From Emticicia sp. CRIBPO (GTDB lineage Bacteria > Bacteroidota > Bacteroidia > Cytophagales > Spirosomataceae), in contig NZ_JAAAKV010000001.1 of assembly GCF_009905725.1 (NCBI RefSeq), positions 124,001 to 188,000 of the forward strand: a stretch of DNA of 64,000 nt, in the 5' to 3' direction. The notes beneath the pieces were generated by a model. That model was not told where the DNA came from and ran no database searches. It saw nothing but the letters and a program-made list of their open reading frames with translations. This document shows, piece after piece, positions 1 through 64,000 of the stretch. Within the stretch, counting starts at the first letter, position 1; every line of letters starts with the position of its first letter. The position numbers were made by a program, and so were the translations under genes.

Positions 1-1
1 T

Positions 2-1501
2 AAAAGCGTCATCATTGTATCTCCTGACAAGCATCTCGGCGGATTATCTTCCGGCGGACTAGGCTTTACCGACACAGGAAACAAGGAAGTGATCGGGGGC
101 CTTTCACGCGAGTTTTACCAGAGATTGTACAATCATTATCAGAAAGAAGAAAACTGGAAATGGCAGAAAAAGGACGAATACGGCAACAAAGGACAGGGAA
201 CTCCTGCGTTGGACGGAGCCAACCGCACCATGTGGATTTTTGAGCCTCACGCTGCCGAAAAAGTATTTGAAGATTTTGTAAGCGAATATAAATTGAAGGT
301 CTACCGGAATAAGTGGCTGGACAGGTCTAAAAAAGGCATCACCATGAAATCCGGATCTATCCAATCGTTCAGAACATTGGATGGGGATGAATTCCAGGGA
401 AAAATGTTTATCGATGTTACCTACGAAGGCGACCTGATGGCCCTTGCGGGTGTTTCTTACCACGTTGGCCGTGAAGCCAATGATGTCTACGGAGAAAGCT
501 GGAACGGAGTTCAGACGGAAGTTTTCCAGCATGGTCATTATTTTAAATCGAAAGTCAGTCCTTATGTGGTTGAAAATGACCCGAAGAGCGGTTTACTGCC
601 TGAAGTTTCCTCAGAAAAACCGGGCATAAAAGGTCAGGGAGATAACAAAATACAGGCCTACTGTTTCAGAATGTGCCTGAGTAATAATCCGGACAACCGC
701 ATTCCGTTTCCGAAACCAGCCGGGTATGATCCCAAAAGATATGAACTTCTGGCGAGGGTGTTCAAAACCGGATGGCGTGAAACCTTTGATAAGTATGATC
801 CGATTCCCAACAGAAAGACGGATACCAATAACCACGGTCCTTTCAGCACCGATTATATCGGCAAAAATTATGATTATCCGGAAGCTTCCTATGAAAGAAG
901 GAACGAGATCATCAAAGAACATGAGCTTTACCAGAAAGGACTGATGTATTTCCTGGCCAATGACCCGCAGATACCGGCGGATGTGCAGGACAAAATGAAG
1001 CAATGGGGGCTACCGAAAGATGAATTTACAGACAACGGCGGATGGCCGCATCAGTTATACATCCGTGAAGCCAGAAGAATGACGGGTGAATTTGTCATGA
1101 AAGAAGCCGACGCCCTTGGAAAAACCGAAGTACCCCAACCCATCGGAATGGGCTCCTACTCCCTGGATTCCCATAATGCTCAGCGATATGTGAAAGAGGA
1201 TGGCTATGTACAAAATGAAGGAGACATCGGAGTGCATCCGAAACAGCCCTACTCTATTGCTTACGGTTCTATTTTACCTAAAGAAAGCGAGTGTAAAAAC
1301 CTGCTGGTCCCGGTTTGTGTGTCCAGTTCCCATATTGCTTTCGGATCGATCAGAATGGAACCTGTGTTCATGATTTTAGGGGAATCGGCCGCAACGGCCG
1401 CTGTTCTGGCGATAGAAGACAAGGTTTCTCCCCAAAAACTAAGTTACGATAAATTAAAGAAACACCTGCTGAATCAGAAGCAACGATTGACTTTGAATTA
1501 A
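2..1501 (+). CDS. FAD-dependent oxidoreductase, 5' end cut by window
   Basis: The reading frame is open from base 2, so the gene begins upstream of the window and only its first two dozen or so residues are missing. The visible N-terminus carries a GGLSSGGLGFTD stretch, which follows the Rossmann FAD-binding strand in the FAD_oxidored (PF12831) family. The C-terminal part has the typical VPVCVSSSHIAFGSIRMEP and GESAATAA segments of that family. These proteins are often secreted in Bacteroidota and sometimes annotated as xanthan lyase-like or sugar-polymer oxidoreductases, but the substrate cannot be told here. Whether a signal peptide exists is outside the window. The gene ends at a strong shared terminator facing the sigma factor gene. 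Confidence 0.85.
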   Translation, partial: KSVIIVSPDKHLGGLSSGGLGFTDTGNKEVIGGLSREFYQRLYNHYQKEENWKWQKKDEYGNKGQGTPALDGANRTMWIFEPHAAEKVFEDFVSEYKLKVYRNKWLDRSKKGITMKSGSIQSFRTLDGDEFQGKMFIDVTYEGDLMALAGVSYHVGREANDVYGESWNGVQTEVFQHGHYFKSKVSPYVVENDPKSGLLPEVSSEKPGIKGQGDNKIQAYCFRMCLSNNPDNRIPFPKPAGYDPKRYELLARVFKTGWRETFDKYDPIPNRKTDTNNHGPFSTDYIGKNYDYPEASYERRNEIIKEHELYQKGLMYFLANDPQIPADVQDKMKQWGLPKDEFTDNGGWPHQLYIREARRMTGEFVMKEADALGKTEVPQPIGMGSYSLDSHNAQRYVKEDGYVQNEGDIGVHPKQPYSIAYGSILPKESECKNLLVPVCVSSSHIAFGSIRMEPVFMILGESAATAAVLAIEDKVSPQKLSYDKLKKHLLNQKQRLTLN

Positions 1502-1505
1502 ATAG

Positions 1506-1541
1506 AAAAGCTCATCCTGGCTAAGCCGGGATGAGCTTTTT
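1506..1541. terminator. bidirectional terminator
   Basis: Long inverted repeat AAAAGCTCATCC / GGATGAGCTTTT with inner GGC-TAA-GCC, giving an almost uninterrupted stem flanked by A and T runs. It lies between the converging oxidoreductase and sigma factor genes and can serve both. Confidence 0.85.
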
Positions 1542-1568
1542 AAATGATCTGCAAATTCATCTATTCTT

Positions 1569-2789
1569 CTATAAACCATCCATTTTCCTCCGTATCGTCT
1601 GTTTGTCCGTTCCGGTTTTTGCCAGACTCAGGGCCTTTTCAAAATGTTCTTTTGCTCTCTGATTGTCCAGATCCGTGTAGAGTTCGCCAAGCAACGTAAA
1701 GTAAAAATGATTGTCCGTCAAGGCAAGTTTCTCGGCTTCTGCGATAGCGGCAGGTTTTCCTTTTACTTTGGCCAGGGCATAAGTTCTGTTGAGTGCTGCC
1801 ACCGGCGAATATTCCTGGATCAGTAATTGATTGTATAACATCAGGATACTCTCCCATTTCTTAGGAGTATCAGCTTTAATGGTGTACCAGTAAGCAATAC
1901 CGGCTTCGAGATGATACCGGGAAAGTTGCGTGCCTTTTGACGCTTCATGCAGATAAAAACTGCCTTTCATGATCAGTTCTTTGTTCCAGAGATTCTCATC
2001 CTGATCATCATACAAAATGAGCTCTCCCTTTTCATCTTTACGGGCTTCAAATCTCGAAGCCTGAAAACACATCAGGGCCAGTAAGGCATTGACCTGCAAC
2101 TGGTTGGTTTGTTCATTTTCTATCAGCAGATGGGTAAGCCGCATGGCTTCCAGACACAGGTCTTTCCTTAATACAGAATCCTCGACAGCAGAATAGTATC
2201 CCTCATTAAAAAAAAGATAGAGGGTTGTCAGAACCGTTTCCAGTCTTCTGTCGATTTCTGCTCCTGACGGCATTTCTATCTCTACCTTTTCAAGTCTGAG
2301 CTTCTCCCTGGCCCTGAAAAGCCTTTTATTGATGGTTTCCTTACCGGTCAGAAAAGCATCGGCGATTTCATCAATCCCGAATCCGCATAAAATCCGGAGG
2401 GCAAGACCAATCTGTGCTTCGGCGGGAATGGAAGGGTGACAGATCGCGAAAAGCATCTGCAGCTGGCTGTCCGTAATGTTTTGTTCTGATAAATCAATTT
2501 CCTGGAAAGAACCGGAAGTGTAGGCCAGTTCTCCCGCTATTTTATCATGAAAATTCCTTTCTCTCTTAAAATGATTCACCGCCTTGTTCCTGGCCGTGGC
2601 ATACAGCCAGGCTGCAGGGTTAGGAGGTATTCCTTTATAAGTCCAGGATTCGAAAGCAGCCAGAAAAGTTTCGCTTGTGATATCCTCGGCAGTTTCTATG
2701 TGCTCAATACCGAATGACTTGCACAGTACAGCCGCAATTTTGCTGAACTCTGTCCTGAATAAGTGAGGGATAAGATCCTGCTGTTCCAT
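1569..2789 (-). CDS. ECF42-type sigma factor with C-terminal extension
   Basis: 406 residues, twice the length of a plain ECF sigma factor. Residues 1-80 form region 2 (ETAEDITSETFLAAF, followed by the AAWLYATARNKAVNHFKR segment), residues about 115-170 form region 4 with the helix-turn-helix IADAFLTGKETINKRLFRA, and the remaining 230 residues are a helical, TPR-like extension (the DUF6596 type). This architecture is the ECF42 group. Known members are encoded next to YCII/DGPF proteins and lack a classical anti-sigma factor; the extension is thought to control activity. Here the YCII gene lies directly upstream on the same strand, which fits. Target promoters are not identifiable. Confidence 0.88.
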   Translation of the reverse strand: MEQQDLIPHLFRTEFSKIAAVLCKSFGIEHIETAEDITSETFLAAFESWTYKGIPPNPAAWLYATARNKAVNHFKRERNFHDKIAGELAYTSGSFQEIDLSEQNITDSQLQMLFAICHPSIPAEAQIGLALRILCGFGIDEIADAFLTGKETINKRLFRAREKLRLEKVEIEMPSGAEIDRRLETVLTTLYLFFNEGYYSAVEDSVLRKDLCLEAMRLTHLLIENEQTNQLQVNALLALMCFQASRFEARKDEKGELILYDDQDENLWNKELIMKGSFYLHEASKGTQLSRYHLEAGIAYWYTIKADTPKKWESILMLYNQLLIQEYSPVAALNRTYALAKVKGKPAAIAEAEKLALTDNHFYFTLLGELYTDLDNQRAKEHFEKALSLAKTGTDKQTIRRKMDGL

Positions 2790-2797
2790 TATACATC

Positions 2798-2824
2798 AAA
2801 GCCCCCCTGTTCAGGGAGGCTTTC
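2798..2824. other. hairpin between YCII gene and sigma factor gene
   Basis: A 12-bp stem with one mismatch (AAAGCCCCCCTG against CAGGGAGGCTTT) and a very short loop sits in the 55-bp gap between the YCII gene and the sigma factor start. It has no T tract on the transcribed side, so it is more likely an RNA processing or stability element than a terminator. Confidence 0.4.
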
Positions 2825-2844
2825 ATTGTTTTTGAATTAAGATA

Positions 2845-3189
2845 TCAATGTCTTGCGACTTTCCTTACCTCTATGCTGTTGTCAGGTCCCTGCAACACAG
2901 GTGAGCCTTTGGCCATTTCGGCAGCTTCATCCGCAGACTCAGCCCTGACGACTACAAATCCCCCGATCGCTTCTTTTGTTTCGGTATACGGGCCGTTGGT
3001 CACGATGTTATTGGGTCTTACTACCCGGCTGTCGTCAAATGACAAGCCCATACCGTTGCTGACCAGCTTGTTCTGAGCAGCAATGCCTCCCAGCCAGTCC
3101 ATGGTTTGCTGCATCCAGATCTGCATTTGTTCAGGTGAAACCAATTTACCACCATCCTGGTGTCTGAAAATCAATAAGAATTCATCCAT
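2845..3189 (-). CDS. YCII-related (DGPF domain) protein
   Basis: 114 residues, full length for a YCII/DGPF domain. It begins MDEFLLIFRHQDGGK, has the TNGPYTETKEAIGGF segment in which the family normally shows a DGPF/DGPY-like turn (here NGPY), and a C-terminal strand. The biochemical role of this branch is not known; the fold is a ferredoxin-like barrel related to muconolactone isomerase and YCII. It is the first gene of a two-gene unit with the ECF42 sigma factor, the hallmark neighbourhood of that sigma group, so it is probably the regulatory target or sensor partner of the sigma factor. Confidence 0.85.
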   Translation of the reverse strand: MDEFLLIFRHQDGGKLVSPEQMQIWMQQTMDWLGGIAAQNKLVSNGMGLSFDDSRVVRPNNIVTNGPYTETKEAIGGFVVVRAESADEAAEMAKGSPVLQGPDNSIEVRKVARH

Positions 3190-3290
3190 TGTCGTAAAGT
3201 TTAAATGTTTTACCCTTATATCAAATGAAATTTAATGAATTGGACAAGCTCTTGAAAATATTTTTCAATTTATTAAAATTAATCTTAAAA

Positions 3291-3983
3291 TCACCCCAGC
3301 ATAAGATTATTCACTTTCCAGAACGTAATGTTTCTTCTTGAAACATACCCCAGCTTTTCATATAAGCCGATGGCTCTTTCATTGGTATCGAGCACATGAA
3401 GGTAAGGAACTGAGCCCTGAGCAAGGATATTGTTGGTTACATGGGCTACCAGTTGTTTGGCCAGGCCTTTACCAACATAATCCGGATGGGTAATAACAGC
3501 ACTTACTTCGGTAAAGTCATTCATTTTGATCCTTTCACCGGTAATCGACACCAGCTTACCATCCTTAAAAATACCATAATACTGACCCATCAAACGGGTT
3601 TTCTCTCTGAACAGGCCGGGTTGGACTAAATTGACAAGGTCTACGAGTTCCTGGTTATGCCGTTCTGTCAATGGGACGATTTCTTCTGAGATCTCCATCT
3701 CTACCGGATTAAGACAAACCATCTGAAGGCATTTCAGCTCCAGTTCAGCCCAGATGTGTCCCGGTAAAAGAGGTTTTGTACCCACGATAAAAAAAGAATC
3801 CAGGTCAGCAATATAACCATCATCCAAATCCGCCGGCCCGTTTTGATTTTCGAAACCAACAAACGGAGCTACATCAGATACATAAGCCCTGATATCCCCG
3901 CTACCTCTGGAAAAAGCCTGATGAGTTTCGTTTAAGGCATACCAGACAGGATTGTCCAGTTTAGAGTATTGATCGATATCCAT
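3291..3983 (-). CDS. GNAT family N-acetyltransferase
   Basis: 230 residues. The C-terminal half (about 110-225) is a GNAT fold of the FR47-like kind, with the acetyl-CoA binding segment VITHPDYVGKGLAKQLV (motif A) and the ERAIGLYEKLGY segment (motif B). The N-terminal half is the poorly conserved region seen in two-domain GNAT proteins. The substrate is unknown. The start is the only good ATG; it sits only about ten bases downstream of a hairpin that also looks like the terminator of the gene behind it, so its own promoter must lie inside or beyond that hairpin. Confidence 0.8.
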   Translation of the reverse strand: MDIDQYSKLDNPVWYALNETHQAFSRGSGDIRAYVSDVAPFVGFENQNGPADLDDGYIADLDSFFIVGTKPLLPGHIWAELELKCLQMVCLNPVEMEISEEIVPLTERHNQELVDLVNLVQPGLFREKTRLMGQYYGIFKDGKLVSITGERIKMNDFTEVSAVITHPDYVGKGLAKQLVAHVTNNILAQGSVPYLHVLDTNERAIGLYEKLGYVSRRNITFWKVNNLMLG

Positions 3984-3984
3984 G

Positions 3985-4026
3985 AAAAAATAAGAGGTGT
4001 TACTTGTTATTCAGAAACACCTCTTT
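3985..4026 (-). terminator. terminator of the secreted protein gene
   Basis: AGAGGTGTT (3993-4001) pairs with AACACCTCT (4016-4024), and on the minus strand the stem is followed by a run of T (bases 3990-3985). It ends immediately before the ATG of the acetyltransferase, so it could also act as a leader hairpin of that gene. Confidence 0.65.
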
Positions 4027-4064
4027 TATCATTTCCATTCCTCAAAAAAAAAAAATTGACTGAA

Positions 4065-4817
4065 TTATCTCGCCCTCCTGTAGTAAACCACCTTACCGGA
4101 ATTAAGATCGGTCAGTTTTAAAATACCATCCACGAACCCGTACCTGGAAGTGCATTTATCCTGGAGCTTTCCTTCGTAGTTAAATTTAACACAAAACTGG
4201 TTGTTTTTAGTATACCACCTTGCTCCCATAGATTTCAGTTGTTCCACATCCGCAATTTTAGAGCCTTCGTCAATGCTGCTTGCATTGGCATTTTTAGAAT
4301 AGGCTGCCACATAACCCTTTTTGTAGCCGTCCATGGTCCCGTCGGCATTAAAGATGTAGTATTCAGTATTGGATCCGCCGGTCCAGGTGGTTTCGTGATA
4401 CCATTTGCCCAGAATAGCCGGGTCACGGTTTGCCCCGGCCATATCAACACTTTTAGGCGGGCTGAGCTGACCTGCTCCGGCTTTAGTGTAGGAGCCTTTC
4501 AGCAGTGGCTGGCCTGAAATACTGATACTGACTGAAAGTGCGTTTCCGTTCTGATTGAGTACAAAGGTCATTCCTTCCTGGTTATTGAGGGTCAGTTTTC
4601 CGGTAGCTTTGTTTCCGGCAACACTGCCATCCATCCGGTAGCTTTCCGTTTGTCCGTTTTGAAAAAGATTCAACATTCCGGTAAGTTGATTACCTTTGAG
4701 GGAGATTTGCATGGTACTGCTCAGAGAGCCTCCGTTACCGGTCATCATGCCCTGCCAGTTGCCATTCATCTGGGCAAACACTGTAACAGGAAAAATAAGG
4801 AGAATTATTAGCTTCAT
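4065..4817 (-). CDS. secreted protein of unknown function, two beta-rich domains
   Basis: 250 residues with a signal peptide (MKLIILLIFPVTVFAQ, cleavage after the AQ). Residues about 17-110 form a beta-rich domain built from strand pairs such as QISLKGNQLTGMLNLF and GSVAGNKATGKLTLNN. Residues about 125-250 have the ILGKWYHETTWTGG start and KLTDLNSGKVVYYRR end of a lipocalin-like or calycin-like fold. I do not recognise a named family. Periplasmic or outer-membrane facing location is expected. It is transcribed alone, divergently from grpE. Confidence 0.65.
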   Translation of the reverse strand: MKLIILLIFPVTVFAQMNGNWQGMMTGNGGSLSSTMQISLKGNQLTGMLNLFQNGQTESYRMDGSVAGNKATGKLTLNNQEGMTFVLNQNGNALSVSISISGQPLLKGSYTKAGAGQLSPPKSVDMAGANRDPAILGKWYHETTWTGGSNTEYYIFNADGTMDGYKKGYVAAYSKNANASSIDEGSKIADVEQLKSMGARWYTKNNQFCVKFNYEGKLQDKCTSRYGFVDGILKLTDLNSGKVVYYRRAR

Positions 4818-4933
4818 ATCGTAAATATAGGCTACAACCTGTCACAGTTCAATACAGCATTGCTGTCATATTGACAGTTTTTTATTTAATGGTCTGATTG
4901 TTGAGTAAGCAAATAAAAAAATGTCATTGTACT

Positions 4934-5509
4934 ATGTCTGAGAATAAGAAAAATATGCAACAAGAAAACGAAGAGGAAAAACTGAACGAAACTATTGCTG
5001 AAGTGGGATCCGAAAGTGCTGAAGAAACGCAAAACATTGAAGCAGAAGAAGTAATTGAAGTAAGTGAAGTGGATAAACTTAAAAGCGAACTGGCAGAAAG
5101 TAAAGATAAATTTATCAGGTTGTATTCAGAGTTTGAAAACTTCAGACGCAGAACTGCCAAAGAGAAAATAGAAGTAATCCAGAATGCCTCAGAAGGGCTA
5201 ATCAAAGAACTGCTTCCGGTAATGGACGATTTCGAAAGAGCTCAGAAATCAATAGAAACAACAGAGGATATCAACGCTATTAAAGAAGGCATTTTGCTGA
5301 TATTCAATAAATTACAGAAAACTTTACAATCAAAAGGACTGAAGCCTATTGAGGCTAAAGATCAGGCTTTTGACGTGGAGCTTCACGAGTGTATAACGCA
5401 ATTTGCTGCCGGCGACGACAAGAAAGGTCTGGTCATCGACGAAGTAGAAAAAGGTTATTACCTGAACGATAAAGTAATCAGGTATTCAAAAGTAGTAGTG
5501 GGTAATTAA
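4934..5509 (+). CDS. grpE: nucleotide exchange factor GrpE
   Basis: GrpE releases ADP from the Hsp70 chaperone DnaK. The chosen ATG gives 191 residues with an acidic, disordered N-terminus (about 1-55), the long coiled coil containing EFENFRRRTAKEK, the LPVMDDFERA segment and the C-terminal beta domain with the family signature around VDEVEKGYYLNDKVIRYSKVVV. An in-frame TTG 36 bases upstream would add twelve residues that look like untranslated leader, so the ATG is preferred. It is followed 29 bases later by dnaJ, a common pair; dnaK is not in the window. No CIRCE element was seen upstream. Confidence 0.95.
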   Translation: MSENKKNMQQENEEEKLNETIAEVGSESAEETQNIEAEEVIEVSEVDKLKSELAESKDKFIRLYSEFENFRRRTAKEKIEVIQNASEGLIKELLPVMDDFERAQKSIETTEDINAIKEGILLIFNKLQKTLQSKGLKPIEAKDQAFDVELHECITQFAAGDDKKGLVIDEVEKGYYLNDKVIRYSKVVVGN

Positions 5510-5538
5510 GCCACCCGGTAAATTGAAATAAATATAAA

Positions 5539-6693
5539 ATGGCAAAGAAAGATTATTATGAGTTACTGGGGGTTTCAAAAAATGTAACCGCTGACGAACT
5601 TAAGAAAGCCTATCGTAAACTAGCTATTAAGTACCACCCTGACAAGAATCCGGGCGACAAAGAGGCAGAAGATAAATTTAAAGAGATCGCTGAAGCATAC
5701 GGCGTTTTGTCAGACCCTGACAAAAAAGCACGTTATGACCAGTATGGACACGCCGGTGTGGGCGGTGCAGCCGGAGGCGGCGGATATGGCGGTGGTGTCA
5801 ATATGGAAGACATCTTCAGCCAGTTCGGTGATATCTTCGGCGACGAAAGTCCGTTCGGAAGTTTCTTTGGTGGCGGCAGAAGTTCAGGCCGCAGGGGAGT
5901 CAGAAAAGGCTCTGACCTGAGGATCAAACTAAAACTGAACCTGCAGGAAATTGCCAAAGGAGCAGAAAAGAAAATTAAAGTTAAAAGATACGTTTCCTGT
6001 AATACCTGTAGCGGTAACGGATCGAAACATGGCAATTCTCTTCAGAATTGTACCGCATGTAACGGTTCCGGCCAGGTCAGGAGGGTTCAGCAAACGATGC
6101 TCGGCCAGATGGTCAGCACCAGCACCTGCCCTACCTGTAACGGTGAAGGAAAAGTAATATTGGAAAGATGTGATGTGTGTTTCGGCGAAGGCAGAATGCT
6201 GGAGGAGGACCTGATCAACATCAAAATCCCGGCAGGTGTAGGCGAAGGCATGCAATTGTCGATGAGCGGCAAAGGTAATGTGCCGAGCAGAGGCGGCGTA
6301 GCCGGAGATTTGCTGATCCAGATCGAAGAAGAAGAGCATCCGGAACTGAAACGTGACGGCACCAACATCATTTATGACTTGCCGCTCAACTTCGTAGATG
6401 CCGTACTAGGTAAAGACATCGAGATTCCGACGGTAGACAGTAAAGTAAGAATCTCTATCAAACCTGGGACGCAGGCGGGTGAAGTTTTACGTCTGAAAGG
6501 CAAAGGTCTGAAAGAAATAAATGGATACGGTACAGGCGATCAACTGATCTATGTCAACATCTACACCCCTAAATCTGTCAGTGCCGAAGAGAAAACCGTA
6601 CTTGAAAAACTACGCGACTCTCCGAACTTCCAGCCCAAACCGGGCAGCGGCAACAGAAGTATCTTCGATAAAATGAAAGATTTTTTTAATTAA
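5539..6693 (+). CDS. dnaJ: chaperone protein DnaJ
   Basis: 384 residues, normal for a class I DnaJ. J domain at 1-70 with the HPD motif at 33-35, Gly/Phe-rich linker at about 75-125, four CxxCxGxG-type zinc repeats ([32 protein letters not shown], about 150-220) and the two C-terminal substrate-binding beta domains. The fourth zinc repeat has Phe in place of the usual residue before Gly, a minor change. DnaJ delivers unfolded clients to DnaK and stimulates its ATPase. It forms an operon with grpE and ends at a strong bidirectional terminator. Confidence 0.97.
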
Positions 6694-6708
6694 GATATAT
6701 TCTTCAGA

Positions 6709-6752
6709 AAAACAAAGAGGCGGTATGGGATCCCATATCGCCTCTTTGTTTA
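6709..6752. terminator. bidirectional terminator
   Basis: A perfect or near-perfect 18-20 bp stem (AAACAAAGAGGCGGTATGGG against its partner ending CCTCTTTGTTT, with one G-T pair) around a GGGATCCC centre. It separates dnaJ from the converging glycosyltransferase, whose stop codon lies inside the right arm. Confidence 0.9.
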
Positions 6753-7655
6753 TACAAGACTTACTTTCCAGCGATTCTCTATAATGTCGCGGACCTTTTC
6801 CTTATCTCCCCCGACTTCATTTTCCACTTCCCAGATCAACACATCAATCAGTAACCTGTACCACAGGCCCTGGTTAAAGTGAAATACAAGGCCTTTTTTC
6901 CCATCCAGAACCCCGAGCTGAATAGTCATTCTAAACAAAAAATACAATACAGGCCTTAAACCCAAGGGCATCTTATTGTACATTCTGTTCTTTAAAAACC
7001 TTTTGACTTTGGCCTGATTGCCGGCACTATGTTCTCTTATGTCCGTAGAATTAATAAGGTTATACTTTAAATTCAGGGCATCGGCAGCTTCTCTCCTGGC
7101 ATAATTATTATGTTTTGTCACCCACCAGTGCAGAGAGTTGAGGTTTTCGTCCACAAGATCATGGTCAAACCTGACCACTTCCCCACCGTCAACAATAATA
7201 TGCTCGTCCATCAGCCTTTTCTCACAATACCCCTGACCCGTTCTCCATATCCTCAAAAGCCTTATAGGATAATAGCTTCCGTGCTTTATCCACTGCCCCT
7301 TAAAATATACCCTCCTGGTAAGTTCAATTCCGGAAATCGTCGGTGGTATGCCTTCTATCTTTTGATTGATTTCTGACTGAAGTTCTTCCATGAGATATTC
7401 ATCCGCATCCATTCTCATGATCCAGGGTGTGGTAATATTACAATTTTCAATCCCCCAGTTCAGTTGTTTTGAATAGTTGTTTTCCCATTTATTCTGAAAT
7501 ACATCAGCTCCCAACTCCCGGGCCAGTTCAATGGTACGGTCGGTTGAAAACGAGTCTACTACACAAATCCTGGAACAAACCCGCTGGAGACTTCTGATGC
7601 AACGTTCAATATGAATTTCTTCATTTGACGTTAAAATAATGGCAGTTATTGACAT
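6750..7655 (-). CDS. glycosyltransferase family 2, WaaE/KdtX-like
   Basis: 301 residues. The start MSITAIILTSNEEIHIERCI and the VVDSFSTDRTIELARELGA segment are the nucleotide-sugar-binding part of a GT-A fold; MRMDADEYL supplies the DxD metal-binding motif at about residue 80. The overall shape matches the WaaE/KdtX-like branch that adds hexoses to lipopolysaccharide core or exopolysaccharide. It is the only minus-strand gene of the left half of the polysaccharide cluster, divergent from the membrane protein at 7874. Donor and acceptor sugars cannot be inferred. Confidence 0.85.
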   Translation of the reverse strand: MSITAIILTSNEEIHIERCIRSLQRVCSRICVVDSFSTDRTIELARELGADVFQNKWENNYSKQLNWGIENCNITTPWIMRMDADEYLMEELQSEINQKIEGIPPTISGIELTRRVYFKGQWIKHGSYYPIRLLRIWRTGQGYCEKRLMDEHIIVDGGEVVRFDHDLVDENLNSLHWWVTKHNNYARREAADALNLKYNLINSTDIREHSAGNQAKVKRFLKNRMYNKMPLGLRPVLYFLFRMTIQLGVLDGKKGLVFHFNQGLWYRLLIDVLIWEVENEVGGDKEKVRDIIENRWKVSLV

Positions 7656-7801
7656 AAATACTGTGTTTCTTAAGGAATTTTACCCTCTAAAATTTTGCAA
7701 AACTACAATGAAAGCAACCAATTTTCTAAAATCTTCAGCTTTTAAATTCTTTTCGTATCACCTGAGAGTGAGAAAGCAGTTAAAAATATAAAAAAAAAGA
7801 G

Positions 7802-7809
7802 TACTTTTG
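7802..7809 (+). promoter_or_regulatory. candidate promoter -7 box
   Basis: TACTTTTG matches the Bacteroidota TAnnTTTG consensus, 64 bases before the membrane protein start. No clear TTG element was seen at -33. Confidence 0.4.
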
Positions 7810-7873
7810 ACGCCGGTTATCAAAGATTAACCCAAAGTAAAGCTATATAAATTATACCAATTAAATTCATCAT

Positions 7874-9106
7874 ATGACCGTCGTCTGGGGGAAATTTCTT
7901 ATTTCAATATTACTCAGTTTTATATGTTTAGTTTCTCTTTACTATAAAAAAAGTATCAGCTCTTCTCTTCAGAATTATCCGAAAGCCATTTATGTCTACT
8001 GGTTCGTTTTCAGGTTGTTTCCTTTTTTTATTGTTTATACGTTTTACGATTATAATCCGCAGTCAGATGTCATCTTTTTCTATCAGACTTCCGGTCAGGC
8101 AATCAAAGGGGCTATAGTCTACAAAGACTTCTGGCAACCTTACTCGCCTATTTTTCCTTATCTGAATGCGATACCCCTGTTTTTCTTAAATTCATCGAAA
8201 GCCATTTTATCGTGGATACTTCTTTACGAACTGGTTGCCATTATTATCACAAGAAAAATTGCATCGGCACATCAGAATATTGATTTTTCCATTTTGATAT
8301 ACCTTATTCTTCCAGCCCCCTTTATCTTTTCGGTTTTAGGCGGACAGGAGGATATCATGATGTGGATGTTTGTCGGATGGTCCGTTCTGGTATATAAAAA
8401 AACCGGGAATATCGTCTTAGTCGGGGTGATTTTAGGTCTGGGGCTATTGTCTACCAAAATATTACTGATCATCCCATTGTTTCTCCTGGTATTGTTTTCC
8501 GACAAACGGATCGGACTCCTCAAAGGTTTGCTGATGGTAGGTATTCCGTCGGTAGCCATCATGCTCTACCTGGTCGGCGACCGCATCTTCGCCCCCCTGG
8601 AAATCGGCGACTTCCCTTTTGCACCCAACCTGGTCAGTTTAATCAGCCCCCTGATCGGTGGAATAGAGCCCGGAAACAAGATATTAAACTGGGGAGGTCT
8701 CTTCCTGATCCTGTTCGGTACGTCTTTCTTCATTATCAGATATAAGATCAAAACGGATTATCCTTCACTGATACTGTCCGTCTTTATCCTGACTCACCTG
8801 ATCACGATCATCGCTCATAAGAACTCTTTGCCCAATTATTACTACATCATTCTTTTGCCGCTGATCTGTTTTTACAGTCAGAATTTTACCCGTAAAGACT
8901 GGGTATCCATCCTGATTCTCAACAGCATTGCGGCAGTGCAGCCCTCTCTGTGGTATTCACTCGGAGCTAAATTTTATACAGGGTTCGGTAATTTAAAGCC
9001 GGCAGAGTGGATGGATTACAGCCTTCAGATGATCTATATTGCATTGAGCATCTATTTGCTTTTCAGGATAAATACACCGGAAATCAAAGATAAGGTGGCT
9101 ATCTGA
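7874..9106 (+). CDS. polytopic membrane protein, GT-C (GT87/DUF2029)-like mannosyltransferase candidate
   Basis: 410 residues with about ten predicted membrane helices. The first extracytoplasmic loop contains YDYNPQSDVIFFY and VYKDFWQPYSPIFPYL, the pattern of an acidic residue followed by a Y-x-P loop that is typical of polyprenyl-phosphate-sugar-dependent GT-C enzymes such as GT87. The C-terminal helices are not conserved enough to name a subfamily. It precedes two cytoplasmic GT4 enzymes on the same strand, so a role in building the same glycan at the outer face of the inner membrane is likely. It could also be a non-catalytic membrane component. Confidence 0.6.
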   Translation: MTVVWGKFLISILLSFICLVSLYYKKSISSSLQNYPKAIYVYWFVFRLFPFFIVYTFYDYNPQSDVIFFYQTSGQAIKGAIVYKDFWQPYSPIFPYLNAIPLFFLNSSKAILSWILLYELVAIIITRKIASAHQNIDFSILIYLILPAPFIFSVLGGQEDIMMWMFVGWSVLVYKKTGNIVLVGVILGLGLLSTKILLIIPLFLLVLFSDKRIGLLKGLLMVGIPSVAIMLYLVGDRIFAPLEIGDFPFAPNLVSLISPLIGGIEPGNKILNWGGLFLILFGTSFFIIRYKIKTDYPSLILSVFILTHLITIIAHKNSLPNYYYIILLPLICFYSQNFTRKDWVSILILNSIAAVQPSLWYSLGAKFYTGFGNLKPAEWMDYSLQMIYIALSIYLLFRINTPEIKDKVAI

Positions 9107-9203
9107 GACTGATGACGCTTAAAATGCCTGTTGATTTTTTTGTTAACTTTACCGGTCAATACTCTTAAAAACGATAGAAAGTTTTTCAAATGAAAATAGC
9201 CCT

Positions 9204-10355
9204 ATGAAAGTTCTTATTTTGCACAATATATTATGGACGCACTATAAATCTGTTTTATTTGAGGAAATTTACAGAAAAGCACCTTCCGGTGTTGAGGTAA
9301 TGGTACTCCAGATTGCCAGAAATGAGATTTCAAGGAAAGGAATGGAAAGTCAGAACACAGAGGAATGGAAATACAAATACCATCTGCTGTTTGACGATTA
9401 TCTTGAAAATATATCTTCTTCTGCCAAAATTTTAGCGGTATTCAGGTACATCATAAAATACAAACCCGACGTCATCAATATCAGCGGTTATGGCATCGAT
9501 ATTTCCATTACCTTATCCATACTCCTGGCCCGGATTCTCGGTATCAAAATAATCATTTCAAGCGAATCGACCGTACAAGACCAGTCCAGGAACAGCCTGA
9601 AAGAAGGAATCAAGAAATTCCTGGTCGGTTGTGCAGACGGCTTTTTCTGCTTCGGGTCCCTTGCCCGCGAATACATGCTCAAACTGGGAGCCAGTCCCTC
9701 CCAGATATTTGAAGATGCGGCAGCCATAGTAGACGACAAAACCGTCCTGAAAGAGTTTCTGAAGGCACAGGAGGAAGGTTTTACGCATCCGGCGATACAA
9801 AAAAAGAAAAACTTCATATTTGTCGGCCGCCTCATTCCTGTCAAGAACCTTTCCTTGCTTCTTGAAGCTTATAAGGCACTCAAAACCCATGAAAAGGCAG
9901 CTGAAGACTGGGGATTGATCATCCTGGGCGATGGAGAAGAAAAAGGCCAATGCCTGTCTTATGTTACCGAAAATAACCTGCAGGACATTGCTTTCATACC
10001 CGCAATGCCTTGGTACGAAATCCCGAAACTCTTTACCGTTTCCCAAACCCTCATACTTCCGAGTTTCTCTGAAACATGGGGCCTCGTAGTCAACGAGGCC
10101 ATGGTTTGCGGACTTTCAGTAATTGTATCTGATCAGTGCGGTTGTGCTCCCGACCTTGTCAGACAAGGAGAAAACGGCTTTGTTTTTCCTTCAGGAAATG
10201 CCGGAAAACTCATCGAAGCTATGACGACCATTGTAAAAAATGACCATCTTTCTGAGCAGATGGGCCTAAAATCCAAAGAAATCATCCGAAGGTTCAGTGT
10301 TGAATCGGTAGCAGGCAGGATGGTTGATTCATTTACTTTTTTGAACAGAAAATGA
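9204..10355 (+). CDS. glycosyltransferase family 4
   Basis: 383 residues with the two Rossmann domains of a GT-B enzyme. The C-terminal half has FIFVGRLIPVKNLSLLL (start of the nucleotide-sugar domain), FIPAMPWYEIPKL and PSFSETWGLVVNEAMVCG, the E-x7-E catalytic/donor site of GT4. A five-codon reading frame (9190-9207, MKIAL) ends by overlapping the start codon by four bases, which may couple translation. The next gene also starts by a four-base ATGA overlap. Transfers a sugar from a nucleotide donor in the cytoplasm; specificity unknown. Confidence 0.88.
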   Translation: MKVLILHNILWTHYKSVLFEEIYRKAPSGVEVMVLQIARNEISRKGMESQNTEEWKYKYHLLFDDYLENISSSAKILAVFRYIIKYKPDVINISGYGIDISITLSILLARILGIKIIISSESTVQDQSRNSLKEGIKKFLVGCADGFFCFGSLAREYMLKLGASPSQIFEDAAAIVDDKTVLKEFLKAQEEGFTHPAIQKKKNFIFVGRLIPVKNLSLLLEAYKALKTHEKAAEDWGLIILGDGEEKGQCLSYVTENNLQDIAFIPAMPWYEIPKLFTVSQTLILPSFSETWGLVVNEAMVCGLSVIVSDQCGCAPDLVRQGENGFVFPSGNAGKLIEAMTTIVKNDHLSEQMGLKSKEIIRRFSVESVAGRMVDSFTFLNRK

Positions 10356-11503
10356 GAATATTACATATTACAGGATATACCGTTGAAAGAGGTGGAACAT
10401 CAAAAGTGGTATTTGACAATGTCAGTTACCAGCTTTTGCAGGGAAATACCGTTGACATCATTACAGTAGATTTCCCGGGTGAAAAAACCTATCCGCTGCC
10501 TGAAGGGGCCGGTCTGATAAAAGTCGGCTATAGTCCTCTGAACAAATACGTATCAGACTATTCTCCGGGTTTTTATGCCTATCTGAAAGCCAATCGCGAC
10601 CTTTACGACATCATCCATATCCATGGCATCTGGCACTGGGGCAGTATAGTCCCGTTTCTGGTATCCGGCAAATTCAGGGTTATCATTTCAATTCACGGCA
10701 TGCTTTCCAGATGGGCACTGAGCCAGGGAGGCATCAAGAAAAAAATTTTCGGGGAAGTGTTTCAAAAAAGATTCCTCAGAAAATCTGACGCCGTGATCGT
10801 CCTTACAGAGGCTGAAAAAGAAGAACTGCTGGAGTACATTCCTTTGAAGGAGTCAAAAGTCCATGTGATTCCCAATGGTATTGAAAAAATAGAAGTGCCA
10901 TCTGTACAACAGAAAAAAGACCTGCTTGATAAACTCGGCCTGAAAAGCGATTCCGTCAATATACTCTTCCTGTCAAGGATACACAAGAAAAAAGGGCTGG
11001 ACTTGCTTTTAAAAGCCTTTGCGAGGCTGTCTGCTGAAATTCCGGAAGCCAAGCTCCTGATTGCCGGTCCGGATGAAGGATACAAGCACACGGCCGAGGA
11101 AATGATAGACGCATTGAACATCAGGGACCGTATATTATTTCTGGGCTCTGTGTCCGGAAAGGAGAAAGAAACCGTTTTCTCTATTGCCGGTGTCTTTGTA
11201 CTTTCTTCTTACTCCGAAGGGCTTCCTATGTCTGTTTTGGAAGCCATGTCGCTCCGCATTCCCGTGGTTGTTTCAGACCAGACCAGGATCGATACCTTTA
11301 TCAGGCAGTACAACGCCGGGAAAGTAACAGGACTGAATGAAAACGAAGTCTATGAAGCCATTAAGGATATTCTTGAAAATCCGGACGAGACCCGTGAGTA
11401 TATTGAAAATGCCGGTAAACTGGTGGAAACGGAATTCGGTCCGGACATGGTCAATAAAAGAATCATCAGGTTGTATGAAGATTCCCTGAGTAAACCTGAA
11501 TAA
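10352..11503 (+). CDS. glycosyltransferase family 4
   Basis: 383 residues, GT-B fold. N-terminal YTVERGGTSKVV glycine-rich loop, then IHIHGIWHWGS, and in the C-terminal half ILFLSRIHKKKGLDLLL and SSYSEGLPMSVLEAMS with the E-x7-E motif. It resembles GT4 enzymes that extend capsular or O-antigen chains. Its start overlaps the stop of the previous glycosyltransferase by four bases, so the two are translationally coupled and probably act in sequence on the same glycan. Both have the same length but are not close copies of each other. Confidence 0.88.
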   Translation: MRILHITGYTVERGGTSKVVFDNVSYQLLQGNTVDIITVDFPGEKTYPLPEGAGLIKVGYSPLNKYVSDYSPGFYAYLKANRDLYDIIHIHGIWHWGSIVPFLVSGKFRVIISIHGMLSRWALSQGGIKKKIFGEVFQKRFLRKSDAVIVLTEAEKEELLEYIPLKESKVHVIPNGIEKIEVPSVQQKKDLLDKLGLKSDSVNILFLSRIHKKKGLDLLLKAFARLSAEIPEAKLLIAGPDEGYKHTAEEMIDALNIRDRILFLGSVSGKEKETVFSIAGVFVLSSYSEGLPMSVLEAMSLRIPVVVSDQTRIDTFIRQYNAGKVTGLNENEVYEAIKDILENPDETREYIENAGKLVETEFGPDMVNKRIIRLYEDSLSKPE

Positions 11504-11543
11504 CCAGATCTTTTTTCGGGATCAATAAATCAGCCCAGCGAGT

Positions 11544-12899
11544 TCAGACAAGGTTTTCAACACCTTTTACCGGTTCTAAGGCTTTAGCTTTCTGAGGGGC
11601 CCTTACGGTGATAAACCTGGCCACCAGGGCGATGTAGCCCCACCTGGCATAATCCACAATATATCCCCCGGTAATGTTCAGAATCATGAAATAGATAAAG
11701 CCGTAAGCGATGAATTCTGTAAAGGCAGATCTTGGGTTTCTGATCTCTTTAAAACAAACGTAGATCAGGTAGATGTGCAAAAATGTGTGCATTATAAAAC
11801 CGACAATCCCAAAAGAGTCAAGGGCCTCCAGGAAAGGAACATCCACGTACAGGTTTTTGTAACCATTGCCGAAAACAAGGCTGAAGTAATTATTTTCCTC
11901 AAGATTCTCAAGAAATTGTTCAATAACCACCTGGATCAGATAAACCCTCGTGTTGGCAGAATCATCACCCGAAGCATAAAAACTCTCTATGAGTTTATCA
12001 TTTTTGTCAGCAAAAACAGAGCTGAAAATCCCCGTAAGCCGGTTCTCAAAAAAACCGTAAGCCATGGAAAAAAAATCTTCGTTCTTATTCAGTACATCTA
12101 TCCCCTTGTAAACCACCAGCAAAATAAAGACCCAGAAATACCATTTCGAAAATAGGTAAACGGAGGATTTATAGATCCCTCTGAAAGTAATATTATAATA
12201 AAAAAAGAGAGCAGCGAATAAAAAAGTAGCGAGATACGCCAGCATAGTCTGGGTCAGTATCAGAATAAGGAAGAACACTCCCAGAGAAATGATAACAAGG
12301 AATTTCAGGATTTTTTTGTTGGTGTATTTGAAGAGTATGGCCCCTGCGACAATCCCGAAAAAAGCGACCTTGGAAAAAATATGGGGGTTTCCACTGAATT
12401 CTTCCCCTTCCTTTCTGAAATTGATGGTTGCCCTTTGACCGAAAACATACAATGGATTAGTATAAACGTAATAGATCAGCAGCAAACTTCCTATGAAACA
12501 AAACACTATCGTCATTTCAAGAAACACATTTTCAATAACATCCCTTTTGATCAGAACGAGGATAAAATAGATATACATAATGATGAAAATCACAAAGAGC
12601 TCGTATATCTTTTTTGACAGCGGTATCCTGATCTCAAAATACAAATGAATCATGCAAAAAAGCAGGAACACAAAGGTAATCAGGTACAAGGGGCCATTAA
12701 CCTCATAAAGTACCTTGAAATTTCTGAAAGGCAGAATCATCATCAGCGGGCCAATCAACAAGGCCACAGTGAAATACATGTTGTTCGGAGCAAGACCTAT
12801 TCCATCCCGGAGATAATAAACAATGGGAGCACCAAACAGGAAAGTGCAAAAAGCTATGGTTTCTCGGTTACTGATTATCTTATCTGGAAGACCCTTCAT
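11544..12899 (-). CDS. O-antigen ligase/polymerase-like membrane protein
   Basis: 451 residues with about eleven to twelve membrane helices and one long loop at about 270-350, between an aromatic helix and FGNGYKNLYVDVPFLEALDSFGIVGF, the layout and the G-x-D-S/H-x4-L-E-x-G-like region of Wzy polymerases and WaaL ligases. Homologues join or transfer lipid-linked glycans at the periplasmic face. It converges on the two GT4 genes with a 40-bp gap and without an obvious terminator. Whether it is a polymerase or a ligase cannot be decided; no flippase (Wzx) or chain-length regulator is in the window. Confidence 0.72.
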   Translation of the reverse strand: MKGLPDKIISNRETIAFCTFLFGAPIVYYLRDGIGLAPNNMYFTVALLIGPLMMILPFRNFKVLYEVNGPLYLITFVFLLFCMIHLYFEIRIPLSKKIYELFVIFIIMYIYFILVLIKRDVIENVFLEMTIVFCFIGSLLLIYYVYTNPLYVFGQRATINFRKEGEEFSGNPHIFSKVAFFGIVAGAILFKYTNKKILKFLVIISLGVFFLILILTQTMLAYLATFLFAALFFYYNITFRGIYKSSVYLFSKWYFWVFILLVVYKGIDVLNKNEDFFSMAYGFFENRLTGIFSSVFADKNDKLIESFYASGDDSANTRVYLIQVVIEQFLENLEENNYFSLVFGNGYKNLYVDVPFLEALDSFGIVGFIMHTFLHIYLIYVCFKEIRNPRSAFTEFIAYGFIYFMILNITGGYIVDYARWGYIALVARFITVRAPQKAKALEPVKGVENLV

Positions 12900-13048
12900 C
12901 TGTAATATGGAATGATTTACTTAAATGGCAAAATTAAGGTTTTTTAATCGATTTATACACCTAATCATCATTAAATAAAACGACTAATTTATCAAAAAGC
13001 ACATTAATTAATCCATTTTATTTAGTTTTCTCTCCGTGATATATACAG

Positions 13049-13078
13049 AAAAAACCAACCTGTTCAGATTGGTTTTAA
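13049..13078 (-). terminator. terminator of the TonB receptor/lipoprotein unit
   Basis: AAAACCAA and TTGGTTTT arms with an inner partly paired loop; the A run at 13049-13054 gives a T tract on the minus strand. It lies about 60 bases after the lipoprotein stop. Confidence 0.65.
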
Positions 13079-13134
13079 ATTATACACGACGAAATCAAAA
13101 TACTGGCTTTAAGCTCGCTAAGGATTTGAAAAGA

Positions 13135-13680
13135 TCATTTTAACTCCACATCAAAATCAACATTGGCATCGTCACTCCCCGGAGCAGCTGTGCCGTTTTT
13201 GACGTTAGCTCCGTTAACAGGCGGCTGGTGTCTTAGCTGCACTTTCAGTTTACCTGTTCCGGCTGCCCCTGTGTTCACTTTTCCTGAAAGACCGATTGGA
13301 AAGTTATTGACATCCTTATCCAGGTAAGTGTATGCCATCAGCGAAGAAGGGCTTGGTGTGAATACCACCAGGTGCTCGTGTGACTCCTCTCTGACTTCTG
13401 CTGTGATGTCTTCAGCCGGCGATTTACTTTCATCCAGAAACGAAACCTTCACACTGTACTCCGTATTGGGTTTCAGGATAATCTTATCCACGACCGGGGC
13501 ACTTCCGCCATCGCCGTCAGCATCTTTCCAGCTAAAGGTAGATACGGTCGCTCCATTAGTAAATTCCAGCTTTACAGTAGTGATTAACTCATTTTCTTCA
13601 GGGTCCACTTCAGCATCTTTACACGAAAAGACAGCAGAAACCAATAAAACAGAACACAACAGATGACTTACTTTTCTCAT
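13135..13680 (-). CDS. lipoprotein paired with a TonB-dependent receptor
   Basis: 181 residues from the preferred ATG; a frame extension to 13767 would overlap the receptor gene and lacks a signal. The N-terminus MRKVSHLLCSVLLVSAVFSC has a lipobox (VFSC), so the protein is lipidated and probably exposed on the outer membrane. The mature part begins with an acidic stretch and contains beta-rich segments such as TVKLEFTNGA and LKVQLRHQPP. I know similar lipoproteins next to ZnuD-like TonB receptors in Bacteroidota, but have no biochemical role for them. It follows the receptor by 58 bases and shares its terminator, so it probably helps capture the same ligand. Confidence 0.75.
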   Translation of the reverse strand: MRKVSHLLCSVLLVSAVFSCKDAEVDPEENELITTVKLEFTNGATVSTFSWKDADGDGGSAPVVDKIILKPNTEYSVKVSFLDESKSPAEDITAEVREESHEHLVVFTPSPSSLMAYTYLDKDVNNFPIGLSGKVNTGAAGTGKLKVQLRHQPPVNGANVKNGTAAPGSDDANVDFDVELK

Positions 13681-13738
13681 TTCTTTGGTGTTTTTAATTT
13701 GCAACATTGATGCAAATATATAAAGATTTCTGAAAGAC

Positions 13739-16099
13739 TCAAAATTTATAGGTAATTCTTGCAACAATGTTGCGACCCATTTCGTCGGTGAAATACCTGA
13801 AGCGGTTCAGGTAATCCCGGTAAGCGGTATTGAAAAGGTTTTTAACCTCCAGGCTCAGCGTTAAAGGGTTATTTCCGGTCAATACGAGGTCTTTCTTCAT
13901 TTGCAGGTTAAAGACATGATAAGCAGCAGGCGGAGCAGAAAAATCGCCCCCGAACTCATTAAAAACAATGGTTGAAGGATCTGCATCATTAAAGATGATT
14001 TTGCTGGGTACCCTCGTCTGTCTCGCCACAAACAAATGATTGATACTGATTTCGTCCAGTAGTTTAAAGGACGGCGTCCATCTTAAAGTATTATCAATCC
14101 TGTTGGCAGGAATAAAAATAAGGGGCTGATCATTGTTCCGGTCGTTGGCCACCAGGTACGAAGCTTTGGAAGTCAGCTTCAGATGAGAAAGCAACGAAAC
14201 ATTAAAACTAAAATCAATGCCATTGAAAAAAGCATTGGTCTGGGTATACTTAAATTCAGGAAAAGCCCCCCTAATGGTCAGCAGCGGCCGCCCCGTAGGA
14301 CTGATAAATATGTAATCATTGATATAATTCAGATAACCATGAAGCTCAGCATCAAACTTACCTGAAACGTATTTGAGGGTCACCGAGTTGTTATAAGCTG
14401 TTTCCGGCTTCAGACTAGGGTCTCCCAATTCATAACTGGCCGAACCATGATGCACTCCGTCACTGTACAGTTCGTTTACGGAAGGGCCTCTGAACGTGGT
14501 CGCCAGATTGACATTCAGATCCAGATGGTTATTAAAACGGTGGTTAAAGCCCAGTGTCCCTGAAAAATTAGCATTATGGATCACAGGTTTTTCCAGGTTT
14601 TTGGATTCCCTGTTCAGATAATAAACGTTCAGCTTCCGGTAGTCAAATCTGAGTCCACCCTCCCACTCTGTTTTTTTCCGGACCAGTCTTTCAATCAGGA
14701 ATACCCCGAAAGTATTGTTCAGAAAATTAGGAATGATGACCGTGCTCCTTTGTGGCAATTTTACAGTTCCCGTTGAAAGGTTCTGCTGAAACAAACCGTT
14801 GCTGCCGAAATATCCTCTAAAACCCTTAAACGGCTTATGGTCATACAGCACTTCATAACTGTACGTAGTGATTTTAAATACCTGGGCCAGGTTCCTGTCG
14901 CCCCGCAATACATCTATCTCAGATCTGAAATTATACTGTCTGCCCAGGGTAACACTCAGGTTTTCGGTAGCTCCCAGTTTTTTTGAAAACTTAAGTTTCG
15001 CCAGGTTATGCTGGATGTCCTGGTACGGGCGGTCGATTTTATAAGTAAATTTCTCAGGAGTGTAAATTTCCTGGGGTCTCGGCTGTTCAATGGCCAGTTT
15101 CAGATCTGTAACATTCCCGATATGAGACCCGGCAAATATCCCGATTTTGGTGTTGAACTGGCTGAAAAAAGCTTCGCTTTTAAAGCCGTTATGATGATAG
15201 CCGACGGTAGCCGAGAAGTTCTTTTCATCCACACCGGTATTGGCCAGGTTGTAGTCAGGAGCCGAAATATTGCCCCCTTTTTTATAGGTTCCCTGCACCC
15301 TCCAGAGCAAATGAGACTTTTTACCTGTTCCGCCTTCTGCAATAGCCGAAGTGACAAACTGACGGCCGTTGCTGAAATACACCTGGTTAATTTCCGTCAG
15401 TATTGAGTCTTTAACGGTCAGGTCGTTGCTCTCGGCCAGGATAACACCACCGATGGCATCGCTGCCGTATCTGACACCTGAAGCTCCTTTGATGACAGTT
15501 ATTTTCTTGGCCACAAACGGATCTATCTCAGGCGAGTGCTCGCTCCCCCACTGCTGGCCTTCCTGCCTTACTCCGTTATTGAGAATGAGTATCCTGTTGG
15601 AATGCAAACCATGGATCACAGGCTTGGCAATGGAACTGCCGGTTTGCAGCATGGTTACACCCGCGATGCCCTTCAGAGCCCCTGCCAGCGTTTCCCCCAT
15701 GGTTGACTTTAATTCCTTATCATCAATTGAGGTCTGGTTCTGGGTAATATTTTCAAGCTTTTTAGCCGTGATCTCAACCCTGGCCAAATGTATTTCGTCT
15801 TCTTTAAGATGTATGTCCTGCTCTGCAGAATGAGAAAGATTAACCACAAACTCCTGCTGCTGATAGCCGACGATTCTGCCGATTAGTGTATATTTCCCTT
15901 CGCAAAGGTTCCTGATCTCATAATTCCCTTTTGCATCGGTCAGGACACCCTTATTGATTTCCTTAATGAGTACCACCGCACCTACTACAGGTTCTTTAGT
16001 GGTAAAATCCGTTATTCTGCCGGTAATGAAACACTCACAAGCCTGTTTCTGGGCCAGTGTCTGTAGAGAGATCAGGGTAAGGAAGAGAAGCTTTTTCAA
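13739..16099 (-). CDS. TonB-dependent outer-membrane receptor, ZnuD-like
   Basis: 786 residues. Signal peptide 1-16, carboxypeptidase-regulatory-like beta domain at about 22-105, plug domain at about 120-230 (KPVIHGLHSNRILILNNGVRQ; VIKGASGVRYGSDAIGGVI) and a 22-strand barrel ending in the aromatic C-terminal residue F. The plug segment with QQWGSEHSPEIDPF resembles receptors grouped with the zinc receptor ZnuD, so a metal or metal-chelate ligand is likely, but this is inference; no Zur or Fur operator was identified. No SusD-like gene follows, so it is not a glycan SusC. A small lipoprotein is encoded next on the same strand. Confidence 0.85.
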   Translation of the reverse strand: MKKLLFLTLISLQTLAQKQACECFITGRITDFTTKEPVVGAVVLIKEINKGVLTDAKGNYEIRNLCEGKYTLIGRIVGYQQQEFVVNLSHSAEQDIHLKEDEIHLARVEITAKKLENITQNQTSIDDKELKSTMGETLAGALKGIAGVTMLQTGSSIAKPVIHGLHSNRILILNNGVRQEGQQWGSEHSPEIDPFVAKKITVIKGASGVRYGSDAIGGVILAESNDLTVKDSILTEINQVYFSNGRQFVTSAIAEGGTGKKSHLLWRVQGTYKKGGNISAPDYNLANTGVDEKNFSATVGYHHNGFKSEAFFSQFNTKIGIFAGSHIGNVTDLKLAIEQPRPQEIYTPEKFTYKIDRPYQDIQHNLAKLKFSKKLGATENLSVTLGRQYNFRSEIDVLRGDRNLAQVFKITTYSYEVLYDHKPFKGFRGYFGSNGLFQQNLSTGTVKLPQRSTVIIPNFLNNTFGVFLIERLVRKKTEWEGGLRFDYRKLNVYYLNRESKNLEKPVIHNANFSGTLGFNHRFNNHLDLNVNLATTFRGPSVNELYSDGVHHGSASYELGDPSLKPETAYNNSVTLKYVSGKFDAELHGYLNYINDYIFISPTGRPLLTIRGAFPEFKYTQTNAFFNGIDFSFNVSLLSHLKLTSKASYLVANDRNNDQPLIFIPANRIDNTLRWTPSFKLLDEISINHLFVARQTRVPSKIIFNDADPSTIVFNEFGGDFSAPPAAYHVFNLQMKKDLVLTGNNPLTLSLEVKNLFNTAYRDYLNRFRYFTDEMGRNIVARITYKF

Positions 16100-16138
16100 T
16101 GATGAAGTATCTTAAATGCAACTATAGTGCAAAAATAA

Positions 16139-16178
16139 CAAAAAGGCTTCACCAATTAGTTCGGTGAAGCCTTTTTTA
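16139..16178 (-). terminator. terminator of the DUF2723 gene
   Basis: AAAAAGGCTTCACC pairs with GGTGAAGCCTTTTTT around a short loop; A and T runs on both sides would permit function in either direction, the minus direction being the relevant one. Confidence 0.85.
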
Positions 16179-16206
16179 TTTGAAAAAACAGTGGTTTTAG
16201 TGCAGT

Positions 16207-19197
16207 TTACTGCAATTTAGCCAGGTGTTTGTCATAAATCTGTTTGTATTTCGCCGCAGCATCCTTATCGAATTGCTCACTGGTGGAGTAAAGCAACTGA
16301 ATGTTCCTCATGTTGAACTGGATAATCGACTGGATGTTTGAATTCCCCCACTGTCTGTCATTGGCTGCTCTCGATTTCTCAATAAAATAAGTCAGGTCTT
16401 CGTCGGCTCTTTTGACAATCACATCAGCTATTTCCCTGGCTTTTTTATTGTCGCCGATTTCATAATAGAAGATCGGGTAGTTAGCCGACAGCTGGTCATA
16501 AGGAATAGATTTGTCAGGCATCACTTTCATCGAATAGTCAAGTACTTTACGGGCCTGGTCTTTTTTACCTTCCCTGATCAGCTGATCTGCCAGTCTGATG
16601 AATGAGAAACGGGCGGTGATGATCGGTACTTTCAGGAACGTCTCAGAATCATAATATACCTTAGGGTTATCAAGATTTCTCCATGACATTTTATTCATCA
16701 TCCTGTCATACATCACGTCCGTATTCACAAAACCATCTCTGGCACCTTCCATTTTGAACGGCATCAGACGGTAAGCATACCCTTCCACCTGGAAGTATTC
16801 CTTCAGGTTAAGATAAGATGACGGAGGCAAAGTACCCGCAAAATAGATAGGTCTTTTCCACTGGTTCTGAGCAATGATGTCCAGAACGATCAGGTCATTT
16901 TTAAGGATGTCCTTTTCTCCGAAATTCCACTCCACGCGTCCTGTCAGGGCTGATTTGTATTTTTCAGGAATGAAGCTCATGTTCGCCACTTTAGCTGCAT
17001 CATAATCAAAATAGAAATTGGCAGAAGGTAAAGTATTGATAGTTTCTCCTGTCGAAATCGGAACCTGGATAGCCGGATCATTGGTCTTAACGAGGTTCAG
17101 GAACTGAGGCAGATTAATACCGGCCTGCACCTGCGGATTCGGATTTTTCACAAACGGTATCTGATCATTGATCCCCTTGTTGTAATTGTCCATATTCAAT
17201 GAGATCGGCAGCGGCTCAGACTCGTAAGTCTTACGTTTCATCTGCTCGATATACCATTCCGTACCCAGCAAACTCAGGTTACAAACCCTTACGTCGGTTC
17301 TGAAGCCTTCCACTTCCTGTACATACCACAAAGGGAAAGTATCGTTATCACCACCGGTGAAGAGAATACCGTTTTTCTCACAGGAGTTCAAAAGGTTTTT
17401 AGCAAAATCTATCTGGTGATATCTGCCAGAACGGTCGTGACCTTTCCAGGTTTGAGAAACCATGATGATCGGTACGATCAGACCAAGTCCTGTGGCAGCA
17501 ATGGCATTGGTTCTGCCGTTCTTTATAAATTTAAGGACATATTCACCCAATCCCATCACACCGAGGCCGATCCAGATGGCAAAGAAGTAGAATGATCCCA
17601 CATAAATATAATCACGCTCACGGGGCTCGACAGGTGGCGAATTGAGGTAAATAACCAGGGCAAGACCCGTAAAGAAAAACAGCAGGAGGAGAATCAGGAA
17701 GTCCCGTTCCTTTTTAAAATACTGATATAAAAGACCCAGGATACCCAGGATAATCGGCAACGCGAAGAAATTGGTACGGCCCCTGTTATTCTGAATGCTC
17801 GAAGGAAGAGACGATTTACTTTCGAATAAATTGACCGCTTTTGTACCTTCAATGTCTGATGCCCTACCCCAGAAATTCCAGAGGAAATACCGCCAGTACA
17901 TGTGGCCAAACTGGTGGTTAAACATAAAGCCCAGGTTGTCAAATAAACTTGGCCGCTGACCCTCTCCCAGGTTCAACATACTCCGGTATATAGCCATGTG
18001 ATTAGGATCCTGACTCCATACCCTCGGCAGCAACATTTTGCCTTTGGCATCCCATTCATATTCAGGAGAGTAATCATAAATTTCATACTTATCCTTACCC
18101 ATCTTATAATTAGGAGCACCCTTCTTGATTTCAGTCAGGTTAGCCGTGTATATCGGTCCATAAAGCAACGGACGGCTACCGTACTGCTCTCTTTTAAGAT
18201 AGTATACAAAATTCAGTACATCACTCGGATTGTTCTCGTTGATCGGCGGGTTGTAATTGGAACGGATAAGAGCAATGGTGTAAGTAGAATAACCGATCAA
18301 TACAAAAGCACTGGAAAGTAAAATGGTGTTAGCCACCGATTTACCTTTTCTGGAGGTATAAATAATACCATAAACCAAAGCTCCGATCAGGGCAATCACG
18401 AAGAATATCATACCGGAACTGAATGGCAACCCGAACGAGTTAACAAACAATTTCTCGAAGAAGAAACTCAAAGAAGGAATACCTGTAATCACACCCACGT
18501 TAACCACAGCCAGGATAAACATCCCTACTAAAAAGGCGATAATGCCCCCTTTAACCGTAATTTTCTTGGTCCTTTTGTAATAATACACCAGACCCAGGGC
18601 AGGAATAGTCACCAGGTTCAGCAAGTGGACACCGATAGACAAACCTACGAGGTAAGCGATAAAGAGTAGCCATTTGTTGGCCGCTGCTTCGTCTTCGATC
18701 AGTTCCCAACGGAAAGCAGCCCATACCACGATAGCGGTGAAGAAAGAGGACATCCCGTAAACTTCAGCTTCAACAGCTGAGAACCAGAAAGAATCAGAGA
18801 AAGCATAAACCAGTGAACCTACCATGGAAGCTCCCAATACAAGGATGATTTCAGTCGTGGAAAGCTCTTCGGCTTTTTTGCTGATGACCTTGCGGGCCAG
18901 AAGCGAAATGGTCCAGAACATAAACAAGATAGTAAAGGCACTGGCCAGTACCGAAACCATATTTACCATAAGAGCGACTTTCGTGACATCACCACCGGCA
19001 AAAAGCGAAGCTACTCTTCCGATCAGCAGGAAAAACGGAGCACCCGCAGGGTGAGGCACCTGCAGCTTGAATGCACAGGCAATAAACTCTCCGCAATCCC
19101 AAAAACTTGCCGTCGGTTCTACGGTAAGGGTATAAGAAATCAGAGCCACCAGACAGGCGAACCAACCTCCTAAATTGTTTAATTTTTGAAAATTCAT
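16207..19197 (-). CDS. DUF2723 protein, TMEM260-like protein O-mannosyltransferase family
   Basis: 996 residues. The N-terminal 550 residues are a GT-C membrane domain with about a dozen helices; the first periplasmic loop carries FWDCGEFIACAFKLQVPHP, whose Asp-Glu pair is the expected catalytic site, followed by PAGAPFFLLIGR. The C-terminal 400 residues are soluble, include GGDNDTFPLWYVQEVEGFR and finish with helical, TPR-like pairs. The family is represented in animals by TMEM260, an O-mannosyltransferase, and is nearly universal in Bacteroidota, where it is a candidate for periplasmic protein O-glycosylation. The exact substrate is unproven. It stands alone between two terminator-flanked units. 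Confidence 0.85.
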   Translation of the reverse strand: MNFQKLNNLGGWFACLVALISYTLTVEPTASFWDCGEFIACAFKLQVPHPAGAPFFLLIGRVASLFAGGDVTKVALMVNMVSVLASAFTILFMFWTISLLARKVISKKAEELSTTEIILVLGASMVGSLVYAFSDSFWFSAVEAEVYGMSSFFTAIVVWAAFRWELIEDEAAANKWLLFIAYLVGLSIGVHLLNLVTIPALGLVYYYKRTKKITVKGGIIAFLVGMFILAVVNVGVITGIPSLSFFFEKLFVNSFGLPFSSGMIFFVIALIGALVYGIIYTSRKGKSVANTILLSSAFVLIGYSTYTIALIRSNYNPPINENNPSDVLNFVYYLKREQYGSRPLLYGPIYTANLTEIKKGAPNYKMGKDKYEIYDYSPEYEWDAKGKMLLPRVWSQDPNHMAIYRSMLNLGEGQRPSLFDNLGFMFNHQFGHMYWRYFLWNFWGRASDIEGTKAVNLFESKSSLPSSIQNNRGRTNFFALPIILGILGLLYQYFKKERDFLILLLLFFFTGLALVIYLNSPPVEPRERDYIYVGSFYFFAIWIGLGVMGLGEYVLKFIKNGRTNAIAATGLGLIVPIIMVSQTWKGHDRSGRYHQIDFAKNLLNSCEKNGILFTGGDNDTFPLWYVQEVEGFRTDVRVCNLSLLGTEWYIEQMKRKTYESEPLPISLNMDNYNKGINDQIPFVKNPNPQVQAGINLPQFLNLVKTNDPAIQVPISTGETINTLPSANFYFDYDAAKVANMSFIPEKYKSALTGRVEWNFGEKDILKNDLIVLDIIAQNQWKRPIYFAGTLPPSSYLNLKEYFQVEGYAYRLMPFKMEGARDGFVNTDVMYDRMMNKMSWRNLDNPKVYYDSETFLKVPIITARFSFIRLADQLIREGKKDQARKVLDYSMKVMPDKSIPYDQLSANYPIFYYEIGDNKKAREIADVIVKRADEDLTYFIEKSRAANDRQWGNSNIQSIIQFNMRNIQLLYSTSEQFDKDAAAKYKQIYDKHLAKLQ

Positions 19198-19296
19198 AAA
19201 TGATTATTAGTATGTAAAAATAATTTTCGTTTAGTATCTGAATTCAAAATAACAAAATCCAATCCAAACCACCGTAAAATAATTTTATAAATAAAG

Positions 19297-19929
19297 TTAA
19301 ATACGCAGCTGAGTTCCCAGATTTATGTTCTTTTCTATGGTATCTGTAATGCTTTTGAAGTCTTCAGGCTTCGCCACAAAGTCCATTTCATTGACATCAA
19401 TGATGAGTAATTTACCGTGGTGATACCTGGCGGTGAAGCCCTCATATAAATGATTAAGGCTCAGCAGGTAATTAGGGTCAATATTCTGCTCAAAATCCCG
19501 GTTACGTTTACTGATCTGACCTACCAGTTTCGGAATGTCCGCTTTCAGGTAAATCATCAGGTCCGGAGGGGTGATGGCCCTCATGATGGTGTTAAAAAGT
19601 CCTTTGTAGGTTTCAAAATCTGTTTCATTCATTTTGCCTGTTTCGTAGAGATTCTGGGCGAAAATATAAGCATCTTCATAAATCGTTCTGTCCTGGATGA
19701 TGGTCTTACCGTCTTCCTGGCTTTTGATTTTCAAAACCTGCTCAAAACGACTGTTCAGAAAATAAATCTGGAGATGAAAGGACCACTTCTCCATGTCGGT
19801 ATAAAACGGGGCAAGGTATGGATTTCCTTCAACGGCTTCATAATAAACTTCCCAACCATAATGTTCGGCTAATTTTTCTGCTAAAGTGGTTTTCCCGGCA
19901 CCAATATTTCCGGTAATGGCAATATGCAT
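19297..19929 (-). CDS. deoxynucleoside kinase
   Basis: 210 residues. P-loop GNIGAGKTT at 7-15, the EAVEGNPYLAPFY substrate segment and QDRTIYEDAYIFAQ, which carries the DR-S/T motif of the deoxyadenosine/deoxyguanosine kinase family. It phosphorylates a purine deoxynucleoside to its monophosphate for nucleotide salvage in the cytoplasm; whether dA or dG is preferred is not visible. Its stop lies 98 bases before the DUF2723 start codon side, and it is divergent from trhO. Confidence 0.88.
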   Translation of the reverse strand: MHIAITGNIGAGKTTLAEKLAEHYGWEVYYEAVEGNPYLAPFYTDMEKWSFHLQIYFLNSRFEQVLKIKSQEDGKTIIQDRTIYEDAYIFAQNLYETGKMNETDFETYKGLFNTIMRAITPPDLMIYLKADIPKLVGQISKRNRDFEQNIDPNYLLSLNHLYEGFTARYHHGKLLIIDVNEMDFVAKPEDFKSITDTIEKNINLGTQLRI

Positions 19930-20003
19930 ATAGGATTATTTAGAAATTTGGGCAAAATAAAGCTTAATATAATAAATATCATAAAATTTAAACTCATGTT
20001 TTG

Positions 20004-20011
20004 TAAATTTG
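20004..20011 (+). promoter_or_regulatory. candidate promoter -7 box of trhO
   Basis: TAAATTTG fits TAnnTTTG exactly and ends 24 bases before the ATG at 20036, a good distance for a short leader. Confidence 0.5.
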
Positions 20012-20035
20012 CACCTTTAATTGACAAACAGAGAG

Positions 20036-21022
20036 ATGAAACCGTACAGTGTATTACTATATTATATCTACAGTCCGATAGAGAATCTCGTGGAATACCG
20101 CGACATTCACCACCAATATTGTATAGACAATCATTTATTGGGACGTATTATAGTAGCTTCTGAGGGCCTGAACGGAACCGTTTCGGGACTTAAGGAAGAT
20201 TGTGAAAAATATATGACCTGGGTCAAGTCGGATCCAAGGTTTGCTGCCGTTGACTTTAAAGTGGAAAGTCATGACGAAATCGCCTTCAAAAAGCTTTATG
20301 TCAGAATCAAAAAGGAGATCGTCCATTCTGAATTACCTGTAGACCCTACTGTCAAAACAGGAAAACACCTGGAACCTGCAGAGTTCAAACAAATGCTGAA
20401 TGATCCGGATGTTGTTTTGGTAGATATGCGTTCCAATTACGAGCACAAAGTGGGTAAGTTTAAAGGAGCCGTTACTTTCGATATGGAAAACCTGAGAGAA
20501 CTGCCTGAGCACATAGACGAAATTGCCCACCTGAAAGATAAGAAGATCATTACTTACTGCACGGGCGGCATTAAATGTGAAAAAGCAAGTGCCTACCTTC
20601 TGGACAATGGTTTCGACAATGTTTATCAGCTTCACGGCGGCATTATCAAATACGGTCTGGAAGAAGGCGGAGAGAATTTTTACGGGAAATGCTATGTGTT
20701 TGACGGCCGTCTGGTAACGGATGTGAATTCTGTAAACCCGGAAATCATCTCCACCTGCCACATCTGCGGAACCTTGTCTGACAGGATGGTGAACTGTGCC
20801 AACCCTGAATGTAACGAACACCTGCCGATATGCGAGAAATGCGGTGAAGAAATGGAAGGGGCCTGCTCAGATGCCTGTAAAAGTCATCCGAAGAAAAGAC
20901 CTTACAACGGCACCGGTTATTACATGAGAAATCCGGAAGGTTACAAACCTGAAATAGCTTTCAGAACAAGGAAAAACACCAAGAAGATACACATAGTAGA
21001 AGAATTGGGGATCGGGAAATAA
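20036..21022 (+). CDS. trhO: tRNA uridine(34) hydroxylase, rhodanese family
   Basis: About 328 residues from the ATG; a TTG five codons upstream is also in frame but less likely. The N-terminal 100 residues are the UPF0176 domain (GLNGTVSG), the middle is a rhodanese domain with the active-site loop TYCTGGIKCEKAS, and the C-terminus has a Cys-rich zinc-finger-like segment (CHICG, CANPEC, CEKCG, CSDAC). TrhO hydroxylates U34 of tRNAs to ho5U using molecular oxygen. The Cys-rich tail is common in this group. Followed by a short perfect hairpin terminator. Confidence 0.92.
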   Translation: MKPYSVLLYYIYSPIENLVEYRDIHHQYCIDNHLLGRIIVASEGLNGTVSGLKEDCEKYMTWVKSDPRFAAVDFKVESHDEIAFKKLYVRIKKEIVHSELPVDPTVKTGKHLEPAEFKQMLNDPDVVLVDMRSNYEHKVGKFKGAVTFDMENLRELPEHIDEIAHLKDKKIITYCTGGIKCEKASAYLLDNGFDNVYQLHGGIIKYGLEEGGENFYGKCYVFDGRLVTDVNSVNPEIISTCHICGTLSDRMVNCANPECNEHLPICEKCGEEMEGACSDACKSHPKKRPYNGTGYYMRNPEGYKPEIAFRTRKNTKKIHIVEELGIGK

Positions 21023-21050
21023 TTGCTCCCGGTTTTGCAGATATTATTCA

Positions 21051-21078
21051 GAGACGTTGCAGGCAACGTCTCTTTTTT
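21051..21078. terminator. terminator of trhO
   Basis: GAGACGTTGC / GCAACGTCTC perfect 10-bp inverted repeat with a 2-bp centre followed by TTTTTT. It faces trhO; on the other strand it lacks a matching T run. Confidence 0.85.
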
Positions 21079-21081
21079 GTG

Positions 21082-21591
21082 TTATCCCATTTTACCGGAC
21101 AAGCTCTTCAGCAACACATAGTCATTCATCCAGTAAGGCCCGATCGGCACATCTTCTTCTGCTGTAATTTCGTAGCCCTGGCTTTCATAAAAAAACCTGG
21201 CTTTGTTAAATCTGTTGACATTGAGAATCATCGATTGAGCCCCTAATTCAATGGCCGCATTTTCTGCAAATTTCAGAAGAGCCTTCCCTCTCCCGCCACC
21301 CTGAAAAGCAGATAAAAGGTAAATCTTGTTCAATTTAAAACTTACGTTATCCAGTTGGGATATGGAAGCAAAACCGGCCAGGGTATCATCCACAAAAAGT
21401 CCGAAAAATCTTTGTCCTTCGTCCATCTGTCTGCTGAGGGCTTCATCAGAATAGATGACTTCGAGCATGTAAATCAATTGTTTTTCTTCCAGGATAGGAA
21501 GATAAGTGTCATACCAGGAACTTTCAGCGAGCTGTCTGATGATCTGTGTGTCCTGTTTACCAAGCGTTTTAAATTCCATTATTTGTATCAT
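21082..21591 (-). CDS. GNAT family N-acetyltransferase
   Basis: 169 residues with a standard GNAT fold: KLNKIYLLSAFQGGGRGKALLKF is motif A with the Q-x-x-G-x-G/A pyrophosphate loop, and NVNRFNKARFFYESQGYEI is motif B. A second ATG four codons inside is equally good as a start. Similar small GNAT proteins acetylate amines or protein N-termini; the substrate is not inferable. Convergent with trhO, divergent from surE. Confidence 0.85.
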   Translation of the reverse strand: MIQIMEFKTLGKQDTQIIRQLAESSWYDTYLPILEEKQLIYMLEVIYSDEALSRQMDEGQRFFGLFVDDTLAGFASISQLDNVSFKLNKIYLLSAFQGGGRGKALLKFAENAAIELGAQSMILNVNRFNKARFFYESQGYEITAEEDVPIGPYWMNDYVLLKSLSGKMG

Positions 21592-21677
21592 TCATAAAAC
21601 ACCAAACATACAATAATCAGGTCAATATTAGTTCTATTGGCAGTCTTTTTTTAATTTGCAGCTTAATTGAAAAATGA

Positions 21678-22454
21678 ATGAGCAAACCTCTTATACTAAT
21701 TACTAACGACGACGGAATAACCTCAAAGGGCATTTCGGTTTTAATTGAAGAAATGAAAAAAATAGGAGAAGCCTATGTGCTTGCTCCTGACAGTCCGAAT
21801 TCAGGCATGGGTCATGCCATTACCGTTGACAGCACAATTCATATTAAAAAATCTCCTATCTTTGGGGAAATAGCCTCTTACGAATGCTCCGGAACACCGG
21901 CTGACTGTGTTAAACTGGCTAAACATGAGTTACTGAAGGACAGGAAAATCGACCTGGTGGTAAGTGGCATTAACCACGGCATGAACGCTTCATTATCTGT
22001 TATTTATTCCGGTACCATGTCGGCTGCCATTGAAGCGGCCATAGAAGGAATCCCGGCGATCGGGTTTTCACTTAATGACTTCCGGTATGATGCAGACTTT
22101 GATCATGCCAGGCCTTTTATTCAGAAAATTGTTAAAGAAGTGCTTGAAAAAGGGATCCCTAAAAACGTGGCTTTGAATGTCAATTTCCCGGCCAGACAGG
22201 ATGAACCTATCAAAGGCGTAAAAATAACCAGGCAAACCAACGGTTTCTGGAAAGAAGAGTTTGATGCGAGGAAAGACCCGCACGGAAGACCTTATTTCTG
22301 GATGGGAGGCGGATTTGTCAACCGCGAACCGGAAAATCAGGACAACGATATCTGGGCTTTGGATAATAACTATGTTTCGATCGTCCCTTGTCATTATGAC
22401 ATGACGGATTACAATGCCCTGAGCCAGTTGAAAGACTGGAATCTAAGTAATTGA
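21678..22454 (+). CDS. surE: 5'/3'-nucleotidase SurE
   Basis: 258 residues, normal length. ITNDDGITSKG at 7-17 carries the metal-binding Asp pair, followed by VLAPDSPNSGMGHAIT and the SGINHGMNAS and YSGTMSAAIEA segments, all SurE signatures. It dephosphorylates nucleoside monophosphates and short polyphosphates in stationary phase or stress. The start chosen is the second of two overlapping ATGs; the first is out of frame. The stop codon is 47 bases before the GH3-like gene start. Confidence 0.95.
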   Translation: MSKPLILITNDDGITSKGISVLIEEMKKIGEAYVLAPDSPNSGMGHAITVDSTIHIKKSPIFGEIASYECSGTPADCVKLAKHELLKDRKIDLVVSGINHGMNASLSVIYSGTMSAAIEAAIEGIPAIGFSLNDFRYDADFDHARPFIQKIVKEVLEKGIPKNVALNVNFPARQDEPIKGVKITRQTNGFWKEEFDARKDPHGRPYFWMGGGFVNREPENQDNDIWALDNNYVSIVPCHYDMTDYNALSQLKDWNLSN

Positions 22455-22501
22455 TTCATCAGCGTATAAAAAATATAAGTCAGACATTAAACTGTTTTAA
22501 A

Positions 22502-24058
22502 ATGGCACTACTGGGTGGTTTCTTAAAAAGTAGCATTAAGCTTACGAGTACTATACAGAAAAGCAGAAAAATCAAGCCTTATAAATGGCAGAAAAAAGAA
22601 CTGGAAAAACTGGTTAACAAAGCCAGGTATACCCAATTCGGCGAAAAATATAAATTTGACGATTTGCTCAATTCCATCGTTTTTGATGGTAAAAATGAGT
22701 TTTATGAGGTGTTTAAAAAGACTGTGCCCATTCATGATTACAATAAAATGTATAATGACTGGTGGCACAAAGCCAGAAATGGCGAAGAGAACGTATGCTG
22801 GCCGGGTGCTATTAAATATTTTGCCCTGAGCTCAGGCACCTCTGAATCAGCCTCCAAGACAATTCCGGTAACGAAGGCCATGATCAAGGCCATCCAGAAA
22901 ACAAGCATCAACCAGATCGTTTCACTGGGTAATTACAAAGGACTTCCTTCAAAACTTTATGAAAAAAACTACCTGATGCTGGGTGGAAGCACCAAGCTGA
23001 ATGATGTTGACAGGCATTTTGAAGGAGATCTGAGCGGTATCACAACCGGCACTATCCCCTTCTGGTTTGAACGATTCTACAAACCGGGCAGGCGAATTTC
23101 CCAGGAGAAAAACTGGGAGAAAAAACTGGCGGAAATTACAGAAAACGCCAAAGACTGGGACATCGGGTTCATTGCCGGGGTTCCTGCCTGGATTCAGTTG
23201 TTGCTGGAAAGGATCATCACCCAGTACAACCTCAAGAATATCCATGAAATATGGCCCAACCTGAGTGCCTTTGCCTGGGGCGGAGTTTCTTTTGAACCGT
23301 ATAAAAAAGGATTTGAAAAATTACTGGGCAAGCCTATTCTCTATATGGAGACTTACCTGGCTTCCGAGGGGTTCCTGGCTTACCAGGTGAGACCTGATGC
23401 AGGGCTCCAGATGGTTTTGAACAATGGTATTTTCTTTGAATTTATTCCGTTTACAGAACAGAACTTTGATGCAGACGGAAATCTGAAAGAAAACCCGGAG
23501 ACACTGATGATCAATGAAGTCAAAGAAAACGTGGACTATGCTTTGCTGATTACAACCTGTTCAGGAGCCTGGAGGTACCTTATCGGGGACACCATCAGGT
23601 TTACACACCTCGAGAAAGCAGAGATCATCATCACAGGCCGTACCAAACATTACCTGAGTCTTTGCGGCGAACACCTTTCTGTGGACAACATGAACAAGGC
23701 CCTTGACCTGGCTTCTGAACATTTCGGCATCTGTGTGAAGGAATTTACTGTGGCAGGCATCAAACACCCGCCGCTTTTTGCTCACCAGTGGTACATCGGA
23801 ACAGACGACGAGGTAGATGAAGTGGCCCTGGGAGAATATATCGACAATAAATTAAAGGAAATCAACGACGATTATGTCGTGGAACGTCAGCACGCCCTGA
23901 AAAATGTCTTTTGCAAGGTTTTACCGGCACATACTTTCTATGACTGGATGAAATCGAAAGGTAAACAAGGCGGGCAGCATAAGTTTCCGAGGGTCATCAA
24001 AGGCGACTTATATGACGATTGGAAAAGTTATACAGAAGGTGTAAAAACCATTAATTAA
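22502..24058 (+). CDS. GH3-type acyl-adenylating enzyme
   Basis: 518 residues from the preferred ATG. It belongs to the GH3 family, named for plant enzymes that join hormones to amino acids. The ATP loop is ALSSGTSESASKTIPVT, followed by the family's WPNLSAFAWGG segment, YLASEGFLAYQ, GAWRYLIGDTIRFT (the adenylate site) and GRTKHYLSLCGEHLS. Bacterial members are widespread in Bacteroidota but their substrates are unknown. It follows surE on the same strand and probably shares its transcript, and is closed by a terminator shared with the NUDIX gene. No acyl carrier or obvious partner enzyme is adjacent. Confidence 0.85.
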   Translation: MALLGGFLKSSIKLTSTIQKSRKIKPYKWQKKELEKLVNKARYTQFGEKYKFDDLLNSIVFDGKNEFYEVFKKTVPIHDYNKMYNDWWHKARNGEENVCWPGAIKYFALSSGTSESASKTIPVTKAMIKAIQKTSINQIVSLGNYKGLPSKLYEKNYLMLGGSTKLNDVDRHFEGDLSGITTGTIPFWFERFYKPGRRISQEKNWEKKLAEITENAKDWDIGFIAGVPAWIQLLLERIITQYNLKNIHEIWPNLSAFAWGGVSFEPYKKGFEKLLGKPILYMETYLASEGFLAYQVRPDAGLQMVLNNGIFFEFIPFTEQNFDADGNLKENPETLMINEVKENVDYALLITTCSGAWRYLIGDTIRFTHLEKAEIIITGRTKHYLSLCGEHLSVDNMNKALDLASEHFGICVKEFTVAGIKHPPLFAHQWYIGTDDEVDEVALGEYIDNKLKEINDDYVVERQHALKNVFCKVLPAHTFYDWMKSKGKQGGQHKFPRVIKGDLYDDWKSYTEGVKTIN

Positions 24059-24063
24059 TATCA

Positions 24064-24092
24064 GAAAATGTCAGGTTCACACCTGACATTTT
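24064..24092. terminator. bidirectional terminator
   Basis: AAAATGTCAGGT / ACCTGACATTTTT stem with a TCAC loop between the converging GH3-like and NUDIX genes. Confidence 0.88.
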
Positions 24093-24641
24093 TTATATCC
24101 CTTTCATTCTGGCTACTTTCAATATGCCGGCCACACTCAGCGAATCGGTGATCCTGTTGTCCATCACCATATTGACCACATCTTCAAATTTCACCCTTCT
24201 TACCTGCAGGTCTTCCGTTTCTTCAGGATCAGCATCGGCCTGGTGAAGTTTTTCAGCCAGGAATAGGTAGCCGACCTCATTACATACAGAATTGGAGGTA
24301 TGAATCTTGGAAATCAAGGTCCATTTATCTGCTAAAAGCCCGGTTTCTTCTTTCAGTTCCCGTTTGGCAGCGTCAATACATTCTTCATTAAAAGGGCATC
24401 CTCCTTCAGGAATCTCCCACGAGTATTCATCGAGCGGAAACCTGTACTGACCTACCAGCCAGGTATAATTTTCATCATCCAGCGGTATAATTCCGATCGC
24501 GATATTCTTAAAATTGACCTGTCCGTAAATCCCTCTCCCGCCGGACGGATTAATGACTTCATGGTGCTGAACTTCAATCCAGTTATTTTCATAGGGAACG
24601 TGCGTGCTGAGCTTCTCCCAAGTATTTTTTTCCTTATTCAT
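24093..24641 (-). CDS. NUDIX hydrolase, ADP-ribose pyrophosphatase-like
   Basis: 182 residues from the ATG at 24641; a longer frame to 24773 would run into the divergent transporter gene. The complete Nudix box GX5EX7REUXEEXGU is present (GGCPFNEE.., REL.EETG). The GQYRFPLDEYSWEIPEGG segment before the box is characteristic of the ADP-ribose/NUDT5-like branch. It likely hydrolyses ADP-ribose or another nucleoside diphosphate derivative. Divergent from the CDF transporter, 52 bases between starts. Confidence 0.88.
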   Translation of the reverse strand: MNKEKNTWEKLSTHVPYENNWIEVQHHEVINPSGGRGIYGQVNFKNIAIGIIPLDDENYTWLVGQYRFPLDEYSWEIPEGGCPFNEECIDAAKRELKEETGLLADKWTLISKIHTSNSVCNEVGYLFLAEKLHQADADPEETEDLQVRRVKFEDVVNMVMDNRITDSLSVAGILKVARMKGI

Positions 24642-24693
24642 GGCCGCTAAATTAACAGAAATGATTAAGTTTAGGCAAATTTTAGGTTTAAAC

Positions 24694-25689
24694 ATGTTTC
24701 GAATACTCGAAAACAGCAAGAAAAGGGCTATCTTCTTATCGTTGGTTGTTGGTTTTTTAATAATGTCAATCAAGTTTTTGGCATATTACACTACCGGGTC
24801 GAGTGCTATTCTGACAGATGCTTCCGAATCTATCGTCAATGTCATTGCTGCGGCTTTTGCTTTCTACTCACTCTATCTTGCCGAACAGCCCAAAGATGAA
24901 AACCATCCTTACGGACACGGTAAAATAGAATTTTTCTCTTCCGGTTTAGAAGGCGTTCTGATCATGATGGCGGGTATTCTGACCATCGTGCCGGCCATCT
25001 GGAACCTTCTGATCAGTCAAAAACCCATTGAGAATATCCTGGACGGTATTTACCTGATCATTGTAACAATCCTGGTCAACGGCCTGCTGGGCTTATATCT
25101 CATCAAAACAGGCAAAGCCACCAGCTCCATTGTGCTCGAGGCCGATGGGAAACACCTGCTGGTAGACAGCGTCAGCAGCTTTATCCTGCTTGCCGGATTG
25201 TTTCTTGTCAAATTTACCGGCATCTACTACCTTGACTCCGTCGTTGCGATCGGTTTAGCCATATTCATTATGGTAAGCGGATACAAAATAGCCAGGAAAT
25301 CAATAGGCGGCTTAATGGATGAAACCGACTTCGACATGCTCGACAAGCTGATTGACATTCTGAAAATAAACCGCAAGGACCGGTGGATTGATATTCATAA
25401 TTTCAGGGTAAAAAAATATGGTGCTGATATACACATTGACTGCCATCTGACGCTTCCTTATTATCTGAACCTGGAAGAATCGCATGATGAGGTCTCTGCC
25501 CTTGAAAACATCTTAAAAGAAAACCTGGATGCCGAACTCGAAATATTTATTCATTCTGACCCTTGTATTCCTCAATGCTGCCATTATTGCAGGATCAGCA
25601 ACTGTGCCGTAAGGAAAAGTGATTTTGACAGGGAAGTCATCTGGAACAAACAAACCCTTATAACCGACCAAAAACATATAGAATACTAA
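24694..25689 (+). CDS. cation diffusion facilitator (CDF) transporter with Cys-rich tail
   Basis: 331 residues from the ATG at 24694 (24661 is an alternative). Six membrane helices, then a cytoplasmic ferredoxin-like domain. HPYGHGK at 71-77 is the Zn/Fe-CDF loop signature. The transport site is unusual: helix 2 has D42-x2-E45-x3-N49 where most family members have H/DxxxD, while helix 5 keeps H154xxxD158. The tail after the ferredoxin-like domain has a cysteine cluster, CIPQCCHYCRISNC, that can bind a metal. Zinc, iron or another divalent ion is possible. It is followed after one base by the cytochrome/LRR protein gene, indicating an operon. Confidence 0.88.
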   Translation: MFRILENSKKRAIFLSLVVGFLIMSIKFLAYYTTGSSAILTDASESIVNVIAAAFAFYSLYLAEQPKDENHPYGHGKIEFFSSGLEGVLIMMAGILTIVPAIWNLLISQKPIENILDGIYLIIVTILVNGLLGLYLIKTGKATSSIVLEADGKHLLVDSVSSFILLAGLFLVKFTGIYYLDSVVAIGLAIFIMVSGYKIARKSIGGLMDETDFDMLDKLIDILKINRKDRWIDIHNFRVKKYGADIHIDCHLTLPYYLNLEESHDEVSALENILKENLDAELEIFIHSDPCIPQCCHYCRISNCAVRKSDFDREVIWNKQTLITDQKHIEY

Positions 25690-25690
25690 A

Positions 25691-27190
25691 ATGGAGCAAT
25701 TGATCGAGGCCTTCGGGCGATTCCATCCTGTACTTGTACATCTACCGATCGGATTTATCATTCTGCTGATTACAGTGGAGATCCTGAAACTGTTGAAATT
25801 ATTCAGAATGGAATCTGCATCAACAGCCACCTTATGGTTCATTGCTTTTCTTTCAGCAGCACTCAGCTCTGTGGCCGGGTATTTCCTTTCAAAAGAAGGT
25901 GGCTACGAGCTAGCCAGCCTTACCAAGCATCAGAACCAGGGTATCGCCCTGACCATCATCTGCCTGGTGGCCTTTTTATCCAAATGGGATTACCTGACAG
26001 GCAAAATTGGTTTCAATTCCATTCTTTATGTCCCGGCCATCCTGGCGGCAGGCATTATGGTGACCATCACCGGGCATAACGGAGGTAACCTGACCCACGG
26101 AGAATCTTACCTAGTAGAAAAACTACCCGCTCCGCTGAGAAGCATGCTGGGCTTTTCTGAAGCCGGTCTGCCTCAGAAAACGGTAAAAAAAGAAATCAAG
26201 GATTATAATGAAGCGGTGGTTTACCAGGACATTGTGAAGCCGATTCTTGAAGAAAAGTGCCTTTCTTGCCACAATCCCAAAAAGATGAAGGGCGACCTCA
26301 GGATGGACACACCGGATTTACTCTTAAAAGGTGGAGAGCACGGAGAAATCCTGGTGGCCGGGAAATCGGACGAGAGTGAAATGATCAAAAGAATGCTGCT
26401 GCCGGAAAGCAGCGACGAGCACATGCCGCCTAAGGGAAAACCGCAGGCCACTGCCGATGAAATGGAAATCCTGAAATGGTGGATCGATAACGGACATGAT
26501 TTTTCAAAAAAAACAAAGGAATTAAAAGTTACTCCGCAGATTACCACCTTGTTTAAAATCAACAGTAATGCAGCCAGTGAAAGGGCAGTGGAAATAGCCC
26601 AGGTGTCTTATCCGGAAGAAAAAGAGATTTTAAAGAAAAATGTACCAGAAATCACGGAAGATTTCAACAAAAAAGTAAAGGAAACAGGAGGTGTCATCAG
26701 CAAAATATCAAAAGAATCAAACCTGATAGATATTACGTTCTTTTCAAAACCGGGCCTGACAGACCAGGAATTTACTGCCTTGGGTAAACTACCGGAAAAC
26801 ATCATCTGGCTGAACCTGGGCAATACCAAAACCGGGACGGAGACCATTAAAACCCTGACGGCTTTACCCAACCTGACGAGGCTGCATCTTGAAAAAACAG
26901 CTCTGAAGCCGGAATCTGTGACTGAACTACTGAAACTGAAGAAAATCGAATACCTTAACCTTAACGGAAACCCTCTGGCCGAAGCAGATTTAAAGAAAAT
27001 ACTCAGCATCAAGACCTTAAAAAGCCTTTATGTTTTTGATACAGGCATTCCCGATGAAAAAATAGAAGAATTAAGGGGTCAGTTTAAAAATGTCAGCATC
27101 CAGTCAGGGCCGACCAAAAAACAGATCGAAGATTTTCTGAAGATTGAAAAGAAGAAAATCAATGACGATGTATATGCCAAAAAAAAATAA
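25691..27190 (+). CDS. membrane-anchored cytochrome c / leucine-rich-repeat protein
   Basis: 499 residues. Residues about 10-140 form four membrane helices of the DUF2231 kind. A single c-type haem site lies at 190-194 (CLSCH) inside a domain of the planctomycete-type cytochrome c family, with MPPKGKP providing a probable distal Met. Residues about 340-480 are leucine-rich-repeat-like (LIDITFFSKPGL, IIWLNLGNTKTGTETI, LTRLHLEKTALKP). The soluble part must be periplasmic, since haem is attached there. Similar fusions occur in Bacteroidota and Planctomycetes without a known function. It starts one base after the transporter stop. Confidence 0.82.
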   Translation: MEQLIEAFGRFHPVLVHLPIGFIILLITVEILKLLKLFRMESASTATLWFIAFLSAALSSVAGYFLSKEGGYELASLTKHQNQGIALTIICLVAFLSKWDYLTGKIGFNSILYVPAILAAGIMVTITGHNGGNLTHGESYLVEKLPAPLRSMLGFSEAGLPQKTVKKEIKDYNEAVVYQDIVKPILEEKCLSCHNPKKMKGDLRMDTPDLLLKGGEHGEILVAGKSDESEMIKRMLLPESSDEHMPPKGKPQATADEMEILKWWIDNGHDFSKKTKELKVTPQITTLFKINSNAASERAVEIAQVSYPEEKEILKKNVPEITEDFNKKVKETGGVISKISKESNLIDITFFSKPGLTDQEFTALGKLPENIIWLNLGNTKTGTETIKTLTALPNLTRLHLEKTALKPESVTELLKLKKIEYLNLNGNPLAEADLKKILSIKTLKSLYVFDTGIPDEKIEELRGQFKNVSIQSGPTKKQIEDFLKIEKKKINDDVYAKKK

Positions 27191-27204
27191 TCAGTTGACT
27201 ATAT

Positions 27205-27241
27205 AAACAATAAAGCCCGGCAAGCCGGGCTTTATTGTTTT
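27205..27241. terminator. bidirectional terminator
   Basis: AAACAATAAAGCCCGG / CCGGGCTTTATTGTTT, a 16-bp perfect stem with a CAAG loop, between the cytochrome/LRR gene and folE. Confidence 0.92.
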
Positions 27242-27257
27242 ATCGTTAATAGCTGAA

Positions 27258-27908
27258 TTAAGCTTCTCTCAGTTTTACCAGTTGCAGAAACTCTTCTCTT
27301 TTCAAAGGGTTTGAAAATACCCCTTTGTAATAAGAAGTCACCGTTGAACTGCTCTGATCAGCCACCCCTCTTGAAGAAACACAGAAGTGATCCGCATCAA
27401 TAATGACAGCGATATCTTCCGTTTCCAGGGCTTCTTTCAGAGCATTACCGATCTGTATCGTCATTCTTTCCTGCACCTGCGGCCTGCGGGCATAGTGATT
27501 AACGATCCTGTGCAGTTTTGACAAACCGATGACCTTACCCGATGAAATGTAAGCAATATGAGCTTTACCCACAATCGGAACAAAGTGGTGTTCACAGTGG
27601 GAATAAAACTGGATGTCTCTTTCCACCAGCATTTCACCGTATTTATAGTTGTTGCTGAAAAGGGTCATTGCAGGCATATTCTTAGGATTCAATCCCGAAA
27701 ATACTTCATTGACATACATTTTGGCCACCCGCTTCGGAGTTCCTTTAAGGCTCTCGTCAGTGGTATCCAGACCAAGTATATCCATAATATCTTTAAAATG
27801 CTTTTCAATCAGTTCGATTTTCATGTCATCGTCCAATGCAAAAGCATCAGCCCTCAACGGAGTTGAAATGTTGGTCATAATGTGGTCATCGCCAATCTGG
27901 TCCAGCAT
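27258..27908 (-). CDS. folE: GTP cyclohydrolase I
   Basis: 216 residues from the ATG at 27908; longer starts at 27941 or 27959 are in frame but would overlap the PTPS gene by up to 38 bases. The zinc and substrate residues are visible in SHCEHHFVPIVGKAHIAY, with LSKLHRIVNHYARRPQVQE and DHFCVSSRGVADQSSS as the other family signatures. It converts GTP to 7,8-dihydroneopterin triphosphate, the first step of folate, biopterin and deazapurine pathways. Placed directly after a PTPS gene, so product and next enzyme are encoded together. Confidence 0.93.
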   Translation of the reverse strand: MLDQIGDDHIMTNISTPLRADAFALDDDMKIELIEKHFKDIMDILGLDTTDESLKGTPKRVAKMYVNEVFSGLNPKNMPAMTLFSNNYKYGEMLVERDIQFYSHCEHHFVPIVGKAHIAYISSGKVIGLSKLHRIVNHYARRPQVQERMTIQIGNALKEALETEDIAVIIDADHFCVSSRGVADQSSSTVTSYYKGVFSNPLKREEFLQLVKLREA

Positions 27909-27921
27909 ATTGTCTTTGGAT

Positions 27922-28338
27922 TCAAGCGGGGTATTCAACATAATTTCTTTCGGTTTCAAATAATTTAATTTTTAAATCTAAATTTTCATTGATCTTTTCA
28001 CGAAGTATATCATAGATAACCACCGCAATATTTTCGGCAGTAGGATTCAGTTCTTTGAATATCTCAACATCAAGGTTCAGATTTTTATGATCAAAATGAT
28101 CAAGGACTTCCGCCTTGATGATATCTGAAAGGATTTTCATATCAAAAACATACCCGGTGGCCGGATTTACTTCTCCGGTTACCTGAACGATCAGTTCGTA
28201 ATTATGTCCGTGAAAATTCGGATTGTTACATTTACCAAACACTTCCAGGTTTTTTTCCTGACTCCAGTCAGGATTATTTAACCGGTGTGCAGCGTTGAAA
28301 TGTTCCTTTCTAAATACAGCTACTCTCTTTTTATTCAA
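27922..28338 (-). CDS. 6-pyruvoyl-tetrahydropterin synthase family protein (C-x5-HGH type)
   Basis: 138 residues. Zinc ligands are H18 in HFNAAHRL and H43/H45 in FHGH; the catalytic Cys is C37 in GKCNNPNFHGHNYE. The spacing C-x5-HGH is that of biopterin-type PTPS, whereas queuosine QueD enzymes have C-x3-HGH. This suggests that the enzyme makes 6-pyruvoyl-tetrahydropterin, although a 6-carboxytetrahydropterin role is not excluded. The 3' end overlaps the longest possible folE frame. No sepiapterin reductase or queC/queE gene is in the window. Confidence 0.85.
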   Translation of the reverse strand: MNKKRVAVFRKEHFNAAHRLNNPDWSQEKNLEVFGKCNNPNFHGHNYELIVQVTGEVNPATGYVFDMKILSDIIKAEVLDHFDHKNLNLDVEIFKELNPTAENIAVVIYDILREKINENLDLKIKLFETERNYVEYPA

Positions 28339-28512
28339 TTTTACAGTTTATTAGTCTTGTACAAAGTTTGTGTACTACACAGCAAAACCTCCAAGAAGTT
28401 AATTGTCATTATGGAGTTAAAACGAAGTTAGGCATTTAATTGTTCAAATAAATTTTATTTTATTAATTTACCGCTTCTTTGCTAACCATATTCATCCTTA
28501 TTAATCAAACAA

Positions 28513-29853
28513 ATGAACAGAAGAAATTTTCTTGCAACAGGCTTCGCCTCATCAACCATCCCCTTTATCAAGATAAAAAACGAGCAACCGGCAGACAAGG
28601 TCAGACTGGGTTTTATCGGGGTGGGACTAAGAGGCCGTAACCATGTTGAACAGGCTCTTTATCGTGACGATGTCGAGGTAACCGCCATCTGCGACGTGGA
28701 TCCTGATGCCATCAACAGAACTTTAAAAATCACTCAGAAATTTAACAGAAAAGACCCGGCGGTTTACGGCAAAAACGACCACGACTTTTTGAACATGCTC
28801 AAAAGAGACGACATTGACGGTGTGGTAATCGCTACGCCCTGGGAATGGCACGTGCCGATGAGTGTGGAATCTATGAAAGCCGGGAAATATACCGCGGTTG
28901 AAGTTTCAGCCACAGTGACCCTTCAGGAATCATGGGACCTGGTAGACACGTATGAAAAAACGGGCTCTCACTGCATGATCCTTGAAAACGTTTGTTACAG
29001 AAGAGATGTAATGACCGTGCTGAATATGGTCAGAAAAGGGATGTTCGGGGAAATGCTCTACGGACATTGCGGCTATCAGCATGACCTGAGAGAAGTGAAA
29101 TTCAACGACGGTAAAAAATTCTATGGCGGCGGTGTAGAATTCGGAGAGAAGGCGATTTCTGAAGCCAAATGGAGAACACAGCACTCTGTAGACAGAAACG
29201 GGGACATCTATCCTACCCACGGCCTTGGTCCTGTGGCCCACTGGATGGACATTAACCGCGGAAACAAATTCAATTTCCTGACCTCCATGGCTACCAAGTC
29301 GAGAGGTTTGCATAAATATATTGTAGACAAAGGCGGAGCAGATCACCCTAATGCCAAAGTGAAATTCAAACTGGGAGATATTGTTACGACCAATATCCAG
29401 TGTGAAAACGGTGAAAATATTGTGATCATTCATGATACCAATTCCCCACGCCCCTACTCACTGGCTTTCAGAGCCCAGGGTACCGAAGGGATATGGACGG
29501 AAGATAACAAATCTATTTACCTGGAAGGCAAAAGCCCGAAAGCCCACAGCTGGGAACCGTTCGAATCCTACCAGAAAACCTACGACCACCCGCTTTGGGC
29601 CAACCACGCGGCTTCAGCAGAAAAAGCAGGCCATGGCGGTATCGACTTCTTTGTGATCAGAGCCTTTATCGAATCTATCAAAAACAAAGTAGCTCCCCCG
29701 ATCGACGTTTACGATGCAGCGGCCTGGAGTGCCATCAGTCCTTTGTCTGAGCTATCCATCGCCAGAGGAAGCTCTCCGGTTGAGATTCCGGACTTCACAA
29801 GAGGGAAATGGAAAACGAATAAAAGAATTTTCGGATTGAACGATCAGTTCTGA
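28513..29853 (+). CDS. GH109 family Gfo/Idh/MocA-type glycosidase (NAD-dependent)
   Basis: 446 residues. Twin-arginine start MNRRNFLATG suggests Tat export, as for proteins that fold with NAD bound. The Rossmann domain begins RLGFIGVGLRGRN and has VVIATPWEWHVP and AVEVSATVT; the C-terminal domain has MILENVCYRRDVMTVLN, YPTHGLGPVAHWMDINRG and GHGGIDFFVIRAFIE, which together are typical of GH109. Characterised members remove alpha-N-acetylgalactosamine by an NAD-dependent oxidation-elimination mechanism. A sugar transporter of the FucP type follows, so a scavenging role is plausible. Confidence 0.88.
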   Translation: MNRRNFLATGFASSTIPFIKIKNEQPADKVRLGFIGVGLRGRNHVEQALYRDDVEVTAICDVDPDAINRTLKITQKFNRKDPAVYGKNDHDFLNMLKRDDIDGVVIATPWEWHVPMSVESMKAGKYTAVEVSATVTLQESWDLVDTYEKTGSHCMILENVCYRRDVMTVLNMVRKGMFGEMLYGHCGYQHDLREVKFNDGKKFYGGGVEFGEKAISEAKWRTQHSVDRNGDIYPTHGLGPVAHWMDINRGNKFNFLTSMATKSRGLHKYIVDKGGADHPNAKVKFKLGDIVTTNIQCENGENIVIIHDTNSPRPYSLAFRAQGTEGIWTEDNKSIYLEGKSPKAHSWEPFESYQKTYDHPLWANHAASAEKAGHGGIDFFVIRAFIESIKNKVAPPIDVYDAAAWSAISPLSELSIARGSSPVEIPDFTRGKWKTNKRIFGLNDQF

Positions 29854-29857
29854 AATG

Positions 29858-29896
29858 AAACGAAAAAGCTTCCTGGCAGGAAGCTTTTTCGTTTTT
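29858..29896. terminator. terminator of the GH109 gene
   Basis: AAACGAAAAAGCTTCCT pairs with AGGAAGCTTTTTCGTTT around GGC, followed by TT. It lies 100 bases before the transporter, so the two genes are probably separate transcripts. Confidence 0.88.
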
Positions 29897-29995
29897 AGAT
29901 TAAAATTTCAGAGAAATTGACAGGAAATACAATTTGTTTTGCTATTTTTAAAAAAATTTAAAAACTCTGTTAAAACTTAACCCAAACTGTTCGAC

Positions 29996-31255
29996 ATGAA
30001 ACAAACCAAACCCGACTACTTCGTTCCGTTGGTAATGATGGGAATCCTGTTCTTTGCTTTCGGGTACATCACCTGGACCAATGGTACGCTGATCCCGTTT
30101 TTAAAGATTGCCTGTGAACTTGAAACAGATACCCAGGCTTTCCTGGTTACTTCTGCTTTTTACATGTCCTATTTCTTCCTGGCGATCCCCTCTTCCGTCA
30201 TCCTTAATAAAATCGGGTTTAAAAGCGGGATGATCCTGGGTTTGGTCATTGTGGCTCTGGGCTCATTAATATTTATTCCTGCAGCCAATCAGCGGGCGTT
30301 TCCGTTGTTCCTGACAGGCTTGTTTGTCCAGGGAATGGGACTGGCCTTGCTTCAGACGGCTGTCAATCCTTATCTGAGTATCTTAGGGCCTATAGAAGCT
30401 GCCGCCAAAAGGATCAGTATCATGGGTATTGCCAACAAAATAGCCGGGATGCTGGCTCCGCTTATCTTAGGTGCCACCCTTCTGAAAGGAGCAGACGGCC
30501 TGGAGAAAAAAGTAGCCGGAACAGCAGACGCCACCGAAAAAGCCAATCTGCTAAACGAACTCGTCAACAGGATACAAACACCCTATATCTATCTTGCAGT
30601 CATTCTGATTTTGATTGCGGTGCTATTTTACTTCATTCAGCTTCCTGAGGTAGAAGAAGAGTCTGATATAGAAGAAGATACCTCAAAAACAAAGAAGAGC
30701 ATATTCTCTCATCCCAACATTGTTCTGGGAGTGCTTGCCCTTATCCTTTATGTAGCTGCAGAAGTAATTGCCGGAGACGGGATCATACAATACGGAAGAA
30801 ATATCGGTATCAGTCTTGACGAAGCCAAAAACTTTACAACCTATACTCTGGGTGCCATGCTGGTAGGTTACCTGATCGGGATTGTGGCCATTCCGAAATA
30901 TATCAAGCAGGAGGATGCTTTAAAATATTCTGCCATTTCAGGCGTACTTTTCTCATTGGTAGCCATTTTTTCGAGTGGTTATACTTCGGTTTTTGCCATT
31001 GCCCTGATGGGCTTATCGAACGCCCTGATGTGGCCGGCGATTTTCCCTTTATCTATCAAAGGCCTGGGTAAGCTGACCAAACTGGGCTCAGCCTTGCTGA
31101 TCATGGGAATCGGGCCCGGAGGTGGGGTTATTCCGCTTCTGTATGCAGAACTGGGTGGTCCGGCCAATCCTCAGAGAGGTTTCTGGATCATGGTATTCTG
31201 TTATTTGTACATCCTGTATTTTGCCACCGCAGGTCACAAGAAAAAGTCCTGGTAA
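29996..31255 (+). CDS. sugar MFS transporter, FucP-like
   Basis: 419 residues with twelve membrane helices. FAFGYITWTNGTLIPFLK at the first helix, LLQTAVNPYLSILGP in helix 5 and GIGPGGGVIPLLY near the end are hallmarks of the fucose/glucose-galactose proton symporter branch of the major facilitator superfamily. It brings a monosaccharide across the inner membrane with protons. Placed after a GH109 enzyme, so the substrate could be GalNAc or a related hexose, but specificity cannot be read from the sequence. Confidence 0.85.
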   Translation: MKQTKPDYFVPLVMMGILFFAFGYITWTNGTLIPFLKIACELETDTQAFLVTSAFYMSYFFLAIPSSVILNKIGFKSGMILGLVIVALGSLIFIPAANQRAFPLFLTGLFVQGMGLALLQTAVNPYLSILGPIEAAAKRISIMGIANKIAGMLAPLILGATLLKGADGLEKKVAGTADATEKANLLNELVNRIQTPYIYLAVILILIAVLFYFIQLPEVEEESDIEEDTSKTKKSIFSHPNIVLGVLALILYVAAEVIAGDGIIQYGRNIGISLDEAKNFTTYTLGAMLVGYLIGIVAIPKYIKQEDALKYSAISGVLFSLVAIFSSGYTSVFAIALMGLSNALMWPAIFPLSIKGLGKLTKLGSALLIMGIGPGGGVIPLLYAELGGPANPQRGFWIMVFCYLYILYFATAGHKKKSW

Positions 31256-31282
31256 AAAAAGAGGAATTAACGTCAATTATTC

Positions 31283-31290
31283 TATATTTG
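31283..31290 (+). promoter_or_regulatory. candidate promoter -7 box before thiolase
   Basis: TATATTTG matches TAnnTTTG, but the expected transcription start falls inside the hairpin at 31294-31323, so it might be a chance match in an AT-rich gap. Confidence 0.3.
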
Positions 31291-31293
31291 TAA

Positions 31294-31323
31294 GCATCAC
31301 ATCATCAGTGTGATGCTTTTTTT
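31294..31323 (+). terminator. terminator of the sugar transporter gene
   Basis: GCATCACA (31294-31301) and TGTGATGC (31309-31316) followed by seven T. It lies 24 bases before the thiolase start and could also act as a leader attenuator. Confidence 0.78.
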
Positions 31324-31346
31324 ATTCTTCAAAACAACAAAAACCA

Positions 31347-32516
31347 ATGAAAGAAGTATTTATAGTCGCAGCCAAACGCACACCCATCGGGAGTTTTGGC
31401 GGACAATTCACCAATTATCCGGCTGTTGACCTGGGAGCTGAGGTGGTTAAAGCAGTTACAGCCGAAACAGGGCTTATACCTGACGAATTTTTCTTTGGGA
31501 ATGTCGTTCAGGCCAACCTGGGTCAGGCCCCGGCCACACAAGTCGTCATCAAAGCCGGATTACCTGTCAGTATTCCCACGACCCTGGTCAACAAAGTGTG
31601 TGCCTCAGGTATGAAGTCAGTGATGCTTGGAGCCCAGAGCATAGCACTAGGTCAGAATGACATCGTGGTAGCCGGTGGTATGGAAAACATGTCCCAGATC
31701 CCGTTTTACCTTGAAAAAGCCAGGTATGGCTACGGTTATGGCAACGGACAGCTGATCGACGGATTGTCAAGAGATGGCCTGACAGACGTTTACCAGCAAA
31801 AGGCTATGGGTTGTTTTGCAGATGCAACCGCCGAAAAATATGAAATAAGCAGAGAAGAACAGGATGCCTACGCCATCAGTTCATACCAGAGGGCCGCAGA
31901 AAACTGGGCCAACGGTGTGTTTAAGGAAGAAACTATAGCCATCGAACTGACCGACAGGAAGGGAAATAAGAGTCAGATTACAGAAGACGAGGAGTACAAA
32001 AAAGTCAATTTTGATAAAATACCGGGACTAAAACCGGCTTTCACCAAAGAGGGAACAGTGACTGCCGCCAATGCCTCTACGATCAACGACGGAGCATCAG
32101 CCCTGGTGCTGGTGTCAAAAGAAATAGCAGAAAAACACCATCTGAAGCCCCTTGCCAGGATTGTGTCTTATGCAGATGGCTCCAGAGAACCTGAATGGTT
32201 TACGATTGCTCCGATCATTGCAGCAGAAAAAGCACTTGAAAGAGCCTCTCTGACGATCGCAGACATAGATTATTTTGAGGTTAATGAGGCATTTGCGGTA
32301 GTTCCGATGGCATTTGCTAAAAATTTTGAGATTGATCGCGAAAAAATAAATATATTTGGAGGAGCGGTCGCCATAGGGCATCCGCTCGGCTCTTCAGGAT
32401 CGAGAATTATGGTGACCCTGATCAACGTTTTAAAACAGAAAAAGGCCAGATACGGCATGGCAGCCATTTGCAATGGCGGCGGCGGGGCCAGTGCTATAAT
32501 CATTGAGAGTTTGTAA
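31347..32516 (+). CDS. acetyl-CoA C-acetyltransferase (thiolase)
   Basis: 389 residues. The acyl-accepting Cys85 is in NKVCASGMKSV, the C-terminal His and Cys are in AIGHPLGSSGSR and AICNGGGGASAI, and GGMENMSQIPF is the substrate loop. The length and loop are those of degradative/biosynthetic tetrameric acetoacetyl-CoA thiolases (AtoB/PhaA-like). It condenses two acetyl-CoA or cleaves acetoacetyl-CoA in the cytoplasm. No hydroxybutyryl-CoA dehydrogenase or CoA-transferase is adjacent. Transcription probably ends at the hairpin after the gene. Confidence 0.92.
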   Translation: MKEVFIVAAKRTPIGSFGGQFTNYPAVDLGAEVVKAVTAETGLIPDEFFFGNVVQANLGQAPATQVVIKAGLPVSIPTTLVNKVCASGMKSVMLGAQSIALGQNDIVVAGGMENMSQIPFYLEKARYGYGYGNGQLIDGLSRDGLTDVYQQKAMGCFADATAEKYEISREEQDAYAISSYQRAAENWANGVFKEETIAIELTDRKGNKSQITEDEEYKKVNFDKIPGLKPAFTKEGTVTAANASTINDGASALVLVSKEIAEKHHLKPLARIVSYADGSREPEWFTIAPIIAAEKALERASLTIADIDYFEVNEAFAVVPMAFAKNFEIDREKINIFGGAVAIGHPLGSSGSRIMVTLINVLKQKKARYGMAAICNGGGGASAIIIESL

Positions 32517-32605
32517 AATCAGATTTCCGGATTTTATAAAGTCAGCGGTATATCACTTTAATCAATGGGCAGATACGGTTTTGCGTATTGATTGATCAAG
32601 CTGAC

Positions 32606-32645
32606 AGGAGTCTTGCTTTCAGGAAAGACTCCTCTCTTTATTTCA
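32606..32645 (+). terminator. terminator of the thiolase gene
   Basis: AGGAGTCTT / AAGACTCCT stem with a ten-base loop followed by CTCTTTATTT. Its presence shows that the next coding sequence starts at 32664 and not at the in-frame upstream codon at 32592. Confidence 0.7.
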
Positions 32646-32663
32646 TTTTACAATCAACAGACT

Positions 32664-33608
32664 ATGTCTTATTTCCGGTTTATTTTTCTGGTTTTACTTC
32701 CCGTTTTTGCCTCAGGCCAGAAAACTTCATTTAAAGTAGTTCCGCTTGGTGTCAAAGGCGGAACAGACGAAAGTAATCTATCTGCCTATTTAATTGCCCC
32801 TGACAAATCAAATGCCTTCATATCCCTTGATGCCGGCACGATCAATGCAGGAATCAGGAAAGCGATAAAGAAACATACATTCAAAGTTTCTGAGGAAACG
32901 GTCCTGAAAGAATATATCAAAGGTTATTTCATCTCTCATGCCCATCTGGACCATGTTTCCGGGCTGATCATCAATTCACCGGGTGATTCATCCAAGCCGG
33001 TTTATGCCACAAAGGAGTGCATGGAGCTGATGCAGAACAATTATTTTAACGGGCAGACCTGGGCCAACTTCGGTGATGCAGGTCCGGGGTTTCAGCTCAA
33101 AAAATATCATTTTCAGACCCTGGAAACCCATCAGGAGATACCGGTCAAAAATACTGAAATGAGTGTGACGGCCTTTCCGCTTAGTCATGTGAATCCCTAT
33201 CAGAGCACCGCCTTCCTGGTGAAAAGCGGTGACAATTATGCTTTGTATTTCGGTGATACAGGACCGGATGAGGTCGAAAAAAGTGATAAACTGGCTAAGG
33301 TATGGGAGGTAATAGCTCCGTTGATACAAAATAAAAAACTGAAGGGTATTTTTATTGAAGTATCATTTCCCAACGGACAACCCGACAAGTTCCTGTTCGG
33401 ACACCTTACCCCGAACTGGTTTTTAAAAGAAATGAAAAACCTGGAGAAGATAAGCGGAGAAGGTTCTCTGAAAGACCTGAAACTGATCATTACCCACAAA
33501 AAACCGCCTCTTATCAACGAAAAAATCATCAGGAAGGAGCTTCGGGAAAACAATCCGCTGGAGCTGAAACTTATTTTTCCGCAACAAGGCAAAGCATTCA
33601 GATTATAA
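32664..33608 (+). CDS. secreted class II 3',5'-cyclic-nucleotide phosphodiesterase-like metallohydrolase
   Basis: 314 residues with a signal peptide (MSYFRFIFLVLLPVFASGQ). The metal site FISHAHLDHVSGL has the HxHLDH motif of the PDEase_II family (PF02112), supported by FPLSHVNPYQSTAF, YFGDTGPDE and IEVSFPNGQPDKFLFGHLTP. Class II enzymes hydrolyse cAMP; bacterial members are periplasmic. Because the protein is exported, it would act on extracellular or periplasmic cyclic nucleotides. It is followed after a 43-base gap by a small secreted SnoaL-like protein on the same strand. Confidence 0.85.
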   Translation: MSYFRFIFLVLLPVFASGQKTSFKVVPLGVKGGTDESNLSAYLIAPDKSNAFISLDAGTINAGIRKAIKKHTFKVSEETVLKEYIKGYFISHAHLDHVSGLIINSPGDSSKPVYATKECMELMQNNYFNGQTWANFGDAGPGFQLKKYHFQTLETHQEIPVKNTEMSVTAFPLSHVNPYQSTAFLVKSGDNYALYFGDTGPDEVEKSDKLAKVWEVIAPLIQNKKLKGIFIEVSFPNGQPDKFLFGHLTPNWFLKEMKNLEKISGEGSLKDLKLIITHKKPPLINEKIIRKELRENNPLELKLIFPQQGKAFRL

Positions 33609-33651
33609 AAAATCATTATTCGTTTTGAGAAATTACAAAACCGTGAATACC

Positions 33652-34164
33652 ATGAAAAAGTTATTATGCCTTTTGTTTATCTCTTCCTTTCAGTTTATTT
33701 ACGCCCAATCGGTGTCGAAAGCTGACGAAAAGGCTGTTTTAAGCCAGTTGAGCCAGATGGAAAACCTTTTCAGAACCCAAAACCTGTTGGGGATAGCACA
33801 GAGTTATCTTGACAACGGATATCTGATATCTCCGAATGAATCTACCACGGGGCGGGAACAGATCAACAGATACTGGACTTCCATTAAAAATCCCATTGAC
33901 TGGAAACTCACCTCGTTTCTGATTACGGACAACGAAAAATCCTTGTTTGAATCCGATGTGTACAAAAGCCTTCCAAACAAACCTCCGGGATGGGAAAAAC
34001 TGAATCTCGACCTTAAGGATACTCTCTATCAGATCGGCAGGTCGGAACTGAAAAGTCTCTGGAACGGAAAAGAATCCTTATCCGTGGTCAATTTTATCCT
34101 GATCTGGAAAAAACAACCAGACGGCACGTTTAAAATTCTGGCAGACACCTATGCCGGTTTGTAA
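33652..34164 (+). CDS. secreted DUF4440/SnoaL-like protein
   Basis: 170 residues from the preferred ATG, with signal peptide MKKLLCLLFISSFQFIYAQ. The mature part has the cone-like NTF2 fold pattern: helix SQLSQMENLFRTQNLLGIAQSY, then LISPNESTTGREQINRYWTS, and C-terminal strands ending LIWKKQPDGTFKILADTYA. Such domains are found in enzymes and in small binding proteins; no catalytic residue can be assigned. Downstream of the phosphodiesterase, probably co-transcribed. Confidence 0.75.
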   Translation: MKKLLCLLFISSFQFIYAQSVSKADEKAVLSQLSQMENLFRTQNLLGIAQSYLDNGYLISPNESTTGREQINRYWTSIKNPIDWKLTSFLITDNEKSLFESDVYKSLPNKPPGWEKLNLDLKDTLYQIGRSELKSLWNGKESLSVVNFILIWKKQPDGTFKILADTYAGL

Positions 34165-34296
34165 CTAAAACATATTTGGCATTTTTACAATATTTCAGAA
34201 TATATCTCTGAATATTCCACCTTCTCTTTAAAATTATTTGCCCTGACAGATAATATTTAGTTTTTTTACAATAAAAACTTATAGCCCCTATCCTAT

Positions 34297-35436
34297 ATGA
34301 GACGCATTTACTCCGTTGATTTTGTACGTGGCTTTGTCATGATCATCATGGCCCTTGACCATGTCCGGGATCTGCTGCATACTACTGCCCTGACCCAGAG
34401 CACTACCGATCTATCGGTGGCAACGCCGGGAATATTTATGACCCGGTGGGTTACCCATTTGTGTGCCCCGACCTTTGTTTTCCTTTCCGGTGTTTCAGCA
34501 TTTATTTCACTGACAAACAAGGGAGATCTGAAAGCCAGCCGTAGATTTCTTCTGAGCAGGGGTGCATGGCTTATCTTTCTTGAATTTACCGTCGTCAATT
34601 TCGGTTTGTGGTTCGATATAGGATTTCACAATTTCATTTTCCAGGTCATAGGAGCAATAGGCTTTGGATTCATCATTTTAAGTTTACTGCTGAAACTGAG
34701 TCCCAAAACCATAGGAATCATCGGGCTGTCCATTATCTTCCTGCATAATCTTATCGGACCGGCAGTGGGATCAGTCCCCGGCCTTTCAATGCTGTTCAAT
34801 CCCACTGGAATTCCGTTTGGTGAAGGCCGGGTTTTCATTATGGGCTATCCTCCCGTCCCGTGGCTGGGAATTATGCTGGCCGGATATGGAGCCGGAACAT
34901 ATTTTTTCAAAGAAGACGCATTAAGAAAGAAACTTTTCGCATCGGCAGGAGTCGGTGCCCTGGTTTTGTTTGTAATACTCCGTTTTATCAACTTTTATGG
35001 TGATCCTGCCAAGTGGTCTGTTCAAAAAAACGGCCTGTATACTTTCTTCTCTTTTATGAACGTCACAAAGTACCCTCCATCGCTGTTGTATGTCCTGGTG
35101 ACTCTGGGAATTATATTCCTGGTATTTTATTTTTCTGAAGGAAAATGGGGCAAGATATCTCAGATCGTGTCCGTTTACGGAAAAGTCCCGCTGTTCTATT
35201 TCATTTTGCATTTTTACCTCATCCATATCATTTCCACCATTATGGTTAAATGGCAGGGGTTTAGCTGGTCTGACATCCTTTCCAATCAGTTTGGAAGGCC
35301 TCCGGGTTCGGGTATTGAGCTCCCTTACATTTATCTGGTCTGGGCAGGTGTGGTGATTGCTTTATACCCGGTTTGTGTATGGTATGGCAAATACAAAACC
35401 AGTCATCCGGAAAAACAATGGCTGAGGTATTTATAA
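34297..35436 (+). CDS. DUF1624/HGSNAT-like membrane protein
   Basis: 379 residues with about ten membrane helices. The start RRIYSVDFVRGFVMIIMALDH and the following TRWVTHLCAPTFVFLSG segment are the signature of the DUF1624 family, which is related to heparan-alpha-glucosaminide N-acetyltransferase (HGSNAT) and to acyltransferase 3 membrane proteins. The conserved His in HVRDLLH and H at THLCAP may carry the acyl group. Function in bacteria is unproven; transfer of acetyl groups across the membrane to a glycan is the natural guess. Its stop overlaps the converging gene by six bases, with no terminator. Confidence 0.78.
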   Translation: MRRIYSVDFVRGFVMIIMALDHVRDLLHTTALTQSTTDLSVATPGIFMTRWVTHLCAPTFVFLSGVSAFISLTNKGDLKASRRFLLSRGAWLIFLEFTVVNFGLWFDIGFHNFIFQVIGAIGFGFIILSLLLKLSPKTIGIIGLSIIFLHNLIGPAVGSVPGLSMLFNPTGIPFGEGRVFIMGYPPVPWLGIMLAGYGAGTYFFKEDALRKKLFASAGVGALVLFVILRFINFYGDPAKWSVQKNGLYTFFSFMNVTKYPPSLLYVLVTLGIIFLVFYFSEGKWGKISQIVSVYGKVPLFYFILHFYLIHIISTIMVKWQGFSWSDILSNQFGRPPGSGIELPYIYLVWAGVVIALYPVCVWYGKYKTSHPEKQWLRYL

Positions 35437-37101
35437 CTTCAGCCGCGATTTCAAGTCGTTCCTGATAAAAATATCCGTATTATCCGATGTTTTATAGAAG
35501 AAGTAATTGGCGTCAAAATAAGCCTTTATTTCCGGCAAGCGGTGGAAATTGGCGTAAGTATAGTCATAGTAGGACCTTTCTGTAGTTATGGCCACCAGGA
35601 TAAATTCCGGGCGGTTCTTCTTCAGGTCTTCGAGGAATATCTTCCTTGAAAAAGCGGTCACTTCTTTTTCTGAAGCCTGGAAACCAAACAGCCTTTCCGG
35701 GATATTCTGATGGGTACCCTGAAAAATTCCTGATTCTATATATATCTGGGGATACCAGTCAAAAATGGTCATGGTGGGTTGATAACCCAGTTGTTCTTTA
35801 AGAGAAATCAGCTCACCGGCTGCCTTTGAGGGTTCAACTTCCGAAGAGCTGAAACCGGCCATTTCTTCCGGCAGTTTGTCGTATATTTTATCATCAACAT
35901 AGAGCTTCAGATTATAAAAGCTCAGGGCAATGATCAGCACTACGTAAGGCAAGATGAAAAAGTATCTTTTCTTTGCTTCCAGGGCATGTACCTCTTTCCA
36001 GAGTATAGCAAGGCCAAAAGGCAGCGTGATATAAAGATAGGTGAAATAATGACCGTAATTAAAACCAGGCTTAGCCACTGAATACATGGTCACCACAAAA
36101 AGAAACAACATGATATTGATGGTTTTGTCTTTAAACTTCCTGGCAAAAGCCAGCACCAGGATCAGCACAAACACCAGGACATACACATGCTTCAGAAAAT
36201 AATTGATGGGCATATCACTGACACTCCTTACCAGAAACGTGGTGAGGATCTTAGAGATAATCGGAAAATCCTGACCGTATCCCAGGTTTGAAATGAGATA
36301 AAAATTCAGGAAGTTGTTCACCTGCCCGTAATAAAGAAGGTAGATTCCCAAAACCAGGGAAGGCAGTGTACCCGATAAAAATGCCTTTAAAATATACCCG
36401 GCTTCTTTTGACCTGAATTCCCCTATCCTGATAATGAAAAAACAAAGTACCATGGCTACTGCCAACGGAGCACTCTGAAGTTTACAGTAAGGCACCATCC
36501 CTAACAAAAAGTAAAAGAGACCATCCATTGTAAAACCCTGATCACGGTCTTTCATTTTTTTGAACAGGATCATAACCCCGGCCGCAAGCAGGAGGTTGCT
36601 GGTGGCTTCATTGTTAAAACTGTTAAAGCTGGAGCTGTTTCCGAAGGCATAAACCAGGAAAGGATACAAAAAAGCCAGGTTCCTGACAGCCGAATGGTAA
36701 GCGTAACCCAATGCTTTAAAAATAAAAAAGGAAGTGAACAAAGTGAGGACAAACCAAACCAGCCGGGCGTTGGTATAATCACCTGCAAAACCCAGCAGGT
36801 GCGGGATAATAAAATGGTAAATGTGTATCGGCCCGATGGTAAAAAAATCGATGCTTCTCCACAGTACCGGATCTACGTGCATTAGGGCCATCCCCTCAGC
36901 CAGGTTAAAGGCTTCATCCGGATCAATGACCCTGTTTTTTAACAGGGCAGGAAGTTTATTAAAAAGCAAAAAAGCAAAGCAGGCTAAAATAAAGTAGCGA
37001 CTTTTTATTTCTGAGATCTTAACGTTCTGAAACCCGGTTGTGCAATAACCAACTAGTAAAAGAAGTAAAGTAATGTTTATTATGAGGCTGACTGCAATCA
37101 T
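35431..37101 (-). CDS. membrane glycosyltransferase candidate, GT-C type
   Basis: 556 residues with about ten to eleven helices and a 120-residue soluble C-terminus. The first periplasmic loop contains RVIDPDEAFNLAEGMAL, an Asp-Glu pair like that of PMT/ArnT-family enzymes, followed by SIDFFTIGPIHIYHF. The soluble end has TMTIFDWYPQIYIESG and EFILVAITTERSYYDY. It resembles the undecaprenyl-phosphate-sugar-dependent class but I cannot name the family with certainty. It is divergent from the GT92-like gene and converges on the HGSNAT-like gene with a six-base overlap. Confidence 0.6.
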   Translation of the reverse strand: MIAVSLIINITLLLLLVGYCTTGFQNVKISEIKSRYFILACFAFLLFNKLPALLKNRVIDPDEAFNLAEGMALMHVDPVLWRSIDFFTIGPIHIYHFIIPHLLGFAGDYTNARLVWFVLTLFTSFFIFKALGYAYHSAVRNLAFLYPFLVYAFGNSSSFNSFNNEATSNLLLAAGVMILFKKMKDRDQGFTMDGLFYFLLGMVPYCKLQSAPLAVAMVLCFFIIRIGEFRSKEAGYILKAFLSGTLPSLVLGIYLLYYGQVNNFLNFYLISNLGYGQDFPIISKILTTFLVRSVSDMPINYFLKHVYVLVFVLILVLAFARKFKDKTINIMLFLFVVTMYSVAKPGFNYGHYFTYLYITLPFGLAILWKEVHALEAKKRYFFILPYVVLIIALSFYNLKLYVDDKIYDKLPEEMAGFSSSEVEPSKAAGELISLKEQLGYQPTMTIFDWYPQIYIESGIFQGTHQNIPERLFGFQASEKEVTAFSRKIFLEDLKKNRPEFILVAITTERSYYDYTYANFHRLPEIKAYFDANYFFYKTSDNTDIFIRNDLKSRLKL

Positions 37102-37209
37102 GGTGCAAGCTAATCAAAATCGCTGTAAAAGCCATAATGCCCTTCACCGGCATGGATTATTAAATCCTGATAATTTTAAACTCCCATAAAATTAATTAAA
37201 AAGTACAAT

Positions 37210-37217
37210 TATCTTTG
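37210..37217 (+). promoter_or_regulatory. candidate promoter -7 box
   Basis: TATCTTTG fits TAnnTTTG and ends 19 bases before the ATG of the GT92-like gene. Confidence 0.5.
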
Positions 37218-37236
37218 CAGTAAAAAAGAGCTGTTC

Positions 37237-38055
37237 ATGATTAAAACTCCATCCGTATTTAAAAGTAAGACGCCGAAGAAATATTATTTATCCTTACTTT
37301 CGCCGGCTAAAAACGAGCACGACTATCTGGTTGACTTCGTCAAATTCTACAAATATCATGGGGTTGAACATTTCTATTTTTATGACAATCAGAGCACAGT
37401 CCCGGTAAAGGAAACCCTGAAAGACTACCTTGACTGCTGCACCATCATTGAATTTCCAGGGGTCGGTGTCCAGGTTCAGAGCTATGCCCATTTCATGAAA
37501 AATTTCAAACATGAAACCGAGTGGATCGCCATTTTTGACATTGACGAATACGTCCTTCCCAAAAAGCACGAAACACTCCGTGATTTCCTGCGGGATTATG
37601 AAGATTATGACGCCGTGGCCATCAATTGGGTGACATTCGGCGACGGTCACAACAAAACCCAGCAGGCAGGACCTTTGATCGGCAACTATCTTTACTCTTC
37701 CAAATCACAACATCCGAATTTTAAGTCTGTTTACAAAACCGACTCTATCTATAAAGTTGACCACGTGCATTTTGCGAAGTTGAAATTGTTCAGCAAATAT
37801 GTTGATGCCAGGTTGAAACCTGTCAAAAGTGTGTCTCACACCGAACCCACAACCGACATCATTCAGCTGAATCATTATTTCACCAAGTCGGAAGAAGAAT
37901 ATCTCAAGAAGATCAAACGGGCCAGGGCTGATACCGGTGAATCATACTATGATCATATCAAGGAAAATCAGTGGCTGGTAGACGAGCACACCCGGACCAA
38001 CGAGATCCGGACCACCGAGATCTGGGACAAATACAAGCACATCTACGAAAAATAA
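37237..38055 (+). CDS. glycosyltransferase family 92-like protein
   Basis: 272 residues. YYLSLLSPAKNEHDYLVDFVKFYKYHGVEHFYFYDN is spread over the first 55 residues and is the donor-binding part typical of GT92/DUF23 enzymes; IAIFDIDEYVLPK contains the DxD metal motif (DID) and the E that follows. HYFTKSEEEYLKKIKRARAD in the C-terminal part is the region that carries the family's conserved His. Members add galactose or other hexoses to glycans; in bacteria they often work in polysaccharide assembly. It is preceded by a promoter box and followed by a long, AT-rich hairpin. Confidence 0.85.
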   Translation: MIKTPSVFKSKTPKKYYLSLLSPAKNEHDYLVDFVKFYKYHGVEHFYFYDNQSTVPVKETLKDYLDCCTIIEFPGVGVQVQSYAHFMKNFKHETEWIAIFDIDEYVLPKKHETLRDFLRDYEDYDAVAINWVTFGDGHNKTQQAGPLIGNYLYSSKSQHPNFKSVYKTDSIYKVDHVHFAKLKLFSKYVDARLKPVKSVSHTEPTTDIIQLNHYFTKSEEEYLKKIKRARADTGESYYDHIKENQWLVDEHTRTNEIRTTEIWDKYKHIYEK

Positions 38056-38091
38056 AAGCTGTTTTACCGGATAAAATATTATTTACAAAGC

Positions 38092-38131
38092 CAATAAGGT
38101 TATGCATTCAAATGTATAACCTTATTGATTT
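38092..38131 (+). terminator. terminator after the GT92-like gene
   Basis: CAATAAGGTTATGCATT pairs with AATGTATAACCTTATTG, one wobble pair, with only a few T afterwards. A weak-to-moderate terminator by composition. Confidence 0.6.
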
Positions 38132-38187
38132 ATGACCATCGGCCCACTCTATTTTGACTAAACCTTCCATTTGTTAAATCAAACTGC

Positions 38188-38195
38188 TATTTTTG
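38188..38195 (+). promoter_or_regulatory. candidate promoter -7 box of leuS
   Basis: TATTTTTG fits TAnnTTTG, 27 bases before the leuS ATG. A TTTG at 38170-38173 is present, but the 14-base spacing is shorter than the usual 17-20. Confidence 0.5.
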
Positions 38196-38222
38196 CAAAA
38201 ATTTTAATATAATATCATCATA

Positions 38223-41051
38223 ATGGCGGATTACAGGCACAAAGCAATAGAAAAAAAGTGGCAGGAGTTTTGGGAAAAGAATCAAACCTATAAAGTTGAA
38301 ATAGACAAGACTAAACCCAAATACTATGTACTCGATATGTTTCCTTATCCTTCGGGAGCAGGACTGCACGTCGGGCACCCGCTCGGATACATTGCTTCTG
38401 ACATCTTCAGCCGTTACAAAAGACTGAAAGGTTTCAATGTCCTTCACCCGATGGGCTTTGATTCATTTGGTTTACCGGCTGAGCAATACGCGATCCAGAC
38501 CGGGCAACACCCGGCCATTACCACCGAAAACAACATCACCACCTATATTAAACAATTGAAAAATATAGGGTTCAGTTATGACTGGTCCAGAGAAGTAAGA
38601 ACTTCTGATCCGGGATATTATAAATGGACACAGTGGATTTTCATGCAGTTGTTTAACAGCTGGTATAACAAAGGCACCGACAAGGCAGAAGCCATCGAGA
38701 CTTTGTATGAAGCCTTTGAAAAAAACGGTACAAAAGGCCTGAAAGCCGTAACTGCTGACGACCTTCCGGAGTTTACTGCAGAAGAATGGAAATCATACAG
38801 CGAAGATAAAAAATATGAAATCTCACTTGACTATCGTTTGACCTACCTGGCTGAGTCTGTGGTGAATTTCTGCCCGGCATTAGGAATGGTTTTGTCAAAT
38901 GACGAGGTTAAAGACGGAGTTTCAGAAAGAGGTGGCTATCCGGTGATTCAAAAGAAAATGAGTCAGTGGATGATGAGAATCACTGCTTATGCAGACAGGC
39001 TGATCAACGGTCTGGATCAGATAGACTGGTCTGAGTCATTAAAAGAACAGCAGAGAAACTGGATCGGACGTTCCAACGGGGCATCGGTCAGGTTTAAACT
39101 GGAAAAACCTGTGGTGTATGAAGGTGGTCAGGGTGAGTTCATCGAAGTGTTTACCACCAGGGTAGACACTATTTACGGCGTATCTTTCATGGTACTGGCC
39201 CCCGAACACGAGTGGGTGCCTTATCTGACTACGCCTGATCAGAAAGAGGCTATTGATGCTTATATTGCAGAAACCCAGAAGCGTTCTGAACTCGACAGGG
39301 TTTCAGATGTTAAAAAAGTTTCGGGAGCTTTCACTGGCTCTTACTGTATCAATCCTTTTAACGGAGAGAAAATCCCGGTTTGGATTGCCGATTACGTATT
39401 GGCAGGATATGGGACCGGGGCGGTCATGGCCGTTCCTTCCGGAGACCAGAGAGACTGGAATTTCGCCAAACATTTTGATTTGCCTGTCATTCAGATCCTT
39501 GATGCACAGCAGGAAATCGAAACCCAGGCTGATTCAACCAAAGAAGGAAAATACATCAATTCAGGCATCATCAACGGCCTGGGGTACAAAGAAGCTACTC
39601 AGAAGCTGGTTGAATATCTTGAAGCCAACGGTATCGGAAAAGGAAAGATCAATTACCGTTTACGTGACGCCGTATTTGCCCGTCAGCGTTACTGGGGTGA
39701 GCCTGTTCCGGTATTTTTTAAAGAAAATGCTGAAGGCAGAGCTATACCTTATTTAATCAGGGAAGAGAGCCTTCCGTTGATTCTTCCGGAAATCGACAAA
39801 TACCAGCCGACAGAAACGGGTGAACCGCCGCTGGGCAGGGCCAAAGACTGGAATTATGCTTCGGGTGAATTGTCCGGCCCGTTAGAGATGAGCACTATGC
39901 CGGGTTGGGCAGGCAGCAGCTGGTACTGGTATCGTTATATGGATGCTCAGAACAGCTCTGAGTTTGCGTCGAAAGAAGCCGTTGACTATTGGAAAGACAT
40001 TGATTTATATATCGGTGGAACAGAACACGCCACAGGGCACCTTTTATACAGCCGTTTCTGGAACAAATTCCTGAAAGACAGGGGTTATGTGCAGGAAGAA
40101 GAGTTTGCCAAAAAACTCATCAACCAGGGGATGATCATGGGCCGTTCCAACTTTGTATACCGATTGAAAGAGTCTGAAAAGCCGACCTTTGTTTCCTTCG
40201 GGCTTAAAGATCAGTATGAAACCATCAAGCTTCATGTAGACGTCAATATTGTGATCAACGACGTGCTGGACCTTGAGAAATTCAAAACCACCAGGAATGA
40301 TATCGGGGATGATCCCCAGTTTATCCTGGAAGACGGTAAATATATCTGTGGGGCTGAAGTGGAAAAAATGTCCAAATCCAAGTTCAATGTCGTCAATCCT
40401 GACGACCTGGTGGAAAGATACGGAGCAGATACCCTGAGACTTTACGAAATGTTCCTGGGGCCGCTGACCGAAAGTAAACCATGGGATACCCGCAGTATCG
40501 AAGGTACTTACAGGTTCTTGCGTAAGCTATGGCGTCTGTTCTTTGATCAGAATGAGAAATACCTCCTGACAGACGATGAACCAACCAAAGAAGAACTGAA
40601 AGTACTGCACAAAACCATCAAAAAAGTACAGGAAGATGTGGAGACATTCTCGTTCAACACATCAGTGAGTACCTTTATGATTTGTGTCAATGAACTGAGC
40701 GAATTGAAATGTCATAAAAAAGCCGTACTGGAGCAATTGCTTGTTATTCTTTCCCCTTATGCCCCGCATATTGCCGAAGAACTCTGGGCACTGACAGGTC
40801 ACGAAGAAGGAACCATCACCAGTCAGGACTTCCCGGTATGGAACCCTGAATACCTGGTAGAAGATGCTTTTGAATACCCGGTACAGATCAACGGAAAAGT
40901 AAGGGCCAACCTTGTTTTCCCGGCTGACATGCCTAAAGAGGACATTGAGAAAGAAGTACTGGCCAATGAAACCGTCATCAGATGGATGGAAGGAAAACCG
41001 GCCAAGAAAATCATCGTGGTACCGAAAAGAATTGTGAATGTCGTCATCTGA
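38223..41051 (+). CDS. leuS: leucyl-tRNA synthetase
   Basis: 942 residues, against about 860 in E. coli. The HIGH-type motif is in PYPSGAGLHVGHPLGY at about 42-57, the editing domain has STRVDTIYGV-like TTRVDTIYGVSFMV and YGTGAVMAVPSGDQRD, and KMSKSKFNVVNPDD lies at about 714. Extra sequence before the editing domain (about 155-200: TDKAEAIETLYEAF and following) accounts for much of the added length and is usual for Bacteroidota. It charges tRNA-Leu in the cytoplasm. No T-box was seen; a hairpin follows the gene. Confidence 0.98.
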   Translation: MADYRHKAIEKKWQEFWEKNQTYKVEIDKTKPKYYVLDMFPYPSGAGLHVGHPLGYIASDIFSRYKRLKGFNVLHPMGFDSFGLPAEQYAIQTGQHPAITTENNITTYIKQLKNIGFSYDWSREVRTSDPGYYKWTQWIFMQLFNSWYNKGTDKAEAIETLYEAFEKNGTKGLKAVTADDLPEFTAEEWKSYSEDKKYEISLDYRLTYLAESVVNFCPALGMVLSNDEVKDGVSERGGYPVIQKKMSQWMMRITAYADRLINGLDQIDWSESLKEQQRNWIGRSNGASVRFKLEKPVVYEGGQGEFIEVFTTRVDTIYGVSFMVLAPEHEWVPYLTTPDQKEAIDAYIAETQKRSELDRVSDVKKVSGAFTGSYCINPFNGEKIPVWIADYVLAGYGTGAVMAVPSGDQRDWNFAKHFDLPVIQILDAQQEIETQADSTKEGKYINSGIINGLGYKEATQKLVEYLEANGIGKGKINYRLRDAVFARQRYWGEPVPVFFKENAEGRAIPYLIREESLPLILPEIDKYQPTETGEPPLGRAKDWNYASGELSGPLEMSTMPGWAGSSWYWYRYMDAQNSSEFASKEAVDYWKDIDLYIGGTEHATGHLLYSRFWNKFLKDRGYVQEEEFAKKLINQGMIMGRSNFVYRLKESEKPTFVSFGLKDQYETIKLHVDVNIVINDVLDLEKFKTTRNDIGDDPQFILEDGKYICGAEVEKMSKSKFNVVNPDDLVERYGADTLRLYEMFLGPLTESKPWDTRSIEGTYRFLRKLWRLFFDQNEKYLLTDDEPTKEELKVLHKTIKKVQEDVETFSFNTSVSTFMICVNELSELKCHKKAVLEQLLVILSPYAPHIAEELWALTGHEEGTITSQDFPVWNPEYLVEDAFEYPVQINGKVRANLVFPADMPKEDIEKEVLANETVIRWMEGKPAKKIIVVPKRIVNVVI

Positions 41052-41059
41052 ATAATCAC

Positions 41060-41086
41060 CCAAACCCTCCCGACCGGAGGGTTTGG
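41060..41086. terminator. hairpin after leuS
   Basis: CCAAACCCTCC / GGAGGGTTTGG perfect 11-bp stem with a five-base loop. There is no T tract, so termination is uncertain; it may protect the 3' end of the mRNA. Confidence 0.5.
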
Positions 41087-41120
41087 CATTTAATTCCGTT
41101 CAATAAATAAAAACTAACCA

Positions 41121-41987
41121 ATGAAGAAATTATCACTCATAACCCTGATTCTGTTTTTAGGGTTTACTTCCTGCAAGACTACCCACCTTCCTACCTACAC
41201 CAAAGTACCCGTTTCTCTCAGAGATCATCTCACTTACAAGGAAGGCCGAAAACCCATCATTTCAGTTCACAGGGGTGGCGGAGAAATGGACGGTTTACCT
41301 GAAAACTGTATTGAATCGTTCGCTTATATTGCCTCAAAAATGCCTTGTATCATTGAATGTGACATCGAGTATACCAAAGACAGCGTTACGTTTATGCTGC
41401 ACGACAGCTATCTGGACAGAACCACAACAGGCACCGGAAAAGTAAAAGACAAAACCTGGGCTGAGCTGCAAACACTCACTTTGAAAGACAATGCAGGGAA
41501 AGTAACCCCTTACAAAATCCCTACACTGGATGAAGTTTTGAAATGGGGAAAGAACAAAGTCATTTATACACTGGACGTTAAGAGAAATACGCCTTATAGA
41601 AAAGTGATAGAGTCAGTCGTTAGAAATAAGGCTGAAAACTATGCCGCCATCATTACTTACAACCTTAATGCCGCCGTTGAGGTATATAAGATTAATCCAA
41701 ATTTACTTATCTCCGTCGAAATCATGAAAGTGGCAGATTATGACCGTTTGCATGAAGCGGGTATTCCGGACAAAAACATGATAGCCTTCATTGGAACCAG
41801 AGAACCTAAAAAAGAGCTGACCGATTTTCTGCATGCCAAAGGAATCATGACCATCCTCGGAGTTCTGGGCAACCTTGACGCAAAGGCTGAAAAAAGAGGC
41901 AACGATCTTTATAAGACCTGGGTAAATGACGGAGCAGATATTTTGTCTACCGACAGGCCGGAGGCAGCTTATTCCGTGATCAAATAA
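41121..41987 (+). CDS. lipoprotein glycerophosphodiester phosphodiesterase
   Basis: 288 residues. MKKLSLITLILFLGFTSC ends in a lipobox (FTSC), so the protein is lipidated in the periplasm. VHRGGGEMDGLPENCIESF and IECDIEYTKDSVTFMLHDSYLDRTTTG carry the catalytic His pair and the Glu/Asp metal ligands of the GDPD family; ILSTDRPEA closes the TIM barrel. It hydrolyses glycerophosphodiesters to glycerol-3-phosphate and alcohols, normally for phosphate or lipid salvage. It precedes the secreted M20 hydrolase with a 76-base gap. Confidence 0.9.
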   Translation: MKKLSLITLILFLGFTSCKTTHLPTYTKVPVSLRDHLTYKEGRKPIISVHRGGGEMDGLPENCIESFAYIASKMPCIIECDIEYTKDSVTFMLHDSYLDRTTTGTGKVKDKTWAELQTLTLKDNAGKVTPYKIPTLDEVLKWGKNKVIYTLDVKRNTPYRKVIESVVRNKAENYAAIITYNLNAAVEVYKINPNLLISVEIMKVADYDRLHEAGIPDKNMIAFIGTREPKKELTDFLHAKGIMTILGVLGNLDAKAEKRGNDLYKTWVNDGADILSTDRPEAAYSVIK

Positions 41988-42063
41988 TTTTTTAAATCAC
42001 CTTGTGATATAAGGCGTATGTATTAACTTGGAAAATCATACCCATTCTAAACCAAATATTGTA

Positions 42064-43413
42064 ATGAGATCATTTTTTTTATGTTTATTCCTTGGATTAT
42101 CAGTCGCTGCCCAGGCACAGAGCAATTTAAAAAAGACCATAGAAACCGCTTCTAAAAGTATCGAACAGAAAGTAATCGGCTGGAGAAGGGATTTTCATGA
42201 GCATCCGGAACTGGGTAACGAAGAGTTCAGAACAGCCAAAATAGTGGCTGACCACCTGAGAGCACTCGGAATAGAAGTACAGGAAAATGTAGCCGTTACA
42301 GGCGTTATCGGCATTCTTAAAGGAGGCAAACCCGGTCCGGTGGTTGCGTTGAGAGCTGACATGGACGGCTTACCGGTTACTGAAAGAGTGGATGTTCCTT
42401 TCAAATCAAAAGTGACAGCAGAATATAACGGACAAAAAACCGGGGTGATGCATGCCTGCGGACACGACAGCCACGTGGCCATCCTGATGGGTGTCGCTGA
42501 GGTTTTGAGCGGCATCAGAAAAGACCTTCCGGGAACGGTAAAATTCATTTTCCAACCTGCTGAAGAGGGCATTCTGGATATTTCAAAACCTTTCGGGGCA
42601 GATGGAATGGTAAAGGCTGGTTGTCTTGAAAATCCTAAAGTAGAAGCCATTTTCGGTTTGCATATCAATTCACAAACTCCTGCCGGGATGATTACCTATA
42701 AATCAGGCCCCACCATGGCAGCAGTGGACGCCCTGAAAATCAAGATCAAAGGCAAGCAGACGCACGGAGCCTATCCCTGGTCTGGTATTGACCCGATCGT
42801 GACCGCTTCTCAGATAGTTTTAGGCCTTCAGACCATTGTTTCGAGAAATGTCAAACTGATTGACAACCCTGCGGTCGTCACCGTCGGGGCCATTCACGGA
42901 GGCATCAGGAACAACATTATTCCGGAAGAAGTTGAAATGATCGGTACCATCAGAACGTTAGGAAAAGAACAAAGGACATTTGTACACAAGAGAATTGAGG
43001 AAATCGCTGTCAACATCGCGGAAAGTGCGGGTGCTGTAGCGACGGTAAAAATAGAGAAAGGTTATCCTGTGACTTACAACGATCCGGAACTGACCAGGAA
43101 AATGGTCATGTCGCTGGAAGAAACGGCAGGCGAAGCCAATCTGAAGATTATTCCTGCCGTGATGGGGGCTGAGGATTTCAGCTATTACCAGGAGAAAATA
43201 CCGGGTTTGTTTTTCTTTTTAGGAGGAATGGATCCGGACAAAAAACCTGAAGACGTAGCCCCGCACCATACACCGGATTTCTATCTTAACGAAACCGGGT
43301 TTACGCTGGGCATAAGGGCCCTTTCCAACCTTGTACTGGACTATGCGGGCACAGTGGAACAGGGAGCCGCAAAACCGGCTGTAACAGGCAAAAAAACAAA
43401 GAACTCGAAATAA
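42064..43413 (+). CDS. secreted M20 family amidohydrolase
   Basis: 449 residues from the ATG at 42064. Signal peptide MRSFFLCLFLGLSVAAQAQ. Metal-binding residues are visible in HACGHDSHVAILMG and QPAEEGILD and the C-terminal MGAEDFSYY; the dimerisation domain follows TYKSGPTMAAVDALK. It resembles HipO/AbgB-like N-acyl-amino acid amidohydrolases, which cut an amide to release an amino acid. It would act in the periplasm. Sits between GDPD and sua5 on the same strand, only six bases before the latter. Confidence 0.9.
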   Translation: MRSFFLCLFLGLSVAAQAQSNLKKTIETASKSIEQKVIGWRRDFHEHPELGNEEFRTAKIVADHLRALGIEVQENVAVTGVIGILKGGKPGPVVALRADMDGLPVTERVDVPFKSKVTAEYNGQKTGVMHACGHDSHVAILMGVAEVLSGIRKDLPGTVKFIFQPAEEGILDISKPFGADGMVKAGCLENPKVEAIFGLHINSQTPAGMITYKSGPTMAAVDALKIKIKGKQTHGAYPWSGIDPIVTASQIVLGLQTIVSRNVKLIDNPAVVTVGAIHGGIRNNIIPEEVEMIGTIRTLGKEQRTFVHKRIEEIAVNIAESAGAVATVKIEKGYPVTYNDPELTRKMVMSLEETAGEANLKIIPAVMGAEDFSYYQEKIPGLFFFLGGMDPDKKPEDVAPHHTPDFYLNETGFTLGIRALSNLVLDYAGTVEQGAAKPAVTGKKTKNSK

Positions 43414-43419
43414 CAACCA

Positions 43420-44046
43420 ATGGCAGCAGAGATCATAGAAATATTCCCGGATAATCCTGACGACAGAAAAATCGACAGGATTATTCAATGCCTGCTGGAT
43501 GGTGGCCTGATCATCTATCCTACAGACACCGTCTATTCTATGGGCTGTGATTCCAAAAACATCAAGGCGGTCGAAAGACTATGCCGGCTGAAAGGGGTCA
43601 AGGCTTCGCAAAATAATTTCTCCATCGTCTGCAGCGACCTGAGTGACATTTCAAAATACGCCCGGGTATCCAACGTAGCTTTCAGGCGGATCAAGAAAAT
43701 GTTGCCCGGCCCCTACACTTTCATCCTGCCGGCTACCAGCGACCTGCCGAAGATTCTCCAGACCAAAAGAAAGACCATCGGTATACGTGTACCAGACCAT
43801 AACATCCCCAGAATCATCATTGAGAAGCTGGGAAATCCCATCATTACCACCTCTGTGAAAGACGACATTGACGATATTGTAGAATATCCGAATGAAATCG
43901 AAGTGATTTTCGAACAAAATCAGAACCATGTGGACCTGATCATCGACGGAGGCTGGTGCGGCATTATTCCATCAACGGTAATCGATGCCACCACAGATAA
44001 TTTTGAACTGGTCAGGGAAGGCCTGGGGCCGTTTGAGGAAGAATAG
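43420..44046 (+). CDS. L-threonylcarbamoyladenylate synthase-like protein (Sua5/YciO/YrdC)
   Basis: 208 residues, the single-domain YrdC/YciO length. LIIYPTDTVYSMGCDSKN, followed by FSIVCSDLSDISKYA and PGPYTFILPAT, is the nucleotide- and threonine-binding core; PSTVIDAT near the end is also conserved. TsaC-type enzymes make the threonylcarbamoyl donor for the t6A37 modification of tRNA. A YciO-like branch exists whose role differs, so TsaC activity is inferred, not seen. Probably co-transcribed with the preceding amidohydrolase. Confidence 0.87.
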   Translation: MAAEIIEIFPDNPDDRKIDRIIQCLLDGGLIIYPTDTVYSMGCDSKNIKAVERLCRLKGVKASQNNFSIVCSDLSDISKYARVSNVAFRRIKKMLPGPYTFILPATSDLPKILQTKRKTIGIRVPDHNIPRIIIEKLGNPIITTSVKDDIDDIVEYPNEIEVIFEQNQNHVDLIIDGGWCGIIPSTVIDATTDNFELVREGLGPFEEE

Positions 44047-44225
44047 AAGGAAAATTTTATATTTCTTTTATAATCAACCCAAATCTAAAAAAAATCCTAA
44101 AAAACTCCGCAAATTTGAAGTATATCTACCTGTTTTGTTGTATTTTCTAATAAAAATAATTTATTTTGAATTCAATATCATTTTTTCACTTTCTAACGCT
44201 AGAATATAATTTCAAAAAAACAGTT

Positions 44226-45146
44226 ATGAGATTAACAACCGGTTTATGTTTGTCTGTTCTTGTTGGTTTAAGCATGACATCATGTGTTACCAAAAAGAAA
44301 TTTGCAAATCTTCAGTCTCAATTGGACAATGCCAACCAGGATTTGGCAAGAAGAGGGGAATTAGTAAATGATTTCAAAAACAAACTTGTTACTTGTGAAC
44401 AGGAAAAAGAAAATTTACTAAAAACCAATCAGGGTACACTTAAATTACGTGAAGAGCAGATCTCCGATCTTAAAGCTCAGATCTCCGACCTTCAGAAGGT
44501 TCGTGACAACCAGGTTGAGCAGGTTGGTAATCTGACGGTTCTTACCCAAACAGCCAGCAACAACATCAATAAAACACTATCCCAACTTGAGAAAAAGGAT
44601 CAATATATCAACTTACTGCAAGCAGCAAAATCTAAAGCTGATTCTATGAATCTTGCCTTGGCGGTTAACCTTAAAGGTGTACTTAGCGAAGGTCTTGCAG
44701 ACAACGATGTAGAAGTTAAAGTTGACAAAACTGTCGTTATGGTGAACATCTCTGACAAGATGTTGTTCAGCAGCGGCAGCTCTAAAATCTCTCCGAGAGC
44801 AAACGAAGTTTTGGGCAAAATCGCTCAGATCATCAAATCAAGACCGGAACTTGAGATTCTTGTTGAAGGTTACACCGACAACGTATCTATCAATACAGCC
44901 TGTATCGAAGATAACTGGGATCTTAGTGTGAAAAGATCTACTTCAGTGGTAAGAACACTTCAGGAGAAGTTCCAGGTTGATCCTAACAGACTTATTGCAG
45001 CAGGACGTGGCGAGCACAACACATTGACCAGCAACGACACCAAAGAAGGTCGTGCGATCAACCGTCGTACCCGTATCATCCTAATGCCTAAGCTGGATCA
45101 GTTCTATGATCTTCTGAACCCTGATAAAGTTCCTGCAGGAAAATAA
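44226..45146 (+). CDS. OmpA family lipoprotein with coiled coil
   Basis: 306 residues from the ATG at 44226; an in-frame start at 44166 is an AT-rich leader. The signal ends in a lipobox (MTSC). Residues about 25-150 are a long heptad-rich coiled coil (LRRGEL, KNKLVTCEQEKENLL), and the C-terminal 140 residues are an OmpA domain with EILVEGYTDNVSIN, LSVKRSTSVVRTLQ and RRTRIILMPK, which binds diaminopimelate in peptidoglycan. It therefore tethers the outer membrane to the wall through a spacer rod. Strong terminator after it. Confidence 0.9.
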   Translation: MRLTTGLCLSVLVGLSMTSCVTKKKFANLQSQLDNANQDLARRGELVNDFKNKLVTCEQEKENLLKTNQGTLKLREEQISDLKAQISDLQKVRDNQVEQVGNLTVLTQTASNNINKTLSQLEKKDQYINLLQAAKSKADSMNLALAVNLKGVLSEGLADNDVEVKVDKTVVMVNISDKMLFSSGSSKISPRANEVLGKIAQIIKSRPELEILVEGYTDNVSINTACIEDNWDLSVKRSTSVVRTLQEKFQVDPNRLIAAGRGEHNTLTSNDTKEGRAINRRTRIILMPKLDQFYDLLNPDKVPAGK

Positions 45147-45164
45147 TCAACGCTGTTCTGAATT

Positions 45165-45200
45165 AAAAAAGCCGCCTTTTTCCAAAGGCGGCTTTTTATT
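45165..45200. terminator. bidirectional terminator
   Basis: AAAAAAGCCGCCTTT / AAAGGCGGCTTTTT stem with a TTCC loop between the OmpA and DUF1080 genes. Confidence 0.9.
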
Positions 45201-45214
45201 TTGCTTTCCTGTTG

Positions 45215-46111
45215 TTATTTGTATGTACACAAAGAATTATCCGCTTTCACAAAATAAGACTTGTAATTCGTTGCTTTCGGGTCCATACAGCCCTTAAGAT
45301 TCAGCACTTCCACTTTCCTGAAATCTATCGGGTGGCTTTCCGCCTGAAGGGCAATGTAGCCTTCTGTCAGCGGCGTATTCTTTCTGCTCTCCCAATAGTC
45401 GCCATTGTCGATGTGAGCATCTTTCCAGCTGTACTGCGGGCTTACAAAGCCACCACCTATCGTGGGTTTTTCAAATTGAAACACTACTTTCTTATCAATG
45501 ATGTGCTGAATCAGGGAATCTCCCAAAACCAGGGCTTCCACCGTTACCCACTGGTCACCGTCATACGTTTTTGACCACGAATCGATGCAGTGATTGGTAT
45601 TCAGTTTTCCGTTGATCACAACTTCCGTACCAGGTGTGCAGAGATTGGCCGTATGACGCTCGCCCTTGCCCAAGCCACCCAACAGCTGAAGCTCCAGCGA
45701 AACGGGAAAATCCTGCCCTTTTGAATTGCTGGCTGCTGACTGTGAGTGCAGCATAATACCACTGTTTCTCACGTTCCAGGCCGCCCCGCCCTTGGTTTGT
45801 TCACCCGTGAAACGGTACTCAAAACGCAGTCTGTAATAAGAATAGGGTTTGTGATAGTACATATGTCCAAACTTGCCGTCAAATTGCTCATACTGATCAT
45901 AAGCCAGTCTAATCATCCCATCCTCTACCCTGAAGGTATTCTTGTAGTTATCATTCAGATCATGTCCGGCTATCTTAATGTCCCAACCGGTCAGGTCTTT
46001 TCCGTTAAACAATTGCTCCCATTCTTCTTTTTTTGTTTTTTGAGCTTTCACGACTGAATTAACACATAAAACACAAATTAACACGGCCAGGGTTTTCTTC
46101 ATTTTTCTCAT
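45215..46111 (-). CDS. secreted DUF1080 protein (3-keto-disaccharide hydrolase family)
   Basis: 298 residues with signal peptide MRKMKKTLAVLICVLCVNSVVKAQ. The body is a concanavalin-like DUF1080 domain (LFNGKDLTGWDIK; VRNSGIMLHSQ; EGYIALQAESHPIDFRKVEV). Family members cleave 3-keto glycosides in Bacteroidota. The last 25 residues, GCMDPKATNYKS..NSLCTY, form a small two-Cys motif known from many Bacteroidota surface proteins. Its start codon overlaps the stop of the preceding gene by four bases, coupling it to the four-repeat protein. Confidence 0.85.
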   Translation of the reverse strand: MRKMKKTLAVLICVLCVNSVVKAQKTKKEEWEQLFNGKDLTGWDIKIAGHDLNDNYKNTFRVEDGMIRLAYDQYEQFDGKFGHMYYHKPYSYYRLRFEYRFTGEQTKGGAAWNVRNSGIMLHSQSAASNSKGQDFPVSLELQLLGGLGKGERHTANLCTPGTEVVINGKLNTNHCIDSWSKTYDGDQWVTVEALVLGDSLIQHIIDKKVVFQFEKPTIGGGFVSPQYSWKDAHIDNGDYWESRKNTPLTEGYIALQAESHPIDFRKVEVLNLKGCMDPKATNYKSYFVKADNSLCTYK

Positions 46112-47745
46112 TTTTTACAACCTTCTATTAAACTTTTAAACGTAATTAATGCTTTCTTGGCAGTTTCTATGTTGTTGACTACAAACCCCGTCTCACTCAC
46201 AAATGTGGATTTGCCGTCTTTGGTTTGATTGATAAACTTCTCTTTATTCAATGTCAGGGCACTGATTCCTACATTTTTACCTGAAACGTCGATTTCAGTT
46301 TTCTTCGGGTCAAGATCGTACAGGTTCAGCTCCTGGATCGTCTCCACTGACTTTTTCGAATCAGACTGGTTGGAGGTCAGTTTGATCTTGCATTTGTCAC
46401 CGTCTTTCAGCTCGATTGTCTGCTTCGGATTTTCCGCCACACTCACCTGTGCAGCCAGCCATTTGAAATCACCGGCGGCAGGATCCGCGGTTTTGCATCC
46501 TTTCTCTATGGCCGGCAGGGCTTCAGCCAAGTACCTCCCGCTTTCAACATCATTCAGAAGGAACTCAATGCTGTTGTCATAATTCTGAGGCTGCCCGTCT
46601 TTAACATACTGAATATACTTTTTGCCGTCTTTTACTTTTGAAGAGATTTTGACCAGGTCTTTCGAAACCGACAATTTAAAATCGTTCAGGTCACCAAAAC
46701 TGAACTTGTAAACTTCTTCCACAGCCTTTCCTTTCGATTCGGATTTAACGGTGTAGGTAGTCAGACACGAAGGCTCTATCTGGATGCCGTAGGCAGATTC
46801 ATTGACTTTAAAGTCTTTCAGTTTATCTTTCAGTATTTTAAAACCATCTTCTTTAGTCGCCACTTTAGGCAGGCGGTCCTTGAGTTCTTTGGCTGCCAGG
46901 GGAATGATTTTCTGAATGGCCATCAACAACACCGAACCCTGTGTAGGGCTTTCAGCATAAAACTTAAGTTTATCTTCAAATCCCTTGAAAGTACTCCCCT
47001 GGTACGTCTGGATAAAATCATTTTTCGACTTTACTCCGATACTGATTTCCTTGCCGTTGATCTTAAGTTCAGGGCTGTTTTCGGTCAGATCTCCCCAACT
47101 GAAATCAGACTGGCTTTCGCTGGTCTTTTTACCGTCATTTTCTTCTATGCTCAGAACGGCTTTGTCCTTATACACCGCTGATTTCTTAAGGCTTTGTTTG
47201 ATGCTCTGCTTGTCAGACGCTACATCTTTGATATTCTGTGACAACCATGCCTGTAAAGCATTCAGGTCATCTTTCGGCAGCTTGATGGTACTTTCCCAGG
47301 CAGGTTTGGCTGCTGCAATGGCATCTTTTAAGTTCTTCTCCAGTTCTCTGGCGTCATCCACATTTTCAGCGAGGATCACCACTTCTTTTTCATATCCCTG
47401 CGTTTCACCACCTTTGGTGACTTTAATTACCTTCAGGCCCTTTTGTCCGCTGAGTTCCACCTTCATTTCCTTGGTGGAAGCACTCCTTTTAACGTCTCCG
47501 ATGAGTCCGAGGTTAAACTCAAATACCTCTTCCGTGCTTTTGCCTTTGGAGTCTGTGGTGTTAATCGCAATTTTCAAATCATACGGACTGGCATTGTCAT
47601 AGCTCAGCGATTGGCTAACTGTTGATTTTTCCAATTTTATTTCCTTTACGAAAGATTTTGCTTTGTCAAGGGAGGGCTTCAATCCTGCCTGGGCAAATGA
47701 CAAAACAGGACAAAAGATAATGATGAATTTAAAGTACTTATTCAT
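46108..47745 (-). CDS. periplasmic protein with four tandem ~120-residue repeats, unknown family
   Basis: 545 residues from the ATG at 47745; a longer frame to 47808 overlaps the terminator of the upstream gene. Signal peptide MNKYFKFIIIFCPVLSFAQ. Four repeats can be aligned by eye, at about 27-145, 160-290, 300-420 and 425-545. Each opens with a helix, has a Cys or Ser plus a polar strand, a D-x-K-G/S-K-x-x-E-E strand, a F-x-x-G-D-L segment and a final helix of the type DDARELEKNLK. The third and fourth repeats end in GCK(T/K). I do not recognise the family. It is translationally coupled to the DUF1080 gene, so the two may work on the same substrate. Confidence 0.75.
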   Translation of the reverse strand: MNKYFKFIIIFCPVLSFAQAGLKPSLDKAKSFVKEIKLEKSTVSQSLSYDNASPYDLKIAINTTDSKGKSTEEVFEFNLGLIGDVKRSASTKEMKVELSGQKGLKVIKVTKGGETQGYEKEVVILAENVDDARELEKNLKDAIAAAKPAWESTIKLPKDDLNALQAWLSQNIKDVASDKQSIKQSLKKSAVYKDKAVLSIEENDGKKTSESQSDFSWGDLTENSPELKINGKEISIGVKSKNDFIQTYQGSTFKGFEDKLKFYAESPTQGSVLLMAIQKIIPLAAKELKDRLPKVATKEDGFKILKDKLKDFKVNESAYGIQIEPSCLTTYTVKSESKGKAVEEVYKFSFGDLNDFKLSVSKDLVKISSKVKDGKKYIQYVKDGQPQNYDNSIEFLLNDVESGRYLAEALPAIEKGCKTADPAAGDFKWLAAQVSVAENPKQTIELKDGDKCKIKLTSNQSDSKKSVETIQELNLYDLDPKKTEIDVSGKNVGISALTLNKEKFINQTKDGKSTFVSETGFVVNNIETAKKALITFKSLIEGCKK

Positions 47746-47783
47746 GGTTTCTGAATTATAATTAAAAGATATATGCTTGTTCA

Positions 47784-47812
47784 CAAAAAGGGTTTGCCAA
47801 AATGGCAAACCC
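47784..47812 (-). terminator. terminator of the KEKE fusion gene
   Basis: GGGTTTGCCA (47790-47799) and TGGCAAACCC (47803-47812), with an A run at 47785-47789 giving T on the minus strand. Confidence 0.8.
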
Positions 47813-47837
47813 GATAATATTCAATAATAACAGCCGG

Positions 47838-48764
47838 CTATTTTCCAGCCTTCAATGTATTTTTAAGTTGCTCCAACTCCTCCCATTTGCCGTCTACGGC
47901 CAGCTGGGCTTGCTTCGGCCATGAAGTCGGGTCAAACATCTTAAACCTGCTGCCCGAATTGGATAAGATTTCTTTTAACAGCAGGGGCTCCGATTTAGCC
48001 AATGATGCAAATGTGGTTATCTTATAGGCTTTAAGTATTTCTTCAATTTTAGGTCCTATGCCTTCCACGATCTTAAGGTCGTCACTCTTTTTGACCACCG
48101 GCTTTTTTGCCACCGCCGGTTTTGCTGCGGGAGCACTTTGGGGAGCTGCTGCTTTGACAACCGGCTCAGCTTTAGCCTTCACCTCAGGGACGGCTACTTC
48201 TTCTTTGCTTACTTTTTCAGGCTTTTTGTCCTTATCTTTCTTATGATCTTTGTCTTTTTTTTTGTCCTTTTCCCCTTTCTTATCCTCTCCCTTATGTTTT
48301 TTGTCTTTATCCTTCTTCTCTTCCTTCTTATCTTTCTCCTTTTTCCCCTCTCCTTTCTCCTTCTTTTTCCCTTTTTCCTTCTCCTTAAGGTTCTTCTTCA
48401 GGTCTTCGAGGCTCCCGTTAGAATAAAATTCATCCACTACTTTTCCGTCTTTCCATTTCCGGCTGATGATTTCATGCCATCTGAGTTTTTCTCCTGAGCG
48501 ATTGGTAAAAACAAAGGTAAATTTAGAATGTGAGCGGTCTTCTTCCGTAAAGTGATCATGAAGTATAATTTCATCGACTGAAGACATTTCATTGAAAAAA
48601 CTAGTCAGCCAGTCTCTTTTTTGTTTCTTCGAAGTAGTGTGCTCGCCGTTTTCAGATCTGGTTGTGACGTTATCAGCAAAATAGTAATCAAAAGCCTCAA
48701 TTATCTGACCCTTACTTACTAATTCATCCAAAGCTTGAAGTTCCTTTTTATTTTTCATTGTCAT
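47838..48764 (-). CDS. NTF2-like / KEKE linker / helix-hairpin-helix fusion protein
   Basis: 308 residues (an ATG two codons in is an alternative start). Residues 1-120 resemble a SnoaL/NTF2-like domain (LQALDELVSKGQIIEAFDYYFAD, RWHEIISRKWKDGKVVDEF). Residues 121-186 are an almost pure Lys/Glu/Asp tract (KEKE), followed by an Ala/Pro/Val linker to about 222. Residues 226-308 are a helix-hairpin-helix of the COG3743 kind, with KIVEGIGPKIEEIL. The last part normally contacts DNA or mediates protein contacts; no enzymatic residue is visible. There is no signal peptide, so it is cytoplasmic. A clear case of fusion by a low-complexity linker; function unknown. Confidence 0.75.
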   Translation of the reverse strand: MTMKNKKELQALDELVSKGQIIEAFDYYFADNVTTRSENGEHTTSKKQKRDWLTSFFNEMSSVDEIILHDHFTEEDRSHSKFTFVFTNRSGEKLRWHEIISRKWKDGKVVDEFYSNGSLEDLKKNLKEKEKGKKKEKGEGKKEKDKKEEKKDKDKKHKGEDKKGEKDKKKDKDHKKDKDKKPEKVSKEEVAVPEVKAKAEPVVKAAAPQSAPAAKPAVAKKPVVKKSDDLKIVEGIGPKIEEILKAYKITTFASLAKSEPLLLKEILSNSGSRFKMFDPTSWPKQAQLAVDGKWEELEQLKNTLKAGK

Positions 48765-49063
48765 ATTAATTTAGTAAAAATAAATCTACAAATTATTTTC
48801 ATCAAACGTGAAAAATAAGTTATTATTTATTGATTATCTTATACTTTTAGAATATTCGCAAGCCACAAAAATTTGCACAAAAACAACATAAAACACTGAT
48901 TATCAATACAAAATAAAACCAACTTTTATTGAACTTTTTATACTTATCCGCTAAATAAAAAAATTATTTTATGAAGTATAATTCAGAGCCATATTAGTGA
49001 ATTATCTGGGGAACTAAACCCAATCTCTTGTATGTTGATAAGACAAACTTAAAAAATATTATT
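48765..49063. other. AT-rich gap upstream of thioredoxin
   Basis: About 300 bases that are strongly AT-rich, between the divergent KEKE fusion and thioredoxin genes. It must carry both promoters. No convincing TAnnTTTG box, repeat or reading frame was seen. Confidence 0.5.
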
Positions 49064-49387
49064 ATGGCAAATAAAGCATTGGAAATCACAGACTCAAATT
49101 TTAAGGATTTAATTAATTCTGAAAAACCTGTTTTGGTTGACTTTTGGGCTGAGTGGTGCGGACCTTGTAAATTGATAGGACCAGTTGTTGAAGAAATCGC
49201 AGGTGAATATGAAGATAAAGCCGTTATAGGCAAAATGGACGTGGATGCCAATTCTGTAACTCCATCTGAGTTCGGAATCCGTTCAATTCCTACGCTGATG
49301 ATCTTTAAGAAAGGCCAGTTGGTTGATAAAATCGTTGGAGCAGTGCCTAAGCACATCCTTGTACAAAAATTAGAAGCAGCTATCTGA
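49064..49387 (+). CDS. trxA: thioredoxin
   Basis: 107 residues from the ATG at 49064; an upstream in-frame codon at 49028 would add an unlikely leader. The active site is FWAEWCGPCK with both cysteines, and the cis-Pro is in RSIPTLMIFKKG. It reduces cytoplasmic protein disulfides using thioredoxin reductase. It stands alone and ends at a bidirectional terminator. Confidence 0.95.
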   Translation: MANKALEITDSNFKDLINSEKPVLVDFWAEWCGPCKLIGPVVEEIAGEYEDKAVIGKMDVDANSVTPSEFGIRSIPTLMIFKKGQLVDKIVGAVPKHILVQKLEAAI

Positions 49388-49404
49388 TTCCATAATCCAC
49401 TCAT

Positions 49405-49443
49405 AAAAGAAGCCCCGGATCAACTATCCAGGGCTTCTTTTAT
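49405..49443. terminator. bidirectional terminator
   Basis: AAAAGAAGCCC and GGGCTTCTTTT with an inner GGA/TCC pair and one mismatch. It lies between trxA and the aminotransferase, whose stop codon is inside it. Confidence 0.85.
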
Positions 49444-50616
49444 TTTAGAGCATGCCAGGATAATCTCTTCATGGGTAATGTTCAGAGGCGGTGCAATCCG
49501 CATGGCGGAGTCACAGTATAAAAACCAGTCTGTGATCACGCCTTTCTCTATGCCTTTGTCAATGGTTTCTTTTAATACTTCAAAGTTTTCCATCTGGGCA
49601 GCCAGCATCAGTCCTTTTCCACGGATTTCGCTGATCTTCGGGTGTTTAAGCTGTTCTTTGATCAGTTTTTCTTTCCCGGGAATATCATCAAGGTTAATTT
49701 CATTTCTGATTACATTCAATGTGGCCAGCGAAGCCGCACAGCTCACAGGATGCCCGCCGAAAGTAGTGATATGCCCTAGCACAGGGTTTTCTTTAAATAC
49801 AGACATGATCTCTTTAGGAGCAATAAACGCTCCCAGGGGCATGCCGCCGCCCATACCTTTGGCAGTCAATAAGATATCGGGTAAAATTCCGTAATGCTCA
49901 GAAGCCCAGAATTTCCCGGTCCTGCCGAATCCCGTCTGAATTTCATCAAATATCAGTAAAGTACCCGTCGATTTACACTTTTCAGCCAGGGCATGCAGAT
50001 AATCCGCATCGGTTTCTGCCACCCCGCACTCTGCCCCGATCAGCTCAATGATCACAGCAGCAGTATTTTCATTGATAAACTTTAAGTCTTCAGGCTCATT
50101 CCTTCTAATTTTACGGATGTCCGGCAAAAGTGGCCTGAAACCTCTCCTGAACTGCTCCTCACCAAGAGACAAGGCTCCGTGGGTAGACCCATGATAAGCA
50201 TTCGGAAAGGCAATGATTCCAGACCTCCCGGTATATTTTTTAGCCAGTTTCAGGGCTCCTTCCACGGCCTCAGTACCTGAATTGGTAAAGTAAACATTAT
50301 CCAGCTTCTTCCCTTTGGAGGATGAAAGGCCCTCTAAAGTAGCTACCAGGGCATTGGCAAGCATGATCTGGGGGCTTTGCAGGTATTCGCCATACACCAT
50401 CTGGTGCAGATACTTATCTACCTGGTCTTTGATGGCTTTGACGACTTCCGGATGGCGATGGCCCACATTACTGACAGAAATACCGGATATCAGGTCAATA
50501 TAAGGTTTCCCGTTTTTGTCATATAAAAAAATACCTTCGGCCCTTACGAGTTCAAGAGCCAAAGGTGAGTCCGACGTCTGAGCGACGTTGGCCAGAAATA
50601 TCTGCTTTAAATCCAT
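49420..50616 (-). CDS. class III aminotransferase, last gene of the amidoligase operon
   Basis: 398 residues from the ATG at 50616, one base after the preceding stop. DLISGISVSNVGHRHP and NSGTEAVEGALKLAKKYTG are the PLP-phosphate segments, IFDEIQTGFGRTGKFW is the Asp that contacts the PLP nitrogen, and LTAKGMGGGMPLGAF holds the Schiff-base Lys (K in AKGM). The family includes ornithine, acetylornithine, GABA and diaminobutyrate transaminases, and exact specificity cannot be set. It moves an amino group to or from a terminal amine or aldehyde. In the operon it would supply or recycle an omega-amino acid building block. Confidence 0.88.
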   Translation of the reverse strand: MDLKQIFLANVAQTSDSPLALELVRAEGIFLYDKNGKPYIDLISGISVSNVGHRHPEVVKAIKDQVDKYLHQMVYGEYLQSPQIMLANALVATLEGLSSSKGKKLDNVYFTNSGTEAVEGALKLAKKYTGRSGIIAFPNAYHGSTHGALSLGEEQFRRGFRPLLPDIRKIRRNEPEDLKFINENTAAVIIELIGAECGVAETDADYLHALAEKCKSTGTLLIFDEIQTGFGRTGKFWASEHYGILPDILLTAKGMGGGMPLGAFIAPKEIMSVFKENPVLGHITTFGGHPVSCAASLATLNVIRNEINLDDIPGKEKLIKEQLKHPKISEIRGKGLMLAAQMENFEVLKETIDKGIEKGVITDWFLYCDSAMRIAPPLNITHEEIILACSKIKEALDS

Positions 50617-50617
50617 G

Positions 50618-51817
50618 TTAATTAGTTTCAAAAAATGCCGAGCTACCTCCTACCCAGTCAAAATTCTTGTTGAAGTCCACTCCGATCATCTTGCCGCGGC
50701 TGAGTCTGGCCAGGTTGGTCATCAGTTTAGGCCGGGCCTGTCCGTCTTCCCAGATATAAAGCATCCTGATCTCTGCTTTGATCAGCTGACCTTCCACATC
50801 CCTGATGCAGGGATCATAAGTGATTTTCTGCTGCAGAAGATAGTTTTCAGGATCGGTAATGCTTTCGATGTCTTCTTTTGTCACGTCGATTTTGACCCCG
50901 CTACCCGCAAAAGAAAACAGAGGTTTCAGGACAAAATCTTCCAGATTTTCAGGTATTTCTTTCAGATCAGATAAATAATGAGACTGAGGTACATACTTGC
51001 TTTTCAGCAAGGGCATGCAAAATTTACTGACCCTGAAAAACCAGTTGGGATGGGTGACCCACTGAACATCAACCTCATCCTGGGGTCTGAATTCAGTTAC
51101 CAGGTCAGGGTAATTCTTTTCGAGGTCGTCAAAAATAAGACGGTTGTAAATTCTCTTTACAAGAATCTTCCTCCCGTCTTTCTCATAATATAGATGCTTA
51201 CCCGATTTGGTCAGTTTTGTAATACACACGGCTTCAATGCCCCAGAATTGCCTGGTTAAGGCAAAATCCAGCCTCGTTTTTTGTTTTTCCGGGTATATCT
51301 CCAGTAAAATGGTATTTTCCGGATCTTCTCCGCCGGTCAGGAAGTCCTTCATCTGGGTCGAATACTGGTAGGCATTCATCCGGTTAAAGAACTCACTGTA
51401 GTTTTTATCGACGTCAAAGAATTTCCTGTACTTTGAAGACAGATAGGACTGATAGGCAAACAACGAAGGAAATCCCTGTAATTCAATCAGTTGTGGCTCG
51501 TATTCACTCTCACTGTTCTTTGTTACCGCAAAATCAATCGCCAGAAAATGAGGATGGGCCGACTCACCGGGTACATTGAGGTGTGGTGGAATAGCCCTGT
51601 CGGTCTTCGCTTTGAAATCATCTTTCATGATCCTCTCAATGATTTCATTACAGGCCTCCAGCAGTTTGATTTTAAGTGACCTGTCCACAAATACGGGTGT
51701 TTCGGCCACCCTGAAATCAAGCATACCCGGAAACTCACGATCAATTTCTGCAAGCATAAGTTGGTATTGCTCAACCGAAAATGAAGCATTGAACCTGTTT
51801 CTTGATAAGTTGTTCAA
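50618..51817 (-). CDS. ATP-grasp-like protein
   Basis: 399 residues from a TTG; the next ATG in frame is at 51757 and would remove part of what looks like conserved sequence, so the true start is uncertain. The middle and end have ATP-grasp features: EDFVLKPLFSFAGSGVKID (lysine and glycine-rich ATP loop), YLLQQKITYDP and AEIRMLYIWEDGQ (acidic Mg-binding end). The N-terminal half (FLAIDFAVTKNSE; QLIELQGFPSLFAYQ) resembles glutathione synthase-like substrate domains. The distinctive order suggests a diverged amide ligase. It lies 12 bases after the amidotransferase and one base before the aminotransferase. Confidence 0.72.
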   Translation of the reverse strand: MNNLSRNRFNASFSVEQYQLMLAEIDREFPGMLDFRVAETPVFVDRSLKIKLLEACNEIIERIMKDDFKAKTDRAIPPHLNVPGESAHPHFLAIDFAVTKNSESEYEPQLIELQGFPSLFAYQSYLSSKYRKFFDVDKNYSEFFNRMNAYQYSTQMKDFLTGGEDPENTILLEIYPEKQKTRLDFALTRQFWGIEAVCITKLTKSGKHLYYEKDGRKILVKRIYNRLIFDDLEKNYPDLVTEFRPQDEVDVQWVTHPNWFFRVSKFCMPLLKSKYVPQSHYLSDLKEIPENLEDFVLKPLFSFAGSGVKIDVTKEDIESITDPENYLLQQKITYDPCIRDVEGQLIKAEIRMLYIWEDGQARPKLMTNLARLSRGKMIGVDFNKNFDWVGGSSAFFETN

Positions 51818-51829
51818 AATATTAAAGAT

Positions 51830-52663
51830 TTAATAGTTAACGCCTTGTTCTACCAATTGGCCTGTTGCTATTCGCAAAAAGTTAGGAATAATAACAGATT
51901 CAGTAAACATGATCTTTTCAGGGTCTTCCAGGTACTCGAGCATATCATTGAATTTCTCTTCACCGTACTCATTAATCACGGCCGCCCTTTTCTCTTCGGT
52001 CTGAAAATACCGGTACATCCCGTCAGCATCTGCTTCTGGGTGAAACTGCGTTCCGATGATCTCAGGGGTAAACCTGACAGCCATGATGGCCCTTTCGAGC
52101 GGCACATGAGGCCTTTCCTTTTCAATACACAAAATACTGGCTCCGAAAGCCTCTATTTTATCAAAATCAGCCTGAATGGCCTGATAATCTCTTGAATCGA
52201 CAGCCCAGAAGGGTTCTTCGAGGCCTTCAAAAATGGCTTCGTGCTCACCGGTTTCTGTCTTATGCACAGGCATAACACCGAAAGAAGTTGATTTTCGCTT
52301 ACTGACCTGACTGAACTGGAAATGCTGAATTAAAAGCTGGAAAGAATGACAAATGGCAAACAGGTGTTTCTTCTTTTCATTTTCCTGGTTGTACTGTATC
52401 AGCTGATCAATAAATCCGAAATAATTGGCTTCCCAGGTATGTCCTTCCAAAAGCGGGCTTCCCGGCCCGCCGGTAGAAATGAAAACGTCAAAATTATGAA
52501 TCTCCGGCACAGCCTCTTCCCCCCTGACATCAAAAATCTCATATGAGCCTTCAAAGTCGCTTTTATCGAAAAATTCTTCTAAAAGCATTTTTATACATCG
52601 CATCCCCTCATTCGGGACACCTTTGTAAAGATCAAGAATACCTACTTTTAGTTTTGTTGACAT
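51830..52663 (-). CDS. class I glutamine amidotransferase
   Basis: 277 residues. The catalytic Cys is in AICHSFQLL and the His-Glu pair in GTQFHPEAD, matching the triad of GuaA/PabA-type amidotransferases; STGGPGSP is the oxyanion-side loop. The nucleophile context, CHSF where most have C-x-G, is unusual but occurs in stand-alone GATase1 proteins. It would split glutamine and hand ammonia to a partner ligase; no synthetase domain is fused, so the neighbouring ligases are the natural acceptors. The C-terminal 90 residues are helical and not part of the core. Confidence 0.85.
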   Translation of the reverse strand: MSTKLKVGILDLYKGVPNEGMRCIKMLLEEFFDKSDFEGSYEIFDVRGEEAVPEIHNFDVFISTGGPGSPLLEGHTWEANYFGFIDQLIQYNQENEKKKHLFAICHSFQLLIQHFQFSQVSKRKSTSFGVMPVHKTETGEHEAIFEGLEEPFWAVDSRDYQAIQADFDKIEAFGASILCIEKERPHVPLERAIMAVRFTPEIIGTQFHPEADADGMYRYFQTEEKRAAVINEYGEEKFNDMLEYLEDPEKIMFTESVIIPNFLRIATGQLVEQGVNY

Positions 52664-52703
52664 TAAAATAACAATTGGTTAAAATGCAAAGGTCGGTAAT
52701 AAT

Positions 52704-53804
52704 TCAATAAAGTCCGAATTTTGTTTCGGAAACCATATAATCCACCACCGCTTTCAGGTCATTGGTTTCTTCAAAAACCTTCAGTTGCCTGTCTGCTCCG
52801 GTTCCGTTTCTGAGAATCTCATACACATACTCCACCTCTTTTCTTGAGCCCAGTTCATCCACCACGTCATCAATAAAGACCAGGAGTTCATCCACCAGCT
52901 GGTAGAAAGGCACTTCTTCTTCTTTACCGAAGTCTATCAGGTTGGCTTTTATGCCGTAACGGCCCGCCCGCCATTTGTTTTCGTTGATCAGCACACGTCT
53001 GTATGACCTGAAACTCAGGTTCTGAAGCCTCAGTTTATGTATTTTTGCCACTATGGCCTGCATAATAGCTGCCAGGCAGATAGTTTCATCGGCCCTGAGC
53101 GGCACGTCACAGATCCTGAATTCGATGGTCGGAAAAAACGGGTGAAGACGGATATCCCACCAGATTTTCTTACCGTTATCAATGCAACCGGTTTTAACCA
53201 GCAGGTTGATATAATTGTCATATTCAGAGGCACTGCTGAAGTAATCAGGAATACCGGTCCTCGGGAATTTATCAAAAACCTTCGAGCGATACGAGTTAAA
53301 CCCGGTATTACGTCCGCACCAGAACGGAGAATTGACCGACAGGGCAAAAATGTGAGGCAGGAAATACCTGACCTCATTCATGATTTTGATGGCCTCATTC
53401 CGGTCTTCGATGCCGACGTGCACGTGTAAACCAAAGATAAGGTTACCTCTGGCTACGTCCCTCATTTCGTCAATAAGCTTGTCATACCTGTCGTCAGGGG
53501 TGATCAACTGATTTTGCCAGTCGGAAAAAGGGTGCGTTCCGGCTGCGGCGATGTGCAGATTTTGCTTTGAAGCCAGGTCAAGCAACATTCTTCTGAGATA
53601 AGTCACCTCTTCGCGGGCCTGTTGAATGTTTTCGCAGATGTTGGTTCCCATCTCAACAACCGCCTGGTGCATTTCCTGCTTGATACGCTCCTGAAGAATG
53701 ACCTTACCGCCTTCTACAAGCTGCGACATGTGTGATTTCAGTTCCCGGGTTTCAGGATCAATGGTCTGAAATTCTTCTTCGATCCCTAGTGTAAATAGTC
53801 CCAT
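52704..53804 (-). CDS. carboxylate-amine ligase YbdK/GCS2 family
   Basis: 366 residues, the usual length for YbdK (COG2170). LGIEEEFQTIDPETREL is the Glu-rich metal/ATP start, AAAGTHPFSDWQ and FGLHVHVGIEDRN form the active-site loops, and RLHPFFPTIEFRICDVPL continues it. E. coli YbdK has weak glutamate-cysteine ligase activity. The reaction joins a carboxyl to an amine using ATP. Seven bases separate it from the ATP-grasp gene upstream, and 40 from the amidotransferase downstream. Confidence 0.9.
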   Translation of the reverse strand: MGLFTLGIEEEFQTIDPETRELKSHMSQLVEGGKVILQERIKQEMHQAVVEMGTNICENIQQAREEVTYLRRMLLDLASKQNLHIAAAGTHPFSDWQNQLITPDDRYDKLIDEMRDVARGNLIFGLHVHVGIEDRNEAIKIMNEVRYFLPHIFALSVNSPFWCGRNTGFNSYRSKVFDKFPRTGIPDYFSSASEYDNYINLLVKTGCIDNGKKIWWDIRLHPFFPTIEFRICDVPLRADETICLAAIMQAIVAKIHKLRLQNLSFRSYRRVLINENKWRAGRYGIKANLIDFGKEEEVPFYQLVDELLVFIDDVVDELGSRKEVEYVYEILRNGTGADRQLKVFEETNDLKAVVDYMVSETKFGLY

Positions 53805-53811
53805 AGATTCT

Positions 53812-54879
53812 TTATTTTTTCTTACTTGCTTTCTTCTTTTCCTCCTTCGGAACTTCCTTTTCGGCTTTCACTGATTTCTCAGGCTTTGATTCTTTGGCTG
53901 CTTTTGCCGGTTTCGCGGGCTCAGGACTGATGGCTGCTCCGGCTATAAAAGTACCCCAGGTACAGTTGTTTCTACCATCCACATGGCTCTTGGCTTTCTC
54001 AATGGCAAACTTAGCGGCATGTTCCACAATCCATTCAAAGTTTTCCTGTCCGACAGAATGTACATCTGCATCCGGAGCAGGGTTACAGAAATCAATGGCG
54101 TAAGGAATACCATCCCTGATCGCAAACTCCACAGTGTTAAAGTCATATCCTAAGGCGTGATTCAGTCTCAGAACGTAGTCATGAATAGTCGCCATCAGTT
54201 TCTTATGTGCCTCACCCTGTGTTTTCGGCTGGGTGGCATATCTCAGGTGATGCGGGTTTCTTGGTTCATACGGCATGATATGCACATATTTCCCACCCAG
54301 ACAATAGCATCTGTAATAATCAGTAAACTGTATCTCTTCCTGAAGCAACATCACCAGCTGGCCGGTTTCTTCATGTTTATACCATAAATCATTCGGATCA
54401 TCCACCCTGTAAACGCTTTTCCAGCCACCTCCCGAGTGCGGCTTCATATAGGCAGGGAAACCGATCTTATCAAACATATAACCCCAGTCCATCGGAAATT
54501 TCAGGTTTCTGAACGACTGGTCTGAAGTGTCTGTTGGTCTTTCCTTTGAAGGCAGCAACACGGTGTTGGGTACCGGAACTCCCAGTTTAATGGCCAGGCA
54601 GTTGTTGAAGAATTTCTCATCTGCACTCCACCAGAAAGGGTTATTGATAACTGCCGTGCTGCAAAGGGCGGCATTTTTAAGATACGCCCTGTAAAAAGGA
54701 ACATCCTGTGAAATACGGTCGATGATCACCGCGTAGTCACTCTGAACACCCTGTTCTACCTTATCAATCAATACAGCCTCGCCTACTATATTTTTGCTGT
54801 CACTCAGCTGATTTACCCTGTCAATAAACGCCCATGGAAATGTATTTTCCATTCCGAAAAGAATTCCGATTTTTTTCAT
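53812..54879 (-). CDS. ATP-grasp ligase with Lys-rich tail
   Basis: 355 residues. KIGILFGMENTFPWAFIDRV is the substrate domain; FPAYMKPHSGGGWKSVYRV is the ATP loop with lysine and glycine-rich residues, LLQEEIQFTDYYRCYCLGG follows, and FNTVEFAIRDGIPYAIDFCNPAPDADV carries the Mg-binding acidic residues. The C-terminal 45 residues are Lys/Glu/Ala/Pro-rich and disordered. It resembles D-Ala-D-Ala ligase-like and RimK-like amide ligases. Substrates unknown. Its tail has a composition like that of the KEKE protein 6 kb away, but the two are not otherwise related. Confidence 0.83.
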   Translation of the reverse strand: MKKIGILFGMENTFPWAFIDRVNQLSDSKNIVGEAVLIDKVEQGVQSDYAVIIDRISQDVPFYRAYLKNAALCSTAVINNPFWWSADEKFFNNCLAIKLGVPVPNTVLLPSKERPTDTSDQSFRNLKFPMDWGYMFDKIGFPAYMKPHSGGGWKSVYRVDDPNDLWYKHEETGQLVMLLQEEIQFTDYYRCYCLGGKYVHIMPYEPRNPHHLRYATQPKTQGEAHKKLMATIHDYVLRLNHALGYDFNTVEFAIRDGIPYAIDFCNPAPDADVHSVGQENFEWIVEHAAKFAIEKAKSHVDGRNNCTWGTFIAGAAISPEPAKPAKAAKESKPEKSVKAEKEVPKEEKKKASKKK

Positions 54880-54914
54880 GTGATTAATTTAGAAGATTAA
54901 AGTTATAATTTAGT

Positions 54915-55625
54915 TTAGTTTAAGTAGGCAAGCAGGTACTCGGGAAACATATTGTTCCACAAGGGCCAGTCATGCGGAGCCCATTTCTTTTCATCATACC
55001 AGTGATTGATCTGTTTTTCTCCCAGTAATCTTGACATCCTGATGTTGTCTTCCCTGCAGATGTCCCAGTCGGAAGTGCCCAGCACAATTCTCATATGGTT
55101 GTACTTCCAGGATTCTGCATTGGCCAGAAAATCAACCGGGTTGTTAAAGTAGACATTGTCGTCATAATAACCCTTCATAAAACTCCGGATATCAAATGCC
55201 CCGCTCATGGCAATCAGAAAGTCCGTAACGCCGGGATTTCTGAAAGCGAAATTGGCCGCATGATAAGCTCCGAAACTGCAACCGGCAGTCCCTATCCGGT
55301 GTACATTAGATTCTTTCTGAATCTGGGGGACCAGTTCCTCGATAAGAAACCGTGAATAAAGATTGTAGTTGTGAATTTTCTGGGCAGGAGAAAGATCTTT
55401 GGCATAGAAGGACTGAAAGTCAATGCTGTCAATGTTGTAAGTCTTTACCTTGCCACCGTCAATCCACGGCCTGATAGCTTCTAAAAGACCGGAATCCCTG
55501 TTTTGGAATGCATTACCCATAGAGGTCGGAAACATCAGAATCGGATATCCCCAATGACCGGTAACCAACAGGTCTATCGACCGCCCCATCACATGAGAAT
55601 AAAAATTAATTACATTTTCCTGCAT
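54915..55625 (-). CDS. alpha/beta-hydrolase esterase, first gene of the amidoligase operon
   Basis: 236 residues without a signal peptide. The nucleophile elbow is GCSFGAYHAANF (Ser), the acid is probably in LGTSDWDICRED, and the His is in WAPHDWPLW. This matches the cytoplasmic esterase group COG4947 of the esterase D/PF00756 type. In the operon it could cut or transfer an acyl group on the ligation product. It starts the operon and is divergent from a second esterase of the same superfamily, 21 bases between start codons. Confidence 0.85.
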   Translation of the reverse strand: MQENVINFYSHVMGRSIDLLVTGHWGYPILMFPTSMGNAFQNRDSGLLEAIRPWIDGGKVKTYNIDSIDFQSFYAKDLSPAQKIHNYNLYSRFLIEELVPQIQKESNVHRIGTAGCSFGAYHAANFAFRNPGVTDFLIAMSGAFDIRSFMKGYYDDNVYFNNPVDFLANAESWKYNHMRIVLGTSDWDICREDNIRMSRLLGEKQINHWYDEKKWAPHDWPLWNNMFPEYLLAYLN

Positions 55626-55633
55626 TCTTTATC

Positions 55634-55641
55634 TAATTTTG
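55634..55641 (+). promoter_or_regulatory. candidate promoter -7 box of the secreted esterase
   Basis: TAATTTTG fits TAnnTTTG but lies only five bases before the ATG at 55647, so it would give a leaderless or near-leaderless mRNA unless the real start is downstream. Confidence 0.3.
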
Positions 55642-55646
55642 TGTTA

Positions 55647-56537
55647 ATGAAAAGTTTTATAATTTTAAATAAAAATATCAGTATTAAAAAAGAAAATAAA
55701 TTTATTTATTTTCTGGTAATTATTTTTTCAATGAACATTACTCCTACGAAAGCTCAAACCCAAAATATCGAAACTGTATCCCAAACCATACACTCTGAAG
55801 GTCTCGGCAGAGATTTGAAATTAGACATTTATGTTCCGAAAAACAGCAGATCATCCAGCAAGCTGAAGACCATCTATATGAATGACGGCCAGGACGGTGG
55901 CCAGCTGGAGCTCCCCAAACTCCTGGAAAATTACCCGCATCATGATTTCATCCTGGTAGCAATACACACCAACGAAAACAGGCTCTCAGACTACGGCACC
56001 TCGTATATTCCGGATTACAAAAACAGGGGCGACAAAGCCACGCTTTATATGCAGTTTGTAAAAAATGAGCTGACGCCTTTTATCAGAAAAAATTACCCTT
56101 CCAGTAACAGGCCGGAAGACAACTATTTCTGCGGCTTTTCTTTAGGTGGCCTGTCGGCCATTGATATTGTCTGGGAGAACCCAGGCATATTTTCAAAAGC
56201 AGGGGTTTTCAGCGGGTCGTTCTGGTGGAGAAGCAAAGCTTATGAAGAAGGGTATGACGACGACCAGGACAGGATCATGCACACCAAAATCAGAAATTCT
56301 GCCCACAGAGACGGACTAAGCTTCTGGTTTGAATGCGGCACGGATGACGAGAAAGACGACAGAAATAAAAACGGCATTATTGACTCCATTGACGACACGC
56401 TGGATCTGATCTCTGAACTGAAAAAGATAGGATATCAGAGCAGGCACATCAAATATGTGGAAGTCAAAGGTGGTCAGCATAATTTTGATACCTGGAAAAA
56501 GGTTTTCCCGGAGTTTCTCGACTGGGCACTACAATAA
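55647..56537 (+). CDS. secreted esterase (PF00756 family)
   Basis: 296 residues from the ATG at 55647; a longer frame back to 55503 runs inside the divergent esterase and is rejected. An uncleaved or long signal (KKENKFIYFLVIIFSMNITPTKAQ) precedes the mature domain. YFCGFSLGGLSAIDIVW is the nucleophile elbow (Ser), WFECGTDDEKDDRN includes a probable acid and a Ca-like Asp loop, and VKGGQHNFDTWKKV has the His. Resembles enterochelin-esterase-like and feruloyl-esterase-like hydrolases that act outside the cytoplasm. Followed after 14 bases by an L,D-transpeptidase, likely the same transcript. Confidence 0.85.
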   Translation: MKSFIILNKNISIKKENKFIYFLVIIFSMNITPTKAQTQNIETVSQTIHSEGLGRDLKLDIYVPKNSRSSSKLKTIYMNDGQDGGQLELPKLLENYPHHDFILVAIHTNENRLSDYGTSYIPDYKNRGDKATLYMQFVKNELTPFIRKNYPSSNRPEDNYFCGFSLGGLSAIDIVWENPGIFSKAGVFSGSFWWRSKAYEEGYDDDQDRIMHTKIRNSAHRDGLSFWFECGTDDEKDDRNKNGIIDSIDDTLDLISELKKIGYQSRHIKYVEVKGGQHNFDTWKKVFPEFLDWALQ

Positions 56538-56551
56538 ACAAATGATTTAAA

Positions 56552-57277
56552 ATGAAATACCTGGTACTGATCCTCTTCATCTTCTTTGCAGCCTCTTCTA
56601 TGAATTTTCTCGAAAAACAACTTGAATATCCCAGGGTAAAGGAAGCCAATCAACTAAAAAGAAAAGGCATACAGGACATGCTGAAAGCGATTGCTGTGGA
56701 TGAAGATCATTTTGATATTTTCATCCGGGCTTTTAAACAGGAAAGAAAACTGGAAGTCTGGGTAAAAAACAAAAGCGAAAGGAAATACAAACCGCTTAAG
56801 ACCTACGACTTTTGTCAGACCAGCGGGGTATTGGGACCGAAAAGAAAATCAGGAGACCTGCAGATTCCCGAGGGTTTCTATAAAATAGACCTTTATAACC
56901 CCGAAAGCAGTTACCATTTATCATTCAGAATTAATTATCCCAACGCCTCGGATCTGATCCTGGGAGATCAGGAAAACCCAGGCAACGAAATCTTCATTCA
57001 CGGAGACTGCGTCACTGTGGGCTGTATACCTTTGGGAGACGACCACATCAAAGAATTGTATCTGCTGTCGGTACTTTCGAAAAACGGTAACGGCCAGGCG
57101 AATGTCCATATTTTCCCGGCCTGGATGAAGGGAGAAAATTACGACAAACTAAACGGTCAGAGTCCGGAGCATCTGAAGACATTCTGGGCTACACTCCTGC
57201 CCGGATTTGAATATTTCGAAAAAACCGGCTCCCTTCCTGTGGTTAAAGTAGACAAAAAAGGGAAATATTATCTTTAA
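56552..57277 (+). CDS. L,D-transpeptidase catalytic-domain protein, YafK-like
   Basis: 241 residues with signal/anchor MKYLVLILFIFFAASSMNFLEKQ. The catalytic segment is EIFIHGDCVTVGCIPLGDDH, which gives the conserved His, Ser/Thr-x-G-Cys and Cys nucleophile of the YkuD domain, of the YafK type. E. coli YafK (DpaA) cleaves lipoprotein from peptidoglycan; other members cross-link it. The reaction here is therefore on peptidoglycan at the periplasmic side, but direction cannot be told. It shares a transcript with the esterase upstream and overlaps the converging LuxC gene by four bases. Confidence 0.85.
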   Translation: MKYLVLILFIFFAASSMNFLEKQLEYPRVKEANQLKRKGIQDMLKAIAVDEDHFDIFIRAFKQERKLEVWVKNKSERKYKPLKTYDFCQTSGVLGPKRKSGDLQIPEGFYKIDLYNPESSYHLSFRINYPNASDLILGDQENPGNEIFIHGDCVTVGCIPLGDDHIKELYLLSVLSKNGNGQANVHIFPAWMKGENYDKLNGQSPEHLKTFWATLLPGFEYFEKTGSLPVVKVDKKGKYYL

Positions 57278-58302
57278 GCCAGGTTAAGCAAAAACGCCAT
57301 AGTGTCCACATTGTCTGCAAACTGACCCAGCTCAGGTGACTGGCTCTTGCCAAAACCAACGGCATTCTCAATTTTTACATTTTCTGAAACGATGGCCTGC
57401 AGTTGATCTTTATGCTCCTCCAGGTAGGTATTCAGTTCCGCAGGTGATTCATATTGCTGATAATACAGCACACTGATCGGTGACGACAAACCCTGGTCTT
57501 CTCTCAGCAACAGGAAGCCGTTATCGAGGTGCTGAGCCATATTGACGAGGTAGATGGATTTATTGTAATCATAGTTGTTATTATACTTATGATGCATCCT
57601 GATCGTGTTCCAGTATTCGATAGACTCGTAAAACTTATCAAATGTATAGCCTTTGGGTACAAACAGTTTTGAAACATTCCGGCAGCCCAGTCCGAAATAA
57701 CAGAATATGTCATTACCCAGGTTGCCCAGCTGAATCCTGTCTTCATTTCCGTCAAGAACGGCTATCGATGTCCTGTTGCTCCTGATGATGCTCGGTTTGG
57801 AACTGAAATAATATTCAAAATATCTTGAAGAGTTATTGCTGCCGGTAGCAATAAAGGCATCCGCAGCATTCAGCCGCTCCACTACCTCTACAAAGGCCGA
57901 CATGGCCGGATCTATGCTGATGAGCTCTTCAATTACATAATTCATCAGAACCTCATCTGTAGAACTCGGCTTGAAAAGGGCGATGTTTCCGGAAAGGATC
58001 ACCGTCAGTAAATCATGAAAACCAACCAACGGGATATTTCCAGCCGCTACAATCCCGATTTTTTTCGGAGAATCTGTCTTGAACAGCTCTTCATTATATT
58101 GCTCTAAAAAACTATCCAGTTTTTCCTTGTTCAGAAAATTACGGATGATTTCATTCAACGACATCAATATATTATCCTCTGTAAACCAGGCATTTTTATT
58201 TTTTGCCCTTCTGATCAGGTTGTCGACCTCTTCCGTTCCGATTTTGGCACTTAACCGCTCTCCTAACTGACAAAATATAACTTTTCTTTCTTCCAATTTC
58301 AT
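57274..58302 (-). CDS. acyl-CoA reductase, LuxC family
   Basis: 342 residues from the preferred ATG; the alternative at 58326 adds eight residues. The NAD(P)H site has VAAGNIPLVGFHDLLTVILSGN, FKPSSTDEVLM and ATGSNNSSRYFEYYF, and the acyl-accepting Cys is in YFGLGCRNVSKLFVPKG. LuxC-type enzymes reduce fatty acyl-CoA or acyl-ACP to aldehyde. No luciferase genes are near, so light emission is not implied; in Bacteroidota this gene is often divergent from a dicluster ferredoxin, as here. Confidence 0.88.
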   Translation of the reverse strand: MKLEERKVIFCQLGERLSAKIGTEEVDNLIRRAKNKNAWFTEDNILMSLNEIIRNFLNKEKLDSFLEQYNEELFKTDSPKKIGIVAAGNIPLVGFHDLLTVILSGNIALFKPSSTDEVLMNYVIEELISIDPAMSAFVEVVERLNAADAFIATGSNNSSRYFEYYFSSKPSIIRSNRTSIAVLDGNEDRIQLGNLGNDIFCYFGLGCRNVSKLFVPKGYTFDKFYESIEYWNTIRMHHKYNNNYDYNKSIYLVNMAQHLDNGFLLLREDQGLSSPISVLYYQQYESPAELNTYLEEHKDQLQAIVSENVKIENAVGFGKSQSPELGQFADNVDTMAFLLNLA

Positions 58303-58340
58303 TTTTTCTATATTTACTCCCCTCATTTACAAATTCGATT

Positions 58341-58348
58341 CAAAAATA
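58341..58348 (-). promoter_or_regulatory. candidate promoter -7 box of the acyl-CoA reductase
   Basis: On the minus strand the bases read TATTTTTG, an exact TAnnTTTG match, 15-39 bases before either possible start. Confidence 0.45.
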
Positions 58349-58373
58349 CGAAGGTCTTGAAACTTTGTATACT

Positions 58374-58381
58374 TATATTTG
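58374..58381 (+). promoter_or_regulatory. candidate promoter -7 box of the ferredoxin
   Basis: TATATTTG, exact match, with a TTG at 58357-58359 (14-base spacing, shorter than usual) and 36 bases before the ferredoxin ATG. Confidence 0.5.
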
Positions 58382-58417
58382 TTGAATAATTGTAAAACCA
58401 ACTGATTTTATAGACTA

Positions 58418-58765
58418 ATGGCGATTATAATAACTGATGAATGTATTAATTGTGGAGCGTGTGAACCTGAATGTCCAAACACTGCTATCTATGAAGGTGG
58501 CATAGAATGGACCTGGGGAGGAGGAACGAAATTGACGGAAGTAGATTTTGGAGATGGTACAATTGTGAGTGGCTCTGATGCCATGGACCCTATCTCAAAT
58601 GAATTTTATTATATCGTTAGTGACAAGTGTACCGAATGTGAAGGTTTCCATGAGGAACCCCAGTGTGCGGCGGTTTGTCCTGTTGACTGCTGTGTTCCGG
58701 ATCCGGACAATGTTGAAGATACCGAAACTTTGTTAGCGAAAAAAGCCTGGCTTCACGCTGAATAA
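58418..58765 (+). CDS. dicluster ferredoxin (two [4Fe-4S])
   Basis: 115 residues, YfhL-like. The first cluster motif is [12 protein letters not shown]; the second is [18 protein letters not shown], where an insertion between the second and third cysteine is typical for this ferredoxin group. The two sets together supply eight cluster cysteines. It carries electrons in the cytoplasm; the partner enzyme is unknown. Divergent from the LuxC-type reductase with two facing promoter boxes, so the two may be co-regulated. Followed by a clear terminator. Confidence 0.92.
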
Positions 58766-58789
58766 AAATATTGAATCTGTATGATTTGG

Positions 58790-58820
58790 AAAAGCCTGGC
58801 TCCTGCCGGGCTTTTTTTTG
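58790..58820 (+). terminator. terminator of the ferredoxin
   Basis: AAGCCTGGC / GCCGGGCTT stem with one G-T pair, TCCT loop and eight T. Confidence 0.88.
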
Positions 58821-59307
58821 TCCTCACCACCCCTTCCGGTCTGTTGAATTTTCTGTCGCAGAAAAGAGCTGGACTACCTTTTTCTTCTGCAGCATTGTTT
58901 CTCTGATTGCGGATGATTACCCGCCCGGGTATTTTCCCTGCATAATCTCCTGATTTAAGGTCCGAAAACCCTCATTTGACGATTTTTTACTGCCAATTCC
59001 CTGCTTTTACTGCAAAATATTATATAGCAAATATTGGTTAAGTCCAAAATCAAAGCCAAATACATTCAAACAATCAACAAAATATAATACTGCATTTTTT
59101 TGATTTCACAGAATCATCTGAATATTCAAACATTTTATATTATTTTTATATTTAATTGAATTTTTAACTACATTTTTAATAAATTTTTATTTTTTTTTAA
59201 TTTTTAGTCATTTTTTTAAGTGATATATTTGGTTTTTTACATTTTGTCATTCACATTTGTATCAAAATGAGTACAATATTTAATCATTACTTAAACCAAA
59301 GATTATT
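58821..59307. other. AT-rich upstream region of the porin gene
   Basis: About 490 bases without a gene. The distal 300 bases are extremely AT-rich with long A and T runs, as expected for a strongly expressed or nucleoid-protein-bound promoter. A TATATTTG box lies at 59224-59231; two TTTG words follow at about 59243 and 59255. No operator or riboswitch was recognised. Confidence 0.5.
59224..59231 (+). promoter_or_regulatory. candidate promoter -7 box of the porin
   Basis: TATATTTG fits TAnnTTTG, 76 bases before the porin ATG. Confidence 0.4.
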
Positions 59308-60417
59308 ATGAAAAAAATGTATTTAACAATTTTAAGTGCCCTTACACTAATTACCGCTAACGCGACGGAAAATCCAACAAAATCTGCTGAAGACCCTAAG
59401 CCCCTTACTTTCTCAGGTTATGTTGACACTTATTATCAGGTAAACTTTAACGGAGTCCGTTCTAACCTTGGAGCTTCAGGATTTGAAAGGATTTTCGATC
59501 AGAATGCCAATTCAATCCAGGTAGGTCTGGCCCAGTTCAAAACCACTTACTCAACCAGCAAAGTGGACGGAGTAATTGACCTGGTATTTGGTAATGCTGC
59601 AGATTTAGGTAACTATGGCAACGTGGCCAGTCCGATCACCGGAAGCACCAGCACCGCCCTTGCTATCAAACAAGCTTACCTTACCTGGAAAGCTACTGAC
59701 AAATTCTCTATCACTGCCGGTCAATTCGGTACTCACGTGGGTTATGAAGTAATTGATGCTTATGTTAATTACAACTATTCATTGTCAAATCTTTTTGGTA
59801 ACGGTCCTTTCTACCACACTGGTGTGAAAGCTACTGTAGCTCCAAGTGACAAATTCTCTTTCACTTTTGGTCTTGCCAACGGTCTTGATACCAAACAGGA
59901 CAACAACAAAGGAAAAGGTATCATCGGTCAGATCTACCTTAAACCAACTGAAAAGTGGAACGTATATCTTAACTACTTCGGTAGCAATGAAGGAACTGAC
60001 GACGACAAATCATTCTATAACATTATTGATTTAACTACCACAATGGCTGTTACTGAGAAATTCAACCTGGGCTTAAACGCTGCCTATGGTACTCAGGATG
60101 GTCTTGGATGGGGTGGTGTGGCCCTTTATGCGAACACTCAGCTATCTGAGAAATTCGGTTTAGGTCTGCGTTACGAACATTTTGATAACAATTCGGCCAT
60201 CAGAGCTTTGCTTAAAGCAGACGGAACCGGAGCGATTGTTGATTCATTTACTTTAACCGGTAATGTAACCATCTCTGAAAACCTGCTTTTCAAGCCTGAA
60301 TTCAGATTTGACGGATACAATAAAGGTAAGGCAGGATCGGAGCAGTTTGTTGATAAAGACGGAAAAGGTAAAGATTCTCAAGCAACCCTTGGTGGAGCCC
60401 TGATATTCTATTTTTAA
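59308..60417 (+). CDS. outer-membrane porin, beta-barrel protein
   Basis: 369 residues with a signal peptide (MKKMYLTILSALTLITANA). The mature protein is a series of amphipathic strands and glycine-rich turns (TFSGYVDTYYQVNFNGV; ITAGQFGTHVGYEVIDA; FTLTGNVTISENLLFKP), ending in the C-terminal aromatic residue of barrel proteins (GGALIFYF). It resembles Bacteroidota OmpL/bbp2-like porins. It is 46 bases upstream of the ammonium transporter on the same strand, so it may be the outer-membrane route for ammonium or small solutes, a guess from position only. Confidence 0.85.
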   Translation: MKKMYLTILSALTLITANATENPTKSAEDPKPLTFSGYVDTYYQVNFNGVRSNLGASGFERIFDQNANSIQVGLAQFKTTYSTSKVDGVIDLVFGNAADLGNYGNVASPITGSTSTALAIKQAYLTWKATDKFSITAGQFGTHVGYEVIDAYVNYNYSLSNLFGNGPFYHTGVKATVAPSDKFSFTFGLANGLDTKQDNNKGKGIIGQIYLKPTEKWNVYLNYFGSNEGTDDDKSFYNIIDLTTTMAVTEKFNLGLNAAYGTQDGLGWGGVALYANTQLSEKFGLGLRYEHFDNNSAIRALLKADGTGAIVDSFTLTGNVTISENLLFKPEFRFDGYNKGKAGSEQFVDKDGKGKDSQATLGGALIFYF

Positions 60418-60463
60418 TAATTAACCCATTTAAATTATTGTACAACAATAAACTCTATTCATC

Positions 60464-61795
60464 ATGTCTGAAAAAAAAGTAAAACCCTCTTATGTGCCTT
60501 TAGCCATTCTGGCGGCTGTTACAGTTGTGGCACTTTTTATGCCGGGAATTCCTACGGTAATTCAAACAGAAGGGATCAACAGTGGTGACACTGCCTGGAT
60601 GTTGGTAGCTTCTGCTCTTGTATTGATCATGACTCCGGGCCTTGCCTATTTTTACGGAGGAATGGTTAACGCCAAAAACGTTATCTCAACCATGCTTCAA
60701 AGTTTCATCGCCATGGGTGTGATCTCTGTAGTTTGGGTAACAGTTGGCTACAGTATAGCTTTCGGTGAAAGCGTCGGAGGCTTCTTCGGTAACCCTACAA
60801 CACACTTTATGTTTAAAGGTGTTCTGGAAGCCGCTCCATGGGGAACTATCCCTGCAGTTGTTTTTGCATTCTTTCAATTAAAATTCGCCGTGATCACTCC
60901 TGCTCTTGTAACAGGTTCAATGGCTGAAAGAATCAACTTCAAGTCTTATGTAGTTTTCATGATCCTTTTCAGTATATTCATTTATGCTCCTCTGGCTCAC
61001 ATGACCTGGGCTTCTGAAGGCTTCCTTTTCAAAATGGGTGTGTTAGACTTTGCGGGTGGAACTGTGGTTCACATGTCTGCGGGTTGGGCTGCTCTTGCTG
61101 CTGCCATCTATCTGAAAAGACGTCGCTCTCATGAGTCAGGTAGCTTCCTTCCTCCTGCCAACATCCCTTACGTACTTCTTGGTACAGGTTTACTTTGGTT
61201 CGGATGGTTCGGATTCAACGCCGGTTCTGCTCTTTCTGCCGGTGCTCTGGCTGCTTCTGCTTTCGCTACTACCAACACTGCTGCAGGTGCTGCAGGTTTG
61301 GCCTGGGTGTTGTTTGACGCTGCCCGTGGCAAGAAAGTTTCAGCTCTTGGTTTCTGTATCGGGGTAGTTGTTGGTCTTGTTGCCATCACTCCTGCTGCAG
61401 GTTTCGTTTCGATCCCTCACTCTATCGTTATCGGTGTGGTTGCTTCTCTGATCTCTAACTATTTAGCTCATTACAGAACAAAAACTGCCCTTGATGATAC
61501 TTTAGATGTATTCCCTTGCCACGGTGTAGGCGGAATGGTCGGAATGGTTTTAACAGGTGTATTTGCTTCATCAGCTATAAACTCAGCAGTGGCTGAACAA
61601 GGTTTGTTTTTCGGAGAAACTTCATTGTTCCTGAAACACCTTCTTGCTCTTGTTCTTGTTTCTGCATTTGCCTTTATTATGTCGTTCGTAGTACTTAAAA
61701 TCACTGACATCATCGTTCCTCTTCGTGTATCTGAAGAAGATGAGGCCCTTGGTCTTGATGTTAGTCAGCACGACGAAGCATTATTGGAAGCATAA
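60464..61795 (+). CDS. amt: ammonium transporter AmtB
   Basis: 443 residues with eleven to twelve membrane helices. The Amt family core is complete: VLIMTPGLAYFYGGMVNAKNVIS early on, DFAGGTVVHMSAGWAALA in the middle and DVFPCHGVGGMVGMVLTG near the end; the twin-His pore residues are in the VVHMS and FPCHGVGG segments. It moves ammonium across the inner membrane. No GlnK/PII gene is adjacent, which is unusual, since amtB and glnK are often paired. Co-transcription with the porin is likely. Confidence 0.95.
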   Translation: MSEKKVKPSYVPLAILAAVTVVALFMPGIPTVIQTEGINSGDTAWMLVASALVLIMTPGLAYFYGGMVNAKNVISTMLQSFIAMGVISVVWVTVGYSIAFGESVGGFFGNPTTHFMFKGVLEAAPWGTIPAVVFAFFQLKFAVITPALVTGSMAERINFKSYVVFMILFSIFIYAPLAHMTWASEGFLFKMGVLDFAGGTVVHMSAGWAALAAAIYLKRRRSHESGSFLPPANIPYVLLGTGLLWFGWFGFNAGSALSAGALAASAFATTNTAAGAAGLAWVLFDAARGKKVSALGFCIGVVVGLVAITPAAGFVSIPHSIVIGVVASLISNYLAHYRTKTALDDTLDVFPCHGVGGMVGMVLTGVFASSAINSAVAEQGLFFGETSLFLKHLLALVLVSAFAFIMSFVVLKITDIIVPLRVSEEDEALGLDVSQHDEALLEA

Positions 61796-61808
61796 GAATA
61801 TTTGCACT

Positions 61809-61835
61809 TCAAAATCACAATTAATTGTGGTTTTG
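61809..61835 (+). terminator. first terminator after amt
   Basis: CAAAATCACA / TGTGGTTTTG with one wobble pair and an ATTAAT loop, T-rich afterwards. Confidence 0.65.
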
Positions 61836-61852
61836 TTGTACTCCATAAAGCA

Positions 61853-61883
61853 AAATACCCGCCTTTTAGGTGGGTATTTTCTA
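61853..61883 (+). terminator. second terminator after amt
   Basis: AAAATACCCGCC / GGTGGGTATTTT with one G-T pair and a short TTTTA loop. Makes a tandem with the hairpin at 61809. Confidence 0.7.
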
Positions 61884-62316
61884 TTTAGGGCGATTGCTTA
61901 TTTACACTCAGTTAACAGGCCGGAATAAAAAAACTCACAAATATTACATCCCTCCGGGATGCCGGATCATCGCAAAGGTTACCTTCTTTACAGATATTTT
62001 GTCCCTCCGGAACATCAAAAACAGCTGGAATAAGCCCCCTGAAATCGTTAATTATTACTTCTTATATGACATAACTATCCCTGACACTGGCTGTGTTACT
62101 TCTTACCCGGGTTATCTGATATGAGTACTCACTCCAATGATTTGTTACAAAGCTTGTTTTTAAACTGCAGCCAGAACAATTATCTGTCACGGCCACAGAT
62201 TATTCCGTACGGTCTGAACAACTGGCATTTACAATGAAGGATTGTACAGTGATGTTGAAATAATCTATAATAACAACGACCGTTTTTTTCATCACTCCCG
62301 AAGAATTGCCACTCAT
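61884..62316. repeat. gene-free stretch with two degenerate short-repeat hairpins
   Basis: No convincing gene. It holds CATCCCTCCGGGATG at 61947-61961, a palindromic 6-bp stem around a 3-base loop, and a decayed version, TTTTGTCCCTCCGGAACAT, at about 61996-62014. Similar CATCCC...GGGATG words occur between genes in other Bacteroidota genomes, where they belong to dispersed repeats. Reading frames here give no recognisable protein. Confidence 0.45.
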
Positions 62317-62630
62317 GTCGGTAGTTCCCTCACTCGTGTTGACATGTTCCCCATTCGGGTCGGTAGTTTCCTCACTCTGGTTAGTATGTTCTCCACTCGG
62401 GTCGGTAGTTTCCTAACTCTGGTTAGCATATTCTTCACTCTGGGCGGTAGTTCCCTCACTCATGTTGACATGTTCTCCACTCGGGTCGGTAGTTTCCTCA
62501 CTCTGGTTAGTATATTCTCCACTCGGGTCGGTAGTTTCCTCAGTCTGGTTAGCATATTCTTCACTCGGGGCGGTAGTTTCCTTACTCGTGCTGGCATGTT
62601 CTTCTGTCGGGTCGGTAGTTTCTTTCGTGC
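62317..62630. repeat. 42-bp tandem repeat with 126-bp higher-order unit
   Basis: Seven full 42-bp units plus a partial eighth begin at 62317, 62359, 62401, 62443, 62485, 62527, 62569 and 62611. Each starts G(T/G)CGGTAGTT. Units 1, 4 and 7 share the TGTTGACATG or TGCTGGCATG variant, 2 and 5 share TTAGTAT, and 3 and 6 share TTAGCATATTCTTC, so the array repeats every three units (126 bp). Because 42 is a multiple of three, long frames stay open on both strands; the minus strand would read as a 14-residue Thr/Ser/Glu/Pro-rich repeat but has one in-frame stop caused by a base change in unit 3. Confidence 0.85.
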
Positions 62631-63080
62631 GGGCGGGATAATCAGAATTCCGGATGGTGGTCATGAGCGGGGGGATAACCCAGCTTAAGCCACTGAGTGA
62701 ACTTCCAGGCCTACAGACAGTCATTCTGCAGATAGGCCCGGCGGTACATATCTGCAGGATAACATTAAGCCTTCAGATCTGAAGAATATCACAAACGGTG
62801 TTTGCCTGCCAAACGGGCCGGATCGGCAGAATCAACAAAAGCACTTATCTGATGAACGAACTGAAGAGATTAATAAAATAGCCTACAGACGTCCTGCCCG
62901 GTAGATAGGCAGGGCCGTGCGTCTGCAAGAAATCAGGTCATTTTAAAAACCGCCGACCAGCGTATCATTATCAACAGAAACCCCTTTAACATTTCACTAA
63001 CAAGTCGTTAACCGGGCATTAACAGCTGTGCGGTTTTCTTCCTTTTAAGTTTGTCATCATAAACAAAACACTTTAAAAAG
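62631..63080. other. gene-free stretch with two related hairpins and a palindrome
   Basis: No reading frame of interest. Hairpin A has GGCCTA (62708) with TAGGCC (62733). Hairpin B has CAGACG (62886) with CGTCTG (62920) and an inner CCTGCC/GGCAGG. Both begin with the same ten bases, GCCTACAGAC, at 62709 and 62881. CTTCAGATCTGAAG at 62771-62784 is a perfect 14-bp palindrome. The last 140 bases are the upstream region of the thioredoxin-like gene. Confidence 0.5.
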
Positions 63081-63953
63081 ATGACAAAACTACTACTCTC
63101 ACTTTGCTTATTGGCCGGATTTCAGGCTTTTGCACAGCCCAATCTGGAGGTTACTTCCAAAGACGGAAGCAAGAAATTACTGGGCCAGATCACCCGCGAT
63201 GCCCTGCTGAAAACCCCTTACAGCGAATGGTTTCAGAAGGAATACGACGCGTACAGCGTTCAGAAAATTATGGTTCCGGCCCAAAAACTCAGCAAGACCG
63301 AGATCATCATTTTTATGGGCACCTGGTGTGGCGATACCCGCCGGGAGGTTCCGCGATTCCTGAAAATCCTGGACAGCCTGAGATTTCCGCCTGAAAACCT
63401 CAGGATCATTTGCCTGGACAATTCAGAAGGAAATTACAAACAAAGCCCGCAGCATGAAGAAGCCGGACTGGGTATCCACCGCGTACCTACGATCATCGTC
63501 AGGGAAAACAAACAGGAAACGGGAAGAATTACAGAATCGCCGGTGGTCAGCCTGGAACAGGACCTGCTTAATATATTGAACAGGAATAAACTGAAAAGCC
63601 ATTACACGATACCTACGGCGATATTCAGGTGGATAGAATCGGATCAGGCGTCACACCTCGAAAAGAATCTTAATGAATTGTCGGGAGAATGGAAAAGCCA
63701 GGTGAGCAGTTCGGCAGAATTAAATACGCTGGGCTATGTACTGAAGGCGAAAGGCCTTAAAAAAGAAGCGATACTGGTTTTCAGGCTCAACACCTTGATT
63801 TATCCGGGTGTTGCCAATACCTATGATTCACTGGGAGAAGCCTACAAAGAGGACATGAACCCCGAACTGGCGGCCAGAAACTACATGAAAGTACTTGAAT
63901 TAAAACCCAATGACCAGAACGCCCTGGAGAAATTAAAAGAACTTGAAAAGTAA
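63081..63953 (+). CDS. secreted thioredoxin-like protein with single active-site Cys and TPR tail
   Basis: 290 residues with signal peptide MTKLLLSLCLLAGFQAFAQ. Residues about 60-170 are a thioredoxin fold with FMGTWCGDTRREVPRF: the first active-site Cys is present but the second is replaced (CGDT), so normal dithiol exchange is not possible. HRVPTIIV supplies the cis-Pro. Residues about 190-290 are helical with tetratricopeptide-like pairs (ANTYDSLGEAYKEDMNPELAARNYMKVLELKPND). It is exported and may act as a redox-linked binding or isomerase-like protein. Gene complete. Confidence 0.85.
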   Translation: MTKLLLSLCLLAGFQAFAQPNLEVTSKDGSKKLLGQITRDALLKTPYSEWFQKEYDAYSVQKIMVPAQKLSKTEIIIFMGTWCGDTRREVPRFLKILDSLRFPPENLRIICLDNSEGNYKQSPQHEEAGLGIHRVPTIIVRENKQETGRITESPVVSLEQDLLNILNRNKLKSHYTIPTAIFRWIESDQASHLEKNLNELSGEWKSQVSSSAELNTLGYVLKAKGLKKEAILVFRLNTLIYPGVANTYDSLGEAYKEDMNPELAARNYMKVLELKPNDQNALEKLKELEK

Positions 63954-64000
63954 CCTGATCAATGGCTCAATTCGTAAGTTGGGCCATTTACTTCTGCTTC

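Follow-up and report, generated by a model that had tools for sequence, protein, structure and literature searches.

A conserved amide-ligase operon in Bacteroidota that may build a small gamma-glutamyl-type peptide

The operon and its genes

The stretch of DNA analysed here (the window, 64,000 nucleotides of the genome of Emticicia sp. CRIBPO, a member of the Bacteroidota) carries six closely spaced genes on its minus strand, adjoined by a further esterase gene on the plus strand:

EST, 54915-55625, minus strand: 236 aa; alpha/beta-hydrolase of the PF00756 esterase family
AG1, 53812-54879, minus strand: 355 aa; ATP-grasp ligase with a predicted LysX/ArgX, Ddl, RimK fold
GCS, 52704-53804, minus strand: 366 aa; PF04107, YbdK-type GCS2 carboxylate-amine ligase
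GAT, 51830-52663, minus strand: 277 aa; PF00117, stand-alone class I glutamine-amidotransferase fold
AG2, 50618-51817, minus strand: 399 aa; circularly permuted ATP-grasp, predicted fold
AT, 49420-50616 counted from its ATG, minus strand: 398 aa; PF00202 class III PLP aminotransferase
EST2, 55647-56537, plus strand: divergent PF00756 esterase adjoining EST; start codon inferred

A sequence-only reading had described six minus-strand open reading frames here, and all six were confirmed at these coordinates, along with the gaps of 35, 7, 40, 12 and 1 bp that separate them in the order EST, AG1, GCS, GAT, AG2 and AT. AG2 starts with TTG, its earliest in-frame ATG being codon 21, and the mechanical reading frame of AT likewise opens at a TTG, at 50631. 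Promoter-like sites are about as frequent as in shuffled sequence (12 found, 14.7 expected) and terminator-like sites exceed that background (15 against 7.6), in scans that are not interpretable for Bacteroidota. Plasmid and phage searches with AG1 returned no match, and membership in an anti-phage defence system was rejected, as PADLOC anti-phage models gave 0 matches among the six proteins at E <= 0.001. A thioredoxin gene on the opposite strand ends 32 bp past AT; an eye count over 80 named loci (the best 80 of 584 AG1 matches) places such a gene close to the operon in 13, a proximity that may be plain synteny.

Family membership and predicted folds

The six proteins were assigned to Pfam and NCBIfam families at E <= 0.01. 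Judged by its profile scores, GCS is a member of the GCS2/YbdK carboxylate-amine ligase family, with 212 bits against PF04107 (cut-off 21), 308 against TIGR02050 (176.4) and 556.6 against NF010039 (371), and it matches the YbdK structure 1r8g at E=1.9e-65. Its metal motif in the window reads GIEEEF (GxExE-type), and G7 and E9-E11 are invariant in 25 sequences. GAT, at 37.9 bits against PF00117 (cut-off 22.8), is by the same kind of evidence a class I glutamine amidotransferase domain, whose Cys-His-Glu triad (C105-H208-E210) is intact and invariant in 35 sequences. In EST a putative triad, Ser117-Asp188-His218, was assigned by motif; the serine is replaced in three of 29 aligned sequences (L054, L074 and L084), and catalysis is therefore probably not kept in all lineages.

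The presence of two ATP-grasp enzymes in the operon, AG1 and AG2, had been proposed from the sequence and is supported by predicted folds and Foldseek searches. AG1 matched RimK_fam, LysX and R2K_2 profiles, in every case below the cut-off. Assignment to the LysX/RimK type by profile was rejected on these scores (26.9 bits against TIGR00768, cut-off 143.4; 21.5 against LysX_arch, cut-off 275.6), as was membership of the R2K clade (PF18299, 18.6 bits, cut-off 26.2). The predicted structure of AG1 has LysX and ArgX as its top Foldseek matches, with Ddl, a RimK domain and the graspetide ligase PsnB also among them, and because this fold match is clear, AG1 probably works like a LysX/RimK-type ATP-grasp enzyme, though the profiles do not file it as one. 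K146, G150-G152, E181, E251, D263 and N266 are invariant in 36 aligned sequences, and residues 326-355 form a Lys-rich tail that is modelled with low confidence.

AG2 has no match in Pfam or NCBIfam at E <= 0.01. Its AlphaFold2 model (pLDDT 95.2) gave 32 Foldseek matches, all from one superfamily (E 8e-14 to 2e-7, TM normalised to the query 0.43-0.61), the best being 3n6x, yeast and plant GSS, YjfC, YgiC and Cp1B, at sequence identities of 10-15%. By sequence profile YgiC was reached at E=0.016, and hhalign gave 42%, over 63 columns, where three control profiles gave 0.1-1.7%; the two ATP-binding lysines K265 and K298 and the glycine-loop residues G305 and G307, which align to YgiC, are invariant in 59 sequences. 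AG2 is thus predicted, from its modelled structure, to be a circularly permuted ATP-grasp enzyme of the fold shared by eukaryotic glutathione synthetase, glutathionylspermidine synthetase and YgiC/YjfC.

Gene order across Bacteroidota

The conserved core of the operon is a set of five genes, EST-AG1-GCS-GAT-AG2, to which AT is an addition of the window's own family. In a 296-genome draw of Bacteroidota, all five core genes stand in the same order and orientation at 25 of the 91 other AG2 loci, a subset of them in the same order at 30, and AG2 alone at 36, some of these loci ending at contig edges; among the best 80 of 584 AG1 matches, 65 named loci have the five genes in order. This arrangement exceeds chance. 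Besides the five core genes, EST2 was the only cluster of open reading frames of at least 70 aa to recur in at least 19 of 92 loci; it is divergent from EST in 45 of the same best 80 of 584, is found close to AG2, encoded on the other strand, at 13 of the 91 AG2 loci, and is a conserved neighbour of the operon. The neighbours of lone AG2 genes, inspected by eye in 20 sequences, shared nothing beyond an amidohydrolase that occurs in one group. Locus rows were left out where the calling of reading frames missed AG1 (L224, L241, L249, L252, L259), AG2 (L052) or AG3 (L280), and G066, where AG2 is in two fragments, is represented by the larger one.

AT, whose nearest solved structures are acetylornithine and putrescine aminotransferases, follows AG2 in 1 of the 91 phylum-wide loci, two of which come from the window's own family. 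In 150 genomes of that family AT was found in 143 (E <= 1e-130), including 21 that have neither AG1 nor AG2, and it lies within 8 kb downstream of AG2 on the same strand in 90 of the 120 genomes that hold both genes; in G405 and G434, both without AG2, it directly follows AG1 at gaps of 172 and 210 bp. The family linkage table gives one place per genome and omits fragments (AG2 in G352, G370 and G426; AG1 in G406), and in G381 the lower-scoring, AG2-adjacent of two AT copies was used, the counts 47 and 90 each including one such choice. AT was accordingly rejected as a phylum-wide core gene and retained as a family trait, and because its linkage is found mainly within the family, omega-amino-acid chemistry, which the sequence-only reading had named for class III aminotransferases, falls outside the core. 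The proposal of a six-gene unit, which was to be abandoned should the genes not co-occur elsewhere, holds for the five core genes, which keep their order and co-occur even when unlinked, but fails for AT outside the family.

Co-occurrence of the ligases

Among 296 Bacteroidota genomes (five draws, treated as the same genome set since their handles agree, with no more than 20 non-matching genomes named per draw), AG1 was found in 108, GCS in 97 and AG2 in 92, and all three together in 84, in 25 of which they lie at three separate loci. A third ATP-grasp enzyme, AG3, occurs in 66 genomes, every one of which also has AG1, and GAT in 70, of which 69 have AG1 and all 70 have AG1 or AG2. Match thresholds were 1e-3 for AG1 and AG2, 1e-40 for AG3, 1e-90 for GCS, 1e-25 for GAT, 1e-130 for AT and 1e-10 for M29 peptidases; the counts and Fisher values ignore shared descent. 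The 150 genomes of the window's family divide into 124 with AG1 and AG2, three with AG1 only, none with AG2 only and 23 with neither. AG1 is the hub of the system. Since 18 of the 108 AG1 genomes are without GCS, 19 without AG2 and 39 without GAT, no single fixed reaction order fits all. In a quick tree of the 101 AG1 rows within length limits, the matches in G007, G087, G160 and G287 are long branches of 33-41% identity and may be paralogues; without them AG1 occurs in 104 of 296 genomes and AG1 without AG2 in 15.

In 12 of the 19 genomes with AG1 and without AG2, another circularly permuted ATP-grasp gene directly follows AG1 (PF14403 in the one member scanned), and these loci additionally hold GAT (11), EST (7), a second esterase (8) and AG3 (3). 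In the window's genome AG3 lies elsewhere, and no system gene was among the neighbours listed there (L271), one of 20 AG3 loci hand-chosen for inspection from the 66 genomes.

Between 28% (AG1, AG2 and GCS all present) and 36% (AG1) of the sampled Bacteroidota thus carry this set of ATP-dependent amide ligases, three to four in number, that occur together. That the set is kept even when its genes are apart indicates that a small peptide-like product is probably built, and its breadth across the phylum suggests a general physiological compound and not a strain-specific secondary metabolite.

Proposed pathway and alternatives

The conserved order, the co-occurrence and the predicted folds are best read as a multi-ligase pathway that would build a small gamma-glutamyl-type (isopeptide) oligopeptide or peptide amide, an explanation with about an even chance of being right; the gamma-linked peptide made by amide ligases, as first suggested from the sequence, remains the best reading, and it may be an osmolyte, a thiol or a wall-linked compound. 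In the scheme inferred here, GCS would activate a carboxylate (the gamma-carboxylate of glutamate in relatives of GCS) and couple it to an amine, AG2, being glutathione/glutathionylspermidine synthetase-like, would couple a further amino acid or amine onto the carboxyl end, and the LysX/Ddl/RimK-like AG1, with AG3 where present, would attach another unit; the individual reactions, their substrates, the sequence of the steps and a product that is a free small molecule all belong to this scheme. EST may act on an ester, thioester or amide, or may have turned structural. The N-acetylglutaminylglutamine amide (NAGGN) pathway, which consists of an asparagine-synthetase-like amidotransferase and a GNAT/ATP-grasp fusion, was rejected, since neither defining domain is found among the six proteins at E <= 0.01.

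A more specific and bolder version of this explanation, in which the product would be a glutathione-like thiol or a trypanothione-like polyamine conjugate, is doubtful. GCS would then form gamma-Glu-Cys (or gamma-Glu-X), AG2 would add a third residue or a polyamine, and EST would be an S-acyl-thiol esterase, an activity known within the PF00756 family. The nearest folds of AG2, which include glutathione and glutathionylspermidine synthetases and the peptide-spermidine ligases YjfC and YgiC, the gamma-glutamyl ligase fold shared by GCS, and the nearby thioredoxin gene, synteny permitting, all speak for it; however, AG2 is just 10-15% identical to those neighbours, YbdK-type enzymes are not known to be efficient Glu-Cys ligases, glutathione needs neither AG1 nor AG3, and the EST serine is missing from some lineages. 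Tentatively, one may picture the carriers making a glutathione- or trypanothione-like compound of their own: a YbdK-type ligase, together with a bacterial enzyme related to eukaryotic glutathione synthetase, would build a gamma-glutamyl peptide, which one or two additional ATP-grasp ligases would lengthen, possibly to a thiol or a polyamine conjugate. If true, much of Bacteroidota would share a core metabolite that has gone unrecognised.

The role of GAT separates the peptide pathway from a second alternative, that GAT supplies one of the ligases with ammonia taken from glutamine and so yields a carboxamide-capped peptide. The triad typical of class I and a GGPG motif that is likewise conserved agree with such a donor, but GAT has no fused or fixed synthetase partner: in 10 checked genomes whose operon is without it the gene lies elsewhere, and of 89 genomes with AG1 and AG2, 35 have no GAT. 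Moreover, an M29 peptidase gene takes its place between GCS and AG2 in five loci from four genera, all five in genomes without GAT. A close M29 occurs in six of the 35 GAT-less genomes and in none of 34 GAT-bearing controls hand-chosen from 54 (p=0.025, a small contrast of four to five genera); the other 29 GAT-less genomes, including G001 and G006 with an AG1-GCS-AG2 operon, have no close M29. Because M29 replaces GAT at those five loci, GAT is more likely, on this genomic evidence, to be a hydrolase than the ammonia supplier of the sequence-only reading, and the donor role is unlikely. In the peptide pathway GAT, or M29 in its stead, would hydrolyse an amide of the intermediate or product, in trimming or turnover.

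It is quite unlikely that the system instead tags or modifies proteins, with the RimK/LysX-like AG1 adding amino acids to a protein or carrier and GAT or M29 and the esterases removing them. The best folds of AG1 do include LysX/ArgX, some of which work with the LysW carrier, a RimK domain and PsnB, and its weak R2K_2 match recalls a clade of ATP-grasp enzymes for which protein modification has been proposed (PMC4431377). Against this, no recurrent small carrier or precursor gene appeared among the clusters of open reading frames of at least 70 aa in the 92 loci. Metabolism of a cyanophycin-like storage isopeptide is highly improbable: genes homologous to cyanophycin synthetase and to an S51 peptidase are located 0.1 to 5 kb past AG2 in L050, L064, L065 and L093 (Pfam was run for the L050 members only), but these four loci, out of 91, come from a single genus (g11), and such genes often cluster by themselves.

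Whichever form the proposed peptide takes, identifying it would put names to several large enzyme families in one step and bear on which low-molecular-weight peptides or thiols Bacteroidota use. The gene set and its natural pattern of presence and absence are suited to comparative metabolomics.

Relation to known systems

Among the papers listed from the open-access literature, with few subscription papers included, none was recognised as describing this operon. A close parallel to the peptide pathway is glutathione/homoglutathione biosynthesis, in which a GCS-fold ligase also adjoins a circularly permuted GSS-fold ligase; here, however, GCS is of the YbdK type, AG2 is distant from GSS in sequence, and the system also includes esterases, a protein of the GATase fold and one or two ATP-grasp ligases besides AG2. 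Glutathionylspermidine synthetase and YgiC/YjfC share with AG2 their fold, their size (386-387 aa, 399 in AG2) and a short catalytic segment in which both lysines and the glycine loop align, beyond which AG2 aligns by fold only. E. coli ygiC and yjfC are preceded by DUF1190 genes and not by GCS or AG1. Peptide-spermidine ligase activity of YgiC/YjfC is cited in PMC12568646.

A pairing of a GCS-like ligase with a glutamine-amidotransferase-like thiol peptidase has been interpreted as peptide synthesis (PMC2588565, in excerpt). That system likewise joins a carboxylate-amine ligase to a GATase-fold peptidase; it differs in its ligase family, and the excerpt names proteobacteria and mentions no ATP-grasp partner. 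The carrier-bound lysine/arginine pathway of LysX/ArgX and LysJ resembles the operon in the top structural matches of AG1 and in the argD/LysJ-type class III aminotransferase that follows the operon in the window's family, but AT stands outside the widespread core and the six proteins include no kinase or reductase of that pathway. A survey of amidoligase operons by Iyer and others (Mol BioSyst 2009) reportedly predicted linked GCS2 and ATP-grasp ligases to be peptide makers.

Genes and predicted folds

The six open reading frames described in the sequence-only reading, which lie on one strand with gaps of 35, 7, 40, 12 and 1 bp, were all recovered as claimed. They are given here in order of transcription with their Pfam and NCBIfam matches, along with two related genes.

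Genes of the operon (window 49420-55625, minus strand) and related genes
EST: esterase, PF00756
AG1: ATP-grasp ligase; RimK/LysX and R2K_2 matches, all sub-threshold
GCS: YbdK-type carboxylate-amine ligase, PF04107; NF010039 (carboxylate-amine ligase) far above cut-off
GAT: class I glutamine-amidotransferase-fold protein, PF00117
AG2: ATP-grasp ligase; zero Pfam or NCBIfam matches
AT: class III PLP aminotransferase, PF00202
EST2: second PF00756 esterase, adjoining EST, divergent
AG3: third ATP-grasp, elsewhere in the window's genome (G000:C5:108100-109260)

The AG2 model (pLDDT 95.2) had as its top Foldseek matches a putative glutathionylspermidine synthase (3n6x), the yeast, plant and human glutathione synthetases, YjfC, YgiC and Cp1B, and other folds were absent below E 0.1. 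YgiC was also matched by the AG2 sequence profile (E 0.016), and the profile comparison gave 42% probability over 63 columns, the controls AG1, GAT and GCS giving 0.1, 0.3 and 1.7%. One study cites YgiC and YjfC as peptide-spermidine ligases and describes Cp1B as a fungal ligase that makes a pseudodipeptide (PMC12568646). The AG1 model (pLDDT 84.9) matched the folds of LysX/ArgX, Ddl, a RimK domain and PsnB; its last 30 residues (326-355; window 53815-53904) form a Lys/Ala/Glu-rich tail with pLDDT under 50, and this Lys-rich tail is poorly conserved in the alignment.

Conservation of the unit

AG2 was present in 92 of 296 Bacteroidota genomes, the window's own included, and the other 91 loci were compared. 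The order EST-AG1-GCS-GAT-AG2 was found on the same strand in 25 of these and EST-AG1-GCS-AG2, with GAT absent from the row, in nine; 21 held other subsets of the core in the same order, and 36 held AG2 without other core genes. When open reading frames of at least 70 amino acids from all 92 loci were clustered, the five core genes formed the five largest clusters and EST2 the sixth. With AG1 as query, all five core genes stood in order in 65 of the 80 named loci (the best 80 of 584 matches) and EST2 was divergent in 45 of the 80, the genera spanning Emticicia, Lacihabitans, Runella, Dyadobacter, Larkinella, Hymenobacter, Chryseobacterium, Kaistella, Maribacter, Polaribacter and others. Among six named loci compared with the window, that of a Lacihabitans (L127), a genus of the Leadbetterellaceae (Cytophagales), gave the longest match, which begins at a LuxC-like gene, takes in EST2 and all of the operon and extends to the thioredoxin gene.

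The ligase genes also occur together irrespective of linkage. AG1, AG2, GCS, AG3 and GAT were present in 108, 92, 97, 66 and 70 of the 296 genomes, with AG1 and AG2 together in 89, AG1 and GCS in 90, AG2 and GCS in 87 and all three in 84. In these 84 the three genes were linked in 45, only AG1 and GCS in 11 and only AG2 and GCS in three, and they lay at three separate loci in 25. AG1 accompanied AG3 in 66 of 66 genomes and GAT in 69 of 70; pairwise Fisher tests among AG1, AG2, AG3 and GCS (six pairs) gave p from 1e-21 to 1e-56 with genomes treated as independent. Within the window's family (n=150), 124 genomes had both AG1 and AG2, three AG1 alone, none AG2 alone and 23 neither, the last comprising seven genera among those listed.

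Variants with other ligases

AG3, an ATP-grasp_4 enzyme (from the L050 member), lay just upstream of EST-AG1 in 21 of the 80 best-matching named loci. Among 20 hand-selected AG3 loci, an EST2-like esterase, an M17 aminopeptidase and AG3 were consecutive in five (L272, L273, L274, L276, L278), and L279 held the M17-AG3 pair.

Sixty further AG1 loci were examined; 41 came from genomes that also hold AG2 at an unlinked position and 19 from genomes without AG2. In 12 of the 19, AG1 adjoins, in the place of GCS, another ATP-grasp (k2), a circularly permuted PF14403 enzyme (L247 member). These loci also hold GAT (11), EST (seven), a second esterase (eight; PF00756 in the L247 member) and AG3 (three), and thus a permuted ATP-grasp, AG1 and GAT recur jointly though the permuted enzyme differs; no convincing sequence relation between k2 and AG2 was found (hhalign probability 7.5%). 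GCS was encoded elsewhere, at 48-51% identity, in six of the 12 genomes and was not found at the threshold used (1e-90) in the other six. On a quick AG1 tree the 11 k2 loci with usable AG1 fell on one side of one branch (SH-aLRT 99). The AG1 of two loci of the window's family (L205, L206; genomes G190, G249) fell in different parts of that tree, a pattern that suggests that the operon has moved horizontally.

GAT and its possible substitute

GAT keeps the class I triad. At five loci (L055, L063, L067, L099, L101) GCS and AG2 are separated by an M29 peptidase gene, assigned from the Pfam match of the L067 member, with an extra 137-codon ORF between M29 and AG2 at L067; the five genomes (G255, G093, G271, G251, G055), of four genera, all lack GAT. 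A close M29 (at least 60% identity) occurred in 6 of 35 AG1+AG2 genomes without GAT versus 0 of 34 hand-selected GAT-bearing genomes (p 0.025), nine of which hold distant paralogues (29-36%). Mapping the M29 trait, with four usable rows, onto the AG1 tree took four changes, at least two by supported branches. In contrast, ten genomes of groups f16 and f34 have no GAT in the operon but hold it elsewhere. Against replacement, a close M29 is missing from 29 of the 35 genomes without GAT, and two of these, G001 and G006, retain an operon of AG1-GCS-AG2. Because M29 stands in the place of GAT in the five GAT-less genomes above, we infer that GAT may act as a hydrolase.

Proposed pathway

The smallest scheme that fits, to which we give an even chance, is a multi-ligase peptide pathway. 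GCS would form a gamma-glutamyl-type amide, AG2 would extend it at a carboxyl end, as do glutathione and glutathionylspermidine synthetases, AG1 (and AG3) would add further units, and GAT or M29 would cleave an amide. EST would take an ester or thioester as substrate, or might now be structural: its serine, the putative nucleophile, is replaced in 3 of 29 aligned sequences (L054, L074, L084), where EST nonetheless stays in the operon, so its role there may have become structural or otherwise changed. A specific thiol or polyamine version of the scheme seems unlikely. Systems that make peptide metabolites with linked ligases of the carboxylate-amine and ATP-grasp types are already known as a class, and no description of this operon was recognised in a search of open-access papers; what looks new is the gene composition, how widely it occurs and the resemblance of AG2 to glutathione synthetase.

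Accessory and neighbouring genes

AT is an accessory gene with a distribution of its own. It followed AG2 within 6.5 kb at one of the 91 phylum-wide loci, only two of which are from the window's family. Of the 120 genomes of the 150-genome family draw that have both, 47 place AT no more than 150 bp downstream of AG2 and 90 place it no more than 8 kb away on the same strand; 21 of the 150 have AT without AG1 and AG2.

A thioredoxin gene (window 49067-49387) converges on AT, and thioredoxin lies near the operon in 13 of the 80 best-matching named loci, counted by eye. The window also holds a YkuD-domain protein related to LdtF/DpaA/YafK (56552-57277; 134.9 bits, under the 365 cut-off) and an ORF in which a very long, charged segment rich in Lys and Glu precedes a short C-terminal part (47838-48764). 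AG2 lies directly 3' of an amidohydrolase gene (cluster c7; PF07969 in the L056 member) in 11 loci (L107, L110, L114-L122), with a 4-base overlap in six. Beyond AG2 in four loci of genus g11, apparently Chryseobacterium (L050, L064, L065, L093), are homologues of cyanophycin synthetase and S51 peptidase, accompanied by a small conserved gene (c24). Two family genomes (G405, G434) have a divergent AG1 (56 and 52% identity) and no AG2, with AT directly after AG1.
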